Assembly: GCF_000258175.1 (NCBI RefSeq)
Contig: NZ_JH636049.1
Span: 3,511,482 to 3,575,481, forward strand
Direction: 5' to 3'
DNA: 64,000 nt
Source: Saccharomonospora xinjiangensis XJ-54
Lineage (GTDB): Bacteria > Actinomycetota > Actinomycetes > Mycobacteriales > Pseudonocardiaceae
Shown here: positions 1 through 64,000 of the stretch, one piece after another
Layout: every line of letters begins with the position of its first letter
Numbering within the stretch: position 1 is the stretch's first letter
Made by a program: the position numbers and the translations under genes
The notes under the pieces: model-generated
Told to the model about the DNA's origin: nothing
Database searches by the model: none
Seen by the model: the letters and a program-made list of their open reading frames with translations, nothing else

Positions 1-1372
1 TGGGCGGCTGCGATGTCGGCGGCTGTGGTGTCGGTGTTGGTGATCGGGGTGATTCGGGGAGGGGGATGTCTTCGGGTCGTTGTGGTGTGGGGGATTGTGG
101 TGGGGTTTCGTAGACGGAGTTGCCGCTTGCGGGGGAGTCCGGTGTGGTGTCGGGTTGTCTGCCGACGTTGGTGTCCACGGTGAGGTCGGGCCTGCCGCCC
201 GCGTTGGGCGGCGGGGACTGCCCGCCTGAAGCACCACCACTGGTCGGCGACTGATTCCCCGCGGTGCCGCTCCCACCGGTGCCACCGGAGGTACCGCCGC
301 TCGCTCCACCGCCACCAGAGGTGCCGGTGGAGGTGCCGCCACCGGAAGCGCCACCACCGCTCGGACCACTGCCACCGGCCGCGCCACCGCTCGAACCGCT
401 GCCGCCGGTGGAGGTGCCGACAGCGCCGGTGCCAGCGTTGTCGCCGCTGGGCCCACCACCGCCGGGGTTGCTGCCGCCGCTGGGCCCACCACCGCCGGTG
501 CCGCCGGTCGCGTTGTCTCCTCCGCGAGAACCGCCACCACCCGCGCTGCCACCGGTGCCGCCGGGCGCCGCGGTCGGCCCGTCGTCAACAGCCCTGCGTG
601 TGCCGTTGACGAAATCGTCGCCTGCCTGGCGCAGCTTCGTGAGACTGGAGAGGAGTTCCTTGAGCCGCCGGGCCAGATCGGCGATCTTCATTGCGATCTT
701 GCCGAGAGCGATGCCGACGGTGGTGAGACAGGTGGTGAGGAAGATGGGGATCGAGGCCCCGAACGTGAACGGCATCGCTGCCGCCGCGGCGATCGCGCCT
801 GCGATGAGTCCTGCCAGCGTGGCGGCGATGAAGTCGCGGACGGTGCCCCGCACCGCGCCGATGATGGCGCCCGCGATTCCCATGTTCTTCGCGGCGGACT
901 CGACGTAGCCGCCGAGTTCCTTCAACTGGGCCGCCACGCCTTCCATGCTGGCCTTGAAAGCGTCGGCCGCCGCCCCGGCCCACTCCTTCATGAGGGCGTC
1001 CAGCTCGGTCGGGAGTTTCTCCGACCACGCGTCGAGCTTCGCCTTCTGCGCCTCGATGGCTTCCTGGGCCGCGCTGACTCCCTCAGGGTCGCCCATCATC
1101 AGATCCAGCGGCCAGCGGAAGGGGGTGACATGTTCGATGAGCCACCCGATCCCTGCGGTCAGCACCGTGCCGAGCGGGTCGAACACCAGGCCCAGCAGGT
1201 CGAGTGCGAGCCCGACGGAGCCGATGGCGATCGAGGTGGTGTCGTTCTCCTTGATCGCCTGGGCCAGGAGGTAGGTCGCATCGACGATGCCGGAACCGGC
1301 TGTTGGGGTATCGGTGATGACGTCCTTCGGATCGTGGAGATCGAAGTCGCCGCGCTCGTACCCGTCGCTCAT
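1..1372 (-). CDS. Large Gly-rich WxG-type ESX (type VII) secretion substrate, 3' end outside window
   Basis: The frame opens with ATG at 1372 and stays open for 457 codons to the left edge, so the C-terminus is not seen. Residues 1-250 look helical and Ala-rich with a WxG-type turn (W131-A-G133) and hydrophobic runs near 45-75 and 177-215. From about residue 258 the chain becomes low-complexity Gly/Ser/Thr (GGTGG-like) and then Pro-rich. The start overlaps the stop of the EspC-like gene (ATGA), so the two are translationally coupled. A WxG helical hairpin plus a coupled small YxxxD partner is the usual arrangement of ESX substrates. Export by a type VII system is inferred; a toxin or cell-surface domain may lie beyond the edge. 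Plus-strand Pro-rich frames across this region are antisense shadows. Confidence 0.8.
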   Translation of the reverse strand, partial: MSDGYERGDFDLHDPKDVITDTPTAGSGIVDATYLLAQAIKENDTTSIAIGSVGLALDLLGLVFDPLGTVLTAGIGWLIEHVTPFRWPLDLMMGDPEGVSAAQEAIEAQKAKLDAWSEKLPTELDALMKEWAGAAADAFKASMEGVAAQLKELGGYVESAAKNMGIAGAIIGAVRGTVRDFIAATLAGLIAGAIAAAAAMPFTFGASIPIFLTTCLTTVGIALGKIAMKIADLARRLKELLSSLTKLRQAGDDFVNGTRRAVDDGPTAAPGGTGGSAGGGGSRGGDNATGGTGGGGPSGGSNPGGGGPSGDNAGTGAVGTSTGGSGSSGGAAGGSGPSGGGASGGGTSTGTSGGGGASGGTSGGTGGSGTAGNQSPTSGGASGGQSPPPNAGGRPDLTVDTNVGRQPDTTPDSPASGNSVYETPPQSPTPQRPEDIPLPESPRSPTPTPQPPTSQPP

Positions 1373-1677
1373 ACCGTGTACCTCGCGATCGTGCTCCGCA
1401 CGGCGTCATCCTGCGCCTCGTAGGTGCGCTTCGCCGTGATGAGCTTGTCCTTGAGTTTCTCGACGCAGTCCGCGTACTCGTTGAACTGCCCGCTGGCCTC
1501 GGCGCAGTGCATGCTGGCACCCGCGCCGAACACCTGGCCCACGACGCCGAAGATTCCGGGGTCGGCAACGCAACTGCCGATCATCTCGCCTATCTCGCGA
1601 AGTGTGGCGGCAAGGTCGTCGAGCTGATTGCCGAAGGCGTCGAATGCCTCTGCTTCGGTCCGGAAACCCGCGCTCAC
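1369..1677 (-). CDS. EspC-like (DUF2580-type) small ESX secretion-associated protein
   Basis: A 102-residue, mostly helical protein of the size of EspC/WXG100-like ESX substrates. Near the C-terminus the motif Y-E-A-Q-D matches the type VII export signal YxxxD/E, following a helix. Two Cys residues lie in the central part. The GTG start at 1677 overlaps the TGA stop of the YbaB-like gene, and the stop overlaps the ATG of the Gly-rich gene, giving a tight three-gene leftward operon. By analogy with EspC and PE/PPE pairs it probably forms a heterodimer or accompanies the large Gly-rich protein to the secretion machine. The family assignment rests on size, helix content and the export motif, not on a database match. 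Confidence 0.75.
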   Translation of the reverse strand: MSAGFRTEAEAFDAFGNQLDDLAATLREIGEMIGSCVADPGIFGVVGQVFGAGASMHCAEASGQFNEYADCVEKLKDKLITAKRTYEAQDDAVRSTIARYTV

Positions 1678-2177
1678 CAGGGATTCACCTCGTCGTCCTC
1701 GTCCCGCTCCGGCCGACGGCGAGGTGCGGGCCTTGCCGAGGGCGGAGGAGCCACCGGCGGTTTAGGGCGCGGGTCCTCGTCCGGCTCCGCTGAGAACTTT
1801 CTGAAGTCCACTTCGGACTCACCGGGCTCGGCGGGAAGGAAACTTCGCACCATGTCGAGAGTCTGGCCACCGCCGATGACGGACTCCAGCGAACTCGCCA
1901 CGGCGCGCGCGGTTTCGCGCTGCGCCTGGCCTACGGTTTCCATGATCACCGATGTCAGCCTGGCGGGCCCTAGTTCACAGGCGCGCTTGCCGAGTTGCAG
2001 GCTTTTCAACCCGCCGTTGGGGGCCAGGGTCACGGTGACGGAGCCGTCCCGCGAGGTCACCGTTGCCCCTGCCGAGGAGAAGGCTTCCTGCAACTCCGAA
2101 GCCCGTTCCTGCATCTGACGCGCCTGTCGTTCGAGGAAATGCTGAAGGTCCTCGCCTTCCCTCAGGTCCGGCTCCAC
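1674..2177 (-). CDS. YbaB/EbfC-family protein linked to ESX operon
   Basis: A 167-residue protein. Residues 1-110 have the YbaB/EbfC layout: an N-terminal amphipathic helix with Gln and Arg, a beta segment with the phrase VTVTLAPNGGLKSLQLG, and a long C-terminal helix. The tail (about 120-167) is acidic and Pro/Arg-rich, probably disordered. YbaB proteins are dimeric nucleoid-associated proteins; in actinobacteria diverged copies are frequent in ESX substrate operons, where their role is unclear. The GTG start at 2177 is chosen because a GAGGAG ribosome-binding site lies 6-8 bases upstream. It is the first gene of the leftward operon and overlaps the EspC-like gene by 4 bases. Confidence 0.8.
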   Translation of the reverse strand: MEPDLREGEDLQHFLERQARQMQERASELQEAFSSAGATVTSRDGSVTVTLAPNGGLKSLQLGKRACELGPARLTSVIMETVGQAQRETARAVASSLESVIGGGQTLDMVRSFLPAEPGESEVDFRKFSAEPDEDPRPKPPVAPPPSARPAPRRRPERDEDDEVNPW

Positions 2178-3098
2178 ACCCTACTCCTCTTCTCCTGAAT
2201 TTCCGTCGTCATCCTGGCCCCTGGTGAGGCGGTTGACGATTGATTGTGGCCCCTGAGTCCGCGGTCCTGCTTCCCTTTCCGATGTCGAGGGAAAAGCTGG
2301 AAACGGTGTTCCATGCACTGATTCGCGGCGAGTCCTGTGCGTGGGCAGGCGCTGGCGGGAAACCCGAGCTGCCGTTTCGGAATCGGCAGGGCGCGGGTCG
2401 GCGAGCGTCACCGGACAGCGAGCCCGAAACGGTCCGCGTCGTGGCCTTGCGAACTGCTCGGACGAGTGTGGAACCGAGACGGCCTCGGTTTGCCGCACAG
2501 CGGCCTGAACCGGGTGGTGGCGTTCCCGGTCGTGCTCGTGTCGAGGAGTTGACCTGCCGGGAGATCCGGTCGTCGCCGGCATCGTCCGATCGCATAGGAA
2601 ACCGCGATAAGACCAGGTCAGCTCGCCGATCAGCTCGGTGTTCCACGATGGTGCCGACTAGCGGCGGCGCCGGGCTCGCTGCCATGCGGTCGCGGGAGCG
2701 CGGGCGCCCCGCGTGGTCTGCCCGGCTCTGTCCGGCGATGTCGGGCGCCATCCGGAATTCCGCTCACGGTTCTTGTTGAGATCGCCACGTTGTCATTCTC
2801 GATACTGTTTTCGGGCATGCCGAATGAATGGACTTCGATGTCCGTGTTCCGGCTCGGTAAGTTCGGCGAATCGCCCTCGGGTAGTCGCGGGCGCGTCGCC
2901 GGCCGCCAATCTAGCGGCCCGCGCTCGAAGCGGTCCAGCATGAGAGGGAAGTCGCAGGAAAGCTTGCTCAGATGAGCGGTATCGGCGTTGAACATTGTGT
3001 ACGCGGAGCCGGATGTGATCAACTGTGGGGCGTCCGCGACGAGGCGGGGTCCGTCTTCTCTATCTCGGCGTTTTCCGGAAGGGCGGCTTTCGAAAGAG
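2178..3098. other. Intergenic region between divergent ESX operons, no convincing gene
   Basis: About 0.9 kb separate the two divergent ESX gene sets. Open frames exist on both strands, but all are Arg/Pro/Ser-rich with no conserved-looking motif or good ribosome-binding site. The part from about 2760 to 3000 is less GC-rich than its surroundings and probably carries the promoters. I see no RNA gene in it. Confidence 0.5.
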
Positions 3099-3929
3099 GT
3101 GTCCGAAAGCTTTGAATTCGTGCTCGGCAGTGTGGAGGCCGACATCGTCGGGCAGGCGCTCGGCGTGGACGTCCGCAGGGCTCCGCTGCGGGTGCGCAAC
3201 ACGACCACCGACCCGGCTCGGCGTATTCGGCTGACCGCGATCGTGGGGCAGCGGCTGGCCGATCGCCGCTTGTCCACGAGCACGGCGTTGCACCCGTCGT
3301 TGCGCACGGCATTCGGCCTGTTCGCGAACTTCCGCGTCAGCGTGTCCATCAGCGGGATCGACGGTTTCGGTTCGCCTATCGCGGTCCTCGCGCTCACCGA
3401 CGGGTCGCAGGCGCTGGGAGTGACCCAGAACTCCGGTGCCGACGAACTGCTGTTCTCCCTGTTCTCCGACGACGAACTCGTCGAGGTGCTCGCCGGTGTC
3501 CTGCCTCCGATGCCACCGGCTGAGGGGTCGGCGGTCACCGTTCGCGGCTCAGCCGTCGAACACACCACGGCGTGGGAGGAGCGCAAGGCAGCCGAGCGCG
3601 CCGAGGACGAGGAGGAGACCAGTGCCTTCGGCAACCTCCAGGTGGTGGGCACAGTCGCGGCCCCGCGCCCGCAACGGCGTGGGCATCGCCCCGGCGACGA
3701 GGACCGGCTGCGGCTCGCGCTCTCGGGAAAACGCCTCGGCGGTGGGCACATCACGGTGACAAGGAGCGCCGGCGCCGAGCCTCGCGCGCTGAGCTGGCTC
3801 GATACCGAGCAAGGCCGCTATCTGGTGCATGGCAGGCGCGGTAACGACGAGTTTCTCGCCACGTACGAACCCGCGAGCCGAGCCGACGTCGCGAGCGCTG
3901 TCCGTGACGTGCTCGCCCGCGCGTACTGA
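3099..3929 (+). CDS. espG: ESX secretion-associated chaperone EspG
   Basis: A protein of about 276 residues with the EspG pattern: an N-terminal Phe/Leu start (SESFEFVLGSVEADIVGQAL), then an alternating beta-strand core with RVSVSISG and SPIAVLALTDG, then a region with LFSLFSDDELVEVLAGVLPP. EspG proteins are cytosolic chaperones that bind the tip of a PE/PPE pair and keep it soluble until export by the cognate ESX system. The two genes that follow, a helical protein with YxxxE and a PPE-like protein, are the natural clients. The GTG at 3099 is preferred because the open frame upstream to 2988 has no EspG character; the ribosome-binding site there is weak, so the start could shift a few codons. 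Confidence 0.8.
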   Translation: MSESFEFVLGSVEADIVGQALGVDVRRAPLRVRNTTTDPARRIRLTAIVGQRLADRRLSTSTALHPSLRTAFGLFANFRVSVSISGIDGFGSPIAVLALTDGSQALGVTQNSGADELLFSLFSDDELVEVLAGVLPPMPPAEGSAVTVRGSAVEHTTAWEERKAAERAEDEEETSAFGNLQVVGTVAAPRPQRRGHRPGDEDRLRLALSGKRLGGGHITVTRSAGAEPRALSWLDTEQGRYLVHGRRGNDEFLATYEPASRADVASAVRDVLARAY

Positions 3930-3945
3930 CAGTCCGGAGTGGAAT

Positions 3946-4347
3946 GTGAACGACAACAGTGACCGTGAGGAGCCGCTGAAGGCGCGCCGAGTGCTCAGTG
4001 GCGTGGAGTTGAAAAAGCTGGCCGTTGGGCATGGTTTCTCGGTGGACGAGACCACGGGCGAGCGCATGATCCGTGCTCTTCAGGACATCGTGGACGTCCT
4101 CGAACAGCGCTGGGCGGAGCTGGAGAAGCTGGGATCGGCACCGCCGTTGAGCACGACCGCGACGGCGCGCTGGATCTCCCAGCGGACCGTCGCGACCGCA
4201 GGCGACGAATACGGCCTGCTCACCCGCCTCCGGCAGGCGCGTGACGAACTTCCGCAGTACATCGAGGCGATTCGCGCGGCGAAGCGCGGCTACGCCGAGA
4301 CCGAGACGGAACACCGCAAGGTGATCGACGGTCTCTCCCCGTCCTGA
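3946..4347 (+). CDS. PE-like small helical ESX substrate with YxxxE export signal
   Basis: A 133-residue all-helical charged protein lying between espG and the PPE-like gene. Near the C-terminus the sequence R-G-Y-A-E-T-E contains Y-A-E-T-E, which fits the YxxxD/E type VII export signal. A central W (ARWIS) could mark the helical turn. The GTG at 3946 has GGAG about 7 bases upstream and starts 16 bases after espG. Gene order EspG, small YxxxE protein, PPE protein mirrors mycobacterial PE-PPE-EspG modules, so I infer that this is the PE-equivalent partner of the next gene. It has no classical PE dipeptide start, so the family name is functional, not sequence-based. Confidence 0.65.
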   Translation: MNDNSDREEPLKARRVLSGVELKKLAVGHGFSVDETTGERMIRALQDIVDVLEQRWAELEKLGSAPPLSTTATARWISQRTVATAGDEYGLLTRLRQARDELPQYIEAIRAAKRGYAETETEHRKVIDGLSPS

Positions 4348-4382
4348 ATCCCGCGACTCGACGAGAACGAGGTGTTGTCCCG

Positions 4383-6272
4383 ATGTCCACTCCGGTCGAG
4401 GACATCCGTGCGGTGTCGGATCCCGCGAGCCCGAACTACGACCCCACCAGTCCGCACTACGACGTCACGGCTGACTCGTCGTCGCCGTTCTACGTGGGGC
4501 CGATCGAGAACTCGGCGGCTTCCGGCGACGACCTGCGGGCGCTGGTCACGATGTTGCTCGACGTCAACCCGCTGGTCAAAGCCCTGTCCGAACGGGAGAA
4601 GGACCAGCTGATCCAGCGGACGTACTCCGACACGCTGGTGAGTACGCGGCAGGGCCTCGACGAAGGGCTTGAGCTGCGGCCGAAGGACGAGCCCCCGCGC
4701 ACACTGTGGGAGAACGCCTCTCACGAGCAGATGGTGGCGGCGATCGGCACGGACGCCGACTCGGCAGCCGTCGCCGAGACCTCCGAGGAGTGGGTCAGGC
4801 TCGGCAACGAGCTGTCCTCCCACCAGAAGATCGTCGCCGAAGCCATTGAGGACAGCATGGGCGACTGGGCTGGAGAGGGCGGTGACGCGGCCCGCAGACA
4901 CCTCGCCGAGGTGGCACGCTGGCTGGGAAGCACCGCGCGGGGGGCGGTGCTGACGGGACGGCAGCAGCAGATCCACTCGCAGACCCTGAACGAGACCCAG
5001 AAGCAGATGGCCGCGAACCCGCCTGTCGAGTTCTCGCTCGACGAGGCCAACGCCGCGCTCGTACGCATCACCGACCCGGTGGAGTACGCCGCGGCTGCGG
5101 GGCAGGCGATGGCCGCGATGGAAGCGCAGCGGGCGGCCCGCGAGCAGGCGGCGCGGCTGATGCGGCAGTACGACGACACGATCGGCGGGGCCGCCGACAT
5201 GCCGTTGTTCACGCCGCCGCCGAGGCTCGCGGGGGCGGGCGGGGCCGCACCGATGGCGGCGACGACGTCGATGATGCAGGGGCAGCCTGCCGAGCAGCTC
5301 GCCTCCACCCACCTTCTCAGCCGGCGCATGAGCGAGGCCGAGCAGGAGAGTGCTCTGCCCGTGAGCGGCGAGGCGGAGATTCGGGCCAGGCAGAGCGCCG
5401 CGCCGGGGACGGCCGTTCCACCGATGTCGCTTGAGCAGGCTTCCGGCGTCGCGGGCGCACCGGCCGCCTCGACGGGATTCGGCGGGCAGAACCCGGCTGC
5501 CTACACCGCACCGGCGCCCGAGGTGCCCGACTTCGCGGGTCTGCCAGGCGGGGCGGTGCCGGGGACGGGTTTGCCTGCGGACGGTGGCGCCACCGGCGGG
5601 GCCTTCTCCGTGCCGGACACCGAGTTCTCCGGACTCCCCTCGGACGGCTTTCGCGGCCACGAACTTTCCGACTACTCCCACTACTCGGCTACGTCGGCGT
5701 CGGGGTTCGCGACCCCGGACGGCGCCCAGCCCACTGGTGGCAGGGGGCTGAGCATGCCGTCGATTCCGGGCTCCACTCCGGACTCGCTGACTCACCGTCC
5801 CCCCGGCACGGGTACCGGACCCTACGCGGGGCCGCCACTTCCGGGATTCGATCCTTCCTCGTCGGCTTCGACGTCGTCGCCCCGCGCGAGCGCGGGAGGA
5901 CGCGGCTTGCCCAGCGGGGGCATTCCCGGTGGTGTCACCGGGGGAGGTGCCGGAGGCGCTGGCCTCCCCGGCGGCGCCCCCGGTGGGGCATCCGGTTCGT
6001 CGGGAGCACCGGCGCAGAATTCCGGCATGGTCCGAGGCCCCGGCGCAGGCGACGGTGTGAGCCGGGCGGTCCAGCCGCTGCCGGGGCAGGCACGCGCGGG
6101 CGGGAACCTGCCGATGGCGGGTGGAATGCCGACCGCGGGCGCGCGGCAGCAGGAGGAGGACAAGGAACACCGGGTCGCGGGCTATCTCACCGACGAGGAC
6201 GGCATCTTCGCCACGGAGGAAGTCATCGCTCCTCCCGTCATCGGCGACTGGAGCAACAAGGACTGGAAGTAG
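4383..6272 (+). CDS. PPE-like / WxG ESX secretion substrate
   Basis: A 629-residue protein. Residues 1-270 are helical with a WxG-type turn in the segment GDWAGEGGDAARRHLAEVARW near residue 160, the layout of the PPE domain. From about 275 to 595 the chain is Gly/Pro/Ala/Ser-rich and likely extended. The last 30 residues return to a conserved-looking acidic block (GYLTDEDGIFATEEVIAPPVIG) that ends in two Trp. It follows the YxxxE protein by 35 bases, so the three genes form an EspG/PE-like/PPE-like export module. The tail may be a cell-surface spacer. A hairpin at 6292-6317 follows the stop. Confidence 0.8.
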   Translation: MSTPVEDIRAVSDPASPNYDPTSPHYDVTADSSSPFYVGPIENSAASGDDLRALVTMLLDVNPLVKALSEREKDQLIQRTYSDTLVSTRQGLDEGLELRPKDEPPRTLWENASHEQMVAAIGTDADSAAVAETSEEWVRLGNELSSHQKIVAEAIEDSMGDWAGEGGDAARRHLAEVARWLGSTARGAVLTGRQQQIHSQTLNETQKQMAANPPVEFSLDEANAALVRITDPVEYAAAAGQAMAAMEAQRAAREQAARLMRQYDDTIGGAADMPLFTPPPRLAGAGGAAPMAATTSMMQGQPAEQLASTHLLSRRMSEAEQESALPVSGEAEIRARQSAAPGTAVPPMSLEQASGVAGAPAASTGFGGQNPAAYTAPAPEVPDFAGLPGGAVPGTGLPADGGATGGAFSVPDTEFSGLPSDGFRGHELSDYSHYSATSASGFATPDGAQPTGGRGLSMPSIPGSTPDSLTHRPPGTGTGPYAGPPLPGFDPSSSASTSSPRASAGGRGLPSGGIPGGVTGGGAGGAGLPGGAPGGASGSSGAPAQNSGMVRGPGAGDGVSRAVQPLPGQARAGGNLPMAGGMPTAGARQQEEDKEHRVAGYLTDEDGIFATEEVIAPPVIGDWSNKDWK

Positions 6273-6291
6273 ACCGTGCAGCGATGCCTCA

Positions 6292-6317
6292 CCCGCTCGG
6301 GTTCTCTGCCGAGCGGG
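6292..6317. terminator. Hairpin terminator after PPE-like gene
   Basis: Arms CCCGCTCGG and CCGAGCGGG (9 bp, perfect) with an 8-base loop, 20 bases after the PPE-like stop and before the convergent ABC-F gene. It lacks a T-run, as is common in high-GC actinobacteria, and may serve both strands. Confidence 0.6.
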
Positions 6318-6402
6318 GTGGGTAACGCTCGCGGGACACAGTCGTGCGGGGGTGCCATGATCTCCACCCCTTACGGCCGAAATGCGCCTGTGACCGGGCT
6401 GG

Positions 6403-8034
6403 TCAGCCGTCCACCGAGTCCCCTTCGGACAGTCTGCCTTCGGCGAGCCGTAACCAGCGGTCGATCCCGACCTCGGCGAGGAACCGCCGATCGTGGCTGA
6501 CGACCACGAACGCACCCCGGTAGGCGTTGAGCGCACTCTCCAACTGCCCGACGCTGACCAGGTCGAGGTTGTTCGTCGGCTCATCCAGCAACAGCAGGTG
6601 TGGTGCGGGCTCGGCGTGCAGCACGCAGACGAGCGTGGCCCGCAGCCGCTCACCACCCGACAGTTCGCCGACGGGAAGCGTCAGGTGGTGCTCTCCGAAC
6701 AGGTACTGGGCCAGCAGATGCCGTCGCCGGGTGCGCGACATCGTGGGTGCGGCCTCGGCGAGGTTGTCGGCGACATTGCGTGAGAGGTCCAGCAGGTCGA
6801 GACGCTGTGATAGGTAGGCGACCCTGCCGTCGGCCACCCGGCTGAGCACCCCGTCCGGCCGCAGCTCACCACAGATCATCCGCAGTAGCGTCGATTTCCC
6901 GCTGCCGTTGGCTCCGGTCAGCGCGATGCGTTCGGGCCCGCGAATACTCAGTGTGAGCCCATCACCGTCGAACAGCGCCCGGCCATCGTGGTGCACCTGA
7001 AGATGACGTCCCTCGAACAACGTGCGTCCCGACGGCACGGTGGTCTCAGGGAGATCGACGGTGATCTTCTGTTCGTCGCGCAGGTTCCTGTCGGCCTCGT
7101 CGAGTCGTTCCTGCGCCTGGCGAACGCGGGCGGAGTGGGTGTCGTCGGCTTTGCCTGCCGATTCCTGCGCCCTCCGTTTCAGTGCACCCGCCACGATTTT
7201 CGGGAGTCCGGCCTCGCGCCCGTGGCGGGCGCCGGTGCTCGCCCTGCGGGCGGCGCGCTCACGGGCGAGTTGCCTGTCGCGTTTCTCTCTCTTGACCTCC
7301 AGCTCGGCCTGACGGAGGGTGCGTTCGGCGAGCTCCCTTTCCGCTCGCACGGCGCTGTCGTAGGCGGTGAAGTTCCCGCCGAAGAACCGCAGTTCGTCAC
7401 CGTCGAGTTCGGCGATGCGCTGCATGAGGTCCAAGAGTTCGCGGTCGTGGCTGACGACGACGAGACAGCCGTTCCAGCTTTCGATGGCGTCGTAGAGCCT
7501 GCGGCGAGCGTGCAGGTCGAGGTTGTTCGTGGGTTCGTCGAGCAGGAGAACATCGGGCCGCTTCAACAGTTGGGCCGTCAGCCCGACGAAGGAGACCTGC
7601 CCGCCGCTCAGCGTGCCGAGCCGCCGATCGAACGCGAGCTCGCCGAGGCCGAGCCGATCGAGGTGAGCCCTGGTGCGTTCCTCGATGTCCCAGTCGTTGC
7701 CGATCGTGGTGAAGTGTCTCTCGTCGGCGTCACCGGACTCGACGGCGGCCAGGGCGTCGAGCACGGGCGCGATGCCGAGGGCCTCGGCGACGGTGAGTTC
7801 CTTCTCCAGCGGCAGATTCTGCGGGAGATAGCCGCAAACGCCGTTCACGGACACGCTGCCGCCCGAGGGTGTGTATTCGCCGACGATGAGCTTCAGCAGT
7901 GTGCTTTTGCCTGCGCCGTTGGGTGCGACCAGACCGGTGCGCCCCGCGCCGATGCTGAAGGACAGGTCTGTGAACAAGGGTGTGCCGTCCGGCCAGCGGA
8001 ACGACACGTGCGAAAGGACCAGGGAGGAAGACAT
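6403..8034 (-). CDS. ABC-F family ATPase (probable ribosome-protection / antibiotic-resistance type)
   Basis: A 543-residue protein with two ABC domains and no membrane segments, the hallmark of ABC-F. Each half has Walker A (APNGAGKST, then GANGSGKST), a signature (LSGGQ, then LSGGE), Walker B with the ABC-F phrase LLLLDEPTNNLDL, and the switch VVSHDR. A charged Arg/Glu-rich linker of about 90 residues joins them, as in the P-site tRNA interaction motif region. ABC-F proteins act on the ribosome; many soil actinomycete members protect against macrolides, lincosamides or pleuromutilins. The start ATG at 8034 has GAGG about 10 bases upstream. The frame is open to 8115, but that extension has no ABC character. 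A hairpin and duplicated start context upstream hint at attenuation. Confidence 0.9.
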   Translation of the reverse strand: MSSSLVLSHVSFRWPDGTPLFTDLSFSIGAGRTGLVAPNGAGKSTLLKLIVGEYTPSGGSVSVNGVCGYLPQNLPLEKELTVAEALGIAPVLDALAAVESGDADERHFTTIGNDWDIEERTRAHLDRLGLGELAFDRRLGTLSGGQVSFVGLTAQLLKRPDVLLLDEPTNNLDLHARRRLYDAIESWNGCLVVVSHDRELLDLMQRIAELDGDELRFFGGNFTAYDSAVRAERELAERTLRQAELEVKREKRDRQLARERAARRASTGARHGREAGLPKIVAGALKRRAQESAGKADDTHSARVRQAQERLDEADRNLRDEQKITVDLPETTVPSGRTLFEGRHLQVHHDGRALFDGDGLTLSIRGPERIALTGANGSGKSTLLRMICGELRPDGVLSRVADGRVAYLSQRLDLLDLSRNVADNLAEAAPTMSRTRRRHLLAQYLFGEHHLTLPVGELSGGERLRATLVCVLHAEPAPHLLLLDEPTNNLDLVSVGQLESALNAYRGAFVVVSHDRRFLAEVGIDRWLRLAEGRLSEGDSVDG

Positions 8035-8056
8035 AGGAGACCTCGAAGGAAGAAGA

Positions 8057-8075
8057 CATACCGGTGTCCGGTATG
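8057..8075 (-). promoter_or_regulatory. Perfect dyad upstream of ABC-F gene (operator or attenuator stem)
   Basis: An 8-bp perfect inverted repeat, CATACCGG and CCGGTATG, with a 3-base loop, lies 23 bases upstream of the ABC-F start codon. It overlaps several possible upstream start codons, including one whose context ATGTCTTCTTCC nearly repeats the gene's own start ATGTCTTCCTCC 25 bases later. This could be a regulator site or the stem of a translational attenuator; the sequence alone does not decide. Confidence 0.5.
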
Positions 8076-8286
8076 GAGCCGACGATGGAGGACCACGGTG
8101 GCGTTCGTCGCTCACCCGTGGTCGATCACGCTCCGGGACTCACCCGGAGACGTCGTCGCTGAGCACTTCCGATCTCCGTCCTACGGCAACAACGGACGAC
8201 CCTAGCAGTGAGACGCAGCCCAGCGCATCGGATTTGCGCCGCGCAGGCGATGGAGGGTGCGGCGCACGCTGCCGCGCCGACAGGTG

Positions 8287-8463
8287 TCACACCGGTGGGC
8301 GCAGAGCCTGCCGGTAGCCGTGGCCGTCGCACCAGCGGCACAACCGTGACGTGACCACGGTCTGTGGCACACCACCGATGACCGCGCACTTCGGGTCCGG
8401 AACCCGGCCCTCCCCGTCGCAGGCGTTGCACAGTGCGCTCAGCACGACGTTGTCGTCGTCCAT
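8287..8463 (-). CDS. Small protein with two CxxCxGxG zinc-type motifs
   Basis: A 58-residue protein with two DnaJ-like zinc motifs, C12-N-A-C15-D-G-E-G and C42-R-W-C45-D-G-H-G, and one extra Cys at 26. Such paired CxxCxGxG units bind one zinc ion in DnaJ and in many small actinobacterial proteins of unknown role. The ATG at 8463 is chosen because a strong GGGAGGAG ribosome-binding site lies 6 bases upstream; the longer open frame to 8529 is Arg/Trp-rich and not credible. It stands alone between the ABC-F upstream region and the DUF1232 gene. Function unknown. Confidence 0.75.
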   Translation of the reverse strand: MDDDNVVLSALCNACDGEGRVPDPKCAVIGGVPQTVVTSRLCRWCDGHGYRQALRPPV

Positions 8464-8600
8464 GCGGCTCCTCCCACGGTCAGACCGCCACGGTCGCACG
8501 GACAGCCGTCGCGGCCAACACCACCCCACGCCTGCCCGACGTGGCGAGGGCGTCGCCCGGTCCGTCCGATCTGTTCGGCGATTCAGGACGTGTGACCCGG

Positions 8601-9080
8601 TCAGGGTGCTGAGTCGGGGCCTGTCGCCTGCGGTGGTTGACGACGGTTCGCCTGGCGTTCCCGGCCCGGACGGCCCAGGCCGGCGAGCCGGCAGAGGGCA
8701 TCGAAGCCGTCATCGCTGCCGGGCCAATGCGCTCGCACGGCCTCGACGCCTGCTCGGCGGACGACGGAGCGCAGGACAGCGGTGACGATGATGACGTCAT
8801 CGGCCCAGCCGAGTAGGGGCACGAAGTCCGGGACGAGGTCGATCGGCATCGCGAGGTAGGCCAGGAGCAACGTGAGACGGATACGAACACCCCGGGGTAG
8901 GGCGCGGTCGGCGGCCAGCCTGCGCAGCAGCCGCACCAGGTCTGGCAGTAGCCGCAGCGACTCGCGGAGCACACCGGCACGGGGGCGCATCACCAGCAAG
9001 GCGGCGATCAACGCAAGCCACGCGACGAGCACGCCCGCTGCGCTGCCGATCAGCACATCGACCCAGCCTGTTCCGGTCAT
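8601..9080 (-). CDS. YkvA/DUF1232 family membrane protein
   Basis: A 159-residue protein. Residues 10-30 form a transmembrane helix, and residues 78-95 hold the DUF1232 signature MPIDLVPDFVPLLGWADD followed by a second hydrophobic stretch. The C-terminal 40 residues are Arg/Gln/Pro-rich and probably disordered. DUF1232/YkvA proteins are small membrane proteins without a settled function. The ATG at 9080 is the first in frame and encodes a plausible N-terminus. No operon partner is evident; the gene upstream on this strand is absent. Confidence 0.8.
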   Translation of the reverse strand: MTGTGWVDVLIGSAAGVLVAWLALIAALLVMRPRAGVLRESLRLLPDLVRLLRRLAADRALPRGVRIRLTLLLAYLAMPIDLVPDFVPLLGWADDVIIVTAVLRSVVRRAGVEAVRAHWPGSDDGFDALCRLAGLGRPGRERQANRRQPPQATGPDSAP

Positions 9081-9313
9081 CGGGGTTGCCCTTCCACGGC
9101 GGTCAGGTGGACGCCTCGGTGCGGTCGCGACAGGACGAGAGCGAACAAGGCGGACTCTTCGCTCACACTCGCCAGTGTCCCTGTGTCCGGCCGCTCGGCG
9201 TGGTTGGCGTTCGTGTTCGGCATAGTGCAGTCGCCGTGCGCGAACGTGGCGGTGGCGGCGTGCCCTCCGCTGCTGCTGGCGGTCGAGTTGCTGAACCGGT
9301 GTGCATCCAGCGC

Positions 9314-9424
9314 ATGGACCTGTGCATGCCGCTGGAGGAGTTCGTGACCAGCCCGAAGCGCGCCGAGATCCTCGCCCTGCGCGAAGCGGAGTACCAGCGG
9401 CTCACCGCCCGCCTCGCCGGATAA
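9314..9424 (+). CDS. Possible 36-residue peptide or 3' remnant of a lost gene
   Basis: A short frame of helical, charged character (EEFVTSPKRAEILALREAEYQRLTARL) ends 36 bases before the CYTH gene. The upstream part of the same frame (from about 9086) is Gly/Arg/Val-rich and unlike a normal protein, so this may be the tail of a degraded gene rather than a real small gene. No function can be named. Confidence 0.3.
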   Translation: MDLCMPLEEFVTSPKRAEILALREAEYQRLTARLAG

Positions 9425-9460
9425 CGTCCATCACTGATCACCATCGAAAAGGAGCCCGCA

Positions 9461-9991
9461 GTGCCCATCGAGCACGAAGCCAAGATCCTCGACATCGACC
9501 CCGACGCCATGCAACGGCTGATCCTGGACAAGGGCGGCCAGAAGCTCGGCGAGCGGTTCATGCGCCGCTATGTCTACGACATCACCCCTGGCGACCGGTC
9601 CACGTGGATCAGGCTGCGCGACACCGGCGACGAGATCACGTTGACCGTCAAGCAGATCACCAGCGACGCCATTGACGGCACCCACGAGATTGAAGTGGAC
9701 GTCGATGACTTCGCCGCCACCAACGCGCTGCTGAACGTTCTCGGCTTCACCGCGAAGTCCTACCAGGAGACCAAGCGCACCAGCTTCATCCTCGACGGCG
9801 CACAGGTCGAGATCGACACCTGGCCCCAAATCCCCCCGTACCTGGAGATCGAAGCCGGGTCCAAGGACGAGGTGATCAGGGTCGCCGGACTGCTTGGCCA
9901 CACCGAAGCAGACCTGACCGGCGAGAACACCATCAAGATCTACGCCCGCTACGGCATCGACCTCAACACCATCCCCGAGTTGCGTTTCTGA
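9461..9991 (+). CDS. CYTH-domain protein (class IV adenylate cyclase / triphosphatase superfamily)
   Basis: A 176-residue protein with the CYTH layout. The N-terminal ExExK motif (E4-x-E6-x-K8) begins strand 1, followed by basic and acidic strands (STWIRLRDTGDEITLTVKQI, HEIEVDVDDF) and a final strand pair with an E-rich motif (YLEIEAGS). CYTH tunnels bind triphosphates with two metal ions; members are adenylate cyclases, thiamine triphosphatases or inorganic triphosphatases, and the exact activity cannot be read here. GTG at 9461 has AAAGGAG 9 bases upstream. It sits between a small remnant and a recombinase fragment, so it may belong to an old mobile cargo. A shorter CYTH gene lies at 47427. 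Confidence 0.8.
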   Translation: MPIEHEAKILDIDPDAMQRLILDKGGQKLGERFMRRYVYDITPGDRSTWIRLRDTGDEITLTVKQITSDAIDGTHEIEVDVDDFAATNALLNVLGFTAKSYQETKRTSFILDGAQVEIDTWPQIPPYLEIEAGSKDEVIRVAGLLGHTEADLTGENTIKIYARYGIDLNTIPELRF

Positions 9992-10047
9992 CCATCGCCA
10001 CCCGTCCACCGCACCCGGCACGACCTCATCGCCGATCGGCCCTGCGG

Positions 10048-10548
10048 GTGTGCGGCCCCCGCACGCCCACCAGGAGCCCGCCAGCCGTGAGCGCCATCGC
10101 CCACGAACAGACCCAGCACCGCGCCGCGCACGCCGACCGGCACGCCGAACTCACCGCCGTCGAGAACGAGATCACCAAGACCGGGCAGGCCATCGACCGG
10201 TACCTGGCCGCGTTCGAGCGCGGCACCATGGATGAAGAACTCGTCGCCGACCGGCTCACCGAACTCCGCGTCCGCCGCGACGAACTCACCCTCGCGCTCG
10301 ACGACGAGCCCACCCCTGAGCCCACCACCCTGGCGGCGGTGGCCGATCACTTCACCGAGATCATCACCAGCGGCACCCACAATCAGGCCAAGGCACTTGT
10401 CGAAGCCCTCGTCGCCAAGGTCACCATCACCGGCCCGACCGGCTCATCCCGGTACTCTCCGCATCCCCAACCCCCGCAACAACGATGGGGCCGCACCCGC
10501 CCTAGCAGCGGAAACGGCCCCGAGCGGAGTGGTTCGCACAATGACTGA
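10048..10548 (+). pseudogene. C-terminal remnant of a large serine recombinase
   Basis: The frame encodes the coiled-coil and C-terminal part of a large serine recombinase: ELTAVENEITKTGQAIDRYL followed by AAFERGTMDEELVADRL and a helix with repeated charged residues, then LAAVADHFTEIITSG. The catalytic resolvase domain and the zinc ribbon are absent upstream, where the CYTH gene ends at 9991. GTG at 10087 could start a 153-residue product, but this would be only a fragment. The remnant stops six bases before a tRNA gene, suggesting a decayed integrative element. Assignment is by pattern recognition of the recombinase tail. Confidence 0.65.
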
Positions 10549-10553
10549 ATCGG

Positions 10554-10627
10554 TGGGCCCGGTGGGACTCGAACCCACACTGGCACGGACCTAAACCGTG
10601 TGCCTCTGCCAATTGGGCTACGGGCCC
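10554..10627 (-). tRNA. tRNA with anticodon UAG (Leu codon CUA), short variable loop
   Basis: A complete cloverleaf can be folded on the minus strand: a 7-bp acceptor GGGCCCG/CGGGCCC, an anticodon stem CACGG/CCGTG around loop TTTAGGT (anticodon TAG), a T arm GTGGG-TTCGAGT-CCCAC and discriminator A. CCA is not fully encoded (CCG). The D stem is weak. The variable region is only 5 bases (CCAGT), whereas bacterial leucine tRNAs usually have a long variable arm. The anticodon reading gives Leu; the short arm makes the identity worth checking. Confidence 0.8.
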
Positions 10628-10817
10628 GACACCGTGCAGCCTAACGCCTTGCCCCTCGCCACGATGTGAGCGGTGACGAGGTTCGCGCCACCCGGCCTCC
10701 GGGGTGGCCGTCTCGGGTCGATCCGCCGATGTGCCGGACGGTGTGGCCGGTGGGGCGGGCCTGCCTGCGGTGATCTACCGTGACAGCACGGCGAACAGTG
10801 CTTTTCAGGGAGGACAC

Positions 10818-11039
10818 GTGGCGCGCGACCCCGAGACGATCGAACGCGACATCGAGAAGGCCAGGGAGGCCCTCGCGGTCACCCTGGACCGCATCGGTGA
10901 GAAGGCGAATCCGAAACAGCTCGCCGACTCGGCGCGGAGCACTGTCCAGGCCAAGTTCGACGAGCCGAAGGTGAAGTACCCGCTGATCGGTGCGGGTTTG
11001 TTGCTCGGCGTCCTGCTGCTGCGCAAGCTTCTGCGCTGA
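10818..11039 (+). CDS. DUF3618 family small membrane protein
   Basis: A 73-residue protein. It begins ARDPETIERDIEKAREALAVTLD, the charged helical start typical of DUF3618, continues with KANPKQLADSARSTVQ, and ends in one transmembrane helix (PLIGAGLLLGVLLLRKLLR). GTG at 10818 is selected because GGGAGG lies 5-8 bases upstream. DUF3618 proteins are widespread in actinobacteria, often near competence- or stress-related membrane proteins; their role is not known. A 13-bp-arm hairpin follows. Confidence 0.85.
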   Translation: MARDPETIERDIEKAREALAVTLDRIGEKANPKQLADSARSTVQAKFDEPKVKYPLIGAGLLLGVLLLRKLLR

Positions 11040-11057
11040 GCCGACGCCGAGCCGGGG

Positions 11058-11086
11058 GAGACGTCGCGGGCTGCCCGCGACGTCTC
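11058..11086. terminator. Bidirectional hairpin between convergent genes
   Basis: Arms GAGACGTCGCGGG and CCCGCGACGTCTC (13 bp, perfect) with a 3-base loop lie between the DUF3618 gene and the convergent gene ending at 11085, overlapping that gene's stop codon. It can terminate both transcripts. Confidence 0.75.
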
Positions 11087-11555
11087 AGCCCACGTGGGCG
11101 TAGCGGCGTGGCGCGCCCTGCGGCTCGCGGCTCAGTTCCTTGCGCGGCACAGTCGCGGTCGCGGGCTTGCCGGTCTCCTCACCCTTCTTTGACACGCCTG
11201 TCTTCGACACGTCCTTCTTCGCAGCGCCCTCCTGCGCGTCGTCCTCCGGCGCCTGCTCTGTGGGCTCCAACCCCTCGTCGTCGCTCGCCACCGGTTCCGC
11301 AGGTGTCGCCAGGGTGAGCCGCGCGGTCATGTAGGTGGAAGTGAACTCGTACGCACTGCCGTTGAGCAGGTGCACGACCGTCGGCGCGTTGCCTTCGCCC
11401 GCAAGCTGCTCCACGAGCTGGTCGGCGCGGTCCCGTGCGGCGATGATGCCCGACGCTTCCCCGTTCAGCGTCTTGCCGAGACCGGACACGGTGACGGTCC
11501 AGTCCTCCTCGCGTTGCACGTACTTCGCCGTGATTGTCTGCATCGCCTGCTTCAT
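11085..11555 (-). CDS. Hypothetical protein with HicB-like N-terminal fold and acidic/Lys-rich tail
   Basis: A 156-residue protein. Residues 8-50 (AKYVQREEDWTVTVSGLGKTL, then a helix IIAARDRADQLVEQLA) resemble the beta-beta-helix of HicB-like or related small domains. Residues 75-156 are acidic and then Lys/Thr-rich, probably disordered. No toxin partner lies nearby. The first ATG (11555) has GAGGGG immediately upstream, which is too close, so translation could begin at the ATG at 11543. Function unknown; the HicB comparison is by pattern only. Confidence 0.6.
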   Translation of the reverse strand: MKQAMQTITAKYVQREEDWTVTVSGLGKTLNGEASGIIAARDRADQLVEQLAGEGNAPTVVHLLNGSAYEFTSTYMTARLTLATPAEPVASDDEGLEPTEQAPEDDAQEGAAKKDVSKTGVSKKGEETGKPATATVPRKELSREPQGAPRRYAHVG

Positions 11556-11736
11556 CCCCTCTTCAGGACAGAGGCACGCTAATTCAGCAGGACGTTCCCC
11601 TGTCTTTATGACGATGATTCAAGTCTGTAATGCGACCAGCGGGCCAGCAACAGGAGGCGGCAGAAAAAGCTACCCACAGTGATAACACTCTCAGTCTGTA
11701 GCCACGAAGGGTGAACCTAACGGCCCGTATCGTCGA

Positions 11737-12357
11737 TCATCGTGGCGCGAGGTGACGTAGGCCGCCCCACAGGAGATTCATCGTGTAGTCCGTGGCCGCC
11801 TGTGGAGTGATGTCCTCGTTTTGCTCGCACCAGATCGCCAGCCGCTCGCAGCCGCCGACCACGAACTCGGCCATGGCATGCGCCAGCGCGGCGTCGGGCA
11901 CGTCAAGATGGCCCACCAGGAGAGAGGCGATGAGGTCTGTCTGCTGCCTGCGGGTGGCTTCGAGTTCGTCGGCCGCCGAGGTTCCGACGAGGCTCATCTC
12001 GTGTCGCAGCAGCGACCACGCCTGCCTCCGGTCGCGAACGAACTCGAAGAACGCCAGCAACCCCTTGCGCAGCGCGTCTTCCGCGCTCGTCGCCCCGAGT
12101 ACAGCCTGCTCGGTGGCCACTCGAAGAGCCGACCGGGCAGTCTGGATGCACGCGAGCAACAGCCCTTCCTTCGACTGGAAGTACTCGTAGAGCATCGGTT
12201 TGGACACGCCGACCCTTTCGGCGATCTCGTCCATCGACGCGGCTGAGTAGCCACGCTCGGCGAACACGCTCTCGGCGACCTCGATCATCTGCTGTTCGCG
12301 TTCGGCTCGTGGCATCCGCCTGCGTCGCTGTGTCCGGGGCTTTGCAGTCGCGCTCAC
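11737..12357 (-). CDS. TetR family transcriptional regulator
   Basis: A 206-residue protein. The N-terminal helix-turn-helix reads ASMDEIAERVGVSKPMLYEYFQSKEGLL (about 41-68), the TetR recognition pattern, and the remaining helices form the ligand-binding domain (MSLVGTSAADELEATRRQQTD and WCEQNEDITPQ). The GTG start at 12357 faces the start of the flavin monooxygenase gene across 80 bases, so it most likely represses itself and that gene. Repeated GGGTAA-type elements in the gap are candidate operators. The ligand is unknown; a ketone or lipid substrate of the monooxygenase is a natural guess. Confidence 0.9.
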   Translation of the reverse strand: MSATAKPRTQRRRRMPRAEREQQMIEVAESVFAERGYSAASMDEIAERVGVSKPMLYEYFQSKEGLLLACIQTARSALRVATEQAVLGATSAEDALRKGLLAFFEFVRDRRQAWSLLRHEMSLVGTSAADELEATRRQQTDLIASLLVGHLDVPDAALAHAMAEFVVGGCERLAIWCEQNEDITPQAATDYTMNLLWGGLRHLAPR

Positions 12358-12368
12358 GATCGTTATCC

Positions 12369-12393
12369 TACCCGCAGTAACCTACTCCGGGTA
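12369..12393. promoter_or_regulatory. Candidate TetR operator between regulator and monooxygenase
   Basis: Inverted TACCCG (12369-12374) and CGGGTA (12388-12393) elements lie in the 80-bp divergent gap, and a further GGGGTAAC sits near 12404-12411. The spacing suits a TetR-type dimer, but the arms are short, so this is only a candidate. Confidence 0.4.
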
Positions 12394-12437
12394 AGGTGGA
12401 CGCGGGGTAACAGGAACTGTCGCATGGAGGCACGGAC

Positions 12438-13946
12438 ATGGGCCATCGCACCGAGACCGGTGTCGTCATCGTCGGAACCGGGTTCTCCGGCCTCGGCATG
12501 GCGATCCAGCTGCGCAGGGACGGCCGCGACGACTTCGTCGTGCTGGAGAAGGCCGACGAGGTGGGCGGCACCTGGCGCGACAACACCTATCCGGGGTGCG
12601 CGTGCGACATCCAGTCCCACATGTACTCGTACTCCTTCGAGCAGAACCCCAACTGGTCCCGATCCTTCTCGCCGCAGCCGGAGATCTTCGGCTACCTACG
12701 CGGGGTGGCGACGAAGTACGGACTCTATCCCCTCATCCACTTCGGCAGGGAGATGACGGGTGCGCGGTGGGACGAGGGCGAACACCGCTGGCACGTCACC
12801 ACGGCGAAGGGCGACGAGTACGTGGCCCGCTACCTCGTCTGCGGTGTGGGGGCGCTGCACCTGCCGCAGATCCCCGAACTCACCGGTGCGGAACGATTCA
12901 CGGGCCCGGCGTTCCACTCGGCGAGATGGGACCACGACTTCGATGCGCGCGGCAAGCGGGTGGCCGTGGTCGGCACGGGAGCCAGCGCGATCCAGTTCGT
13001 GCCGAAGCTCGCGGAGCAGGTGCGCAGTCTGCACATCTTCCAGCGCACGCCGCCGTGGGTGATGCCGAAGCCCGATCACGACATGCCGGGCTGGGTCAAG
13101 AAGCTGTTCGCTCGTGTGCCGCTCGCGCAAAGGGCCTACCGCGACTTCCTGTACTGGACCCTGGAACTGCGTGCGGTCGGCTTCAACGGCGACAGGCGCA
13201 TCATGCGACTCGCGCAGCGGGTCGCGAAGCGGCACCTCGACAAGCACATCTCCGATCCCGTGCTGAGGGCGAAGCTCACGCCGGATTACGTGCTCGGGTG
13301 CAAACGGGTGCTGATCTCGAACGACTACTATCCCGCGCTGGCTCGTGACAATGTCGAAGTGATCACCGAGGGCATCGCCGAGGTCACCGAGAACGGCATC
13401 CTCGACAAGTCCGGAACGGAACGCGAGTTCGACGCGATCATCTACGGAACCGGCTTCCACGTCACCGACGGCTTCGACCACCTCGACATCGTGGGGGCCG
13501 ACGGCACCAACCTCGGCAAACGGTGGGCGAAGCACGGCATGCAGACGCATCTCGGCATCACGGCCAGCGGCTACCCGAACCTGTTCTTCCTGCTCGGCCC
13601 CAACACCGGGCTGGGGCACAACTCGGTGGTCTTCATGATCGAGCAGCAGATCCGGTACATCGCCGAGGCCATGCGCTACGTCGAGGCTCACGGAGCCGAC
13701 GCCATCGAGGTGCGCGCCGACACGCAGGCGCAGTTCAACGCCGATATCCAGCGCAAGCTCGCGAACGGCATCTGGACGCGGGGAGGATGCAAGAGCTGGT
13801 ATCTCGACTCGCAGGGCGTCAACCGCACCATCTGGCCCGGGTTCACCTGGCGGTACTGGATGCGCACGCGCAAGCTCGACCCGGCCGACTTCCGGCTCTC
13901 ACGCCGCGCTACAGCGTCGCCGCGGACAACTTCCTCAGCCGCATGA
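12438..13946 (+). CDS. Flavin-dependent Baeyer-Villiger-type monooxygenase
   Basis: A 502-residue FAD/NADPH enzyme. GxGxxG for FAD is VIVGTGFSGLG (10-20), followed by the acidic end of strand 2 (VVLEKADEVGGTW). The Baeyer-Villiger fingerprint FxGxxxHxxxW is present as F154-T-G-P-A-F-H160-S-A-R-W164, and the second dinucleotide site is VAVVGTGASAIQ. Such enzymes insert oxygen next to a carbonyl or oxidise sulfur/nitrogen using NADPH and O2. Similarity to cyclic and steroid ketone monooxygenases of actinomycetes is general only. ATG 12438 is divergent to TetR. The 3' end overlaps the convergent XRE gene by 38 bases. Confidence 0.9.
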   Translation: MGHRTETGVVIVGTGFSGLGMAIQLRRDGRDDFVVLEKADEVGGTWRDNTYPGCACDIQSHMYSYSFEQNPNWSRSFSPQPEIFGYLRGVATKYGLYPLIHFGREMTGARWDEGEHRWHVTTAKGDEYVARYLVCGVGALHLPQIPELTGAERFTGPAFHSARWDHDFDARGKRVAVVGTGASAIQFVPKLAEQVRSLHIFQRTPPWVMPKPDHDMPGWVKKLFARVPLAQRAYRDFLYWTLELRAVGFNGDRRIMRLAQRVAKRHLDKHISDPVLRAKLTPDYVLGCKRVLISNDYYPALARDNVEVITEGIAEVTENGILDKSGTEREFDAIIYGTGFHVTDGFDHLDIVGADGTNLGKRWAKHGMQTHLGITASGYPNLFFLLGPNTGLGHNSVVFMIEQQIRYIAEAMRYVEAHGADAIEVRADTQAQFNADIQRKLANGIWTRGGCKSWYLDSQGVNRTIWPGFTWRYWMRTRKLDPADFRLSRRATASPRTTSSAA

Positions 13947-14385
13947 GAAGGTCCTCGGTCCGCAGGTCGCACAGCGATGCGAGCTGCTCAAGGGTCGCCC
14001 TGTCGAAACGCACGTCGGCGGACCCGCCCGCGGCGAGCCTGCCGCGTGCCCAGCGGCGCAGCGGGAGCAGTTCGGGTTGTTCGTCGGCCACCACGTCGGC
14101 CAGATTGACCCGCACCTGGCCTGCTTCGTGGTCGAAGATCCTGTCGTGCACGCGTGCGAGCAGATTCTGCGGCAGCTCGTCCATCGCGAGGCACAGTTCG
14201 GCCAACCTGACGACGGAGCACTGCCGCGTGCCGAGTTCGTAGGTGGCGAGCGTCTGCAACGAGATCCCGCTTTGCAGGCGCTCGCCCAGTTCCTTGCGGG
14301 TCCAGCCGCGCCGGGTTCGCAGCTTGCGCAGTTCCTCGCCCAGGATTCTCTGGTACGTGTCGGTGTCGATCAACACTGGTGTCAC
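13909..14385 (-). CDS. XRE-family helix-turn-helix regulator
   Basis: About 158 residues. The N-terminal half carries an XRE helix-turn-helix: LGEELRKLRTRRGWTRKELGERL, then SLQTLATYELGTRQCSVVRLAEL. The C-terminal half is helical with Leu/Arg repeats (LCDLRTEDLLMRLRKLSA) and may bind a partner. GTG at 14385 is used; a second in-frame GTG a few codons later has AGGTGA at good distance and could be the true start. The upstream extension to 14481 is Arg/Phe/Trp-rich and not credible. Its target is unknown. It is convergent with and overlaps the monooxygenase 3' end. Confidence 0.8.
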   Translation of the reverse strand: MTPVLIDTDTYQRILGEELRKLRTRRGWTRKELGERLQSGISLQTLATYELGTRQCSVVRLAELCLAMDELPQNLLARVHDRIFDHEAGQVRVNLADVVADEQPELLPLRRWARGRLAAGGSADVRFDRATLEQLASLCDLRTEDLLMRLRKLSAATL

Positions 14386-14556
14386 CTGCTCATGCCGTTC
14401 GTCGAATCTTCTACGACATGTGAATGGGCGAAGGGGCTCGCGCTTACGCGGCGGGCGGAAGAAAACCCACCAATTCGACACTGTTGGCCCGAACGGCGCA
14501 GTCTACTGCGCTGTTCGGCGCAGCGGGCCTCCCTGTGGGGAGAGACGCTGATCGCT

Positions 14557-16281
14557 TCAGTTCACGCAGGTGACGCCGTCAGCGGTGATCGGTTCCTCCG
14601 CCGCCCCCTTGCCTGCCTGCGAAGGGGCCTTGGCGCCCGGTGCGTTGCCACCACCGGCTGGCCCTCCGGCAGCTGAAGCTCCGCTCGGGTCGTAGTCCGG
14701 CGCCAGCAGTACGCGCACGTGCCCTGAGGTGATCTCCGCGCTCTCCTCGACGGCGAGACCGCCGCCCAGCGCGTCGGCGACGGCCTGAGCGGAGGCGCGC
14801 TCGCCCGTCGCGGCCTGGACCACGCTCGCCTGCCGTGGCTCGTCGTTGGCGATTTCACCCTGCATGAAGCCCTGCGCGACCAGCGCCTCGGACACGGTGC
14901 CCGCGAGGCCCTGGACGTTCGAGGTGTTGTACACGTCCACGGTGATCTCGGCAGGTGAGGGGGCCGGCGGCTTGGTGACCTTCTTCCCCGACAGCTTCCC
15001 CACGAACTGCCTGACCTCCGCGGGATCCACCTGGACAGCCATCCCGTCGGGCGTGTCGTACTCGGGATTCACGATCGGGATGGTGCGGAACTGGATCTGC
15101 CCGCCCGTGAGCCCCTTGAGCTGCTGCGCGAAGGACAGGATGTCCCAGCCCTTGTTCACCACGACGGACTTCTGGATGGCTTCGACGAGATTGTTCAGCT
15201 TGGCTGGGTCGGCCAGCGTTCCGGCTGAGAGCACCTTGTTCGCCAGACCGGCGAGGAAAACCTGCTGCCGCACGACCCGGTCGAGGTCGCCCCGAAGGAG
15301 ACCGTGCCGTTGCCGGACGAACGCGAGCGCGTCCACCCCGGAGATGGTCTGTCTGCCTGCCTTGAAGTTAGCGCCGGAGTACGGGTCATTCGTGTCCTGC
15401 TTCAGACACACGTCAACACCACCGATCGCGTTGGTGATGTCGTAGAAGCCGAGCAGGTTGATGGAGGCATAGTTGTCGATGGTCTGCCCGGTCAGCGCCT
15501 CGATCGTCGCGATCAGCGTCTTGGCGCCCTCCTGGTTGCTGCGCAGCTCCAGTTCCTTCTCGTCGGTGACGCCCTGGGCTTGCAGATCCTTCTTCGCCGC
15601 CAGCTTCCCCCTCGCATAAGCAGAGTTGAGTTTGTGCTGGCCGAAGCCTGGGATCGTCACGTAGGAGTCCCTCGGCATGGACAGCGCGACTGCCTTCTTC
15701 CCGTCATTGGGAACATGCAGGAGGATCAGCGTGTCGGTGTTGAGTTCACCGTCGGCCGCACCCGCGTTGAGCTTGGCGAGCATGTCCTGCGGAAGCGGGT
15801 TGCCCTGGGCGTCAACACGACTGTCCATGCCGACCAGCAGGATGTCGCGTGCCCCGTCGGCGGGCCGATCGGCGTTCGAGATCACATCGGTTGTCGTCAG
15901 CCCGTTGACGAGGCCCTCCATGGCAGCCCAGGCATAGCCGGTGACGGTGAGTACGAGCATGGACACGATCGCCAATGCGGCCCTCGCCCCGGCCCCTGAA
16001 CCCTTGCGCCGGGCCGAGGTGGAGGACGTCGCCGGAGCGCCACCTCGGCCCGGCTGCCTGCCGGGCACGCGACGGTCACGGCCCTCTCCCGAGTGTGTGC
16101 GGACCTCGTCTCGTCCCGAGCGTGGTGCCGAGCCCGCTCGCGCGTCCCTGCCCGGCGGCTGCCTGCGTGCCTGCTGCGGCCTGCCCGCGCGGTCGGCGCC
16201 ACCCCCGCGCGGATCGACGGATGGCTGCCCGCGACGCGGTTGGCGCGGGCGGCGCGGTTCGTCTCCCGGCGGTCGATTCAC
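14557..16281 (-). CDS. LytR-CpsA-Psr (LCP) family protein with LytR_C domain
   Basis: A 574-residue membrane protein. Residues 1-105 are Arg/Pro/Gly-rich cytosolic sequence, then one transmembrane helix (AALAIVSMLVLTVTGYAWAAM). The LCP domain follows with DILLVGMDSR, NTDTLILLHV, SMPRDSYV, IGGVDVCL and FVRQRHGL plus the Arg-rich DLDRVVRQQ motif. The last 150 residues form a LytR_C domain (ITVDVYNTSNVQGLAGTVSEAL). LCP enzymes transfer lipid-linked glycopolymers to peptidoglycan; in mycolate-type actinobacteria they attach arabinogalactan. GTG at 16281 has AAAGGAG 8 bases upstream; the TTG at 16317 is rejected. Confidence 0.9.
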   Translation of the reverse strand: MNRPPGDEPRRPRQPRRGQPSVDPRGGGADRAGRPQQARRQPPGRDARAGSAPRSGRDEVRTHSGEGRDRRVPGRQPGRGGAPATSSTSARRKGSGAGARAALAIVSMLVLTVTGYAWAAMEGLVNGLTTTDVISNADRPADGARDILLVGMDSRVDAQGNPLPQDMLAKLNAGAADGELNTDTLILLHVPNDGKKAVALSMPRDSYVTIPGFGQHKLNSAYARGKLAAKKDLQAQGVTDEKELELRSNQEGAKTLIATIEALTGQTIDNYASINLLGFYDITNAIGGVDVCLKQDTNDPYSGANFKAGRQTISGVDALAFVRQRHGLLRGDLDRVVRQQVFLAGLANKVLSAGTLADPAKLNNLVEAIQKSVVVNKGWDILSFAQQLKGLTGGQIQFRTIPIVNPEYDTPDGMAVQVDPAEVRQFVGKLSGKKVTKPPAPSPAEITVDVYNTSNVQGLAGTVSEALVAQGFMQGEIANDEPRQASVVQAATGERASAQAVADALGGGLAVEESAEITSGHVRVLLAPDYDPSGASAAGGPAGGGNAPGAKAPSQAGKGAAEEPITADGVTCVN

Positions 16282-16417
16282 GCCAGGACTCCTTTCCGTC
16301 GCTGCTTCTCCCGTCAAGCGCCCTCACATGTTCGGACGCGCTGGCACCGGCTGCGGTTGTCGTAGAGTGCCACACGGCGAACGGCCGACACGGACACCAC
16401 CCCAGTCAGTGGCTCCG

Positions 16418-18649
16418 TCAGCGTCGTAACGCCCGACCGGGGGAGGTCAGAGCGGTCACCGTGGTCGTGGCCGCAGCGGCGACGGCGGCGGTGCACGCGG
16501 CAACGTGCACCACAACGCCGAGCGAGTCGGGCACGGGTTCCGCCGTCACCGAGAGCAGCGGCGGAACGCAGGCCGTCGCCGCGAGCAGCCAGGCTCCCGG
16601 GGTGCTGGTCGAGCCGGTGCGCACACAGTGCAGCAACGACATCCCGAGCAGGAGATGCACGAGACTCTGCACCGGGTCGAGGAGCAGTCCGGAGAGGACG
16701 TCCGGTTCGGTGTTGAGGGTGGTCAGGGCGAAGCCGAAGACGCCGAGGACGGCGAAGCCGAATCCGGCGGCCGTCGCACCGAGGGACAGCAGCCGATCGA
16801 GCCTGCCCTGCGAGGGGCCCCACGCAGGCAAGGGTGGAGGGCCGTGCCACCCGTGCCACCCATGGCGCTCGATCCAGACGAAGACGAACACGGCAGGCCC
16901 GGCGAGCAGCGCGGTGGCCAGCAGCGCGCGGGACTGCACGGACGGGAAGTCGAATCCCTGTCCGAAATGCTGCGGTAGGTGCACGGCACCCACGAGCAGC
17001 AGCACCGCCGCGAGGAAGAGCAGGTAGAGGCTCATCGGTGCGCGAGAGGCCAGCCCCGCGGCTCTCAGCACCGACGGGCGGCACGCCACAGGAGCGAGCC
17101 TGGTGCGAACCAGCCCGAGCACTGCGATGTGGACCACACCGATCAGCAAGACAGCCGTCGTGGGCCCCGCCAGCGCGGGCGGGGCGTTGCCGCCATCGAC
17201 ACCGAGTACCGAAGGCGGCAGAACCCCCGTCGTGATGCCGATCGTCAGCGCACCGAGACCCGTCCCTGCGGCGATCAGCAGTTGGTGACGGCGCGGGGTG
17301 AACCCGTCGCGGTGAGCGAAAGCGGCCTGCTGCGCCAGCAGCGCGAGGGTCAGCGTGGCGAGATGGTGAGGCCACGACGCTGTGGTCAGCGTGCTCGCCC
17401 ACTCCGCAGCGGCCAGCGCCAGAGCCAGCCCGAACGGCACCATCCTCGGTGCGTACCGGTGCGCCGTCCACATCAGAGGAGTGAGGATCACCGTCAACAG
17501 GTAGAAGCCGAGCAGCCACAGAGGGTGCAGTGCCACGCGGACAACACCTTCGATCGTTGCCGGCGGCACGCTCAGTACCTCCAACCCGAGCGGAACCGCG
17601 AAGGCCACGACGGTGAACACGAGCGTCAGCCGGAGCAACCAGCTGCCCCGGTGTGCGAGGTAGGACCGCACCCCGCCACCCGAACGAGCGCTGGCCTCCC
17701 AGGTGGCCGCGTTGCTGTGACCCGCGGCGAAGAAGAACAGCACCGCCGCCTGCGTCAGCCAGGTCAGTGGCCACAACCACGCGCCGTCCACGCCGGCCCA
17801 GCGAGTCAGCGCCACGGTCGATTCGCCGAGGATGAGGACGGCGAGGCTCATGACGCCGAGAAGCGTCCACGGCTTGGCGGGGACGACCTCGGAACGGTTC
17901 AGGGCAACTCGCCGGGGTTGCTCGGCAGGGCTGTCGAGCAGTGGCTCGCGAAAGCGGTGCCACAGCAGCACCGCGATCACCGCGACACCGGCGAGCAACG
18001 GCGACAACGGCTCCCCGATCGGTGGTCCCCACCTCTGATGCCAGGAGTTCACCACGAGACCGGCGGTGTAGACGGCGGCGACGCTGCGGCACAACTCGGG
18101 TGTGTCCCTTGGATTGACGTCACACGTCGCGTACATGTCCTCCGAGAGCCGGTCGTCGAGCTTCTCCCGGTATCCGGCGTCGAGCGGGCTGCCCTTCTTC
18201 TCCGCGTAGCGAAGGAGGTCGTAGCCGAGGTCGTGAGAACGGCACGGCGTCCCGAAGTCCCATCGCGTGCTGTCGTCGCCCCACGGCGCGGAGCAGCCAC
18301 CACCGACGTGCACGGCTCTTTCAGTGCCGTCGAGCGCGCGCTGCGTCGCGACCTCGACCCCGGTCACGGTCGCGAAGTCGGCGGGAAGAGCAGACACAGC
18401 CTCAGCCGAGCGATGCGGATCGAGGAGTGCTTCAACGGCACGCTCGGCGGCCGTCACGGTGCCGTCGGCAGGCGCGTCGGTGGTACCGGCCGGTGTGGCT
18501 TCCGATCGCGAGGCCAGGAAACCGAAGCCGACCACGAGCAGAACGAGCAGTAGGAGCCGGGCGATGCCGCCCGACTTCCCCCGGCGTGTGTTCGGGGGCC
18601 GTCGGGCAGGCATGCCCACAGGGTGACAGTGTGGGCGCCGCTGTGTCAT
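16418..18649 (-). CDS. Phospholipase A2 domain fused to multi-pass membrane (acyltransferase-like) and DUF4383-like domains
   Basis: A 743-residue fusion. An N-terminal transmembrane helix (31-46) is followed by a bacterial phospholipase A2 domain: C119-S-A-P, then W-D-F-G-T-P-C136-R-S-H139-D140-L-G-Y, which contains the PLA2 catalytic His-Asp pair and matching Cys residues. From about residue 205 come ten or so hydrophobic helices with the look of an integral membrane acyltransferase (motifs GESTVALTRWAGVDGAW, FFFAAGHSN). The last about 130 residues contain a DUF4383-like segment (LGATAAGFGFAVLGVFGFAL and LDPVQSLVHLLLGMSLLHC). PLA2 cleaves phospholipids at sn-2; coupling to an acyl-moving membrane domain suggests lipid remodelling outside the membrane. 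The ATG at 18649 has GGGGA upstream; M13 is an alternative. Confidence 0.75.
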   Translation of the reverse strand: MTQRRPHCHPVGMPARRPPNTRRGKSGGIARLLLLVLLVVGFGFLASRSEATPAGTTDAPADGTVTAAERAVEALLDPHRSAEAVSALPADFATVTGVEVATQRALDGTERAVHVGGGCSAPWGDDSTRWDFGTPCRSHDLGYDLLRYAEKKGSPLDAGYREKLDDRLSEDMYATCDVNPRDTPELCRSVAAVYTAGLVVNSWHQRWGPPIGEPLSPLLAGVAVIAVLLWHRFREPLLDSPAEQPRRVALNRSEVVPAKPWTLLGVMSLAVLILGESTVALTRWAGVDGAWLWPLTWLTQAAVLFFFAAGHSNAATWEASARSGGGVRSYLAHRGSWLLRLTLVFTVVAFAVPLGLEVLSVPPATIEGVVRVALHPLWLLGFYLLTVILTPLMWTAHRYAPRMVPFGLALALAAAEWASTLTTASWPHHLATLTLALLAQQAAFAHRDGFTPRRHQLLIAAGTGLGALTIGITTGVLPPSVLGVDGGNAPPALAGPTTAVLLIGVVHIAVLGLVRTRLAPVACRPSVLRAAGLASRAPMSLYLLFLAAVLLLVGAVHLPQHFGQGFDFPSVQSRALLATALLAGPAVFVFVWIERHGWHGWHGPPPLPAWGPSQGRLDRLLSLGATAAGFGFAVLGVFGFALTTLNTEPDVLSGLLLDPVQSLVHLLLGMSLLHCVRTGSTSTPGAWLLAATACVPPLLSVTAEPVPDSLGVVVHVAACTAAVAAAATTTVTALTSPGRALRR

Positions 18650-18714
18650 ACGTATCCCCGAATCCGGTCAGGTGCTCTGGTCTCGTCCACGAGGTGGCAC
18701 GGTCTCGTCACGGC

Positions 18715-20103
18715 TCAGGACGGGACAGAGGCGAAGCTCACCCGGTTACGGCCCGACTCCTTGGCCTCGTACACGGCCGTGTCCGCCGCTTGGAGCAGAC
18801 CGTCGAGGTGGTCGGCGTGGCGGGGGAACACGGCAACTCCGATGGAGGCCGTCCTGCCGCTGATGGTGGCCTGCGCTCCCCGCTTGTCGGTGGTGGGTAT
18901 GCGCAACCCCGCGATGGTCGTGCGTATCCGCTCGGCCGCGAGCTCGGCTGCTGAGGTGTCGGCGTCGGGTAGCAGCAAAAGGAACTCCTCACCACCGAAG
19001 CGGCCGACGACGTCGGCGGGCCGGGTCACGCTCGACAAGGCGTTCGCCACCGCCGCGAGCACGTCGTCTCCTGCGGGGTGCCCGAACGTATCATTGATCC
19101 ACTTGAAATGGTCGAGGTCCACCATCAGCACCGAGAGCGTGCTCCCCGCGCGCCGCACCCGGTTGAGCGCGCGTTCGGCCGACTCGGTCCACCCGCGCAT
19201 GTTGAGCAGACCGGTCTTCGGGTCGGTCACCACCGCGTCCTGAAGCTGGTCGATCTCCGCGAGCCGGTTGAACACGACCGTGACGACAGCCATGATCGCC
19301 ACTGCCGGAGGCATGATGACCACGAGCACGGCGGTGACGGCGCCGAGACCTGTCGTGATGGCCTCGAGGAGGTTGTCGGTCTTGCTGCCGAGGACGGTAC
19401 GCACAGTCGGCGACGGTGAACCCAGCGCGAGAATGCCGCCGACGTAGACGATCTGCACTCCCTCGTACACCGCGGCCGTGACGAGCACGAGGCCGAACTC
19501 CCGCAACGAACCCGAGGCGGTCAAGGTGGTCCAGTCCTGCGGTGACATCGCCGTGTAGGTGAGGTTGGCCAGCGCGGCAGCGAGCCCGTGTGCGATGGAC
19601 GAGAAGACGAAGTGGTGCGCGGGCCTGCGCGCGGTGAACCAGCGCTGGAAACGGATGAGGACCACCAGCAGTACCGCGAGTGTGGCGGGGAGCACCAACG
19701 TCGCGGGAAAGACCCAGACCGCGGTGAGGTCGATCAGGACGGTCTTCGTCCGGTTGCGCCGCCGCTCCTCCTGACGGTGCGTGAGCTGGATGTGAACGGT
19801 CGCACCGAGCGCGAGGATCGCGAACTCCAGCCAGTCGGAGCCGACGGGCGCGGGTGCGTTCACAAACGACGCCGTGAAGCCGGGCACCGACAACATCTCC
19901 ATGGTGAGGAGGAACACCACGAAGTGCCGTGGCCTCGTCCACAGCATCCAGTTCCTTGGCAGCAGTGCCCTTCTGCGAGCGCCCGGTCGCGGACGGCCAC
20001 CGGACACGTCGGGAGTCTGCGGCGTCCGATTCACGGCATCGGGACCGGATTCATGGGAGGTGACGAGTTCTGGCGACGGCCGATCCTGGGGAATGAGCGG
20101 CAC
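18715..20103 (-). CDS. Membrane-bound diguanylate cyclase (GGDEF protein)
   Basis: A 462-residue protein. About eight hydrophobic helices occupy residues 60-290 as an uncharacterised membrane sensor, then a linker VFNRLAEIDQLQDAVVTDPKTGLLN leads into the GGDEF domain. The active site reads G-G-E-E-F at about 370-374 (an accepted GGDEF variant), and an RxxD inhibitory site (RPAD) lies five residues upstream, so product inhibition by cyclic di-GMP is likely. No EAL domain is present. GTG at 20103 has GAGAGGA 7 bases upstream; the longer TTG start at 20163 is rejected. It precedes the intergenic region with the hexapeptide minigenes. Confidence 0.88.
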   Translation of the reverse strand: MPLIPQDRPSPELVTSHESGPDAVNRTPQTPDVSGGRPRPGARRRALLPRNWMLWTRPRHFVVFLLTMEMLSVPGFTASFVNAPAPVGSDWLEFAILALGATVHIQLTHRQEERRRNRTKTVLIDLTAVWVFPATLVLPATLAVLLVVLIRFQRWFTARRPAHHFVFSSIAHGLAAALANLTYTAMSPQDWTTLTASGSLREFGLVLVTAAVYEGVQIVYVGGILALGSPSPTVRTVLGSKTDNLLEAITTGLGAVTAVLVVIMPPAVAIMAVVTVVFNRLAEIDQLQDAVVTDPKTGLLNMRGWTESAERALNRVRRAGSTLSVLMVDLDHFKWINDTFGHPAGDDVLAAVANALSSVTRPADVVGRFGGEEFLLLLPDADTSAAELAAERIRTTIAGLRIPTTDKRGAQATISGRTASIGVAVFPRHADHLDGLLQAADTAVYEAKESGRNRVSFASVPS

Positions 20104-20347
20104 TCGCCGATCCTCTCGCGTGTGTCGGTCACGTGGACGGCCGACTCCGTGACGGTCCGGCAACGGCGACCGGTTCGGCTCGGTCCACTACGGGACAAGG
20201 CATCGTCAGTGATCGGTATCATCGCACTGCACCGGAAATTCGTGTAGGCGAGGCCGCCGGACGGTAGTGTCGGACGGTGCGGATGTGTTGTTCTGTACGT
20301 GTTTTCGCCGTCCGCACGAACTCGGAAGCGAGCGGAGGTGTTCTCCC

Positions 20348-20368
20348 TTGTCCGACCGCGACTTCTGA
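20348..20368 (+). CDS. Hexapeptide minigene copy 1 (MSDRDF)
   Basis: TTG start, codons for S-D-R-D-F, then TGA. GGAGG ends 9 bases before the start. No longer in-frame start exists upstream. It is the first of three copies with the same design; the reading frame is supported by comparison between copies, not by length. Confidence 0.5.
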   Translation: MSDRDF

Positions 20369-20412
20369 TCTAGAACTGACACATCGACGACGACACCCTG
20401 GGGAGGTGCCTC

Positions 20413-20433
20413 GTGTCCGACCGTGACTTCTGA
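20413..20433 (+). CDS. Hexapeptide minigene copy 2 (MSDRDF)
   Basis: GTG start, S-D-R-D-F, TGA, with GGGGAGG 6 bases upstream. The Arg codon is CGT here and CGC in the other two copies, a synonymous difference. After the stop the same frame runs through a Gly/Phe-rich 11-codon stretch to TAG; it is not shared by the other copies. The UUCG hairpin at 20473-20492 follows. Confidence 0.5.
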   Translation: MSDRDF

Positions 20434-20472
20434 GGCTTCTGTGGTTTCGGAGACTTCGGAGGCTTCTAGGCG

Positions 20473-20500
20473 GCAGTCACTTCGGCGACTGCGGTCTTTT
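20473..20500 (+). terminator. UUCG-loop hairpin with T-rich tail (intrinsic terminator or attenuator)
   Basis: Stem GCAGTC/GACTGC with an inner C-TTCG-G tetraloop is followed by GGTCTTTT. It lies 39 bases after copy 2 of the hexapeptide minigene, on the same strand, and separates copies 1-2 from copy 3. Confidence 0.6.
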
Positions 20501-20603
20501 CGTTGTCCTTCTTGGTTCTTCGTGCCTGTTCGACGTCCATGAGGCGGTGTCGGTTCCCGGTGAGGACGACATCGTCGAAGCCCGTCGAGAGGAGGTGTTC
20601 GCC

Positions 20604-20624
20604 GTGACCGACCGCGACTTCTGA
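20604..20624 (+). CDS. Hexapeptide minigene copy 3 (MTDRDF)
   Basis: GTG start, T-D-R-D-F, TGA, with AGAGGAGG 8 bases upstream. Ser is replaced by Thr, a conservative change, while the D-R-D-F codons and the stop are kept. A second, partial GACTTCTGA follows directly. No plus-strand gene lies downstream nearby. Confidence 0.5.
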   Translation: MTDRDF

Positions 20625-20906
20625 CGACTTCTGACACCGCGCGGCACTGTCGTCACAGGGAAAAGGGGTCGGGGGGCGTGAACGGCTGACGTATCGGTGC
20701 GTCAGCCGGAGGATCATGGTTCACACATCGTCGATTCCCGCTTTCTCCACGGCGGCAAGGCTGCTGCCGAATATGTGCGTTCCTACTGTCGAATAGCCTG
20801 TTTCGGCGGCTTCACGCCGTGAGGGCACCGGCACAATCAGGTGGTCGTTTCAGGTGGTCGTCGTGACGATCGCCGTCGTCACTGTCGTGCCTGGAGTGCC
20901 CGGTCT

Positions 20907-22115
20907 CTAATTTGCCTTCTGTACCCGCGCCCAGGAGATCGCCACCGGGATCGTGAGGAGCACACCGGCCGCTCCTGCGAGTGCGATAGCGGTCGTCGCG
21001 GACCCGACGAGGTCCGCGACCACACCGCCGAGTGCGACGCCGAGGCCCTGCGCCACCCGGAGCCCCGTGCGGTAGACGCCGCCCGCTCCACCACGCTTGT
21101 CGTTGGGCACCCAGGTGATGAAGGTGGCCCCGACGGAGATGATGTAGGCACCCGCTGCTCCCGCGAGCATCAGCAGTAACAACGCGAACGGCAGAGTGGG
21201 TGTCGCTGCGAAGCCGACGAGGATCGCGGCGGCGAGTGTGGCGAGCACTCCCATCACTCGCCTGCGGTTCTCGGGGGACACGAATCGCGACAGCAGGAAC
21301 GTACCGAGGATGAAGCCGACGGGGTCGGCGGCGAGCAGCCAGCCGACAGCACGTTCGGAGGCGCCGATCTGGTCGGCGAGGGGTGCGGCGAGGCCCTCCG
21401 GAATCACCGCGAGCCCCACCAGCCACGACAGAGCGAGCAGAACGCGTAGGCGCCGCTGTCCCCAAACCCAGCGCACGGCGCTGAACCAGCCGTCGTCCGG
21501 GTTGCCTGCGGCAGGGCGCTGCCGAACCCACAGTTGCACGAGCAGAGCCGCGACAAGGAAGGTCAGGGCATCGATCGCGAGCGCCCACGACGCGCCGAAC
21601 GACGTGACCAACAGCCCGCCACCGGCCAGCCCGACGAGCATGGCGATGTTGCTGGTGATGCCCCGAAGATCCTGACTGCGCAGGTACAGTCCGTCGTCGC
21701 TGAACACCTCCCTGGTCAAGGCGTTCTGCGCGGCGTTGGCGGGCGCACCGGCGAGGCGGGCCAGCACGACGAGTACGCACAGCGGCGCCAGCGGCATCCC
21801 TGGCACCGCCATGGCACCCACCAGCCCGGCCTGCACGAGGGCGGAGACCACGAGGACTGTCTTGCGCGGTAGCCGGTCGGCGATCTGTGCCAGTCCCAGG
21901 CCGCCTGCGAGGGCGGGAAGGAAGGTGAGGGCGTAGACGCCCGCGGCCCAGAGCGCCGAGCCGGTGCGGCTGTACACGACGATGGACAGGGCCACCGTCG
22001 TCAAGTGATCGCCGAGAACCGACTGTGCCTCCGCGATCCACAGCGCCCGGAACTCGCGGTTGCGGATCGCGTCGGTCATCCGCGCCGCTGTCGTGGTAGC
22101 TACCAACGTGGTCAC
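20907..22115 (-). CDS. MFS transporter (12-helix, macrolide-efflux/enterobactin-exporter-like)
   Basis: A 402-residue protein with 12 hydrophobic helices and an MFS pattern: NREFRALWIAEAQSVLGDHLTTVALSI at the start, then GLAQIADRLPRKTVLVVSAL (loop 2-3 motif A). This layout is common in actinomycete drug or siderophore exporters; the substrate cannot be read. GTG at 22115 lies in a short context without a clear ribosome-binding site; the ATG at 22079 (M13) is an alternative and would place a 12-bp palindrome at 22094-22105 in the leader. No operon partner is visible. Confidence 0.85.
   Translation of the reverse strand: MTTLVATTTAARMTDAIRNREFRALWIAEAQSVLGDHLTTVALSIVVYSRTGSALWAAGVYALTFLPALAGGLGLAQIADRLPRKTVLVVSALVQAGLVGAMAVPGMPLAPLCVLVVLARLAGAPANAAQNALTREVFSDDGLYLRSQDLRGITSNIAMLVGLAGGGLLVTSFGASWALAIDALTFLVAALLVQLWVRQRPAAGNPDDGWFSAVRWVWGQRRLRVLLALSWLVGLAVIPEGLAAPLADQIGASERAVGWLLAADPVGFILGTFLLSRFVSPENRRRVMGVLATLAAAILVGFAATPTLPFALLLLMLAGAAGAYIISVGATFITWVPNDKRGGAGGVYRTGLRVAQGLGVALGGVVADLVGSATTAIALAGAAGVLLTIPVAISWARVQKAN
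22094..22105. promoter_or_regulatory. Perfect 12-bp palindrome at MFS start
   Basis: TGGTAGCTACCA reads the same on both strands and lies at the very start of the MFS gene, or upstream of it if translation starts at M13. It could be a regulator binding site. Confidence 0.4.
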
Positions 22116-22464
22116 CTTGTGCCGAATCGGTTACGTATTGCGACGTCGGCGCCCACGTTAGTGTTGATCTACCGGGTGTGGACCCGACCGAGGGACGTTG
22201 CCCGGATCGGACTAACGCCGTCGCAAGGCGCCTTCGCGCGGACTTCGGGCCGGCTGCCTGCGCGGTTGAGTCCCCGTGAACGGCGGGCTGTATCCCGCGG
22301 CCGATCGGCGACCACTCGTTCGGCGCAGTCGCTCCACCGTTCGTCGCGGACGTCTCCGCCGGTGCCACCGAGTGGACCGAGACTGACTGGGACCGGCCTG
22401 GTGCGACACCGGGCCGGCTCGGACGACGGACGAGCCCGCGCTCGCGGTGGGGAGACGAAAGCGA
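22116..22464. other. Divergent intergenic region, nothing identified
   Basis: About 350 bases separate the MFS and SDR genes. The stretch is GC-rich and shows no long repeat or RNA-like structure; it presumably holds the two promoters. Confidence 0.4.
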
Positions 22465-23400
22465 ATGAACGGACAACTCGACGGCAAAGCCGTCGTCGTG
22501 ACCGGAGCAGGCAGGGGCCTGGGGGAGGCCTTCGCGACGCACGCCGCACAGGCCGGTGCGCTGGTGGTGGTCAACGACATCGACGCGGATCTGGCGCAGC
22601 GGACGACCGCGAACATCACGACGCACGGGGGCAGAGCCGTCGCGAGCGGACACGACGTCGCCGACCCGGCACAGGCGGCGGCGCTCGTCGAGCTCTGCGT
22701 CACGGAGTTCGGCCGTATCGACGGGCTGGTCAACAACGCGGGCCTGAACTACGAGGCCGTCTCGTGGCACGACGATCCCGATGACGTCCGCAAGCTCGTG
22801 GAGACCAACGTGCTCGGGGTGATCTACGTCGGGACGGCGGCGGCGAGGGCGATGGTGGACAGCGGCCGTGGAGGGGCGATCGTCAACATCTCGTCCGGTG
22901 CTTCGCTGGGGCAGCGCAGGCTGGCCACGTATTCGGCGAGCAAGGGCGCTGTGGCGTCGCTGACCTACTCGTGGGCGCTCGACATGGAGGAGGTCGGTGT
23001 CCGGGTCAACGCGGTGTGCCCGCTCGCGCACACCCGGATGGTCTGGAAATCGGAGCGTTCGCTGCGGAACTGCCCGCCGGAGCGGACGCCTGCGCGGATC
23101 GCGCCGCTGGTGCTGTTCCTCCTCGCCGACGATTCGCGTGGCATCACCGGGCAGCTCATTCGCTGCAACGGCCCGGAGTTGCACATCATGGGCCAGCCGT
23201 ACGTGAAGCAGCCCGTGCTGCGTCGTGAGGTGTGGGACAGCGAGAGTGTGCGGCGGGCGTTCGGCGAGGTCTTCGCCGCGCACCTCGAACCGTACGGGCT
23301 GGAGAAGCGGGTTCCGCCGACGCTGAGGGAGTGGACCGGCACGGCTCCACTCACGGCGTCAGGGACGCGGCCGTCACCCTGGCCCCTTCGCAGCGCCTGA
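22465..23400 (+). CDS. Short-chain dehydrogenase/reductase (SDR family)
   Basis: A 311-residue SDR. The cofactor motif TGAGRGLGEA is at about 14-23, followed by an acidic residue after strand 2 (VVVNDIDA, suggesting NAD(H)), then NNAG near 93, Ser in NISSGAS, and the catalytic YSASKG. The tail beyond 250 is longer than in the core family and may reach a neighbouring subunit. The product and pathway are not evident; the convergent acyl-CoA ligase suggests lipid metabolism. ATG at 22465 has GGGGAG 10 bases upstream; the start at 22447 is rejected. Confidence 0.88.
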   Translation: MNGQLDGKAVVVTGAGRGLGEAFATHAAQAGALVVVNDIDADLAQRTTANITTHGGRAVASGHDVADPAQAAALVELCVTEFGRIDGLVNNAGLNYEAVSWHDDPDDVRKLVETNVLGVIYVGTAAARAMVDSGRGGAIVNISSGASLGQRRLATYSASKGAVASLTYSWALDMEEVGVRVNAVCPLAHTRMVWKSERSLRNCPPERTPARIAPLVLFLLADDSRGITGQLIRCNGPELHIMGQPYVKQPVLRREVWDSESVRRAFGEVFAAHLEPYGLEKRVPPTLREWTGTAPLTASGTRPSPWPLRSA

Positions 23401-23420
23401 GGGGGAGGCTGCGAAGGCAG

Positions 23421-23459
23421 GGCCGGGGAGGGTGGCTGGTCTGTCCACCCTCCCCGGCC
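23421..23459. terminator. Strong bidirectional terminator between SDR and acyl-CoA ligase
   Basis: A perfect 15-bp inverted repeat (arms 23421-23435 and 23445-23459, GGCCGGGGAGGGTGG and its complement) with a 9-base loop lies between the two convergent genes. Confidence 0.85.
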
Positions 23460-23463
23460 GCGC

Positions 23464-25293
23464 TCAGTCGTAGAGCGCGTCGATGTCCGAGCGGTACCGG
23501 TCGGTGATGACGCGCCGCTTGAGTTTCAACGTCGGTGTCAGCTCGCCAGTCTCGGGTGTCCAGGCCCGCGTGAGCAACCGGTAGCGCTTCACCTGCTCCA
23601 CCCTGGCGAGCCGCTCGTTGGCCGACTCGACGGCACGGTCGATCTCGGCGCGCACGGCTGGGTGGTCGGCGAGTGCGGTGAGGTCGTCGGTCTCGATTCC
23701 CCGAACGGCCGCCCACCCCGGTGCGATCTCGTCGTCGAGCACGACGAGCGCGGTGACGTAGGGGCGGTTGTCCCCGATCGCGACGGCCTGACCGATGAGC
23801 GGATGTTCCTTGAGGAGGCTCTCAATCCTTGTGGGAGCGATGTTCTTGCCACCGGCGGTGATGATGAGTTCCTTCTTGCGGTCGGTGATGGTGACGAACC
23901 CGTCGTCGTCGATCGATCCGATGTCACCCGTGGCGAACCAGCCTTCGGAGTCGGTCGCCGCCTCGACGGAGCCGTCTTCTCTGAGGTAGCCGAGGAACAC
24001 GATCGGCCCCCTGACAAGCAGTTCACCGTCGTCGGCCACCGCGACCTCGACGTCGGCGACCGGCTTGCCGACACTGCCAGCCCTGAAGGCGCCCGCGTGG
24101 TTGCTCGTCGCCGCTCCCGTCGTCTCGGACAGTCCCCACACCTCGTGGATCTCGACGCCGAGACCGGCCATGAAGTACAGCACTTCCTCCGGCAGGGCTG
24201 CCGCGCCGCTCGACGCGAACAGGAGTCTGTCGAGGCCGAGCAGCACGCGAAGGGGAGCGATCACGGTGCGATCGATCTCCGCGATGCGGTCGGCGAGTTC
24301 GGGCGGTACCTTGGCTCCCGCGCCGCGCAGCCGGTAGCCCTCCCGCACGAGGTCCGCGGCGGCGAGCAGCGCGTTCCTGCGATCCTCCGGTACTCCGGCG
24401 AGCATGTTCCTCAGCCCCGCGACCATCTTCTCCCACACTCGCGGAACGCCGAAGAAGGACTGTGGCCTGACCCGGGTGAGGGCGGCGACGATGGCGGTCG
24501 GGTCGGCGAGGGTGTGGACGTGCCCGGCGCGGACGACGGGTATGTAGATCGACAGCTCCCGTTCCGCGATGTGGGCGAGCGGGAGGTAGGCGATGTTCGC
24601 AAGGTGCGGCGGGGCGGCGTGCATCTCGTGCACGGCGATCGCCTCGTGAATGGCGTTGCGGTGGGACAGCACCACTCCCTTGGGCACACCGGTCGTGCCC
24701 GAGGTGTAGATCATGGAAAGCGGGTCGTCCGGCTCGATCACGTCGGTGAGGCGCTCGAAGGTCTCCGGTGACTCCGCGTGCAGGGCGGAACCCCGCTCGC
24801 GCAGCACGGCGTAGGAGAGGAACCGGTCGTCGTCCTCGGGTACGGCCTCGCGATCGAGCACGACGACCTGCCTCAGGCCGGGCAGGTCGTCGAGAACCGG
24901 TCGCCACCGCGACAGCTCGTCGCTTCCGGCCACGACGGCGATCGGTGCGGAACTGTGGTTGACCACGTACTTGATCTGGTCGCTGCTCAGCGTCGAGTAC
25001 GCCGTGCACGGAATCGCACCGGCGTTGGCGGCTGCGAGGTCGGTGATGATGTGCTCCGGTCTGCTCGGCGACATGATCACCAGCCGCTGGCCGGTGCGGA
25101 GGCCGAGGTCGATCAGTCCCCTGGCCACAGCGGCGACCTCGTCGCGTACCTGCGCCCAGTCGAGGGTGGGGCTGCCGGGTTCGTCGAGGGACGTCAGAGC
25201 GGGAAGGTGGCCGAACTCGGTGGCGTTGCGGCGAAGGAGCCTGGCGATGGTGAGGCCCTCCACCTGGGCCGCGACGGATTGCTGAGTGGTCAA
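23464..25293 (-). CDS. Long-chain fatty-acid-CoA ligase (AMP-binding, FadD15-like)
   Basis: A 609-residue adenylate-forming enzyme. The AMP-binding loop YTSGTTGVPKG lies near residue 192-202, followed by AYLPLAHIAER, the YGLSETTG-like segment WGLSETTGAAT, the GWFATGDIG adenylate motif, and the C-terminal lysine region ELIITAGGKNIAPTRIE. This order and length match the long-chain acyl-CoA synthetases of actinobacteria, which activate fatty acids with ATP and CoA. The start is TTG at 25293 because GAGGAGGG lies 6-8 bases upstream. It is convergent with the SDR gene and separated by a strong terminator. Confidence 0.92.
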   Translation of the reverse strand: MTTQQSVAAQVEGLTIARLLRRNATEFGHLPALTSLDEPGSPTLDWAQVRDEVAAVARGLIDLGLRTGQRLVIMSPSRPEHIITDLAAANAGAIPCTAYSTLSSDQIKYVVNHSSAPIAVVAGSDELSRWRPVLDDLPGLRQVVVLDREAVPEDDDRFLSYAVLRERGSALHAESPETFERLTDVIEPDDPLSMIYTSGTTGVPKGVVLSHRNAIHEAIAVHEMHAAPPHLANIAYLPLAHIAERELSIYIPVVRAGHVHTLADPTAIVAALTRVRPQSFFGVPRVWEKMVAGLRNMLAGVPEDRRNALLAAADLVREGYRLRGAGAKVPPELADRIAEIDRTVIAPLRVLLGLDRLLFASSGAAALPEEVLYFMAGLGVEIHEVWGLSETTGAATSNHAGAFRAGSVGKPVADVEVAVADDGELLVRGPIVFLGYLREDGSVEAATDSEGWFATGDIGSIDDDGFVTITDRKKELIITAGGKNIAPTRIESLLKEHPLIGQAVAIGDNRPYVTALVVLDDEIAPGWAAVRGIETDDLTALADHPAVRAEIDRAVESANERLARVEQVKRYRLLTRAWTPETGELTPTLKLKRRVITDRYRSDIDALYD

Positions 25294-25415
25294 CGCTGTC
25301 CCTCCTCAGGTCTCGTGAACCCACCACCTTATGTAATTCAGATCACTTTTGTGGAGGGCTGATCGCCGATCCGCCGGCGCGGTGTCGCTTGACGGCCTAC
25401 GGGTACTGCTGGGTC

Positions 25416-26063
25416 ATGAGCACCGACACCGACCAGGTAAGGACGGCCGAGCGACTGTTGCGGGTGGCAGGACAGACCTATGCGGACGAGGCGGGAATCG
25501 ACCTGAAGGACACGCCGTCGGCGCTCTACCGGTTACTGGTGCTCGCGGTGCTGCTGTCGGCCCGGATCAAATCCGGCATCGCCGTCGCCTCGACGAGGGA
25601 ACTCTTCGCGGCAGGCTGCACAACACCGCGGGGAACGCTCGACACGTCGTGGCAGCAGCGGGTGGACGCTCTCGGGCGAGGTCATTACGTGCGCTACGAC
25701 GAGAGCACGGCCACGACACTGGGCAAGGGCGCCGAGTTGCTCGCCGAGGAGTACCGGTCGGACCTGCGCCGGATGGCGAAGCGGGCGGACGGCGACGTGG
25801 CCGCGCTCCGGACACTGCTGCGTGAGGTGCCCGGCATCGGTGCCGTGGGAGCCGACATCTTCTGCAGGGAGGTCCAGGCCGTGTGGCCGTGGGTGCGCCC
25901 GTATCTTGATCGCAAGGCGAGGCAGGGCGCCGAGCGCATCGGGCTGCCGTCCTCCGTCGATTCGCTCTCATCGCTGGTGAAGGCCGACGACCTCGCGCGA
26001 TTCTCCGCAGCCCTCGTGCGCGTCGCTCTCGACGCCGGCCTCGCGAAGAAGATCACCGGCTGA
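25416..26063 (+). CDS. HhH-GPD-like (endonuclease III superfamily) protein
   Basis: A 215-residue helical protein. Near residue 145 the helix-hairpin-helix phrase LLREVPGIGAVGADIFCREVQ is followed by YLDRKA, where an Asp stands about where the catalytic Asp lies in HhH-GPD glycosylases. There is no iron-sulfur Cys cluster at the C-terminus. HhH-GPD enzymes remove damaged bases; this short form may lack activity or act on an unusual lesion. ATG at 25416 is chosen as the first start with a natural-looking N-terminus; no ribosome-binding site supports it strongly. Confidence 0.7.
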   Translation: MSTDTDQVRTAERLLRVAGQTYADEAGIDLKDTPSALYRLLVLAVLLSARIKSGIAVASTRELFAAGCTTPRGTLDTSWQQRVDALGRGHYVRYDESTATTLGKGAELLAEEYRSDLRRMAKRADGDVAALRTLLREVPGIGAVGADIFCREVQAVWPWVRPYLDRKARQGAERIGLPSSVDSLSSLVKADDLARFSAALVRVALDAGLAKKITG

Positions 26064-26089
26064 CTCGCGGTGATGCCACGGTCAGTGTG

Positions 26090-26896
26090 TCAGCGCACAC
26101 CCGCGCGCACGTGTGCGCTGATGGGTACGACGAGCGGGGTGCCGGCCACCGGGTCCGGCACGATCGTGGCCGTCAGGCCGAAGACCTCGGACAGCAGTTC
26201 CTCCGTGAGCAGCTCCGATGGCGGACCCTGCGCCACGACGCCGCCGTCCTTCATGGCTACGAGCGTGTCGGCGTAGCGGGCGGCGAGATTCAGATCATGC
26301 AACACCATCGCCACCGTGGTGCCCCTCTCCGTGTGCAGCCGGTGGACGAGGTCGAGGACGTCCACCTGGTGCGCGAGGTCGAGGTAGGTGATCGGTTCGT
26401 CCAGCAAGAGCAGCGATGTGTCCTGCGCAAGGGTCATCGAGATCCACGCGCGCTGACGTTGCCCTCCGGAGAGCTCATCGACGACGCGGTCGGCGTAGGC
26501 ATCCATCCCGGTGAGCCGCAACGCTCGCGACACGGCTTCCTCGTCGCCGGACGACCACTGGCGGTGCCAGCTCTGGTGCGGGTGCCTGCCCCGCGACACC
26601 AGGTCGGCCACGGTCAGCCCCTCGGGCGCGGTCGGGGACTGCGGCAGCAGGCCGACGACGCGGGCGACCTCGCGGGTCGGTTGCCTGTCGATGCGCTTTC
26701 CGTCGAGCAGTACGGCTCCGCCGCGTGGCCGCAAGAGGCGGCCCAACGCCCGCAGCAAGGTCGATTTACCGCAACCGTTGGGGCCGATGATCACTGTGAT
26801 CGCACCGTCGGTGACATCGAGGTCGAGGCCGTTGACGACGAGCCGATCGCCGTAGCCGAGCCGCACCCCCTCGGCGCGCAGTCTCGCGTCGGTCAT
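26090..26896 (-). CDS. Ferric-siderophore ABC transporter ATP-binding protein
   Basis: A 268-residue FepC/FecE-type ATPase. Walker A is GPNGCGKST, the Q-loop follows in LLPQS, the signature is LSGGQRQRAW, Walker B is SLLLLDEPITYLDL and the switch is VLHDLNLAARY. It energises uptake through the two adjacent FecCD permeases. ATG at 26896 has AGGAGGT 6 bases upstream. It is the last gene of a leftward three-gene cluster (permease, permease, ATPase) that lies divergent to the binding-protein gene at 29210 behind an iron box, so it should be repressed when iron is plentiful. Confidence 0.93.
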   Translation of the reverse strand: MTDARLRAEGVRLGYGDRLVVNGLDLDVTDGAITVIIGPNGCGKSTLLRALGRLLRPRGGAVLLDGKRIDRQPTREVARVVGLLPQSPTAPEGLTVADLVSRGRHPHQSWHRQWSSGDEEAVSRALRLTGMDAYADRVVDELSGGQRQRAWISMTLAQDTSLLLLDEPITYLDLAHQVDVLDLVHRLHTERGTTVAMVLHDLNLAARYADTLVAMKDGGVVAQGPPSELLTEELLSEVFGLTATIVPDPVAGTPLVVPISAHVRAGVR

Positions 26897-26946
26897 GCCT
26901 GTACCTCCTGTCTGGGTGTGCCTTTCCGCGAACCGGCCGGATTCCC

Positions 26947-28017
26947 TCATGCGCGCTGGGCCCGCACGAGCAGGAAGAGCAGGTACGGTGCGCCGAGGAT
27001 CGCGGTGAGCACTCCGACGGGCAGGCTCGCCGACACGAGGCGCACAACGAGGTCCGCGCTCACCACCAACGTCGCTCCCAGCACAAGGGAGCCGACGAGA
27101 GGGGGCCGCGCGGTGCGGGCGAGCCGCAGAGCGATCTGCGGTGTCGCGAGGGCGACGAACGCGATCGGCCCCGCCGTCGAGGTGGCCACCGCGGCCAGCG
27201 CTGCGGCCAGCAGCACCAGCGTTCCCCGCGCCGCATCGACCCGGATGCCCAGACCCTTGGCTGTGTCGTCGCCGAACTGGAGGCCGCCGAGTGTGTGCGC
27301 GGCGACGAGAGCCGTGGGAACCAGCACGGCGAGCGCGATGGACACACCGGCGATCTGTTCCCAGCCGACATCGGCGAGGTTGCCGACGAGCCACACGGTG
27401 GCCCGGGTGGCGTCGTCAACATCGCCGACCGTCAGCAGCCAGTAGACGACGTTGTAGAACACGGCGGACAGCCCGATCCCCACGAGCACCATGCGGTAGC
27501 CGTCGATACCGCGCCGCCACGACAGCGCGTACAGCAGAACGCCTGCGACGAGGCCGCCCGCGAGTGCGGCGAGGGGAACCCCCAGCTCGGCGAGGAGCCC
27601 GCTGACCTGCCCGCGCGTCCCGCCGAGGATGATCACGGCCACGGCCCCCGCGCCGGCACCCCATGTGACACCGAGGATGTCGGGACTCGCCAGCGGGTTC
27701 CGCGCGATGGACTGGAAGAGCGCACCGGCGAGGCCGAACGCCGCACCGACGAGGGCTCCGGCCAGCGTGCGGGGCAGTCGCAGGTCGAAGACGATGCCGT
27801 TCTCACGACGGTCTCCACCGCCCGCGAGTGTCCGCAGGACGTCGAGCACGTCGATCTGCGCGCTGCCGAGCGCGATGTTGACCGAGGAAACGGCCAGCAA
27901 CACGACGGCTGCGACCACCGGCACGGCCATCACCCTGGGGCGGAAGGTCCAGCAGAACCTGCCGACCGTCAGCGCCTTCGCTCCCGGCACGGCTTCGATA
28001 TCACGTACGAGGCTCAC
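26947..28017 (-). CDS. Ferric-siderophore ABC transporter permease (FecCD), second subunit
   Basis: A 356-residue FecCD permease with about nine transmembrane helices. Typical phrases are LRLPRTLAGALVGAAFGLAG, NPLASPDILGVTWGAGAGA and the cytosolic coupling helix near RVDAARGTL. GTG at 28017 overlaps the stop of the first permease gene by 4 bases (GTGA), so the two are translationally coupled. Together they form the heterodimeric membrane channel for a ferric siderophore. Confidence 0.93.
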   Translation of the reverse strand: MSLVRDIEAVPGAKALTVGRFCWTFRPRVMAVPVVAAVVLLAVSSVNIALGSAQIDVLDVLRTLAGGGDRRENGIVFDLRLPRTLAGALVGAAFGLAGALFQSIARNPLASPDILGVTWGAGAGAVAVIILGGTRGQVSGLLAELGVPLAALAGGLVAGVLLYALSWRRGIDGYRMVLVGIGLSAVFYNVVYWLLTVGDVDDATRATVWLVGNLADVGWEQIAGVSIALAVLVPTALVAAHTLGGLQFGDDTAKGLGIRVDAARGTLVLLAAALAAVATSTAGPIAFVALATPQIALRLARTARPPLVGSLVLGATLVVSADLVVRLVSASLPVGVLTAILGAPYLLFLLVRAQRA

Positions 28018-29093
28018 AGCTTCCGAAGCCCCTTCCCGCGAACCAGGTGGATGAACACGGGCGCGCCGAGGACCGCGCACAGGACGCCGACCTCGAGGCT
28101 GTCCCCGGAGACGAGCCTGCCCGCGACGTCGGCCAGCAGCAGCAGGATCGCACCGAGGAGCCCGGCCACAGGCACGAGCCTGCGGTAGTCGGCGCCGCTC
28201 AGAGTGCGCGCGACGTGCGGAACGATGAGTCCCACGAAGGCGATGGGCCCGCACGCGGCCACCGCGGCGCCCACGAGAAGCGTGATGGCCGCGATTCCCA
28301 GCGCTCTCGTCCGTCCCGGCTTGCGGCCGAGTGCGGTGGCCACGTCGTCGCCCAGCGCGAGGGTGTTCAGTCCGGGGGTGTTGGCCAGCGCGAGGACGAG
28401 TCCCGCGACGAGGAACGGCAGTACTTGCAGGACGATGTCGTAATCCCGCCCCGCGAGCGAGCCCACCTGCCAGAACCGGAACACCTCCATGCCCTGGCGG
28501 TTGCCGAGGACGAGTGCCGCTGTGAGGCCGGAGAGCAACGCGCTCACCGCGGCTCCGGCCAATGCGAGCGTGACCGGTGCCGAGCCTCTGCGTCCGGTAC
28601 TGCCGAACAGGAAGACCACGGTGGCCGCCACGAGGGCGCCTGCGAAGCCGAACCACACGAACCCGGTCAGCGAGCCGACGCCGAACACCGTGATGGCGCA
28701 GACGATGCCGAACGCGGCACCCTGGTTGACGCCGAGGATGCCGGGGTCCGCGATGGGGTTGCGGGTGTGGCCCTGCATGAGCGCACCACCGATGCCGAGC
28801 GCGATCCCGGCGAGGATGCCGAGCACGGTTCGCGGCCCGCGTAGCGATCGCACGATGATGTCGTGCTCGCCTCCGGTGGGCTGGGTCAGCGCGCGCCAAA
28901 CCTCACCAGGTGGCACGGGGTGAACGCCGTAGGCGAGGCTGAGCAGCGTGGCGAGAACGAGGACCGCCACGAGCGCGGCGATGGTCAGTGCGTGCCTGCG
29001 CGGGGAGCGGCCGGTGGTGAAGCTGTTGTTGCCGGACGGCGTTGCCGTGGCGCTCGCGGGGTGTGCCCGCGAGGGCGACCGTGTCGGGCTCAT
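28014..29093 (-). CDS. Ferric-siderophore ABC transporter permease (FecCD), first subunit
   Basis: A 359-residue FecCD permease. It has a polar 35-residue N-terminus and then membrane helices with the family phrases LRGPRTVLGILAGIALGIGGALMQ-type and NPIADPGILGVNQGAAFG, and ends GAPVFIHLVRGKGLRKL. ATG at 29093 has GAGGGA 6 bases upstream. It is the first gene of the leftward cluster and shares the promoter region and the iron box at 29177-29195 with the divergent binding-protein gene. Confidence 0.93.
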   Translation of the reverse strand: MSPTRSPSRAHPASATATPSGNNSFTTGRSPRRHALTIAALVAVLVLATLLSLAYGVHPVPPGEVWRALTQPTGGEHDIIVRSLRGPRTVLGILAGIALGIGGALMQGHTRNPIADPGILGVNQGAAFGIVCAITVFGVGSLTGFVWFGFAGALVAATVVFLFGSTGRRGSAPVTLALAGAAVSALLSGLTAALVLGNRQGMEVFRFWQVGSLAGRDYDIVLQVLPFLVAGLVLALANTPGLNTLALGDDVATALGRKPGRTRALGIAAITLLVGAAVAACGPIAFVGLIVPHVARTLSGADYRRLVPVAGLLGAILLLLADVAGRLVSGDSLEVGVLCAVLGAPVFIHLVRGKGLRKL

Positions 29094-29176
29094 CTGGCGT
29101 CCCTCGTCATCCCCTCGTCATGGACGCCCCGGTCCCTTCCGTTGCGACGCCTGTGTGGATTACAGTCCCGGTGTCC

Positions 29177-29195
29177 TTAGGAGAGCCTAACCGAA
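29177..29195. promoter_or_regulatory. IdeR/DtxR-type iron box
   Basis: The 19-bp element TTAGGAGAGCCTAACCGAA matches the IdeR/DmdR box TTAGGTTAGSCTAACCTAA except at three positions outside the degenerate centre. It lies 15 bases before the binding-protein start and upstream of the divergent permease gene, so one site can regulate both in response to iron. Confidence 0.85.
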
Positions 29196-29209
29196 CATGA
29201 AGGGTGAAC

Positions 29210-30232
29210 ATGATCCGCCTGTCCCTATCACGGCGTCGCTCGGCAAGGGCGACGGCACTGACAGCGCTGACCACCTCGCTGGTCGTGTTCGCCTCCACCG
29301 CCCTCGCCGCGTGCTCTCCGCCTGCCGAGCAGCCTTCCGAGGGCGGTAGCGGCGGCGACGGTTTCCCGCGCACCGTGTCCCACGCCATGGGGGAGACGGC
29401 GATCGACACGCGGCCGGAGACGGTGGCCGCGCTCGACTCCAGTTTCGTCGATGCGGCATTGGCGCTGGAGACGAAGGTTGTCGCGTACACGAAGTACCCC
29501 GCGTCGGACACTCCGCCGGACTATCTCGGTGACGACGTCGGGTTCCTCTCGGACGCACGCGTCGTCGGCGATCTGGCGAGCCCGGACGTCGAGGCGCTCT
29601 ACGACATCGCGCCCGACCTCGTCGTCTCGGCGAAGGTCCGCCACGAATCAATCTACAATGAACTGTCCAATGTGGCGCCTACTGTGTTCAGTGAGACAAC
29701 GGGCGCGACGTGGAAGGACAACATCAGGCTGCTGGCCGAGGCGCTGGGCAAGGAGGACCTCGCCGAACGCAAGATCGCCGACTACGAGCGAAGGGCCGAG
29801 GCCATCGGCAAGGCCATCGAGGAGAAGGAAGGCGGCATGCCCACCTACTCCCTCGTGCGGTTCGTCGAAGGTGAGCCGACCGTGCGGCTCTACACCCCGG
29901 AGTCCTTCCCCGGCATCGTCGCCTCCGACGTCGGCCTGCGGAGGCCGGAGGGGCAGCCGAGTGGCGGGTCGGGGATCGCCGTCGAGCTGAGCCAGGAACA
30001 GATCGGGCAGCTCGACGCCGACCACATCTGGGTTTCGAGCTACGTTGACGACACCCAGAAAGCGGAGAACCCGAGGTCGGCATTCGAGTCGAACCCGCTG
30101 TGGGACACGCTCTCCGGAGAGATCAGCGAGGTCAGCGACCAGACCTGGTATGTGTCGGTGAGTCTTCAGGGCGCCCACGCGATGCTCGACGACATCGCGG
30201 AGCGATTCGGTGTCGATCCCGCGCGGGAGTAG
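29210..30232 (+). CDS. Siderophore-binding lipoprotein (FepB/FecB type)
   Basis: A 340-residue lipoprotein. The signal peptide ends in the lipobox L-A-A-C (STALAACSPP), so Cys becomes the lipidated N-terminus. The periplasmic-binding fold shows RPETVAALDSSFVDAALALE, then DVEALYDIAPDLVV and a second lobe with GIAVELSQEQIGQLDADHIW. It delivers a ferric siderophore to the FecCD/ATPase system encoded divergently. ATG at 29210 is preferred over GTG 29204 since AAGGG lies 6 bases upstream. The iron box overlaps its promoter. No siderophore biosynthesis genes are visible in the window. Confidence 0.92.
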   Translation: MIRLSLSRRRSARATALTALTTSLVVFASTALAACSPPAEQPSEGGSGGDGFPRTVSHAMGETAIDTRPETVAALDSSFVDAALALETKVVAYTKYPASDTPPDYLGDDVGFLSDARVVGDLASPDVEALYDIAPDLVVSAKVRHESIYNELSNVAPTVFSETTGATWKDNIRLLAEALGKEDLAERKIADYERRAEAIGKAIEEKEGGMPTYSLVRFVEGEPTVRLYTPESFPGIVASDVGLRRPEGQPSGGSGIAVELSQEQIGQLDADHIWVSSYVDDTQKAENPRSAFESNPLWDTLSGEISEVSDQTWYVSVSLQGAHAMLDDIAERFGVDPARE

Positions 30233-30239
30233 CGAGGCG

Positions 30240-31205
30240 TCACCGGGAATGTTCGCCGGCGACGAGGACGATGGTGTAGCCGTCCTCGTGCCGGCGCATC
30301 GCCACGTAGTCGCACACCTGATGCACGATCCAGAGCCCGAGCCCTCCGTCTGCCCTGTTCGGCCCGAGCGGAGTGAGCCCGGCGTAGGGGTCCTTCGGCC
30401 CCTCGCCCGCGTCGGTGACCGTGGCGACGACCCTGCGGTGTTCGGGCCACAGCCGTAGCCACACCGGTGGCCTGCCGTGGTGCAGGGCGTTGGTGACCGA
30501 TTCGCTGACCGCGAGCACCAGTTCGCCGAGGCGGGTCTCGCCGAGACCGGCCTGCCTTCCCGCTTCCCGAGCGGCCTCCCTGGCCTGTTCGGGATGTGTC
30601 GCCCGCAGTGTCACGGCAGGGGCTTTCGATCGGAGTCCGGGCTCGCCGGGGGCGGGCACGTGTGCGCTGAGGAACGCGGGCGGGTCGGTGAAGGCGGTGC
30701 TGGGGACGTGCCTGCCGCCGGGCAGCGCCAGCCACGGGTGTGTGCGCAGGACGTCGTCGAGGACGGTGGCTGGCGTGGTGCGCCCGTCGTACATGCACAA
30801 GCTCCACAGCGGTAGGTCGTCGAGCAGGTGGTTCACGGCGGCCTCGTAGCGCGCCCACGGTCCCCACGGTGTCGCACTGCCGGGTTCGTCGAGTTCGCCT
30901 GCGAGGCGCACCTTGCCCGCTCCTTGCCGCACGTGCTGGTCAACGAGTTCGCGGAAGTACTTCACCGCGGTCGCCGGATTCCGGTACCCGGTGCAGTGAT
31001 CGAGAAAGATCACCGAATCCGGGTCGGCGAAGGCCGTGCGCAGCAGTTCGGCCCGCTGCGGTGTCAAACAGACGAAGACGGGATCTCCGGCGTCGAGTCC
31101 CTGCCGGAGGAAGGGGATCAGGACGGACAGCAGTTCGTCGTCGGATCGGTAGACGGCCGCCTCGTGGAGATGGCCGGCCCGCCCGTGTGCGACGTCGAGC
31201 TTCAT
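30240..31205 (-). CDS. MEDS-domain / HATPase anti-sigma-type sensor protein
   Basis: A 321-residue protein. Residues 10-180 resemble the MEDS sensory domain (HEAAVYRSDDELLSVLIPFLRQGLDAGDPVFVCLTPQ and ITFLDHCTGYRNP-type segments). Residues 205-321 form an RsbW-like histidine-kinase ATPase domain with N box ESVTNALHHG and G1 box VTDAGEGP, and GGLGLWIV as the second glycine loop. This combination is common in actinobacterial anti-sigma/anti-anti-sigma circuits rather than two-component kinases, because a phospho-accepting His domain is missing. It ends 8 bases from the convergent binding-protein gene. The partner sigma factor is not in the window. Confidence 0.82.
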   Translation of the reverse strand: MKLDVAHGRAGHLHEAAVYRSDDELLSVLIPFLRQGLDAGDPVFVCLTPQRAELLRTAFADPDSVIFLDHCTGYRNPATAVKYFRELVDQHVRQGAGKVRLAGELDEPGSATPWGPWARYEAAVNHLLDDLPLWSLCMYDGRTTPATVLDDVLRTHPWLALPGGRHVPSTAFTDPPAFLSAHVPAPGEPGLRSKAPAVTLRATHPEQAREAAREAGRQAGLGETRLGELVLAVSESVTNALHHGRPPVWLRLWPEHRRVVATVTDAGEGPKDPYAGLTPLGPNRADGGLGLWIVHQVCDYVAMRRHEDGYTIVLVAGEHSR

Positions 31206-31643
31206 CGTGGCGGAATCCCGGTGTGCACGCGGCGAATCTTAGGTGTACGCGACGGCGTGGGCCAGCCAACATCCCGTGGTGTGCTCGCCCTGCCTGCGAT
31301 GGACGTGGCGAACCCGCTTCCGCAGGGGGGTCCCGTAGGCGTCGGCCGGAGGTGGCGGCGTGCGACCCGCCCGATCGCGCCCCAACTCCGGGCGAGTGTG
31401 ATCGTTCCGTGTTGTGCGGTTGCCGGCTTCGTCCCCACGACTGCTCCTCCCTGCGGTCATGCCTGCGCGCGCCCGTCCAGCCCGGAAATGAACGGTGATT
31501 CGGGGGTGTTCCCCCATTCGGCGGAACGTGAAACACGGTCGCGTCGATGACGGGGCTCACATCGGAGCTTCACCGGCTTCTTCGCTGCCGGATCGCGCCC
31601 TGCGGCCGGACGTGTCGTCCCAGGTCAGCCTTGGTGCGCCTGG
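31206..31643. other. Intergenic stretch, nothing identified
   Basis: About 440 bases between the MEDS gene start and the TetR gene end. Plus-strand frames here are Arg/Pro/Ser-rich and lack a credible start, and I see no RNA gene or long repeat. Confidence 0.4.
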
Positions 31644-32366
31644 TCATCGCGCGGCTCGCGCCTTCGGATCGGGATTGGTCCCGGTGCCCGGTTTCGTGGC
31701 GTGCGTCTCGTCGTCGGTCGCCTCGGTGGGAGAGGAAAGGGAGGTGGGGCTCGCTTCTCGCACCGGCATCGGCAGCACGCGGTCGAGGTGGTAGCGGAGG
31801 ACCGCCGTCGCGTCCTCGGCGCTGCGCTGGCCCACGAGCACGCTTGTGCCGAGGCCGTGCCCGAGCGTGACCAGTCGTGCGGCCTCGGTCTCCGGGATCG
31901 AGTCTGCGGCGAGTTCACCGCGAGACTCCGCCACGCGCAACATCTCGGCGAGTTGCCGTTCGACACGGTCGGGCCCTGCCACGAAAGGCAGTCGAGCGAG
32001 TTCGGGATCGGTCATGGCGAGCACGGCGTACGAGGTCCAGACCAAATGGAAGACGCGGCTCTCCTCGTCGGTGGGCAGCGCTTCGAGGAGGAAGTGCTCG
32101 ACACGATCGCGGGCCGAGGGCAGGGACGGCAGTGCGGCGAGGCGGGCGGTCCATCTGTCATGGCTTCGCCGCTCCAGATGTCGAAGTGCGGCGTGCAGGA
32201 GCAGGGCCTTGGTGTCGAAGTAGTACTGCACGAGCCTTAGCGACATCCCGGCTTCTGCTGCGACCGCGCGCATGGTGACCGAGGTGAGACCGTCACGCCC
32301 CACGACGCGCAGCAGCGCGTCGATGATCTGCTTCCTGCGCTCGCCGTGATCGACTCTTCGTGGCAT
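31644..32366 (-). CDS. TetR/AcrR family repressor of divergent MFS pump
   Basis: A 240-residue TetR protein. The recognition part reads VTMRAVAAEAGMSLRLVQYYFDTKALLL (about 30-57). The ligand domain is helical, and the C-terminal 35 residues are Thr/Glu/Pro-rich and probably disordered. ATG at 32366 faces the DHA2-type MFS gene; a 33-bp near-perfect operator fills the gap between the two starts. This is the classic local repressor/efflux pair: the drug binds TetR, the repressor leaves, and the pump is made. Confidence 0.92.
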   Translation of the reverse strand: MPRRVDHGERRKQIIDALLRVVGRDGLTSVTMRAVAAEAGMSLRLVQYYFDTKALLLHAALRHLERRSHDRWTARLAALPSLPSARDRVEHFLLEALPTDEESRVFHLVWTSYAVLAMTDPELARLPFVAGPDRVERQLAEMLRVAESRGELAADSIPETEAARLVTLGHGLGTSVLVGQRSAEDATAVLRYHLDRVLPMPVREASPTSLSSPTEATDDETHATKPGTGTNPDPKARAAR

Positions 32367-32379
32367 CGGCGGCCTCCTT

Positions 32380-32412
32380 CTGGTACAAGCGTATATGATA
32401 CGCCTGTACCAG
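32380..32412. promoter_or_regulatory. TetR operator in divergent tetR-MFS gap
   Basis: Two 15-bp arms, CTGGTACAAGCGTAT and ATACGCCTGTACCAG, are complementary at 14 of 15 positions around a 3-base centre. The site lies 13 bases from the repressor start and ends one base before the MFS ATG, so binding covers both promoters and the pump mRNA must be leaderless or start downstream. Confidence 0.85.
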
Positions 32413-32413
32413 G

Positions 32414-33832
32414 ATGGTGGTCGCCGAGATGCTTGTGCTTGTCGCCTGCGTGGCGCAGTTCCTCGTGGTGCTCGACGTCTCGATCGTCAACGTGGCACTG
32501 CCCTCGATGGAGGTGGCGCTCGGGCTCGACAAGGCGGGCGCTCAGTGGGTCGTCAATGCCTACGTGCTGGTGTTCGCCGGGTTCCTGCTGGTCGGTGGGC
32601 GTCTTGCCGACCTTCTCGGGCTGCGCGGGGTCTTCCTCGCGGGGCTCGTCGTGTTCACGGCGGCGAGTCTGATTGGCGGTGCGGCCACCGACGCGGCGGT
32701 CGTCATCGCCTCCCGCGCAGGCCAGGGCCTGGGTGCCGCGGTGCTCGCCCCGGCAACGGTCACCATGCTCACCACCACCGTTCCCGAAGGGCCACGGCGT
32801 CATCGCGCACTCGCGGTCTGGACCGCGGTCGGCCTGGCTGGCGGCACCATGGGAAACCTCGTCGGCGGACTGCTGACGGAGTTCCTGTCCTGGCGGTGGG
32901 TGTTCCTCGGCAACGTGCCGGCCGGGATCCTCGCGCTGCTGCTCGGCCTGCGCGCTCTGCCGCGCGGTCACACGCCGCGCCGTCGCCGTCCCGTGGACCT
33001 TCCCGGCGCTGTGCTGGCCACCTCGGGGCTTTCCGCCCTCGCGTACGCCGTCGTCCGCTGGGGCTCGCCCGGCGGGAACTCGCCGTCCACCTGGGTGGCA
33101 CTGGCCGTCGCCGCAGGCGCGTTCGCGGCGTTCGCCGTGGTGGAGGTGCGCTTCGCGCGGGTTCCGCTGCTTCCGCCGAGCCTCCTCGGCATCCGGTCCG
33201 TCGTGCGAGGCAACGTCGTGCTGCTGCTCGTGGGAGCCTGCCTCAATCCGATGTGGTACTTCCTGACGTTCACGATGCGGGACGTGCTCGGGTTCGGACC
33301 GCTGCTCACGGGGCTCGGCTTCCTTCCGCACACGGTGCTCACCATCGTCGTCGGTGTCTGGCTCACGCCGAAGCTGATGCGCGTGGTGGAGCCGCGCACG
33401 CTCGTGGTGACGGGCGCTGCGGTGGCCGCGGCCGGGTTCGCGTGGCAGAGCGGGCTCGACGCAGGCACCGAGTATCTAGCCGGCATCCTTGGGCCCGCGA
33501 TTCTCATTTCCCTTGGCGGCGGGCTGCTCAACACTCCTGTCACAGTGCTGGCCACCAGCGGTGTGCCTGCCGACGACGCCGGTGCGGCGTCGGGGCTGCT
33601 CAACACCACCAAGCAGGTCGGAGGCGCACTGGGACTGGCCGCGCTGGTCGCCGTGTCCGGCTCGGCTTCGCACGGCGGCACACCGATCGCCGAAGGATAC
33701 GCACTCGCTTTTCTGATCATGGCGGTGCTCCTGGTGGCCACCGCCTGCTATGCCCTGCTGCTGCCTCGCTCGGTCTCGGTCGCCACAGCGGGCGGAGTGC
33801 GGGCTCGCGTAGCCGATGATCGGCGTGGGTAG
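32414..33832 (+). CDS. MFS drug efflux transporter, DHA2 (14-helix) type
   Basis: A 472-residue protein with about 14 membrane helices. DHA2 traits are FLVVLDVSIVNVALPSM in helix 1, WVVNAYVLVFAGFLLVGGRLADLLG (motif A region) and the helix 5 phrase PATVTMLTTT. Such pumps exchange protons for drugs or dyes. ATG at 32414 lies directly after the operator, so the transcript is probably leaderless, or the ATG at 32429 is used. It starts a rightward run that includes the next membrane protein 9 bases later. Confidence 0.92.
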   Translation: MVVAEMLVLVACVAQFLVVLDVSIVNVALPSMEVALGLDKAGAQWVVNAYVLVFAGFLLVGGRLADLLGLRGVFLAGLVVFTAASLIGGAATDAAVVIASRAGQGLGAAVLAPATVTMLTTTVPEGPRRHRALAVWTAVGLAGGTMGNLVGGLLTEFLSWRWVFLGNVPAGILALLLGLRALPRGHTPRRRRPVDLPGAVLATSGLSALAYAVVRWGSPGGNSPSTWVALAVAAGAFAAFAVVEVRFARVPLLPPSLLGIRSVVRGNVVLLLVGACLNPMWYFLTFTMRDVLGFGPLLTGLGFLPHTVLTIVVGVWLTPKLMRVVEPRTLVVTGAAVAAAGFAWQSGLDAGTEYLAGILGPAILISLGGGLLNTPVTVLATSGVPADDAGAASGLLNTTKQVGGALGLAALVAVSGSASHGGTPIAEGYALAFLIMAVLLVATACYALLLPRSVSVATAGGVRARVADDRRG

Positions 33833-33841
33833 CCCGCACCG

Positions 33842-35029
33842 GTGAGCGACACCGAGGAACCGGACCACCCGAAAACACCTCATGAAGACGCAGGGGACGG
33901 GGCGGGCGAACCGCCTCCGACCGTGGTCGTCGGCCTTCTCTGCGATCCCGGACTGCCGAGCGACGTGGTGAACGCCTTCGTCGGCGACCTCGAACACGAT
34001 CTGTCGGAACATGTCAGCGGCGCGGTCACGTGGGAGGTGCGCATGCGCACCGAGTCGCTCCGGATCGATGAGGACGGCACGGTGCCCATCGTGCGGCTCG
34101 CGCAGGTTCTTCGACCGGAGCTGGGTTGGGATCTCCTGCTGTGCGTCACCGACCTTCCCCGGCAGCTCAGCACCACGCCGGTCGTGGCGGACATCAGCGT
34201 CCGGCACGGCGTGGCACTCGCCTCGCTGCCCGCACTCGGTGTTGTGGGGGTGAAGCGGCGAATGCGGGACACCGTCCTCTACCTCGCGGGCGAGCTGGGC
34301 AGGGGCATCGTCGGCGGGCGAGCCGGGCGCGAGCGCCGACGCGCGGGCGGGAAGTTCACCCCGGTCGCCTGGGTGGATCGTCCCGACGCCGCCATCGAGG
34401 TGAGCCTCGTGCTCGTCGGCCTGTGGGGCAGGTTGCGGCTGCTGGCAGGCATGGTGTGGGACAACAAGCCGTGGCGGCTGGTTCCCGAGTTGTCCACCGC
34501 GCTGGCCGCTGGAGTCGCCGCCGCGGCGTTCGGCATCTTCTATAGCAGCATCTGGTTACTCGCCGACGCGCTGAGCGTGCGACGACTCGCGCTCGTCAGC
34601 CTTCTCGCGATCGCGGCGATGGTGGCGTGGCTGATCGCGTACAACCGGCTGTGGGAAAGTTCGGGATCGGCTCCAGAATCGCCAAGGACGAAGGTCGTCC
34701 TCTACAACCTGTCCTCGGTGGTGTCGCTGACCGTCGGCGTCGCGTCCTGGTACCTGATGTTGTTCGTGGTGACGTTCGCAGGCGCCTTCGCAGTGATCGA
34801 AAACGGGTACCTGGAGCGGACGCTGGGACATCCGGTGAATCTCGGCGACTACCTCACACTGGCCTGGCTGGCCAGTTCCATGGGCACGTTCGCTGGCGCA
34901 TTGGGGTCCAGTCTGGAGAGCGAGGACGCGGTGTACCGTGCCGCCTACAGCAGGAGGGAACGGCAACGGCGCAGGCGCACGCGGCAGGCGCGCGAGGCGG
35001 AAGAGGCACCCGGCAACGATGAGGCGTGA
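33842..35029 (+). CDS. Conserved actinobacterial membrane protein of unknown function
   Basis: A 395-residue protein. Residues 1-25 are acidic and disordered, residues 28-170 form a soluble alpha/beta part (VVVGLLCDPGLPSDVVNAFV, WDLLLCVTDLP), and residues 205-350 hold four to five membrane helices. The tail is Arg-rich. GTG at 33842 begins 9 bases after the MFS stop, so the two are cotranscribed, although no ribosome-binding site is clear. I cannot name a function; a link to the efflux pump is possible by position only. Confidence 0.75.
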   Translation: MSDTEEPDHPKTPHEDAGDGAGEPPPTVVVGLLCDPGLPSDVVNAFVGDLEHDLSEHVSGAVTWEVRMRTESLRIDEDGTVPIVRLAQVLRPELGWDLLLCVTDLPRQLSTTPVVADISVRHGVALASLPALGVVGVKRRMRDTVLYLAGELGRGIVGGRAGRERRRAGGKFTPVAWVDRPDAAIEVSLVLVGLWGRLRLLAGMVWDNKPWRLVPELSTALAAGVAAAAFGIFYSSIWLLADALSVRRLALVSLLAIAAMVAWLIAYNRLWESSGSAPESPRTKVVLYNLSSVVSLTVGVASWYLMLFVVTFAGAFAVIENGYLERTLGHPVNLGDYLTLAWLASSMGTFAGALGSSLESEDAVYRAAYSRRERQRRRRTRQAREAEEAPGNDEA

Positions 35030-35594
35030 ATCCTGGCGGGACGACGCGGCGCGATGGAACGCACGTTACGCGGCTACTCCTCCGGCGTTCGAGCCGCATC
35101 CGCTCGTGAAACAAGCGTGCGGGGTGGGATTCCCTGACGGGCCTGTGCTGGAGCTGGCGTGCGGCCGATCGGGGAGCGCGCTGGCGCTGGCGGCGCGGGG
35201 CCGCCGCGTCCTCGCGGTGGATACCTCCGACGTGGCGTTGCGGCAGCTCCGCACCGAGGCACATCGGCGTGGGCTCGGCGGCCAGCTGTGGTGTGTGCTG
35301 GCGGATGCCCGCGCGTTCGTCCCCGTGCGCGGTGCGTTCGGGCTGGTGCTGGCGACGCTGTTCTGGGACGCGGCCGTGTTCCGCTCCGCCCGTGAGGCCG
35401 TGGCGCCAGGCGGGCTGCTGGCGTGGGAGGCGCTCGCCGAGTCGGGCGAGGCCGGTGCCACTCGGTTCAGGGTGCGGCCAGGCCAACTCGCGGCCGAACT
35501 CGGCGAGCGTTGGGAGATCCTGGCCGAAGGCGAGGCAAGGACGCCGCAGCGGCACGGCACCTGCTGGGTGCTCGCGCGTGCGGCCCTGCGGTGA
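35019..35594 (+). CDS. Class I SAM-dependent methyltransferase
   Basis: A 191-residue small methyltransferase. After the start RRESWRDDAARWNARY comes the SAM motif I PVLELACGRSGSALALAARGR, then the acidic end VLAVDTSDVAL and motif post-II LVLATLFWDAAVFRSAREAVAPGG. The N-terminus resembles tellurite-resistance TehB-like and other small-molecule methyltransferases. ATG at 35019 overlaps the preceding gene by 11 bases, so it is translated from the same mRNA. The long upstream frame from 34938 is the previous gene read in another frame. Confidence 0.85.
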   Translation: MRRESWRDDAARWNARYAATPPAFEPHPLVKQACGVGFPDGPVLELACGRSGSALALAARGRRVLAVDTSDVALRQLRTEAHRRGLGGQLWCVLADARAFVPVRGAFGLVLATLFWDAAVFRSAREAVAPGGLLAWEALAESGEAGATRFRVRPGQLAAELGERWEILAEGEARTPQRHGTCWVLARAALR

Positions 35595-35826
35595 AACGGC
35601 GCTCTGTGCGCCGGTTGTTCGCTCCGCGCAGCGCGACGACGGCGAACTCGTCAAAGCTGCTACTGTCTTTGAGCTGAGTCGGGTGTGATCGAGGCACCGT
35701 CGAAGTTGTTGATCACCCTGCTGGACCGAAGCCGCGGCAGCCGAAGCCGGTTCTCAGGGTGTGGATCGTGGACAAGTCCGGGTCGTCCCCGATGCGGGCG
35801 TGCACCGTCGCTCCCACACTGAAGAC

Positions 35827-36015
35827 ATGGCAACCACCACCGTTGTGTCCCGTTCCCGAACCGACCGCATGATCGGTGGCGTCTGCGCGGGCATCGCACG
35901 CCGCTACGGATGGAGGACTCGCACCGTGCGGCTGGTCTTCCTCGCCTCGTGTGTGCTGCCGGGACCGCAGTTCCTGCTGTACCTGGTGTTGTGGGCCGTG
36001 CTGCCCGAGGAGTGA
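35827..36015 (+). CDS. PspC-domain small membrane protein
   Basis: A 62-residue protein that is almost entirely a PspC domain: SRSRTDRMIGGVCAGIARRYGW, then one membrane helix (VFLASCVLPGPQFLLYLVLWAVLP) and EE at the end. PspC domains act in envelope-stress sensing. ATG 35827 is the start that leaves just the domain; the frame upstream to 35761 is unrelated. The roughly 230 bases before it show nothing else. Confidence 0.88.
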   Translation: MATTTVVSRSRTDRMIGGVCAGIARRYGWRTRTVRLVFLASCVLPGPQFLLYLVLWAVLPEE

Positions 36016-36034
36016 GCGGGCCGGTCACCAGTGG

Positions 36035-36838
36035 TCACCAGTGGGCAGGGCGCGCCAGCCGCTCGGGAAGCCGGGTGCTCGCGTCGCCGACAGCGGCGTT
36101 GAGTTGCGCCTGGGTGAGGAAGAAGCACCCCGAGAGGTCAGCCCCCCGAAGATCCGTGTCGCGCAGATCGGCGCCGAGAAAATCCGCATCCCGCAGATCG
36201 GCTCTCCGTAGATCGGCGCCGATGAGGAGAGCGCCACGCAACGTGGACCCGCGCAGAGCGGCGCCGCGCAGCCGCCGTCCGGCCAGGTCGGCACCTCGGT
36301 GATCCCGGCCGTTGCCTGCCCGTGCCCTGACGGCCTGGCTCACCTCCGCCAGCAGCGGGCCGACCTGCTGGCGTTGTGCGGCGATGTCGGTGGCGGCGAG
36401 CTTCTCCGGCTCGGCACCGGCGAGCGCGTCGATGCGGTGGAACTCGCGACGTACCCGCTCGCGCAGTCGCGGGGCGGGAAGCTCCAGCGCTTCGGCGAGG
36501 TAGCCGAGGATCTCGTGAAGATGCCGCGCGACCGTGAAGGCGGCGAACATCGGCTGTGCGAGCCGGGGCTCGTCTCGCCAGTTCCGGCCACCGAAAGCCT
36601 GGGTGACACGCTGGCCCGCGCCGAAGCAGTCGAACACGGTGCACCCGGTGAAGCCCTTCGGGCGCAGCTCGGCGTGCACCCGGCAGCGGAATGACACGTC
36701 GAGGTGGTGGCAGGCGTCTCCCGCATCCTTGTCGGCAGGGAACCCCGCCGATTTCTGGAACGGCAGGGCAACGCAGCAGAGCCCCGCGCACCGCGAACAG
36801 TCGGCCCGCAAATCCTCCGGCGCCGCTACCGGCTCCAC
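36035..36838 (-). CDS. Pentapeptide-repeat protein with Cys-rich N-terminal domain
   Basis: About 267 residues. The first 60 residues carry a Cys cluster (C-x-x-C-x-x-x-C-C: DCSRCAGLCC), then a His/Asp-containing stretch typical of the CxxCxxCC zinc/iron binding family. Residues 190-235 are pentapeptide repeats (GADLAGRRLRGAALRGSTL, then GADLRRADLRDADF) that form a right-handed beta helix. GTG at 36838 is chosen because the upstream frame runs into tandem repeats. Such proteins can mimic DNA or shield topoisomerases, but no function is proven here. Tandem 28-bp repeats lie just upstream. Confidence 0.7.
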   Translation of the reverse strand: MEPVAAPEDLRADCSRCAGLCCVALPFQKSAGFPADKDAGDACHHLDVSFRCRVHAELRPKGFTGCTVFDCFGAGQRVTQAFGGRNWRDEPRLAQPMFAAFTVARHLHEILGYLAEALELPAPRLRERVRREFHRIDALAGAEPEKLAATDIAAQRQQVGPLLAEVSQAVRARAGNGRDHRGADLAGRRLRGAALRGSTLRGALLIGADLRRADLRDADFLGADLRDTDLRGADLSGCFFLTQAQLNAAVGDASTRLPERLARPAHW

Positions 36839-36879
36839 GGTTCCATCACATCCTTCGGGCTCGGCTGCCCCTGCTGTCG

Positions 36880-36963
36880 TCTCGCGGTGCGGGACATTCG
36901 GTTCTGGTCTCGCGGCGCGGGACATTCGGTTCTGGTCTCGCGGTGCGGGACATTCGGTTCTGG
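36880..36963. repeat. Three tandem 28-bp repeats upstream of pentapeptide gene
   Basis: Units at 36880-36907, 36908-36935 and 36936-36963 each contain TGCGGGACATTCGGTTCTGG (the second differs by one base earlier in the unit). A fourth, partial copy merges into the arm of the hairpin at 36965-37004. The shared core GGTGCGGGAC is complementary to one arm of that hairpin. Confidence 0.85.
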
Positions 36964-36964
36964 T

Positions 36965-37004
36965 CCCGTGGTGCGGGACGTCTTCCATCGTCCCGCACCA
37001 CGGG
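36965..37004. terminator. Strong hairpin with 16-bp perfect arms
   Basis: Arms CCCGTGGTGCGGGACG (36965-36980) and its exact complement (36989-37004) flank an 8-base loop, 22 bases after the stop of the leftward gene at 37026. It is probably that gene's terminator. The left arm has been copied into the adjacent tandem repeats. Confidence 0.7.
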
Positions 37005-37025
37005 AGGTGTGCCGCGCCCCGGTCC

Positions 37026-37844
37026 TCAGACGGGGCCTGCGCTCCTCGCCGCGTCAGCAGGGTGGGTCGCGAGCCAGCCCTCGTCGGCAGGCGGGGTGGC
37101 ATCGACGAGACGGGAGAAGAGTTCTATCACCGCGTCCTCCAGCAGGTGTGCCGTCGGCGCCACGACGGCCGCGATGTGGTCGTCGAGTGTCGTCGAATCA
37201 CTGCTCCAGGGGTGGGAGCAGGCGGCGATGAGCACAGCCTGCTCGATTGCCAGCCGCATCCTCCCGCACGCGGGAAGGAACGTTCCGGCGATGTCGAGTG
37301 TGGCGGCCACGGCGGCGTCGGCGGCGAGAGCGGAGAGCGCGCGTGACACAGCGGCCGACACGTCGGCGCCCGAGATGCCGTGGTCGTGCCATGGTGCGCT
37401 CGTCCACGGCCCCCACGACGCGCGGCGCACAGCGGCGAGGGGTGCTTCGATCAGCTCCGCCGCCTCGGCGACACGCAGCACAGGTGCTCCTTCGGCGAGG
37501 CAGGCCGCGGCCAGGTTCAACGAAGGAACGAGGCGCAGCCACGCCGGGGTGTGGACCCGTACGAGCCAGTCCATCGCGAGCAACGAGCGTTGCCGGTCGA
37601 GGCCGTCGCCCGAGGTGGCGGCGAGTCCGGGGACGAACTGCTTGAGCCGTTGCCGCTTCGCATGGGCGAGCCGCTCGCTCAGCACCGACGAGGTGGCGAG
37701 CAGCACCGGGGAGAGGCAGCGGGGGCGGTGGGAGTGGCGTTCGCCCGCGAACCATGCCACGGCTTCCGGCAGGCTCACCGACGAACTCCGGACCGGAGTG
37801 GCCTTCCCGGTGATAGTGATCGTGCCGAGGTCGCACGTCTCCAT
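37026..37844 (-). CDS. Hypothetical protein, helical and Ala-rich
   Basis: A 272-residue predominantly helical protein beginning METCDLGTITITGKATPV. It contains Trp-rich central segments (SWGPWTSAPWHDHG) and a long Leu/Ala-rich C-terminal half (SGADVSAAVSRALSALAADAA). I do not recognise a family. ATG at 37844 gives a compact globular start and is favoured over the 422-codon frame, which begins in unrelated Arg/Pro-rich sequence. It is followed by a strong hairpin and a pentapeptide-repeat gene in the same direction. Confidence 0.6.
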   Translation of the reverse strand: METCDLGTITITGKATPVRSSSVSLPEAVAWFAGERHSHRPRCLSPVLLATSSVLSERLAHAKRQRLKQFVPGLAATSGDGLDRQRSLLAMDWLVRVHTPAWLRLVPSLNLAAACLAEGAPVLRVAEAAELIEAPLAAVRRASWGPWTSAPWHDHGISGADVSAAVSRALSALAADAAVAATLDIAGTFLPACGRMRLAIEQAVLIAACSHPWSSDSTTLDDHIAAVVAPTAHLLEDAVIELFSRLVDATPPADEGWLATHPADAARSAGPV

Positions 37845-38325
37845 GTGCGCTTCCGCCCCCACCGCAAATCGGAATAATCTCGAAAACCCACGATCGTGGA
37901 AGGCTGCCGCCCGGGCAAGCAGGTCACCCGTACGGCCGAGTGTGACGTCGGTCCCCGCATAATGATCTCGGTCACCAGCGCGCGTTGCCGATTCAGCAGT
38001 CCTGTACGCGGATGTCGCGAGCAACTTTGCCGCTGGTGGGGCCCACGGTCGTTGGCGGCTGATGGTGTGCTGGTCGTGGCCGGTGCGACGGGCGGAGAGG
38101 CGGCCATGCCGGCGCGTGAGGGCGATGTCGCGAACGTCAGACCAGCGTCGCCGCGGGGAGAGGTGCGCACGGTGCTTTCGGCACCGCACTGGCTCAGCGC
38201 GAAGTCCTGCTTTCGTAAGGCCAACCCCGAGAGGTGTCAACGAAAGGGCAGGCAGCTCATGCGCTTGGGCTGGTGAGGGACATCCACGATGCAACGGCTG
38301 AAGGCCATACCCGTTTGGTCAGTGC
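37845..38325. other. Intergenic region without recognisable gene
   Basis: About 480 bases between two leftward genes. Frames on both strands are low-quality and lack ribosome-binding sites. No repeat or RNA structure stands out, though the base composition is slightly lower in GC towards the APH gene. Confidence 0.4.
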
Positions 38326-39117
38326 TCAGTAGAACTCGTCAAGAAGCCTGTAGAACGCGATTCGTTCCCCGTCAAGCTCCGGGATCCCATACTGATCGAG
38401 AAACAATGGGACCCATTTCTCGCCGAGTTCCTCGGCGATATCCCGAGTGGCCAATGCCACGTCTTGGTAGCGGTCAGCCAATCCCAATCGTCCGCAGTCG
38501 ATGAACCCAGAAAAACGGCCTTTCTCCACCATGATGTTGGGCAGACAGGCGTCGCCATGTGTGACGACGAGATCCTCACGACGTGGTTTACGCGCCCGAA
38601 GCTCGGTAAAGAGGTCGTCCAGTTCGACGTTCTGGTTCTCTTCATCGAGGTCATCCTGGTCCACCAAACCCGCGTCCAAGCGCGCTCGGGCCTGTTCGAC
38701 GCGGTGCTCGGCTCGATGGTCAAACGGGCAGGTGGTGGGGTCGAGTCGATGCAGATGATGAAGAGCCTGTGCCAAGATGGTCACCTTGGATGCGGGATCG
38801 ATCGACGCTGATAGCAAGTCCCTGCCAGGGACCGCGCTGAGCAACAGCCAGTGCTGCCCCGCTTCGCGCACCTCGTCGAGCACGTCGGCGCAGGGCACTT
38901 CGGTCATCGACAGCCAGCGCAGGCGAGCCGCTTCGCCTGGCAGTTCGCTGAGTGGACCGGCTGGTTCCGTTTTGATGAAAAGAGAGGGCTTTCCCTCGGA
39001 GTCGAGCCGATATACCGCCGCTTCCGAGCACCCGATCGTCTGTAAGACCCACTCGTAGCTGGTGAGTCGCTCTTTCCACGCTTTCGGAGGATGGAAGGAG
39101 CGCGTCTGGGTGGGCAT
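38326..39117 (-). CDS. Aminoglycoside 3'-phosphotransferase (APH family)
   Basis: A 263-residue kinase with the APH(3') hallmarks: the ATP lysine in LFIKTE (K49), then [11 protein letters not shown] with H187-D189 and N194 (catalytic loop) and [16 protein letters not shown] with D207 (metal site), ending in [12 protein letters not shown]. It phosphorylates the 3'-hydroxyl of kanamycin/neomycin-type drugs. The DNA is visibly lower in GC than the neighbours and codon use is less extreme, which suggests acquisition. It ends 380 bases left of the integrative element, outside its repeats. The ATG at 39117 is the only good start. Confidence 0.92.
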
Positions 39118-39499
39118 CGGACTCCTGATGCGTGATCGGGCGCTGTAGTGAACGAGATTCCGTTCAGGGTCTGTTCATATTACAGGGTGTAGTCGGGTTC
39201 TGACGCACCAGGGTTGAGCAGGTCCCGGGCGGGCGCCGGCTCGCGGGCGTTCGAATCGCCCATTGATCGCCTCCGTGGCCGCCTTGCTGGTGGCGGGCCT
39301 GTGACGCGCCTGCGCCGCGCTCGGTGCGTGGGCGGCGGGCTCCCTTTCAGTTCGAACCCGGTCGTGCCGGTCGGTGTGGCGGTACTGCCGTCTTCGCGTG
39401 GCGCTGGGACATGACGCCGGTTGCTCGGCTATGCGCACCGCGTAGCAGGCACGGCGAACATGGTGAGTTCCGTGCGTTTCGGTTGGCTTGCCGCAGGCA
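39118..39499. other. Region between APH gene and element left end
   Basis: About 380 bases with no gene. Frames are Arg/His-rich and inconsistent. A short AT-richer patch near 39170-39190 may be the APH promoter. The left copy of the attachment repeat begins at 39477. Confidence 0.4.
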
Positions 39500-39573
39500 T
39501 AAAAAATCCCCAGGCCGTTTGACCTGGGGTTTCTGTGCGCCATCAGGGACTCGAACCCCGAACCCGCTGATTA
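39477..39573. repeat. Left attachment repeat (attL) of integrative element
   Basis: Positions 39500-39573 are identical over 74 bp to 44592-44665, which is the 3' half of the intact tRNA-Lys gene plus its terminator. A 14-bp block to the left (39477-39490) is also repeated, so the whole imperfect repeat is 97 bp. This is the copy left behind on integration. Confidence 0.9.
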
Positions 39574-39733
39574 GCGGGCGACGTTTCGCGATGGTTTCTA
39601 TCGTCTGTCGATCACTGCCGCTACCTGCGCTGATGGCGAATTGAGGCAGCGTTTTCGTGTCGTTGGTCGGCGTCCTCTGCCGTTGTTTGGGTTGGGTTTC
39701 GTTTGGCTCCGCCCTGCACACTTGGGGTGGCCT

Positions 39734-39880
39734 GGTGTTCCATCCCGTCTGACCTGGCGTAGCCCGATCACGCCGTGTCAAGGGGGCAACCTTGCTCGTT
39801 GACCGGCGGCTGACGTTGCCAGGCTTGCCCCCTTGGCGCGGCGTGATAGCCCTTGGGGAGGTCAGACGGGATGGAACACC
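39734..39880. repeat. Long inverted repeat, 56-nt arms
   Basis: Arms 39734-39789 and 39825-39880 are complementary over most of their length; the outer 22 bases (GGTGTTCCATCCCGTCTGACC plus one) pair perfectly, and the inner ends pair again as ATCACGCCG and CAAGGGGGCAA. A 35-base centre contains a smaller CAAC/GTTG stem. Confidence 0.85.
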
Positions 39881-40095
39881 TACCGGACCACCGACGAACC
39901 GCAACTGCCGGCACTTTCCCCGGCCATCCCGGAGACCTGCCCGCCCGGCGAGGGCATCTCTTCTTCTCTCCTGGCGGTCCCGCCGTGGTTCCCGGTCGCC
40001 TGCCTTCCGCTCCCGGGTCCGCGTGCGGGACGCCGGGACCGGCGTCAGCCGCACGCCCGGCGACCCGCTGGCGCGGACCCACAGACAGCAGGCAG

Positions 40096-40116
40096 GCGGC
40101 CCCGGCGGGGCCGCCC
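40096..40116. terminator. GC-rich hairpin downstream of GNAT gene
   Basis: Perfect arms GGCGGCCCC and GGGGCCGCC with a 3-base loop, 45 bases past the leftward GNAT stop. It lacks a T-run; it probably terminates the GNAT/GntR transcript. Confidence 0.6.
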
Positions 40117-40160
40117 TTGAACATGTAGAGAAAGTCCTCACCGGATGTGTGCCGGGTGAG

Positions 40161-40691
40161 CTACGGGGCGGGGCTGACGTAGCAGTAGGCGGGCACGAGG
40201 CCGTGGCCTGAGTCGTGCTCGGTCACTCCGATCCTGCGCCATCCGAGACGTTCGTAGAGGCGAATCGCGGTCTGATCCTTCTCCATGACGTCCAGCACGA
40301 GGCGTAGCCCTTTACCGGCTGCGTGGTCCATCACGGCACGGGTGAGTAGTTCGCCCGCTCGATGTCCTCGGGCTTCGGGGTGGACGAACAGTCGGCCCAA
40401 CACGGCGATGTCCGCGGCTGCGCCCTCGGCGGTCTTGCGGAACATGACGGCCGCTGCGTCGGTGTCCGTGGGCTCGGTGATGCAGGCATGGCCGACGACC
40501 TCACCGGCCAGTTCGGCAACCCACGCCTTCACCAGTCCGGCGGGCTTGAGCCACGCTTCCGGGTCGGCGATTCCTTCGACGGGGTAGCCATCCGTCTCGT
40601 GCACGGCCACCAGCGCGGCAGCGCACGCGGGAAGATCGTCCTCGTGGCGGGGACGGACCACCGGGGTCGTCTGCTGGTGCGGCTCGAACAT
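40161..40691 (-). CDS. GNAT family N-acetyltransferase carried by the element
   Basis: A 176-residue GNAT protein. The core beta strand and pyrophosphate loop read LGRLFVHPEARGHRAGELLTRAV, where RGHRAG matches the Q/RxxGxG/A acetyl-CoA motif, followed by LVLDVMEKDQTAIRLYERLGWRRIG. Substrate unknown; drugs, amines and proteins are all possible. The ATG at 40691 overlaps the GntR stop (TGATG), so both are translated from one mRNA controlled by the repressor. In pSAM2-like elements a small gene in this position (Pra) is an activator, but this one is clearly an acetyltransferase. Confidence 0.88.
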   Translation of the reverse strand: MFEPHQQTTPVVRPRHEDDLPACAAALVAVHETDGYPVEGIADPEAWLKPAGLVKAWVAELAGEVVGHACITEPTDTDAAAVMFRKTAEGAAADIAVLGRLFVHPEARGHRAGELLTRAVMDHAAGKGLRLVLDVMEKDQTAIRLYERLGWRRIGVTEHDSGHGLVPAYCYVSPAP

Positions 40692-41482
40692 CAGTCCTCC
40701 ACGGGCATGGTGTAGTCCAGGCCGGTCAGGTCGGCGCGCATGACGAACCTTGTCACGTCGAACGGTCGGCCGAGGTGGTCGATGCCGGTGTGCAGCACAT
40801 CGAGCACCGGAACACCGTCCGGGATGGACAGTCCTGTGGCTTCTTCGTGGGTGGGCATGCGGGCGGAGACTTCTTCGCGGATGCGGGTGATCGGGTGTCC
40901 GAGTTCCTCGAACCGCGCGTACAGGCTGCCCTTACCCATCTTCGCCGACGTGGCCAGCACCGAACCTTCCGCGATCTCCCACGGGATGTAGGTGACGCCG
41001 ACCTGAACGGGGTCGTCGTCGGCGTAGTACCAGTTCTCCCGGCGCACCACGGACGGCTCGGCCGGGTCCACGCCCAGGCGCTCGGCGACATCCTCGGGCG
41101 GCTGGACACGCTCGATCGACGTGCAGTCCACGCGGGCCGTGCGGCCTTGCTTCGCCACCTCGGCGCGGTAGGGCGACAGTCCCGTCTCGTTCCGGAGACT
41201 GTGCGAGTAACGCTCGCTTCCGAAGCGGAGGAGGCGGCGCTTCTCGCGGACGAACACACCCTTGCCGTGGTGCGCGGTGACCAGACCCTCGTCGGTGAGC
41301 AGGCGAATGGCTTCGCGGGCGGTGTTGCGGGCCACGCCGTACTTGGCGGCCAACGCTCGTTCGGATGGCAGCTTGGCACCGGGAGGCAGGTCGCCCGAGG
41401 CGATCGCGCTGCGCAGCTCGCTTGCCACCTGACGGCTCGGGAGCTGCGTCCCGTCACTGTGACGGTCTGCGGAACTGTTCAC
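40691..41482 (-). CDS. GntR/HutC-family repressor, KorSA-like
   Basis: About 263 residues. The N-terminal winged helix reads LPSRQVASELRSAIASGDLPPGAKLPSERALAAKYGVARNTAREAIRLL-type, and the C-terminal UTRA-like domain includes PYRAEVAKQGRTARV and VLDVLHTGIDHLGRPFD. KorSA proteins silence replication and transfer genes of integrated actinomycete elements. GTG at 41482 is used because GAGG lies 5-8 bases upstream and because the longer TTG start at 41539 sits inside an operator copy. Three CTGGCT-AAGCCA sites fill the divergent gap, so it is likely autoregulated and controls the rep operon. Confidence 0.85.
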   Translation of the reverse strand: MNSSADRHSDGTQLPSRQVASELRSAIASGDLPPGAKLPSERALAAKYGVARNTAREAIRLLTDEGLVTAHHGKGVFVREKRRLLRFGSERYSHSLRNETGLSPYRAEVAKQGRTARVDCTSIERVQPPEDVAERLGVDPAEPSVVRRENWYYADDDPVQVGVTYIPWEIAEGSVLATSAKMGKGSLYARFEELGHPITRIREEVSARMPTHEEATGLSIPDGVPVLDVLHTGIDHLGRPFDVTRFVMRADLTGLDYTMPVED

Positions 41483-41530
41483 GACGCCTCGATTGCTGTC
41501 AGCGGACCTGTCTTCATCGCGGTCAGTGTA

Positions 41531-41604
41531 CTGGCTCAAGCCAGCTATTGACGGACGACGTGCGACGCGCTTTACTGGCTTAAGCCAGCAACTGGCTCAA
41601 GCCA
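41531..41604. promoter_or_regulatory. Three KorSA-type operators
   Basis: Copies CTGGCTCAAGCCAG (41531-41544), CTGGCTTAAGCCAG (41575-41588, a perfect palindrome) and CTGGCTCAAGCCA (41592-41604) lie between the GntR gene and the small-gene/rep/int operon. Confidence 0.85.
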
Positions 41605-41625
41605 CTTCACTGGGAGGACATGGTC

Positions 41626-42024
41626 ATGGGTGCGCTCGCGTTGGTCATCGATGAGCCGATTGTGGTGGAAGTTCCGGAGCGGTTCCGGTTCTCGGATGAG
41701 AACCCGCTGACGTTGGAGCCGTATGCGCTGGGCCGGTTTGGGGATCTGCCGCCGTACATCGAAGACGTGATTGTGGAGCAGGTGGGGCTGTCTCCGACGC
41801 GGTGGAACGCGTTGGTGGCCTCCGGTGACGTGTATTCGGTCGTGGGTGCTGATCAGTGGTTCTCGCTGGCGGAGTGGTTGCGTTGCGAGGTGGTGAGGCG
41901 CACGACGGGCACGTGTCCGAAGGATGCGTGCGGCAATTGCTGGGGAACCCTGCTGGAATTTGATGACGGCTCCTACACGGGCACGGTCGGTGCTGCGGTG
42001 CTGTGTATCTGCGCGGTGGACTGA
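41626..42024 (+). CDS. Small conserved element protein
   Basis: A 132-residue protein. The N-terminal part is acidic with TRWNALVASGDVYSVVGADQW resembling a DNA-binding or excisionase-like helical region (a short winged-helix entry helix with RW...DVYSV), and the C-terminal part has a CxxxxCGNCW Cys cluster (C-P-K-D-A-C-G-N-C-W) that may bind zinc. It precedes rep by 2 bases in the operon repressed by the GntR protein. ATG at 41626 has GGGAGG 8 bases upstream, better than the ATG at 41620. Its role is unknown; a recombination directionality factor is one possibility. Confidence 0.6.
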   Translation: MGALALVIDEPIVVEVPERFRFSDENPLTLEPYALGRFGDLPPYIEDVIVEQVGLSPTRWNALVASGDVYSVVGADQWFSLAEWLRCEVVRRTTGTCPKDACGNCWGTLLEFDDGSYTGTVGAAVLCICAVD

Positions 42025-42026
42025 GC

Positions 42027-43379
42027 ATGGCCGAACGCGCGAGGTCGCCCCGGCTGGTGGCGGAATTGCCGGGCGAAGACGAGCGGTTGTCGCTGCTGCT
42101 GCGGGGCTCGGGGTTCCGTTCGTGGCGGGCCAAGGTGCAAGCGGTCGGCGGGTGCGCGAAGCCGGTCCGTCTGGCCGGATCAGCTTCGTGGGAGACGGCT
42201 GACGGTCAGCGGGTGCGGGAGTTGGAAGGCACGCTGTTGGCCGCGTGCGGCAACCGGCGGGAGTCGGTGTGCCCGTCGTGTGCGGACCGGTATTCGGCGG
42301 ACACCTTCCACTTGATCCGTGCGGGCTTGTCCGGCGGCAAGGGCGTGGCGGAGGCGGTGACGGGGCATCCGCGGTTGTTCGTGACGCTGACCGCGCCGTC
42401 GTTCGGGCCTGTGCACAACCAGCCGACCACCCGCACCGGGCAGCGTCGCCCGTGCGCCTGCGGGACGACTCATCACGACTACGACCCCGCCTTGGGCACG
42501 CCGCTCGATCCGGAGGCCTACGACTACGTGGGCGCGGTGTTGTGGCAGGCGCACGCCTCGGAGTTGTGGCGGCGCTTCACCATCGCCTGCGCCCGCCATC
42601 TGGCCCGCGCCCTCGGGGTACGTCCGACCGCGCTGAGACACCACCTGCGGGTGTCGTACGTGAAGGTGGCGGAGTATCAGCGGCGGGGTCTGGTCCATTT
42701 TCACGCCGTGGTCCGCCTCGACGGACCCGACGGCCCCAACACGCCACCCCCAGCGGCGACCACGGTGGAGTTGCTGGAACGGGTGGTGCGCTCGGCAGCT
42801 CGGGCGGTGGCGGTGGACTCGCCACCTTCTGAGGCGGTGGGGTCCCGTCGGCTGGTGTGGGGAAGGCAGATCGACTGCCGCGCCATCACCGAGGCTGAGC
42901 CGAACGATCCGGCCATGTTGGTGCGGGGTTCCTCGGTGGCGTCCTACATCGCCAAGTACGCCACCAAAGGCACCGGCCACACCCCCGGCGCCGATGCTCC
43001 GATTCGCTCCGAACAACACATCGCCGACCTGGATGTCACCGACCACACCCGCACCATGATCCGCACTGCCTGGCGGCTCGGTAGCCTGCCCGAGCTGGCG
43101 GAACTGCGGTTGCGGAAGTGGGCGCACATGCTCGGCTTCCGGGGCCACTTCCTGACCAAGTCCCGCCGCTACTCCACCACATTCACCGCCCTGCGCGGCG
43201 CCCGCCGTGACCATCGCTTCGCCCACGAACTGGCGGCCCTCGGCATCCACGACCCCGGCCAGGTCACCGTCATCAACGACTGGGCACTCACCGGAGTCGG
43301 CTACCGCAGCCAGGCCGAACGCGACTTCGCCGCAGCCATCGCCGAAAAGGCCATCGCGGAGCGGGGGAGGAGTACCTGA
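42027..43379 (+). CDS. RepSA-type rolling-circle (HUH) replication initiator
   Basis: A 450-residue protein. An N-terminal zinc cluster (VCPSCADRYSADTFHL) is followed by the HUH motif GLVHFHAVVRLDG with H224 and H226 and, downstream, the catalytic tyrosine block VASYIAKYATKG with Y307 and Y311. This is the RepSA family that starts rolling-circle replication of pSAM2-like elements after excision. ATG at 42027 lies 2 bases after the preceding stop; the GTG at 42003 would overlap the previous gene. The stop overlaps the integrase ATG (ATGA), so rep and int are coupled. Confidence 0.88.
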   Translation: MAERARSPRLVAELPGEDERLSLLLRGSGFRSWRAKVQAVGGCAKPVRLAGSASWETADGQRVRELEGTLLAACGNRRESVCPSCADRYSADTFHLIRAGLSGGKGVAEAVTGHPRLFVTLTAPSFGPVHNQPTTRTGQRRPCACGTTHHDYDPALGTPLDPEAYDYVGAVLWQAHASELWRRFTIACARHLARALGVRPTALRHHLRVSYVKVAEYQRRGLVHFHAVVRLDGPDGPNTPPPAATTVELLERVVRSAARAVAVDSPPSEAVGSRRLVWGRQIDCRAITEAEPNDPAMLVRGSSVASYIAKYATKGTGHTPGADAPIRSEQHIADLDVTDHTRTMIRTAWRLGSLPELAELRLRKWAHMLGFRGHFLTKSRRYSTTFTALRGARRDHRFAHELAALGIHDPGQVTVINDWALTGVGYRSQAERDFAAAIAEKAIAERGRST

Positions 43380-44548
43380 TGGCTCGTCCGCCGCTTCCTG
43401 TGGGAACGCACGGCAAGATCAAGGTCACCCGGAAGCCTGGGGGCGGGTTTGTCGCCAAGGCGAAGTACCGGGATTTCGACGGGGTGACACGGCTGGTCGA
43501 GCGATCGGGACACACTGAAACGGCGGCGCGGAATCGGCTTCGTGAAGCACTTCGCGATCGTTCGGCGCAGTCGGCGGGCGGTCTCATCACTGGTGATACG
43601 AAGTTCTCCGCTGCTGCGGATCTGTGGCTGCGTGAGGTCAGCTCGGCCGTGGAGACGGGGGACTTGTCGCCGAACTCGGCGTACCTCTACGAGCGCCAGC
43701 TCTGCAACTACGTGCTTCCGGCGCTGGGTGAGCTGCGGATACGGGAGGTCACGACGCCTCGGGTTGATGTGCTCCTTCAGGCTGTGCGGAAGCGGCGGAG
43801 TGCGGCGACGGCCAAGGTGGTGCGCAGTGTGGTGTCCGGCGTCATGGGGCTCGCGGCTCGGCATGGCGCGACGGCGACGAACCCGACTCGGGAGACCAAG
43901 AAGATCAGCTCGGGCGGGCAGCGCAGCGTCCGGGCGTTGACGGCGGACGAACGTGTGCGGTGGTTGGCTCAGCTCGAAGCCGATCCCTTCGCCGTCCGTA
44001 AGGATCTCCCGGACTTGACGCGGTTCATGCTCGCCACTGGTGTGCGCATCGGTGAGGCGCTGGCTGTCTCCTGGGATGAGGTCGATTTCGACGCTCGGAC
44101 GGTTGACATCGAGTGGACTTTGGTGCGTATTCGCGGTGAGGGGCTGCGTCGTATCCCGCCGAAGACCGACAGCGGCAGGCGTGTGCTTCCTCTGCCTCTC
44201 TTCGCTGTCGAGATGCTCCAGCGGCGGGCGGCTGCGTACCCCGGCGAAGGACCGGCCATCGGCGCTGCTGCACCAGTCTTTCCCGATACGGCGGGCGGCT
44301 GGCGCGATCCGAGCAATACCCGAAGGGACCTGCGGACCGCGCGAGGAACCGAAGGGTTCGCGTGGGTCACCTCGCACGTGTTCCGCAAGACGTGCGCGAC
44401 GATCCTCGATGAGGCACGCTTCACGCCCCGGCAGATTGCCGACCAACTCGGCCATGCGCGTCCCTCGCTCACCCAGGACGTGTACGTTGCCCGGAAGATG
44501 GCGAATCCGGCGGCGGCGGATGCCCTTCACGATGAACTGGGTACGTAG
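43379..44548 (+). CDS. int: Tyrosine recombinase integrase
   Basis: A 389-residue phage-type integrase. It has an N-terminal arm-binding region, a core-binding domain with YERQLCNYVLPALGELRIREV, and a catalytic domain with R223 (GVRIGEAL), H333-x-x-R336 (SHVFRKT), H359 (QLGHARPS) and the nucleophile Y369 (DVYVAR). It should recombine the 74-bp core in tRNA-Lys. The gene ends 21 bases before the repeat, as usual for site-specific elements. ATG overlaps the rep stop. Confidence 0.93.
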   Translation: MARPPLPVGTHGKIKVTRKPGGGFVAKAKYRDFDGVTRLVERSGHTETAARNRLREALRDRSAQSAGGLITGDTKFSAAADLWLREVSSAVETGDLSPNSAYLYERQLCNYVLPALGELRIREVTTPRVDVLLQAVRKRRSAATAKVVRSVVSGVMGLAARHGATATNPTRETKKISSGGQRSVRALTADERVRWLAQLEADPFAVRKDLPDLTRFMLATGVRIGEALAVSWDEVDFDARTVDIEWTLVRIRGEGLRRIPPKTDSGRRVLPLPLFAVEMLQRRAAAYPGEGPAIGAAAPVFPDTAGGWRDPSNTRRDLRTARGTEGFAWVTSHVFRKTCATILDEARFTPRQIADQLGHARPSLTQDVYVARKMANPAAADALHDELGT

Positions 44549-44568
44549 TCAAACCCCAAAAGGTTGGG

Positions 44569-44700
<132 letters not shown>

Positions 44701-44887
44701 TTGCCGTTTCCGGTTCCGCTGTTCGCGGTCTGTCCCGGCGACGAGAGAAACAGTAGCACGCCCGTCGAAGAGCGTTTCCCGGGGCCCCCTCGTTCAGGGT
44801 TGGACACAAGTTGGTCAAGTCCCTGCACGCGCTGCGACCAGTGCGGGACACTCGCGACACGGTCGTGGCATGCGGTAATGGGAACGG

Positions 44888-46081
44888 GTGGTGTTTGTGA
44901 CGCGAGGGCAGAGTCTCCGGACACGGTCGGGTGGCCGGTGGGGCTCGCTCCTGCTGGCTGCGGCCCTGCTGACGGGGTGTGGCGCGGCTGCGGAGACCGG
45001 TGAGCCGCCGTCGTCGCGGACGTCTACCGAGGCACCGAAACCCGTCCTGCTCGCGCTGTCGGTGAGCGATGGCGACACCGATGTCGAACCCGGCGACGCC
45101 ATCACCGTGACCGCCGAACACGGCACCATCACGAAGGCCACCCTGATCGGCAAACACGGCACCCACGTCGAGGACGACCTCCGCGCGGAGGGCACCTTCT
45201 GGACAACAGCCGAACCCCTCGGCTACGGCAAGACCTACACGCTCAGCGTCGAGGCGAAGGGTGAGAACGGCAGGACGGTGAAGGAGGAATCCACCTTCAC
45301 CACCGCGACGCCCGCTCGCACGGTCGCCGTCTCCGTCAACGTGTGGGACGACGAGACGGTGGGCGTCGGCATGCCGCTCATCTTCGACTTCACCGGCCCC
45401 GTGCCCGACCGTGACGCGGCCGAGGAAGCGCTGAACGTCACGGCGGAACCGAAAACCGAGGGCGATTTCCACTGGTTCGGAGACACGAGGGTGATCTGGC
45501 GGCCCAAGGAGTACTGGCAGCCGGGGACGGACGTCTCGATCGACGCGGACATCTACGGCAAGCACCTCGGTGACGGAACCTACGGCGCCGAGGACGAAGC
45601 CGTGGACTTCACGGTGGGCGACAAGCTCGTCGCCGTCGCCGACGGGCAGAAGCACACGATGACGGTGTCGATCAACGACGCGAACGTGCGGACCATGCCC
45701 ATCTCGATGGGCAAGCCTGCCAGCCCGACCCCGCACGGCACCTACACCGTCATGAGCGAGCACAACGGTTACACCATGGACTCCAGCACCTACGGCGTCG
45801 CGGTGGACAGCGCGCAGGGATACCGTCTTTACGTTGACTACGCGGTGCGATTGTCGAACAGCGGCATCTTCTACCACTCCGCGCCCTGGTCGCTCGGTGA
45901 CCAGGGCAACGCGAACGTCAGCCACGGGTGCATCAATCTGTCCACCGAGAACGCGGCCTGGCTGATGGGCAAGACGAAACGCGGGGACGTCTTCACGGTC
46001 AAGCGCAGCCGTGGTCCGGAGCTGGAGCCCACGGACGGCTGGAGCGTGTGGCAGATGTCCTGGGAGGAGTGGCAGAGCTAG
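44888..46081 (+). CDS. L,D-transpeptidase lipoprotein (Ldt)
   Basis: A 397-residue lipoprotein. The signal region ends in a lipobox LLTGC; two Ig-like domains follow (residues about 50-240), then the YkuD catalytic domain with the motif HSAPWSLGDQGNANVSHGC and the active H346 and C348 in SHGCINLS. Ldt enzymes make 3-3 cross-links in actinobacterial peptidoglycan and resist most beta-lactams. Several GTG starts (44888, 44891, 44897) are possible; 44888 is listed. A terminator hairpin follows. Confidence 0.92.
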   Translation: MVFVTRGQSLRTRSGGRWGSLLLAAALLTGCGAAAETGEPPSSRTSTEAPKPVLLALSVSDGDTDVEPGDAITVTAEHGTITKATLIGKHGTHVEDDLRAEGTFWTTAEPLGYGKTYTLSVEAKGENGRTVKEESTFTTATPARTVAVSVNVWDDETVGVGMPLIFDFTGPVPDRDAAEEALNVTAEPKTEGDFHWFGDTRVIWRPKEYWQPGTDVSIDADIYGKHLGDGTYGAEDEAVDFTVGDKLVAVADGQKHTMTVSINDANVRTMPISMGKPASPTPHGTYTVMSEHNGYTMDSSTYGVAVDSAQGYRLYVDYAVRLSNSGIFYHSAPWSLGDQGNANVSHGCINLSTENAAWLMGKTKRGDVFTVKRSRGPELEPTDGWSVWQMSWEEWQS

Positions 46082-46089
46082 TTCGGCGA

Positions 46090-46120
46090 GAAGCCCGGAC
46101 AGGTGGGCTGCCCGGGCTTC
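46090..46120. terminator. Terminator between Ldt and convergent SnoaL gene
   Basis: Arms GAAGCCCGG and CCGGGCTTC flank 13 bases between the convergent stops. Confidence 0.7.
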
Positions 46121-46124
46121 GTCG

Positions 46125-46556
46125 TCAACGCCGCTGTTCCGCCGTTTCGGGAATGACGCCGAGCTGACGCAGCTGGCCGAACAGGTCGAAGCTGCCCCAT
46201 TCCTCGACGACGCGGTCGTTCTCCCACTTGGTGAGCTGCATGCCGCTCATCACCCACGTCTTGCCCGTGCCGGGTATGCCGCGGAACTCATGGCGGGCGG
46301 TGCCGCCCATGGTCCAGCGTGCCGCGAGCAGGTCGCCGTCCACGAGAATGTCGTGGATGTCGCAGTGCACATCCGGGTTGGCCTGCCGCAGTTCGCTCAT
46401 GAACTGCTTGTATCCCTCGATTCCCTCGAAGGGGAAGTTCGGGTAGTGGAACGTGCAGTGCGAGGAGTACATGTCGGCACACGCGTCGAGATCGCCCTCG
46501 TCGATGACGGCGTGGACCGTGCGGCGGGTGAGGTCCTTGCGCTCCTCGGGTGTCAC
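46125..46556 (-). CDS. SnoaL-like (polyketide cyclase / ester cyclase) protein
   Basis: A 143-residue protein of the NTF2-like fold: an N-terminal helix pair (RKDLTRRTVHAVIDEGDLDACADMYSSHCTFHYP), then the segment GIEGYKQFMSELRQANPDVHCDI and strands WTMGGTARHEF and VEEWGSFDLFGQLRQLGVIP. SnoaL-like proteins include polyketide cyclases and many proteins of unknown role. GTG at 46556 has AAGGAGG 8-9 bases upstream; the frame above it is not coding. No polyketide genes are nearby, so a cyclase role is not implied. Confidence 0.85.
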   Translation of the reverse strand: MTPEERKDLTRRTVHAVIDEGDLDACADMYSSHCTFHYPNFPFEGIEGYKQFMSELRQANPDVHCDIHDILVDGDLLAARWTMGGTARHEFRGIPGTGKTWVMSGMQLTKWENDRVVEEWGSFDLFGQLRQLGVIPETAEQRR

Positions 46557-46753
46557 CTGTGAACACCTCCTTCGCGCGCTGATGCCAGTTGTCTGCTGGG
46601 CCGGAAGAAGGCCCTCCTTCCAGAACACACGCGTCGTGGGGCAGTCAGTAGGGCCGTTCGTCACCGGCGGGCCGTCACAGCCACCCCGTGCCACGGTGTG
46701 CGGGCGGGCGGGTTAGGCCGGACCGGTCGGAAGTCGGCTGGTACAACCCCGGG

Positions 46754-47188
46754 ATGGGTGTCACCTACGACTACTTCCGTGCTCCTGACGTCGAGGCCGC
46801 CTCACGAGCCCTCGACAGTCCCCGCGACTCGTCGATGGCCGACTTCGACGCCGTAGCGGCGAAATGGGTCGATCCCGCGGTCGTCCTCGGAAAGCTCGTC
46901 GCGCTCATCCGGGACGAGCCGTGGAATGTCGATCTGGCTCCGCTTGAGCTGTGCGGAGACGGAGCGGCGACGGAGGAACGGTTGGTGTGCGGACTCGGTC
47001 AGGACCTACGCGACACTCTCGCGGGCGTGGACGACAACAGGACGTCCGAGCTGGCCCGCGGCTGGGCCGCCGTCGAGGAGCTCGCGACGGTGTCCGACCC
47101 GGTGGGAGACCTGGTCGTCGATCTGATCGGTCTCGCGCGACGAGCGCGCGCCGCGCGAGACCACCTGTACGTCCTGATGAGTCTGTGA
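46754..47188 (+). CDS. Hypothetical protein (YfbM/DUF1877-like size and start)
   Basis: A 144-residue acidic protein that begins MGVTYDYFRAPDVEAASRAL and is otherwise helical (KLVALIRDEPWNVDLAPLEL, GLARRARAARDHLYVLMSL). I do not recognise a family with confidence; the start resembles small proteins that share a GVTxxY opening. ATG 46754 has no strong ribosome-binding site. It is followed at once by a frameshifted remnant and a shortened CYTH gene, so the patch may be an old gene-exchange site. Confidence 0.55.
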   Translation: MGVTYDYFRAPDVEAASRALDSPRDSSMADFDAVAAKWVDPAVVLGKLVALIRDEPWNVDLAPLELCGDGAATEERLVCGLGQDLRDTLAGVDDNRTSELARGWAAVEELATVSDPVGDLVVDLIGLARRARAARDHLYVLMSL

Positions 47189-47430
47189 GCGGAGCGGCTG
47201 ACGACCGACGACATCCGCCGTATTGGTCGGCACTACTACAACCGGTTCCTGACCAAGCGGCTGGCGAATCCATTGCTCGACGCCAAACAACTGGTGCTGT
47301 TCCAGAACGTACCCCGCAGCGATGTCGCCGCGCTGAGGCAGGCATTCGACACGGTGTCCGATCATGCGGGAAATCCAGCCTGGCCCGCATGTACGCGTCG
47401 ATCAACAAGGGAGACAACTGGACGCCATGA
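47189..47430 (+). pseudogene. Frameshifted gene remnant
   Basis: One frame gives a plausible chain from 47189 (TTDDIRRIGRHYYNRFLTKRL and AKQLVLFQNVPRSDVAALRQ) up to about 47365. A second frame then continues it as GKSSLARMYASINKGDNWTP and ends at the TGA 47428-47430. The two join if one base is removed near 47365-47375. There is no start codon at the left end, and the preceding gene stops directly before it. The 3' end overlaps the CYTH start (ATGA), so the intact ancestor was probably coupled to it. Confidence 0.55.
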
Positions 47431-47789
47431 ACACAATCGAGGTCGAACGAAAGAGAGCACTCACCGACGCCACCGTATTGACGGCCCGGCTACTCAAGGG
47501 CGGCTACCGCGACGCGGGTGCCAGCATCGAGGTCGATACCTACTACAGCCGTCCCGACAGGGATTTCCTGTCCACGGTCGAGTGCCTGAGGGGCCGGCAA
47601 CGCGCCGGGTTCGCCGAGACGGAAGTCATGGCCGATGATCCGGTCGCAGCGGCGACCCTGCTGGATCAGACCGAACGACAACTCGGTCTAACCGAGCACC
47701 CGGTCGTGAGTCTCCCGTATCGCGACCTGGTCCTCCGGCACGAGCAGATGATGCCGTTCACCGCAGGGACCCTGAGCGGCAGGGCTTGA
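47427..47789 (+). CDS. Short CYTH-like protein (possibly internally deleted)
   Basis: A 120-residue protein with the CYTH motif ExExK (E5-V-E7-R-K9), then ASIEVDTYYSRPDRDFLSTVE, which match the first strands of CYTH proteins. The usual middle strands with repeated Lys/Arg/Glu are reduced: ECLRGRQRAGFAETEVMADDP jumps to the last helices. Ordinary members have 170-200 residues, so the gene may have lost its centre. ATG at 47427 overlaps the remnant's stop. It could be a degraded copy of the type seen at 9461 or a diverged small member. Confidence 0.6.
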   Translation: MNTIEVERKRALTDATVLTARLLKGGYRDAGASIEVDTYYSRPDRDFLSTVECLRGRQRAGFAETEVMADDPVAAATLLDQTERQLGLTEHPVVSLPYRDLVLRHEQMMPFTAGTLSGRA

Positions 47790-47979
47790 CACTCCCCGCG
47801 CCGACAGACCGGGGGACAACCTTGCTGCGAAAACGCCCACTGGGGTTTCATCGTGAAGCGGCGATGCTCTCTTCGCCTCCGCCGACAGGCTGACGAACGC
47901 ACTGATCGCACGGGAAGAATGCTGCCACAGCTCACCGATGTGGCGGTGGAGTCAGACATCGAGTAGAGATGCTGACGCG

Positions 47980-48022
47980 CTGGTCAGGGACCCGCGAAGA
48001 ACTCTCGCGGGTCCCTGACCAG
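47980..48022. terminator. 17-bp-arm terminator after acyl-CoA dehydrogenase
   Basis: A perfect inverted repeat CTGGTCAGGGACCCGCG and its complement with a 9-base loop lies 9 bases past the leftward stop at 48031. Confidence 0.88.
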
Positions 48023-48030
48023 CGTAAACG

Positions 48031-49176
48031 TCAGCCCTTCAGCAGTTGCCGGGCCATCACCATGCGCTGGATCTGGTTGGTGCCCTCGTAGATCTGCGTG
48101 ATCTTCGCGTCGCGCATCATGCGCTCGACGGGGAAGTCCCGGGTGTAGCCCGCGCCGCCGAAGAGCTGCACAGCGTCCGTCGTGACCTCCATGGCGATGT
48201 CGGAGGCGTAGGTCTTCGCGGCGCTGGCGAGGAAACTCGCCCTCGCGTCGCCTCGCTCGGTGGCCGCGGCCGACGCGTACACCATGTGCCTCGCGGCCTC
48301 CACCTTCATCGCCATGTCGGCGAGCATGAACTGCACACCCTGGAACTGGCTGATGGCCTGACCGAACTGCTTGCGATCCTTGACGTACTCGACGGCGGCG
48401 TCGAGGGCGCCCTGCGCGATGCCCAGTGCCTGCGCGCCGATGGTCGGGCGCGTGTGGTCGAGCGTCGCCAGCGCGGTCTTGAGGCCCGTGCCGGGCTCCC
48501 CGATGATCCGGTTCGCCGGGATCGTGCAGTTCTCGAAGTAGATTTCGCGGGTGGGCGAGCCCTTGATGCCGAGCTTGCGCTCCTTCGGCCCCACCGAGAA
48601 ACCCGGGTCGTCGGCGTGGACGACGAACGCCGAGATACCGCGCGCCTTCTTCTCCGCGTTGGGGTCGGTCACGGCCATCACCGTGTACCAGCTCGACTCG
48701 CCTGCGTTGGTGATCCAGCACTTGGTGCCGTTGAGCACCCAGTGGTCGCCGTCGAGGTGAGCCCGCGTGCGCATCGACGCGGTGTCGGAGCCTGCTTCCC
48801 GCTCGGACAGCGCGTACGACGCCGACGCCTCACCGCTGGCGATCGAGGGCAGCACGAGCTGCTTCAGCTCTTCCGATGCCGAGAGCAGGATGGGCTGCGT
48901 GCCCAGCTTGTTGACGGCGGGGATCAGCGACGCGGAGGCATCGACCCTCGCGACCTCCTCGATGACGATGCAGGCCGCGACCGCGTCCGCACCCTGGCCC
49001 GAGTACTCCTCGGGAATGTGCACAGCGTTGAATCCTGCCGCGGTCAGCGCCTGCGCGGCCTCAACCGGGTAGCGCTCCTGCTCGTCCACCTCGGCGGCGT
49101 GCGGGGCGATCTCCTTCTCGGCCAGTGCGCGAACGGCGGCGCGGAGCTCCTCGTGCTCCTCCGGCAACTGATACAT
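48031..49176 (-). CDS. Acyl-CoA dehydrogenase (FadE family)
   Basis: A 381-residue flavoenzyme with the family marks: PEEYSGQGADAVAACIVIEEVAR, YALSEREAGSD (FAD loop), WITNAGESSWYTV, and the catalytic Glu in QIYEGTNQIQR near residue 366. It catalyses the first oxidation of acyl-CoA in beta-oxidation. It starts 1 base after the stop of the 3-hydroxyacyl-CoA dehydrogenase gene and is therefore translated from the same message. Substrate chain length is not evident from sequence alone; a FadE25-like broad-range enzyme is my best comparison. Confidence 0.92.
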   Translation of the reverse strand: MYQLPEEHEELRAAVRALAEKEIAPHAAEVDEQERYPVEAAQALTAAGFNAVHIPEEYSGQGADAVAACIVIEEVARVDASASLIPAVNKLGTQPILLSASEELKQLVLPSIASGEASASYALSEREAGSDTASMRTRAHLDGDHWVLNGTKCWITNAGESSWYTVMAVTDPNAEKKARGISAFVVHADDPGFSVGPKERKLGIKGSPTREIYFENCTIPANRIIGEPGTGLKTALATLDHTRPTIGAQALGIAQGALDAAVEYVKDRKQFGQAISQFQGVQFMLADMAMKVEAARHMVYASAAATERGDARASFLASAAKTYASDIAMEVTTDAVQLFGGAGYTRDFPVERMMRDAKITQIYEGTNQIQRMVMARQLLKG

Positions 49177-49177
49177 G

Positions 49178-50044
49178 TCACTCTCCCCGGGTGTAGTCGT
49201 AGAAGCCGCGACCGGACTTCCTGCCGTAGAGCCCGGCCTCGACCATGCGCTGCAACAGCGGCGGCGGGGCGTAGAGGGGCTCCTTGTACTCCTCGTACAT
49301 CGACTCGGCGACAGCCTTCGTGGTGTCGAGGCCGACGAGGTCCGCGAGCCGCAGCGGCCCCATCGGGTGGGCGCATCCCAGCACCATGCCGTTGTCGATG
49401 TCCTCCGGCGTCGCGTGCCCGGCCTCCACCATGCGGATGGCCGAAAGCAGGTAGGGGATGAGCAGGGCGTTGACCACGAAACCGGCGCGATCCGGCGCCT
49501 TGACCACGGTCTTGCCCAGCACGTCGGAGGCGAACGCGGCAGCGCGTGCCGCGGTGTCGTCGTCGGTGAGCAGGCTCGGGATCAGCTCGACGAGCTTCTG
49601 CACCGGGACGGGGTTGAAGAAGTGCAACCCCACGACCCGCTCAGGCCGCCCTGTCGCCATGGCCAGCCGCGTGATGGGCAGCGACGACGTGTTGGACGCC
49701 AGGACGGCGTCGGGTGCCACGATTTTGTCGAGCCTGCCGAACACGTCGAGCTTCACGGCCTCGTTCTCGGCGACGGCCTCGATCACCAGCTGCCGATCCG
49801 CGCAGGCGTCCAGCTCCGTCGAGAAGGTGAGCCGCGCGAGCGCGGCGTCGCGTTCCTCGGCCGAGAGCTTGCCCTTGTCCACGCCCTTTCCGAGCGATTT
49901 CTCGATCCGGCTCCGGCCCGCCTCGGCGGCTGCCGCATTCGCCTCGACGACGACAACGTCGAGACCGGCTCTCGCGGTCACCTCCGCGATGCCCGATCCC
50001 ATCAGGCCCGCACCGATCACGCCGACTCGCGTGATGTCACCCAT
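49178..50044 (-). CDS. 3-hydroxyacyl-CoA dehydrogenase (FadB2/HbdA-like)
   Basis: A 288-residue NAD-dependent dehydrogenase. The Rossmann motif GVIGAGLMGSGIAEV is at 9-24, SNTSSLPITRLA and GLHFFNPVPVQKLVELIP carry the catalytic region with the active His, and the C-terminal domain has DRAGFVVNALLIPYLL. It converts 3-hydroxybutyryl-CoA type substrates to the 3-keto form. Together with the next gene it completes two steps of beta-oxidation in one operon. Confidence 0.93.
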   Translation of the reverse strand: MGDITRVGVIGAGLMGSGIAEVTARAGLDVVVVEANAAAAEAGRSRIEKSLGKGVDKGKLSAEERDAALARLTFSTELDACADRQLVIEAVAENEAVKLDVFGRLDKIVAPDAVLASNTSSLPITRLAMATGRPERVVGLHFFNPVPVQKLVELIPSLLTDDDTAARAAAFASDVLGKTVVKAPDRAGFVVNALLIPYLLSAIRMVEAGHATPEDIDNGMVLGCAHPMGPLRLADLVGLDTTKAVAESMYEEYKEPLYAPPPLLQRMVEAGLYGRKSGRGFYDYTRGE

Positions 50045-50203
50045 GACGATCCTTCCTGGCTGGTCTCGCGTTACCGGGGAGTTTAGTAGGGCGTCCTACT
50101 GTTTCCCATGTGCGTCGATGCGATCCTCCTCTCAAGAGGAACGCGGGAGACCAGGCGGTGAGGAAACCGCCCTGCGGGGTGAACGACGTGGGCCGGGAAA
50201 GAC

Positions 50204-50242
50204 GGAAGCCCGGATCGCGAACGTGACGCGATCCGGGCTTCC
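50204..50242 (-). terminator. 16-bp-arm hairpin after tRNA-His
   Basis: Perfect arms GGAAGCCCGGATCGCG (50204-50219) and complement (50227-50242) around a 7-base loop, just beyond the 3' end of tRNA-His on its strand. Confidence 0.8.
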
Positions 50243-50250
50243 GGGACGAG

Positions 50251-50324
50251 GGTGAGTGACGGGACTTGAACCCGCGGCCCCCTGGACCACAACCAGGTGC
50301 TCTACCAGCTGAGCTACACCCACC
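50251..50324 (-). tRNA. tRNA-His(GUG)
   Basis: Cloverleaf on the minus strand: acceptor GTGGGTG/CACTCAC with the extra 5' G opposite C73 that marks histidine tRNAs, anticodon loop TTGTGGT (anticodon GTG) in stem CCTGG/CCAGG, and T loop TTCAAGT. Confidence 0.95.
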
Positions 50325-50390
50325 GCGAGAGGTGCCTGAGCACCTCGGCCCGATCATCATAGCGTGCCCGCACGAGCGCGCCGCACGGGG

Positions 50391-50999
50391 TCACCCCTCG
50401 TGGTGACGGAGCACCTCCTCGGCAGCGGCCCTCGCCTCCTCGCTGGTGGGCCCCGGCTGCGGCACGAAGGCCGTCCGCCGGTAGTACTTCAGCTCACCGA
50501 TCGATTCCTTGATATCGGCGAGCGCCCTGTGTGCGAGCCCTTTCTCGGGCTTGGCGTAGTAGATGCGCGGGTACCAGCGGCGCACCAGCTCCTTCACCGA
50601 CGAGACGTCAACCATGCGGTAGTGCAGGTGTGCGTCCAGCGCGGGCATGTCCCTCGCGAGGAAGCCGCGGTCCGTGGCGATGGAGTTGCCTGCCAACGGC
50701 GCGGTCCGCGGGTCGGGAACGTGTTCGCGGATGTAGTCGAGCGCCAGTCGCTCGGCCTCGTCGAGCGTCATGGCGGAGCGCCGGACCTCCTCGGTGAGGC
50801 CCGAGCGGGCATGCATCTCGCGAACGACGTCGGGCATGTTCGCCAGAGCCTCGTCATCGGCGTGGATGACGAGGTCGATGCCCTCACCGAGCACGTTCAG
50901 TTCAGCGTCCGTGACGAGCACGGCGATCTCGATGAGGGCGTCCTTCGCGAGGTCGAGGCCCGTCATCTCACAATCGATCCAGACAAGACGGTCGTTCAC
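50391..50999 (-). CDS. orn: Oligoribonuclease
   Basis: A 202-residue 3'-5' exoribonuclease. DEDD residues are in [12 protein letters not shown] (Asp, Glu), [14 protein letters not shown] (Asp) and [12 protein letters not shown] (Asp), with the catalytic His in [14 protein letters not shown]. It degrades short RNAs and pGpG to mononucleotides, and so helps finish cyclic di-GMP turnover. GTG at 50999 has AGGG 8 bases upstream; the TTG at 51005 is not used. It stands beside tRNA-His as in other actinobacteria. Confidence 0.95.
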
Positions 51000-51056
51000 C
51001 GGCAAACCCTAACGCGAGCAGTAGTGGTGTCCCTTGTCACGCCCCGTTCCATGCTG

Positions 51057-51875
51057 TCACACCGTGCTGGACGGCTTTTCCCCGCGCGCCGTGGCGGCGT
51101 CGGCGAACGCCGCGAAGGCGGAAGGCGGAACGATTCCCGCGCTCGAACCCGGCTCGACGCCGCAACGTGCGAGCAGCCGGTGGGCGTCAGGGGCGCCGAT
51201 GTGGCGTACCAGCGACCTTGCCGACCGGCTTGGGTTTCTTCCCGCGGCCTTGAGCAGCTCCACCAACAGCCGCTCGGCCTCTGGGGACAGTTCGCGTCGC
51301 CGGATCGAAACGACGGCGGAGTCCACTCTGGGCTGTGGGCGGAACGAGGCGGGGCGAACCCTGCGGACGAGCCCGATGTCGTACCTGGCCGCCCACCACG
51401 CCAGTTCGCCAGCCGAAGAGGTCGCCGAAACCAGCCGCCGGGCGAATCCCCATTCCACGGTCAGCGCCCCTCGCACGACCGTGGGCCTGCGTGCGCCGAG
51501 AAGTCTGCGAAACAACGCCGTCGAGGCGGAGTACGGCGGATTCGCCATGACGAGGAAGTCTTTGCGAGGCAACGTGACGGTGCGCAGATCACCGCGTACG
51601 ACCCGCACGCGGGCGTTGTCCCGGAACCTGCGGATGAGCATCGCGGCGAACTCGGCGTCACGCTCCACAGCGAGCACGCGCGCGCCTCGTTTCGCCGCGG
51701 CGGACGTCAGCACCCCGGGGCCCGCGCCGAAGTCGATCACTAGATCGTCCGGTCCCGGTCGGCAGACGCGGACAAGGGTGTTCACCACGTCTTCGGCGAC
51801 GAGAAAGTGCACACCTGAGGGATTGGGCCGGGTGCCGCGTTCGCTGCGGCGAGGAAAACGCCTTTCGGCTGACAT
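51057..51875 (-). CDS. erm: 23S rRNA (adenine-N6) methyltransferase, Erm family
   Basis: A 272-residue rRNA methyltransferase. SAM binding is in LVIDFGAGPGVLTSAAAKRG (46-64), the acidic end is LAVERD, and the catalytic motif IV is MANPPYSAS with N112-P-P-Y115. Erm enzymes methylate A2058 of 23S rRNA and give macrolide-lincosamide-streptogramin B resistance. ATG at 51875 sits inside a structured leader; a candidate leader peptide with an R-L-R motif lies 173-214 bases upstream, so inducible expression is likely. The long frame back to 52115 is open but is not the methyltransferase N-terminus. Confidence 0.9.
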   Translation of the reverse strand: MSAERRFPRRSERGTRPNPSGVHFLVAEDVVNTLVRVCRPGPDDLVIDFGAGPGVLTSAAAKRGARVLAVERDAEFAAMLIRRFRDNARVRVVRGDLRTVTLPRKDFLVMANPPYSASTALFRRLLGARRPTVVRGALTVEWGFARRLVSATSSAGELAWWAARYDIGLVRRVRPASFRPQPRVDSAVVSIRRRELSPEAERLLVELLKAAGRNPSRSARSLVRHIGAPDAHRLLARCGVEPGSSAGIVPPSAFAAFADAATARGEKPSSTV

Positions 51876-52047
51876 GTCTGCTCCGTCATGAAGGAGGGGA
51901 GGCGCGAGAGCGCGCGGGAGAACTTCATGGCGCAGCGACTGCCCGCCCGGATGAGGGCAGCAGAAAGGAAACGCTGGAGTCAGCGTGGTGCGCGGCAGTG
52001 GAATGCCGCGTGAAGGAGGGCCTGGGGAAAGGCCACAGCCGCTGCTG

Positions 52048-52089
52048 TCAGAACAGCCGCAGCCGGATGTAAACGGCGTAACAACCCAT
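52048..52089 (-). CDS. Erm leader peptide with RLR macrolide-stalling motif
   Basis: A 13-codon frame, MGCYAVYIRLRLF then TGA, ends 172 bases before the erm start. The R-L-R motif is the known macrolide-dependent ribosome arrest signal of Erm leader peptides such as ErmD-type. The start has no good ribosome-binding site; a -10-like TGATAC lies about 10 bases upstream, so the message may be leaderless. Between this frame and erm the sequence can form several GC-rich stems that could hide the erm start. Confidence 0.65.
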   Translation of the reverse strand: MGCYAVYIRLRLF

Positions 52090-52296
52090 GCGGTCACGGT
52101 ATCAGCGAGGTCCACCGGTTTTTGTCGTCACTCGCCTGGAGCAACTTCGTATGTGGATGGTTCCGTTCGCTTCCCTGTCTGCTTTCCAGTAGCGCTGGAT
52201 GGCCGTAGCCTCGGTCGCATCGCCAGACGTGGAGACTGCTTGAGTCCACTGTGTTCGGTCGATTTCCTCGTGACGAAACGGAAAGTGAGCGAAGCA

Positions 52297-53250
52297 ATGA
52301 CTGCATTGGTGGAGAGCGACCTGGTTGCCGTCGAGATCGAGGTGCGTGGCGATGTCGATGTGGCGGACTACACCGCGCATCTCGCGAGAACACCGCAACG
52401 CTGTGGCATCGCAGGCATCGCAGGGATCGACAGCATCACGGATGCCGACGGCAGTGCCCGCGATACGGATGGTGGAACGGCGAGTTCCGTCGCGCTCGCG
52501 TTCCCTGTTGAACGCAGCTGGAGCTACGCGGCCGCGCTGGTCAGTCAGAGTGCACCAGGTGTGGTGCGCATCGAGGCCGACGCCGTCGCGGAGGACGTTC
52601 ACGCGACGGTCGCTCAGGCCTGCCGGATCTTGTCGCTCGATGTGGACGGCACCGGCTTTCCCTCGGTACTGGCCCGCGATCCGGTACTCGCGCGCAGGGT
52701 GAGGGCAGGTCCGGGGTTGCGGCCGGTGTTGTTCGGCTCGGCGTACGAGGCCGCGTGCTGGGCTGTGGTGTGCCATCGGCTCCGGGTGTCGCAGGCCGAT
52801 GCCCTCGTGCGCCACATCGCCGAACGCCGAGGGCGACGCCTGCGAATCGGAGGCCGCGAGGTCGTGTGTTTTCCCGCGCCAGGCGACCTCGGTGATCTCG
52901 ATTCCTCGTACCGACTCTCAGCCGTGAAGCGCAAGCGGCTGGCTGCGGTAGCCGAAGCAGGCGTTGAGGGTGTCCTCGATGCGGCGAGGCTGCGGCGACT
53001 ACCGATCGGCACGGCACTGGAGGAGGTGCGGAGACTGCCCGGCATCGGACCGTTCTCCGCCGAGCTCGTGGTGGGACGCGGGGCAGGACACCCCGATCTC
53101 TTTCCCCGGGCGGAAAGTCACCTCACCACGGCGTTGCGGCGGCATTACGACACCGACGAACCGGGACTCGCCGCAGTGGCCGACCGGTGGCGGCCCTACC
53201 GAGGCTGGGGAGCGTTCTTCTTCCGGGAGGTGACAATCGACGAACAGTAG
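52297..53250 (+). CDS. AlkA-like DNA-3-methyladenine glycosylase (HhH-GPD)
   Basis: A 317-residue HhH-GPD glycosylase. The helix-hairpin-helix is RLPGIGPFSAELVVGRGAGHPDLFP with the catalytic Asp in GHPDLFP, preceded by a helical core with AYEAACWAVVCHRLRVSQAD. The first 110 residues form an AlkA-type N-terminal domain. It removes alkylated bases. ATG at 52297 is taken; an in-frame GTG at 52285 is an alternative. It is divergent to the erm leader, with only about 200 bases between. Confidence 0.85.
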   Translation: MTALVESDLVAVEIEVRGDVDVADYTAHLARTPQRCGIAGIAGIDSITDADGSARDTDGGTASSVALAFPVERSWSYAAALVSQSAPGVVRIEADAVAEDVHATVAQACRILSLDVDGTGFPSVLARDPVLARRVRAGPGLRPVLFGSAYEAACWAVVCHRLRVSQADALVRHIAERRGRRLRIGGREVVCFPAPGDLGDLDSSYRLSAVKRKRLAAVAEAGVEGVLDAARLRRLPIGTALEEVRRLPGIGPFSAELVVGRGAGHPDLFPRAESHLTTALRRHYDTDEPGLAAVADRWRPYRGWGAFFFREVTIDEQ

Positions 53251-53263
53251 CGTGTCGTGCCGC

Positions 53264-53282
53264 TGCCGTCACCGAGGTGGGG
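53264..53282. repeat. 19-bp direct repeat, left copy
   Basis: TGCCGTCACCGAGGTGGGG occurs here and at 54101-54119, bracketing the M50 protease gene. Confidence 0.75.
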
Positions 53283-53289
53283 GTGACGG
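53266..53289. terminator. Hairpin after AlkA-like gene
   Basis: Arms CCGTCACC and GGTGACGG with an 8-base loop, 15 bases past the glycosylase stop. Confidence 0.55.
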
Positions 53290-53321
53290 TGCGCTGAACA
53301 GCCTGTGATGAGCTGACATTC

Positions 53322-54089
53322 GTGAACGGGGTGGACGAAAATGGGGTGGATGGCGACGGCATCGTGCTGAGGGCGCTGGACTTCGGAACTGACGCCGCGA
53401 GCATGATCGCTGTCATCACCGGTGTGCTGGCGCTGGCAGTGGTCGTCGTGAGCAGGCCGTGGCGGTTCGCGCGCAATGTGGTGACCATCGTGCACGAAGC
53501 GGGACACGCACTCTTCGCACTACTCGCGGGGCGTCGTTTGCAGGGCATCAGGCTGCATTCCGACACCTCCGGTGTGACGGTGTCGAAGGGCAGGCCCACA
53601 GGCCCCGGCATGGTGCTGACGGCGCTGGCGGGCTACCCGGCCCCGGCTCTGCTCGGGGTCGTGTTCGCGTGGCTGGTCTCGGCCGAACGGCTCAGCGTCG
53701 TGCTGGGGATCGCGGCTGTGCTGCTGCTCGGTGTGCTCGTGATGGTCCGCAACGCCTACGGGATCTTCTCGGTGGTTCTGTCCGCCATGGTTCTCGGAGG
53801 CATCGCATTGTTCGCCGGTCCAGCCGTGCAGGCGGCCTTCGTCTACCTGATCACCTGGTTCCTGCTGTTCGGCGCGATCCGGCCGTTGTTCGAGCTCCAG
53901 ATGAAACGACGCAGGGGCGCGGCGCGCGATTCGGACATCGACCAGTTGGCGCGCCTGACGGCGTTGCCCGCGATGCTCTGGCTGTTCGTGGTGGGAGTGC
54001 TTTCGGTGACCTGTGTGGTCGCAGGCGGCATGTTGCTGATCGAACCGGCGCTGGCGCCGGCGGACGTGTTCTCCTCGGCGACGGAGTGA
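53322..54089 (+). CDS. M50 family membrane metalloprotease
   Basis: A 255-residue membrane protein with about six helices. The zinc motif HExxH is VTIVHEAGHALFALLAG with H58, E59 and H62 in a membrane helix; a later Asp-containing membrane segment (FELQMKRRRGAARDSDIDQ) is cytosolic. M50 proteases cut transmembrane substrates such as anti-sigma factors. GTG at 53322 begins the gene; the direct repeats on both sides suggest that the unit was once inserted or duplicated. Confidence 0.8.
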   Translation: MNGVDENGVDGDGIVLRALDFGTDAASMIAVITGVLALAVVVVSRPWRFARNVVTIVHEAGHALFALLAGRRLQGIRLHSDTSGVTVSKGRPTGPGMVLTALAGYPAPALLGVVFAWLVSAERLSVVLGIAAVLLLGVLVMVRNAYGIFSVVLSAMVLGGIALFAGPAVQAAFVYLITWFLLFGAIRPLFELQMKRRRGAARDSDIDQLARLTALPAMLWLFVVGVLSVTCVVAGGMLLIEPALAPADVFSSATE

Positions 54090-54100
54090 CCGGGCGCCGG

Positions 54101-54119
54101 TGCCGTCACCGAGGTGGGG
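54101..54119. repeat. 19-bp direct repeat, right copy
   Basis: TGCCGTCACCGAGGTGGGG, same as 53264-53282. Here it lies between the M50 stop and proA. Confidence 0.75.
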
Positions 54120-54190
54120 CACACTAGAACGAGGAGAAGTCGATGCGAGTACCCGGTGTGGCCGGGTGCGGTCGTCGGAAGGATGGCACG

Positions 54191-55432
54191 GTGACGGACG
54201 AGGTGGCGAAGGCGGTCGAGGAGTGTGCTCGGGCGGCGAAGGACGCGGCTCCGTCACTGGCCCGCGCCACGAACGAGACCGTCGATGCCGCGCTGAACGG
54301 TATGGCCCAGCGGCTGCTGGCACACCGTGAGGCGATTCTGAAGGCCAACCGGCAGGACGTCTCCACTGCGCAGTCCACAGGGATGAGCACGGGCCTGCTC
54401 GACCGGCTGACCATCACCGAGAGCAGGCTGACGGACATGGCCGATCAGCTTCGTCTCCTTGCCTCGGCCCCGCATCAGGATCGCAGCGTCGTCGTATCCA
54501 CACTTCCCGGCGACCTTCAGCTCGTGGAGCGCCGCCGTCCTGTCGGTGTGATCGGGGCCAACTACGAGGCCAGGCCCAACGTGACGGTGGACGTCGCGTC
54601 GCAGCTGGTGAAGTCCCGAAACGCGGGGGTGCTGCGTACCGGATCGGCTGCTTTGGGTTCGGCCACGTGCCTGCTCGAGGGAGTCATCCGCCCCGCTCTG
54701 GCCGAGGCAGGTATCGACGAGCGTGTCGTGCAGCTCGTGCCACGGGCCGAGCGGGAGGCGGCGACCGAGCTGGTGCGACTGCCCGACCTCGTGCCGCTGG
54801 TGATCCTGCGGGGTAGCGGGGACAGCACACGTTCCCTCGCGCTGACAGCCGCGCAGCACGGTGTGCGGACGCTCGCTCACGCCGACGGCGGTGGCGTGCT
54901 GTACGTCGATGAGAATGCCGATGAGGACACCGTCCGCTCACTCATCACGAACAGCCTCGACCGACTCGGCGTGTGCAATCGGCTGAACCTGCTGCTCATT
55001 CACGATGCCGTGCACGACCAGATCTGGCCGATCGTGTCCGAGGCGCTTGCCGCGCGTGGTGTCACACCGTCGCTGCCTCCGCACGAGCATCCCATCGGCT
55101 ACGAATGGGCACTCGACTCCGAACGCGAGGCCACGGTCACCGTGGCGCGAGTCGGGGGAGTCGCCGAAGCGGTCCGGATCGCCAACGAGCAGACGTCTGG
55201 TCTGGCAGCGGGGATCGCCACCGAGGACGCCGCGACGGCCGAGGCGTTCTTCGACGGCTACCAGGGAACCGGTGTGTTCTGGAACGCGCCGACGCGTCTG
55301 CTGGACGGGTTCAAGCTGCTCGGCGTGCCGGAGACCGGCATCAATCTCGACAAGGTGCCCGGCCCGCGCGGCCCGGTCACCTACACCGACCTGTACGTCC
55401 GGCAGTACGCAGTCCTCCCCGCAGGGCGGTGA
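54191..55432 (+). CDS. proA: Glutamate-5-semialdehyde dehydrogenase (ProA-like)
   Basis: A 413-residue NADPH-dependent dehydrogenase of proline biosynthesis. The N-terminal helical part (CARAAKDAAPSLARATNETV) and cofactor domain (GVIGANYEARPNVTVDVASQLVKSRN, with IGANYEARPNV as the ProA signature) are clear, and the catalytic Cys is in LGVCNRLNLLL. GTG at 54191 has AAGGA 8 bases upstream. No glutamate 5-kinase gene (proB) is adjacent, unlike the usual proBA cluster, so this could be a second copy. The chain is diverged around the Cys. Confidence 0.88.
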   Translation: MTDEVAKAVEECARAAKDAAPSLARATNETVDAALNGMAQRLLAHREAILKANRQDVSTAQSTGMSTGLLDRLTITESRLTDMADQLRLLASAPHQDRSVVVSTLPGDLQLVERRRPVGVIGANYEARPNVTVDVASQLVKSRNAGVLRTGSAALGSATCLLEGVIRPALAEAGIDERVVQLVPRAEREAATELVRLPDLVPLVILRGSGDSTRSLALTAAQHGVRTLAHADGGGVLYVDENADEDTVRSLITNSLDRLGVCNRLNLLLIHDAVHDQIWPIVSEALAARGVTPSLPPHEHPIGYEWALDSEREATVTVARVGGVAEAVRIANEQTSGLAAGIATEDAATAEAFFDGYQGTGVFWNAPTRLLDGFKLLGVPETGINLDKVPGPRGPVTYTDLYVRQYAVLPAGR

Positions 55433-55668
55433 GCAGGCGGTTCGCAGGTTGAGCGGCTGTGCGGGAATGCCAGGTGCGCCACAGGCGTCGTCACTGTGGT
55501 GAGTGCGGGGCCCGTCGATGTCGTGACGCGGTGGTGACGAGCAGAACGCGCATCACCGAGGTGATCGATCACCCGTTCGAAGGGTACCGTAGGTTGCCGC
55601 CCCTGCCTGGGTGGTGCCACGGCCGTGGCGTCACCGAGAAGATCTACCCCAGGAGCAGGAGCTTTTTC

Positions 55669-57435
55669 ATGGTCGCCAGCACGGCGCATTCGCACAACGT
55701 CACCGAGGTCGCCACCGACCCTTCCATCGACACCGACACCGACACCGGCACTGCGGCCGACAGCGGCCCTGCCACCGAGTTCGGCACACTGGGGCTCCGC
55801 CCCGAGTTGTTGAGGGCGCTGTCGGATCTCGGTTACGAGGAACCGACCCCCATCCAGATGGCCGCGATCCCGGCGCTGCTCGACGGCGCTGATGTGGTCG
55901 GGCAGGCAGCCACGGGCACCGGAAAGACCGCCGCCTTCTCACTGCCAGTGCTCCATCGGCTCGCCGACCTCGATCGGAACGGGAAGCCGAGCGCTCTCGT
56001 GCTGGTGCCGACGAGGGAACTCGCCGCGCAGGTGTGTGAGGCGATGTACCGCTACGGCAGGCACCTCGGCATCCGGGTCGTCCCCGTGTACGGCGGCCAG
56101 CCGATGGGAAGGCAGCTGCGCAGCCTGGAAACCGGCGTGGATGTCGTCGTGGCCACGCCCGGCAGGGCGCTGGACCACCTCTCGCGCGGATCGCTGGACC
56201 TGTCGAAGTTGCGCATGGTCGTGCTCGACGAGGCTGACGAGATGCTCGACATGGGCTTCGCCGAGGACATCGACGCGATCCTCGACCAGACTCCCACCGA
56301 CCGGCAGACCATGCTCTTCTCCGCCACCATGCCTCCGCGCATCAGCGGCATGGTGCGCCGCTACCTCCGCGAGCCGCGTCGCATCGAACTGACGAGGGCA
56401 GAGTCGATGAGCGGGGACGCCGCAGCGGTCACGCAGGTCGCCTACGTGGTCCCCCGAGGGCACAAGCCCGCGGCACTCGGCAGGGTTCTCGACATCGAGG
56501 CCCCGGAAGCGACGGTCGTCTTCTGCCGCACGAGGGAAGAGGTCGATCGCCTCACCGAGATCATGAACGGCCGCGGCTACCGCGCGGAGGCCTTGCATGG
56601 TGGTATGGACCAAAGCCAGCGCAACCGCGTGGTCGGGCGCCTGCGCGCCGGGACAGCCGACCTTGTCGTGGCCACCGATGTCGCCGCGCGAGGACTCGAC
56701 ATCGATCAGCTCACCCACGTGGTCAACTACGACGTGCCGAGTGCGCCCGAGATCTACGTGCACCGCATCGGACGGGTTGGGCGCGCCGGTCGCGAGGGCA
56801 GCGCCATCACACTCGCCGAACCGAGAGAACACCGCATGATCAAGACGATCGAGCGGGTCACCGGTCAGACCATCTCGGTGCGCAAGCTGCCGACCGTCGC
56901 CGATCTGCGAGCCCGTCGCCTCGAACTCACCCGTGTGGCGCTGCGTGAGGCACTGGTGGAAGCCGGCGATCTCGACCGCTACCGCGTCGTCGTCGAACCG
57001 CTGGCCGAGGAGTTCGACATCGTCGAGATCGCGCTCGCCGCGGTGAAACTCGCCCATGGTGCCGATGGCACCGACGGCGATGCCGAGATTCCCGACGTGG
57101 AACTGCGACCTCGGGACGACGGTCGTTCGCGGCGTGGTCCCAAGGACCGCGGTCCGAGGGACACGCGGCGCGGAAAGCGGCCCAGCGGTGGGATGACCCG
57201 TCTGTTCGTGAGCCTCGGTCGCAGGGCGGGTGTGCGCCCGCAGGATTTGGTCGGCGCCATCGCAGGCGAATCGCAGCTGCGAGGCAAGGACGTCGGTGCC
57301 ATCGAGATCACCGACAAGTTCTCGCTGGTGGACGTGCCGGAGTCCGCTGCCGACGATGTCATCACGGCACTGCGCGACAGCAGCATCAAGGGGCGGAAGG
57401 TCGTCGTTCGCCGCGAGCGTTTCGCGAGCCGGTGA
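55669..57435 (+). CDS. DEAD-box RNA helicase (CsdA/DeaD-like)
   Basis: A 588-residue helicase. The motifs are Q (PTPIQM), I (ATGTGKT), Ia (PTRELA), Ib (TPGR), II (DEAD), III (SAT), IV (VVFCRT), V (TDVAARGLDID) and VI (HRIGRVGRAG). The C-terminal 120 residues contain Arg-rich sequence and a DbpA-like RNA-binding fold (GVRPQDLVGAIAG). It unwinds RNA in ribosome assembly and cold adaptation. ATG at 55669 follows CAGGAG by 7 bases. The 236-base leader between proA and the start, including a 14-bp palindrome at 55616-55629, may control translation. Confidence 0.93.
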   Translation: MVASTAHSHNVTEVATDPSIDTDTDTGTAADSGPATEFGTLGLRPELLRALSDLGYEEPTPIQMAAIPALLDGADVVGQAATGTGKTAAFSLPVLHRLADLDRNGKPSALVLVPTRELAAQVCEAMYRYGRHLGIRVVPVYGGQPMGRQLRSLETGVDVVVATPGRALDHLSRGSLDLSKLRMVVLDEADEMLDMGFAEDIDAILDQTPTDRQTMLFSATMPPRISGMVRRYLREPRRIELTRAESMSGDAAAVTQVAYVVPRGHKPAALGRVLDIEAPEATVVFCRTREEVDRLTEIMNGRGYRAEALHGGMDQSQRNRVVGRLRAGTADLVVATDVAARGLDIDQLTHVVNYDVPSAPEIYVHRIGRVGRAGREGSAITLAEPREHRMIKTIERVTGQTISVRKLPTVADLRARRLELTRVALREALVEAGDLDRYRVVVEPLAEEFDIVEIALAAVKLAHGADGTDGDAEIPDVELRPRDDGRSRRGPKDRGPRDTRRGKRPSGGMTRLFVSLGRRAGVRPQDLVGAIAGESQLRGKDVGAIEITDKFSLVDVPESAADDVITALRDSSIKGRKVVVRRERFASR

Positions 57436-57587
57436 CCCCGTGCGGGTGCGGCCCAGCGCATCGCATGCCATGTGACGTCGGCACAGTGGGCCGCACACCA
57501 CGTGATGACGGCGCACTTCCGTCCACTGTCGCCCGCCTGCGCTGAGCACGGCGCGGTTCAGCGCAGGCCGCTCGCATGGAATACAGC

Positions 57588-57788
57588 CGCTATCGCCCCG
57601 GGGCTGACGCAAGGCGCCTGTGGTGCTTGGGATTGGCGGAGCCGCCTTGTGGTGCTCGGGCTGGCGCAAGGGCGCTTGTGGTGTCGGGGCTGACGCAAGA
57701 TTCCTTGTGGCGCTTGGGATTGGCAGGGCTGCCTTGTGGCGCTTGGGATTAGCAAGGCTGCCTTGTGGTGCTTGGGGCTGACGGGCGC
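57588..57788. repeat. 29-bp minisatellite, about 6.5 copies
   Basis: Units start at 57617, 57646, 57675, 57704, 57733 and 57762; each begins C(T/C)TGTGG(T/C)G(C/T) and carries GGG(A/G/C)T(T/G)GGC-like core. A partial unit precedes. The units differ at several positions, and nothing unique separates them. Confidence 0.85.
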
Positions 57789-57804
57789 CAGCGGCCAGGT
57801 TGTC

Positions 57805-57834
57805 GGGTGCGGGTGCGGGTGCGGGCGCGGGTGC
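57805..57834. repeat. GGGTGC hexanucleotide tract
   Basis: Five tandem hexamers (GGGTGC four times and one GGGCGC). A simple-sequence tract beside the minisatellite. Confidence 0.7.
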
Positions 57835-58155
57835 GAGGGTCGCGGTCGCGGGTGGTCTCGACGAAGGCACCTGAGCTGAGCGGCTGAGCGGGGTCGAGCT
57901 GGATCGCCAGGTGGGCCGCCACCGCCTGACACACAGCGCCGTGCGGCGCGTCGTCGTGCGCGTGGGTGACCCGGCCGGAGGCAAACCGGCCCCTCGACGC
58001 TGTGGGCGAGAAGTTTCTTTGGGGCGCCTCCACGTTTCGACATCTCGACGCGGTCTTCGCTTCGGGGAAACGGCGCTCCTCGAAGCGCTGCCACGCCGGG
58101 CTGAGCGGTCACTGCGGTCCCGGCCATCGGTGGCCGTGGAGCCGGTCAGCCGGGT

Positions 58156-58605
58156 TCAGGTGGTGTGGACGATCAGCACATCGACCCCTGATTTGCGCGC
58201 CACCTCGGAGGGAACCGAGCCGAGGATCCTGCCCGCGAGCGTGTTGAGCCCACGGTTGCCGACCACGAGCAGATCCGCGTCGTGGTCACGGACGATCTTG
58301 CGCAGCGACTCCACCGGACTGCCGACCACGGCGACGGTCTCCAGGGAGATCGCGCCCACTTTGGTGGCTCGCTCCCTTGCGGTGCGCAACGTCTCCTCGG
58401 CGGGAGCGGAGCCGACCACCTGGTATGCCTCGTCGCCGAGCACGTCCCTGGCTTTGTCCACCCTCTCCCTGCTCGCGGGGTAGTAGGCACACGCGATGAC
58501 GAGGGTGGCCGCGGAGTCGGCTGCGACCTTCGCCGCGCGTTCGACAGCGGCGAGTGACGATTCCGAGCCGTCGGTGCCGACGACGACGGTGTTGTAGGCG
58601 GCCAT
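58156..58605 (-). CDS. Universal stress protein (UspA domain)
   Basis: A 149-residue single-domain Usp. It begins NTVVVGTDGSESSLAAVERAA and carries the ATP-binding sequence GNRGLNTLAGRILGSVPSEVARKSG (G-x2-G-x9-G-S) near the C-terminus, so it probably binds ATP. It acts in stress adaptation and dormancy in actinobacteria. ATG 58605. The gene stands alone, with the minisatellite behind it. Confidence 0.9.
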   Translation of the reverse strand: MAAYNTVVVGTDGSESSLAAVERAAKVAADSAATLVIACAYYPASRERVDKARDVLGDEAYQVVGSAPAEETLRTARERATKVGAISLETVAVVGSPVESLRKIVRDHDADLLVVGNRGLNTLAGRILGSVPSEVARKSGVDVLIVHTT

Positions 58606-58681
58606 CCGGTCCTCCAGTCGGGTGTCGTGCCGGGTCTGGAGGGTGACAGTAGCGGGTTGGAGACGGCCGCGCAGCAGTTAC

Positions 58682-59821
58682 CTACTCGCGAGTCGGTTTT
58701 GTTGTGGTCACCGCTCGCACGCGCACTGTCGGTGCGGAAGCGCCGTCGCTGTTGTGTGCGGCCGGGTCCGTTGCCGGGCCGTCGCCGGACGGTGGGCGGC
58801 TGCCCGGCTGATCGTTGCCGCCCGTCGGGCCCCCGGTGCCGAGCGCCGATTCCGCCTCCGCGAGCATCGCCCTCGCCGCCTTGACCTGCTCGGCGATCCT
58901 GGAGCGAAGCGCGCGAAGCTCCTCGACGCGGGCCGTCGCCTCCGCGACGCGGCGGTTGGACTCCTCCGTCGCCTCCCTGACCCGGCGCTTGGCCTCGTCG
59001 GTGGCCTCGGCGACACGCGCGTTGGCCTCGCTGATCGAGTTCTGCTTGCGGCGGTTGGCGTCCTCGACGGATTCGCGGCGCCTGCGCTCGATCTCCGCCT
59101 CCGCCTTGGCCCGCTCGTCCGCGACCTGCGCCCTGATGGATGCCGCTTCCTCGGATGCCTCGCGCACCCGGCGTTCGGCCTCGGCCTTGCTCGCGGCTTC
59201 CTGCTCGGCCAGCACCCGCATCGACTCGGTGCGGCGCTGAGCCATCGCGATCTCGAAGTCCTCCTCGACCTGCGTGCGGCGCTGCTGCGCCTCGCGGTCG
59301 AGCCGGTCGCGTTCCTGCGCGGCCTCGGAGGTGATGCGTTCGCCCTCGGCGCGGGCGTCGTCGAGCACCTTGGCGTGCTCGGCCTCCATCTGCTTGCGCC
59401 GCTCGGCGAGCTCGGTGAGCAGCTGTTCGTATCGGGCGCGCATGGCGCTGGCGTCGGATTCGGCCTTGGCCCGGATGTGGCCTGCCTCGGCCTCCGCCCT
59501 GGCCTTGGTGTCGCTCGCCTCCTCCTGGGCGAGCCGCAACATGCGCTGGAGTCGCTCGGACAGTCCCTCGATGGACGTGGGTGGCTGGGCGAGCCGTTCG
59601 ACCTGCCCCCGCAGATCGTCGATCTCGATGCGCGCGGCCTCCAACTGTCTCGCCAGGTCCTCGGCCTGTGAGATGGCGGCGTCGCGGTCGGACATGAGCA
59701 TCTTGATGTCGGCGTCGAGCCGTTCCAGATGCTCATCGACCTGCGCGCGGTTGTAGCCACGCTTCTCGAAGTCGAAACCGGCACCCAGCGGCACGAGCTC
59801 CCGTTCCTCGCCAAGGCTCAT
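58682..59821 (-). CDS. DivIVA/Scy-like long coiled-coil protein
   Basis: A 379-residue protein. Residues 1-60 contain the DivIVA-type start (LVPLGAGFDFEKRGYNRAQVDEHLERLDADIKMLMSDRD), then about 270 residues of heptad coiled coil rich in Ala, Glu and Arg (EAERRVREASEEAASIRAQVADERAKAEAEI), and a disordered Gly/Pro/Thr tail. Such proteins organise polar growth or cell-wall machinery. ATG at 59821 is used; the longer frame to 60127 is not consistent. No partner gene is visible. Confidence 0.85.
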   Translation of the reverse strand: MSLGEERELVPLGAGFDFEKRGYNRAQVDEHLERLDADIKMLMSDRDAAISQAEDLARQLEAARIEIDDLRGQVERLAQPPTSIEGLSERLQRMLRLAQEEASDTKARAEAEAGHIRAKAESDASAMRARYEQLLTELAERRKQMEAEHAKVLDDARAEGERITSEAAQERDRLDREAQQRRTQVEEDFEIAMAQRRTESMRVLAEQEAASKAEAERRVREASEEAASIRAQVADERAKAEAEIERRRRESVEDANRRKQNSISEANARVAEATDEAKRRVREATEESNRRVAEATARVEELRALRSRIAEQVKAARAMLAEAESALGTGGPTGGNDQPGSRPPSGDGPATDPAAHNSDGASAPTVRVRAVTTTKPTRE

Positions 59822-59972
59822 GGTCCCCACCCTAGCGGGCGGGCTCTGCGGGCACTTTTCGGAGAGTCCGAAGGAGCGAGAGCGCTGTGTTTGACCGGCC
59901 GGCCAGTCCACGCGCATTCTGCTGGTACGGATCGCGACGAGGCGATCCGGTGCCCGCAGGAGGTGAGCATCG

Positions 59973-60353
59973 ATGGCTCGGATTTCCGATCGGACCTCGG
60001 CGAGGCCCTGGACCAGACCACACGACTGGGCCGAGGTCGTGCTCGGCGCGGTCCTCGCCCTTTCGCCGATCTGGTTCGACACCAACACGGCCGCGACCTG
60101 GACGATGGTGGTGCTCGGAGCCCTCATCGTGCTGGACGGCCTTGTGTCGTTGGCGATGCCCGGCGCCGTCTACGGCGAGGGCGTGCAGATCGTGCTCGGC
60201 GCACTCGCCTTCATCTCGCCGTGGGTGATGGGCTACACCGAGTTCACGGGTGCCGCGTGGACGTCCTGGATCGTCGGCGGGCTGACTGTGATCGCGGGTG
60301 CGGCTGCCCTTCCACTGGCCACAGCCGCCCACCGTATGGCAGGTCAGCACTGA
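59973..60353 (+). CDS. SPW-repeat membrane protein
   Basis: A 126-residue protein with four membrane helices and two SPW-type motifs: LALSPIWFDTNTA and LAFISPWVMGYTEFTGAAWTSWIVG. SPW proteins are common in actinobacteria with no defined role. ATG at 59973 has AGGAGGTGA 8 bases upstream. Confidence 0.9.
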   Translation: MARISDRTSARPWTRPHDWAEVVLGAVLALSPIWFDTNTAATWTMVVLGALIVLDGLVSLAMPGAVYGEGVQIVLGALAFISPWVMGYTEFTGAAWTSWIVGGLTVIAGAAALPLATAAHRMAGQH

Positions 60354-60471
60354 GCGCGGGGCCGCGCGGGACGATCAGTAGCTCGTCGGCCCCTTTCTTC
60401 TGTCGAGTGCTCGCGCATCGTGAACGGGCGCGGGCACTCGAAGGGCTGTTCGTGACGTGAGAGGGCGGTGA

Positions 60472-61086
60472 GTGCGAATGCCCCGGAGGCAGGACGGCGC
60501 TGTGCCGGATGCTTCGGCGAGGGAACGGATTCTCCAGGCCGCCGAGCGGCTCTTCGCGGAGTTCGGTTTCCAGGCGACTCCCACGTCCCGGATCGCCGAG
60601 GCGGCCGACGTTCCGAAGAGTCTCGTGCATTACTACTTCCGCCGCAAACCCGATCTGTTGACGGCGCTGGTGGAACGGCTGCCCGACGAACGGATCGACC
60701 CCGCGAGAGTGGTGGTGCGGGGTGACGTCGCCGAGAGCCTGCACCGGCTGGTCACCGAGTTGGACCGCAGGTTGTCCTCCTCGCGCGTGTTGTCGCACCT
60801 GCTGTGGCGTGAGGCCGACACCCACAGCGTTGTGCGGGAGGCGTTGCGCAACCGCTACGAGGCTTTGATCGCGCAGGTTCGCGCGGTGATCCTCGCGGCG
60901 GGGGTGCCCGCGCGGATGGCCGCCGACGTCGAGAGCGCGTCGGTACTGGTGGCGCGCGCCGTCAGCCACCGGCATTCGGTGGCGCGGCACACGGCGACAC
61001 CGGAGGAGATGCGCGCAGAGCTGTCGTTCATCGCCTCGGCCCTCACGGCCAGAACGCGAAGGGCCGACCGGGCTGCCGCCGAGTGA
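60472..61086 (+). CDS. TetR family transcriptional regulator
   Basis: A 204-residue TetR protein. The recognition helix region is ATPTSRIAEAADVPKSLVHYYFRRKPDLL (about 36-63), and the rest is helical with EADTHSVVREALRNRYEALIAQV. Target unknown: the neighbours are the SPW protein and an epimerase-like gene. GTG 60472 or ATG 60478 could be the start. Confidence 0.9.
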   Translation: MRMPRRQDGAVPDASARERILQAAERLFAEFGFQATPTSRIAEAADVPKSLVHYYFRRKPDLLTALVERLPDERIDPARVVVRGDVAESLHRLVTELDRRLSSSRVLSHLLWREADTHSVVREALRNRYEALIAQVRAVILAAGVPARMAADVESASVLVARAVSHRHSVARHTATPEEMRAELSFIASALTARTRRADRAAAE

Positions 61087-61214
61087 CCGGAAGGGTCGGG
61101 ACCTGGCCGACCGAGGCACTGCCGACACCGCGCCAGCGCACCGTGGCCGGGTCCGTCAGGAGGCACCCTCCGGCGCCGTCGGAGTTGACGCCGACGCCCA
61201 CCGACCGTGAGACG

Positions 61215-61685
61215 TCAGTGGTCCCCGGCCTGGCCGGGGTCGGCTGCGGGCTCGACGAGTTCCACCAGCACGCCGCCCGCGTCCTTCGGATGCACGAAGT
61301 TGACCTTGCTGCCCGCCGTGCCCTTGCGGGCCTGTGCGTAGAGCACACGCAGCCCTGCCGACCGCAGCGCGTCCGCGGCGGCTTCGACGTCGGTGACGCG
61401 GTAGGCGAGTTGCTGGAGTCCAGGGCCGCTGCGGTCGAGGAACTTGGCGATGGTCGATCGTTCGTCAACCGGTGCCAGCAACTGCACGGCGGCCCCGCCG
61501 GTGTCGCCGGGCGCCCGCAGCATCGCCTCACGGACACCCTGCTCCTCGTTCACCTCGACGTGGGTGACGACCAGCCCGAAGTGCTTCGTGTGGAACGCGA
61601 TGGCGGCGTCGAGGTCGGGCACGGCGATGCCGACATGATCGACAGCCGTGATGAATCTCGACAGCGAGTCCAGTGCCTCGTCCAT
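61215..61685 (-). CDS. Methylmalonyl-CoA epimerase-like (VOC superfamily)
   Basis: A 156-residue VOC protein. Two beta-alpha-beta-beta-beta modules are clear: ITAVDHVGIAVPDLDAAIAFHTKHFGL, then VQLLAPVDERSTIAKFLDRSG, GLQQLAYRVTDVEAAADAL and the metal-side motif NFVHPKDAGGVLVELVEP. Conserved His and Glu give the metal centre. Methylmalonyl-CoA epimerase interconverts R and S isomers in propionyl-CoA catabolism. ATG at 61685 has no ribosome-binding site, but TATCCT about 8 bases ahead suggests a leaderless message. It is divergent to the thiolase gene. Confidence 0.88.
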   Translation of the reverse strand: MDEALDSLSRFITAVDHVGIAVPDLDAAIAFHTKHFGLVVTHVEVNEEQGVREAMLRAPGDTGGAAVQLLAPVDERSTIAKFLDRSGPGLQQLAYRVTDVEAAADALRSAGLRVLYAQARKGTAGSKVNFVHPKDAGGVLVELVEPAADPGQAGDH

Positions 61686-61836
61686 GGTCACGGAGGATAG
61701 ACCGTCCCCTGCGCACAGCAGTGATGTCGGTCGCGATCGGCCGGGCGGGGTCGGGGAAACGGTATCGTCGAAACATCGCTGATGCGCTGCGCCAGCGTCC
61801 CGCACCGTCGCGTCGATGACTCGCAGGAGGCATGTT

Positions 61837-63015
61837 GTGTCCGGTTCCGTGATCCTGGGCGCCGCCCGCACCCCGGTCGGAAAGCTTCTCGGCTCGTTGA
61901 AGGATTTCTCCGGCGCGCAGCTGGGTGGAATCGCCATCAAGGCGGCGTTGGAGCGAGCCGGCGTTCCGGCCGATGCCGTTCAGTACACGATCATGGGGCA
62001 GGTGCTCACCGCGGGCGCGGGACAGATCCCGGCGCGCCAGGCCGCCGTCGCCGCGGGCATTCCTATGGACGTCCCCGCGCTGACCATCAACAAGGTGTGT
62101 CTGTCGGGTCTCGACGCCATCGCGCTCGCCGACCAGCTGATTCGTGCTGGCGAGTTCGACCTCGTCGTCGCGGGCGGCCAGGAGTCCATGTCGCAGGCGC
62201 CGCACCTGTTGCCGACGTCGCGCACCGGTGTCAAGTACGGCAATGCGACCCTCCTGGACCACATGGCTCACGACGGTCTGTTCTGCGCGTTCGACCAGGT
62301 GGCGATGGGTGAGTCCACCGAGCGCCACAACTCCCGTTACGGCCTGACCCGTGAGGAGCAGGACGCCTTCTCGGCCCGATCGCACCAGCGCGCTGCCAAG
62401 GCCGCTGCCAACGGTGTGTTCGACGACGAGATCGTTCCCGTCGAGATCCCGCAGCGCAAGGGTGACCCCGTGCTGTTCTCCTCGGACGAGGGTGTGCGGG
62501 CCGACACCACCGCCGAGGGACTGGCGAGGCTGCGGCCTGCGTTCGCAGCCGATGGCACGATCACGGCGGGGTCGGCGTCGCAGATCTCCGACGGTGCGGC
62601 CGCTGTCGTCGTGGCGAGCAGGGCGAAGGCGGAGGAACTCGGCATCACCCCGCTTGCCGAGATCGGCGCGCATGGCGTGGTGGCAGGTCCCGACGCCAGC
62701 CTCCACGAGCAGCCGTCCAACGCGATCAAGGCTGCTCTCGCCAAGGCGAAGCTGGACGCGGACGCCCTCGACCTCGTGGAGATCAATGAGGCGTTCGCCG
62801 CCGTGGGCCTGGTGTCCGCGCGCAAGCTCGGTCTCGACGAGGAGAAGGTCAACGTCAACGGCGGTGCCATCGCGATCGGCCACCCCATCGGCGCCTCCGG
62901 CGCGCGTCTCGTCGTGCACCTGGTGCACGAGCTGAGGCGCAGGGGCGGCGGTCTCGGCGCGGCCGCGCTGTGTGGCGGTGGCGGCCAGGGCGACGCGCTG
63001 CTGCTCAAGGTCTGA
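61837..63015 (+). CDS. Acetyl-CoA acetyltransferase (thiolase II)
   Basis: A 392-residue thiolase. The acyl-accepting Cys is C88 in NKVCLSG, followed by [14 protein letters not shown], the His in [17 protein letters not shown] and the second Cys in ALCGGGGQG. It condenses or cleaves acetoacetyl-CoA. GTG at 61837 has AGGAGG 6 bases upstream. It lies divergent to the epimerase gene and complements the dehydrogenases at 48-50 kb in acyl-CoA metabolism, although they are not in one operon. Confidence 0.94.
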
Positions 63016-64000
63016 TCTTGTCACTGGTGTGCGCGCTCGCGTCGGTGAGCGCGCACACCAGCGCGGCGATCGCGGGTTGGAAGGCGTGGCTGGCCGGGGC
63101 CGCGTAACCCACCACCACGCCGTCGTATTTCCGTTCACCACTTGTGATCCAGTGCGGGCCCAGTGTGGCGAGCTGGAGCGAGTGCCTGCGGGCCGCGCTG
63201 ATCACGTCGGCCTCCTTCGGTCCCCCGTCGGGTAGGGGGATCAGCACGTGCAGACCGGCCGAGATCCCTCGGGGCGCGAACCCTTCGGGGAGGGCGGCCA
63301 CGATCCGGTCGCGTCGGCGCCGGTACGTCGCCCGCGAGCGCCGGACGTGCCGTGCGTACGCGCCGGAGTTCAGCAGCTCGGCGAACACGAGCTGGTCGAG
63401 CACGCCGACGACTCCTCTCGTCGCCTCCAACACCGACCGGAGGAGCGGGACGAGGAATCGAGGCAGCACAAGCCAACCCAGCCGTAGCCCTGGCGCGAGG
63501 GTTTTGCTCACCGAGCCCGCGTAGACAACGCATTCGGGCGCGAGCGCCTGCACCGCGCCGACGGGTGCGCGATCGAATCGGAACTCCCCGTCGTAGTCGT
63601 CCTCGATGACGAGCAACCCTTGCCGCGCCGCGCGCGCGAGTTCGGTGCGGCGGTGTGGCGCGAGCGTCACCCCGGTCGGGTACTGGTGTGCGGGCGTCAC
63701 CACGACGGCCGGTTCGGTGAGGTCGGCGACGCGGACGCCGTCGCCGTCCACGTCCACCCCGGTGACGGTGAGGCCGGAGGCCGTGGCGATGTCGCGGTGA
63801 ACCCACAGCGACGGGTTCTCGAAGGCCAGCCGGGTCAGGCCCCTCGCTCGCAACACGGCCGACAGCAGCGAGAGCCCGTGTGCGTATCCGGCGCAGACGA
63901 CGATCCGGCCGGGATCTGCCACCACGCCACGGGAACGGCGCAGGTGGTGGGCCAGTGCCTCCCGCAACGCGGGAACTCCGAGGACGTCCGGGAGGTCGAA
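63005..64000 (-). CDS. MocR/PdxR-type PLP-dependent regulator, N-terminus outside window
   Basis: The frame is open to the right edge, and 331 codons of the C-terminal aminotransferase-like domain are visible. It shows the start [26 protein letters not shown], the PLP environment [38 protein letters not shown] and the cofactor Lys in [17 protein letters not shown]. This is the MocR subfamily of GntR, in which a winged-helix domain precedes a fold-type I aminotransferase domain; the winged helix would lie beyond position 64000. Its stop overlaps the thiolase 3' end by 11 bases (convergent). Confidence 0.88.

Follow-up and report, generated by a model that had tools for sequence, protein, structure and literature searches.

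Tandem hexapeptide minigenes beside MFS transporter and membrane diguanylate cyclase genes: a candidate peptide-signalling module in Saccharomonospora xinjiangensis and its order

Within the 64,000-nucleotide stretch of the Saccharomonospora xinjiangensis XJ-54 genome analysed here (the window), three minute open reading frames, each behind a strong ribosome-binding site (SD), code for nearly the same six residues, and the question that this locus raises is what such a repeated minigene may be for. Rereading of the sequence showed that all three units, with their SDs, starts and codons, lie where the preliminary description had placed them. Copy 1 (20348..20368, plus strand, TTG TCC GAC CGC GAC TTC TGA, MSDRDF) is preceded by GGAGGTG at 20334..20340 and is also found in the seven other Saccharomonospora loci aligned. 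Copy 2 (20413..20433, plus strand, GTG TCC GAC CGT GAC TTC TGA, MSDRDF) follows the same SD at 20402..20408, and copy 3 (20604..20624, plus strand, GTG ACC GAC CGC GAC TTC TGA, MTDRDF) that at 20591..20597; the SDs were identified from the sequence and by pattern search, and copies 2 and 3 additionally by alignment. The counterpart of copy 3 ends with TAA in locus L005 and with TAG in L007. The spacers of 9, 6 and 8 nucleotides reported earlier are correct if measured from the end of GGAGG and not of GGAGGTG. The pattern GGAGG-N4-12-DTG-NCC-GAC-CGN-GAC-TTC-TGA matched three times in the window vs 0 in 100 dinucleotide-preserving shuffles, and the strict minigene pattern matched three times in the whole 4.78-Mb genome, all three being the window copies.

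The array lies on the strand opposite to both flanking genes, a TM-GGDEF diguanylate cyclase gene (18715..20103, minus strand; Pfam GGDEF, E 1e-45) and an efflux-type MFS transporter gene (20907..22115, minus strand; Pfam MFS_1 and MFS_3). The neighbour genes of the window code for GGDEF, MFS, SDR, AMP-ligase, phospholipase A2-like and LytR-type proteins. The nearest plus-strand gene downstream is the SDR gene, which starts at about 22447-22471, so that the earlier statement that no plus-strand gene follows for 1.8 kb, and hence that no visible operon is led by the minigenes, holds. The UUCG-type hairpin with a T-rich tail noticed between copies 2 and 3 was located at 20473..20492 (plus strand) by terminator scan and alignment; two terminator-like sites were found in 20050-20950 and 0.8 were expected in shuffles. 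Nothing corresponding to this stretch occurs in the seven other Saccharomonospora loci of the alignment, in which copies 1 and 2 and the spacer between them align well while the spacer before copy 3 does not. Across 20434-20590 the start-to-start distance from copy 2 to copy 3 is 191 nt in the window vs 84-119 nt in the seven relatives, and copy 3 may be uncoupled from copies 1 and 2 in this strain.

Alignment also revealed a conserved block lying between copy 1 and the cyclase gene (20207..20252, GTGATCGGTATCATC...), a candidate promoter or operator region; the scan of 20050-20950 returned 0 sigma-70-like promoters. No BldD-like box with at most one mismatch was present in 20081-20950. The sequence directly after copy 1 (20369-20381, TCTAGAACTGACA) is kept in form in the relatives and is similar to the sequence that succeeds a degenerate first copy in L051 and in L061.

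The relaxed minigene pattern matched 21 stretches among 84,980 species genomes. Eighteen of these belong to one actinobacterial group (Saccharomonospora, Prauserella, Haloechinothrix, Thermocrispum, Amycolatopsis and an actinomycete MAG), and the remaining three, isolated hits, come from Cohnella, a Eubacterium MAG and a Planctomycetota MAG. The pattern GGAGG-N3-13-DTG-NNN-GAY-CGN-GAY-TTY-TGA was found in 8 of 12 genus members and, at family level, in 30 of 249 genomes (7 of 46 genera), the reversed control giving 0 in the same 249 genomes. A shorter pattern without the SD, which ends in TRR and so also admits TGG, matched in 17/298 genomes of the order (reversed control, 1 match in 298), and its only matches outside the family were three singles, two of them with the TGG end. 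The motif thus recurs in related actinobacteria. As to whether copies recur in tandem at non-orthologous places, which the preliminary description had asked, the DRDF form occupies one orthologous locus, while arrays of different peptides are found at paralogous loci.

At the orthologous locus, relatives carry 1-10 copies of clade-specific versions in the same place (MxDRDF, MxGRDF, MxSRDF, MxNRDF and MSDRAW). Thirty-four family genomes lacking a match to the SD-containing DRDF pattern were queried with the cyclase, and close relatives of this protein were reached. Their loci hold MxGRDF in six copies (L095, L096), M(S/T)GRDF in two (L097), MSSRDF in ten (L099), MxNRDF in four (L100, L101, L103, L104), MxSRDF likewise in four (L102), MSDRAW also in four (L105) and M(S/T)DRDW in two (L106); in L098 the sequence is masked at the expected array position. 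Several Prauserella loci hold a single DRDF copy only. Among the DRDF loci codon 2 may be TCC, TCT, TCG, ACC, ACT, GCC, GCT, CGC, CGT, TTC, AAC or TAC, the Asp and Arg codons show synonymous swaps, any of ATG, GTG and TTG may serve as start, and TAA or TAG ends some copies. Residue 3 (D, G, S or N before RDF) changes jointly in nearly all copies of a genome while residue 2 varies within it, which points to a product with an important C-terminal core. The exceptions to the uniform core are degenerate copies and the five-residue VSRDF of L168-L170. One degenerate copy, TTG TCT GGC TGT GAC TTC TGA (MSGCDF), lies on the array strand of L051 before the copy at 3620; its SD is intact and four intact copies follow it.

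Comparison of copies within arrays gave the same picture at the codon level. From the 57 loci given, 55 arrays were obtained, L025 and L097 yielding no cluster by the criterion though both hold minigenes, and 52 arrays were codon-tested. Differences over the final four codons numbered 188 synonymous and 44 non-synonymous (52 arrays, 187 copies, 309 pairs), against 1200:5964 expected from uniform single changes; for the codon preceding these four the ratio was 60:116. Counted per array (55 arrays x four codons), synonymous variation occurred 55 times and non-synonymous variation 3 times. The 187 copies start with ATG (82), GTG (81) or TTG (24) and stop with TGA (153), TAA (18) or TAG (16). The test is not wholly free of ascertainment, because residue similarity had guided the choice of arrays; the pairs were then formed with no residue criterion. 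That selection acts on the minigene peptide is well supported by these comparisons. The preliminary description had proposed that translation of the six codons is selected and had offered a peptide product among its options; start and stop swaps, synonymous change and concerted change within genomes now lend good support to this. It had read the array alone, and the association with the two flanking minus-strand genes described below was not foreseen.

Arrays or pairs were present in 9 of 57 cyclase loci read (L108-L164), with the peptides MRDKIW, MREKIW, MRNRAW, xRDREY, MRNRDN, MR(A/R)DRDM, MxNRDS, MxSRDN and MRNREY. An order-wide search found arrays in 12/26 loci, 9 of the 12 being in two other families, where the peptides are MNNHGW, MNNWSW, MNNVTWR, MSNHGW (two loci), MRGWHWTR, MTVVNWS (seven copies), MSNWGWGK and MNSWHI. 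Searches starting from the MFS protein newly reached MQHLEWQ, MQQHVEWS and MLxNWRWP. Single minigenes upstream of other cyclase genes code for MRGQTW, MRDNNW, MRSNDWH, MRDSNW and MQNQGWNQGW, among others. The paralogue peptides are mostly of 6-8 residues and quite unlike DRDF; many have an aromatic residue in or close to the C-terminal position, though not all (MRNRDN and MRNRDS, for example, have none). The arrays comprise 2-10 copies and 26 different cores, and in L209 and L210 two complete modules, each of its own peptide type (NNHGW and LxNWRWP), follow one another in tandem. The cluster criterion also yielded two evidently spurious short pairs, in L148 and, as LRCGG, in L189. Copies recur within a narrow range of distances (median 73 nt; 60-85 nt in 122 of 144 cases), though the spacers look poorly conserved.

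To measure the association with the cyclase gene, the 500 nt preceding each TM-GGDEF gene were scanned. Minigenes of 5-9 residues with a strong SD were present on the divergent strand in 45 of 93 such regions (91 minigenes in total) and on the other strand in 1/93, and shuffles preserving base composition only gave a mean of 2.5 regions with a minigene and a maximum of 7. No residue criterion was used, so that this test is free of residue-based ascertainment. The 93 regions derive from 95 cyclase entries, L116 and L118 being dropped for having less than 300 nt of upstream DNA; L119, L144 and L186, for which no GGDEF ORF was obtained, were left out. Three loci are present twice (L109/L125, L110/L135, L124/L164), and removal of the repeats gave 44/90 vs 1/90. 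A few of the 45 positives look doubtful, e.g. VIVATREG and VSDRVEP. With seven array loci of weaker SD the count rises to 52/93; neither an array nor a strong-SD minigene was present at the other 41/93 entries, which counts against the module. Elsewhere in three module-bearing genomes, 400 kb of DNA contained no array, and minigenes of this type numbered 0.011 per 500 nt of strand. Because the arrays were mostly found through the cyclase, arrays may also be associated with other genes.

The MFS gene is the second partner. The window protein matched H+ antiporter and EntS models in NCBIfam, both below cut-offs. A homologous MFS gene was present in 14 of 20 neighbourhoods (6-15 kb) of minigene-bearing paralogues and missing from 6, these 20 loci being a chosen selection among minigene-bearing loci. 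When the MFS subfamily (E up to 2.2e-28) was followed in 21 genomes, 33 of 43 genes lay within 5 kb of a TM-GGDEF gene, by hand count among the matches listed. The remaining 10 were not near a listed TM-GGDEF gene, and the four of these that were read had neither an array nor a GGDEF motif within 1.5 kb. From the MFS side, an array was found in 18 of the 30 loci fetched. The MFS and GGDEF genes lie on one strand in 37/39 pairs less than 1.5 kb apart, a count in which a gene of adjoining modules enters more than once.

For 28 arrays in module loci the MFS gene was in the locus in 24, and the array lay between MFS and cyclase genes in 22 by script and additionally in L244 by hand, the script having put that locus under 'other' solely on account of a cyclase frame that stays open far upstream. 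Exceptions are L203, with the MFS gene beyond the far side of the cyclase, and L194, with array and MFS gene on one strand. Past the array, as read along its strand, the first ORF opposes it in 23/28 and is co-directional in 5/28 (L194, L200, L202, L203, L207), and the MFS gene accounts for 22 of the 23 opposing cases (L242 by hand, where the next-listed ORF overlaps that gene).

Conservation in 15 aligned orthologues places the start of the window cyclase at the GTG at 20103, while the longest ORF extends to 20163. It has GGEEF and an RxxD site and is a predicted diguanylate cyclase. GG(D/E)EF is intact in 41/44 module-locus cyclases and the RxxD site in 40/44; the homologues of L195, L200 and L250 are without GG(D/E)EF, and these may be receptors that have no synthesis activity. 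The N-terminal domain of the window cyclase, of about 240 residues with at least four hydrophobic segments, had no Pfam match above cut-off. MASE9 (PF20972) was matched by 2 of 21 such domains (best E 1e-7) and, at E 0.1, by none of the other 19, the window protein included. The module cyclases resemble MASE-type sensors in that an N-terminal membrane domain precedes GGDEF; we know of no ligand for MASE9, and no paper on it was found in the open-access literature searched. A sequence profile of the sensor domain had no solved structure at E 1.

A single-sequence search with the sensor domain in 296 genomes of the phylum retrieved the own genome only, and the profile retrieved weak relatives in 62 of 346 genomes of the phylum (own included), some of their loci containing HD-GYP, EAL or GGDEF motifs. 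There were 0 arrays in the 29 weak-relative loci read, 3 of which had scattered, unrelated single candidates; within this sample the module is therefore confined to the order. Plasmid-borne spread was considered and rejected, the cyclase having no match at E 1e-40 in 72,556 plasmid records.

The three components covary. Mantel tests on 32 modules (the records with an MFS protein, of 38) gave correlations of peptide distance with the sensor domain of 0.52, with the MFS protein of 0.52 and with the GGDEF domain of 0.41. Given the GGDEF domain, the peptide correlated with the sensor at 0.37 and with the MFS protein at 0.35 (0/2000 permutations each), while with the GGDEF domain given the sensor it correlated at -0.10. 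The MFS protein correlated with the sensor given GGDEF at 0.59 and with GGDEF given the sensor at 0.35. Peptide sequence thus tracks the sensor domain and not the catalytic domain, the partial correlations perhaps partly reflecting resolution because the sensor evolves faster than GGDEF (mean distance 0.70 vs 0.54). In all of these tests related modules are non-independent by shared ancestry and the peptides have few residues.

We propose that minigene array, MFS gene and TM-GGDEF gene form a three-part module, apparently undescribed, and that the window holds one case of it, in which an unleadered ribosomal peptide signal would be exported by the MFS protein and sensed by the TM-GGDEF protein; from the sequence evidence we put the probability of this reading at roughly 0.6. 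An RNA transcribed away from the cyclase gene would bear the tandem minigenes, and translation in vivo from the strong ribosome-binding site of each would give several copies of M(S/T)DRDF per transcript, the many copies serving dose. A leader would be superfluous for a peptide encoded at signal size from the outset, and the last 4-5 residues would be the functional core. The adjoining MFS transporter would move the peptide out of the cell; to our knowledge no peptide export of such kind is known for this MFS group. The N-terminal membrane domain of the adjoining cyclase would bind the peptide and c-di-GMP synthesis would be altered, with output possibly on development or secondary metabolism.

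For the order as a whole we lean, slightly beyond even odds, towards a new class of peptide communication with leaderless signals of 5-10 residues, tandem minigenes, a dedicated MFS exporter and a membrane cyclase as reader. Each module having its own peptide, transporter and sensor matches the expectation for private peptide signals, and some genomes would operate two or more such private channels in parallel. If true, the module would provide a ligand class for membrane diguanylate cyclases without known signals, and a direct route by which peptide concentration is converted into c-di-GMP. In actinomycetes c-di-GMP governs development and natural-product formation (PMC4151990, PMC7026642). 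Because each module specifies its own peptide, the idea is testable with synthetic peptides. Genes of 21-30 nt are missed by annotation and are detectable as tandem SD-minigene arrays. Literature searches, largely open-access, found no description of tandem minigene arrays, of such peptides or of peptide-cyclase systems.

Covariation of peptide, sensor and transporter would equally be expected if the peptides had an intracellular role, binding the adjacent cyclase or MFS protein in an autoregulatory manner and without a cell-to-cell step, and 6-8 residues are too short for a classical secretion signal. Such an intracellular role leaves the efflux-type MFS partner without an obvious function, and the strong diversification of peptides between modules resembles private signals; we consider it unlikely. 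That the minigenes encode precursors of RiPPs or antimicrobials, similar to microcin C or biarylitides, with the MFS protein for export or self-protection and the cyclase as regulator, is distinctly unlikely. The frequency of aromatic residues at or near the C-terminus would fit, and biarylitide precursors (bytA; P450-crosslinked RiPPs) show that RiPP precursors of five residues exist, encoded by 18-bp ORFs that evade gene finders (PMC13417212). The recurrent partners here are, however, MFS and cyclase genes. A scan of 97 of the 127 outer-neighbour ORFs of 20 other loci, the remaining ORFs being omitted by hand, gave no recurrent maturation or tailoring enzyme among the best 25 of 157 matched families, the commonest family occurring in 4/97 and any family outside these 25 in at most 2/97. 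A RiPP with a tailoring enzyme was rejected on this tally. The passages of PMC13417212 consulted describe no tandem repetition of identical precursor copies for biarylitides.

The options of ribosome stalling, ribosome sponge and small RNA, also raised in the preliminary description, are disfavoured because the peptide and not the RNA is kept and because it changes with the neighbouring sensor and transporter. In these, translation of six codons would stall or drop ribosomes and thereby control the transcript or sequester ribosomes or tRNA. Very strong SDs on minimal ORFs, conserved residues adjoining the stop as in an arrest peptide, the terminator-like hairpin of the window and the co-directional gene after 5/28 arrays speak for a regulatory RNA or arrest/decoy element of this kind. 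Its probability is nevertheless very low, since 23/28 arrays run towards a gene of the opposite strand (the MFS gene in 22 of these), stops and synonymous codons change freely and the peptides are entirely different among modules, following sensor and transporter. Rfam gave seven hits in 19900-22500, all far below gathering scores, on which grounds a small RNA was rejected. A leader peptide was rejected as well, no co-directional gene being within 1.8 kb in the window, yet such a gene is next in 5/28 arrays elsewhere. Functionless tandem duplication, whether as decaying repeats or as chance, could account for degenerate copies such as that of L051; it has practically no likelihood in view of conservation across genera with synonymous change, the 0 expected by shuffles, the empty reversed-pattern control in 249 family genomes, the minigene enrichment in upstream regions and the codon test.

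Several known systems share parts of this arrangement. The minigenes resemble biarylitides as ribosomal peptides from minimal ORFs and differ from them in having 1-10 copies, mostly 6-8 residues, and MFS and membrane diguanylate cyclase genes as partners. They follow no five-codon rule, 6-8 residues being usual, the aromatic residue is not universal, and P450 was absent from the window neighbours and from the best 25 of the 157 families matched by the 97 outer-neighbour ORFs, so that they do not belong to that class. Microcin C derives from mccA, which encodes a leaderless heptapeptide, and is exported by the MFS protein MccC. The very short leaderless peptide and the putative MFS exporter are alike, while the tandem copies, the cyclase partner and the different peptide in each module are unlike it, and a ThiF/MccB-like adenylating enzyme was not among the same best 25 of 157 families.

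In Phr/Rap, PapR/PlcR, Agr and arbitrium systems short diversified peptides are encoded beside receptor genes and covary with the receptor. These Gram-positive pheromones are cut from longer precursors and are read by cytosolic RRNPP proteins or histidine kinases. The peptides here are likewise short, diversified and covarying with the sensor of an adjacent putative receptor, but they are coded at 6-8 residues already and the putative receptor is a diguanylate cyclase. The proposed module would thus work like peptide pheromones but is not a member of those families, because the receptor type differs; no RRNPP receptor or AgrC-type kinase lies beside the window array or among the best 25 of 157 neighbour families. 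Lambda bar minigenes and ribosome-acting E-peptides also consist of an SD and an ORF of few codons, and act by peptidyl-tRNA drop-off or on the ribosome, whereas here conserved peptides covary with membrane proteins.

Beyond the cyclase gene, the minus strand at 16418-18649 encodes a 743-residue protein in which a prokaryotic phospholipase A2 domain (PF09056) is followed by a long stretch free of Pfam matches, an unusual-looking fusion.
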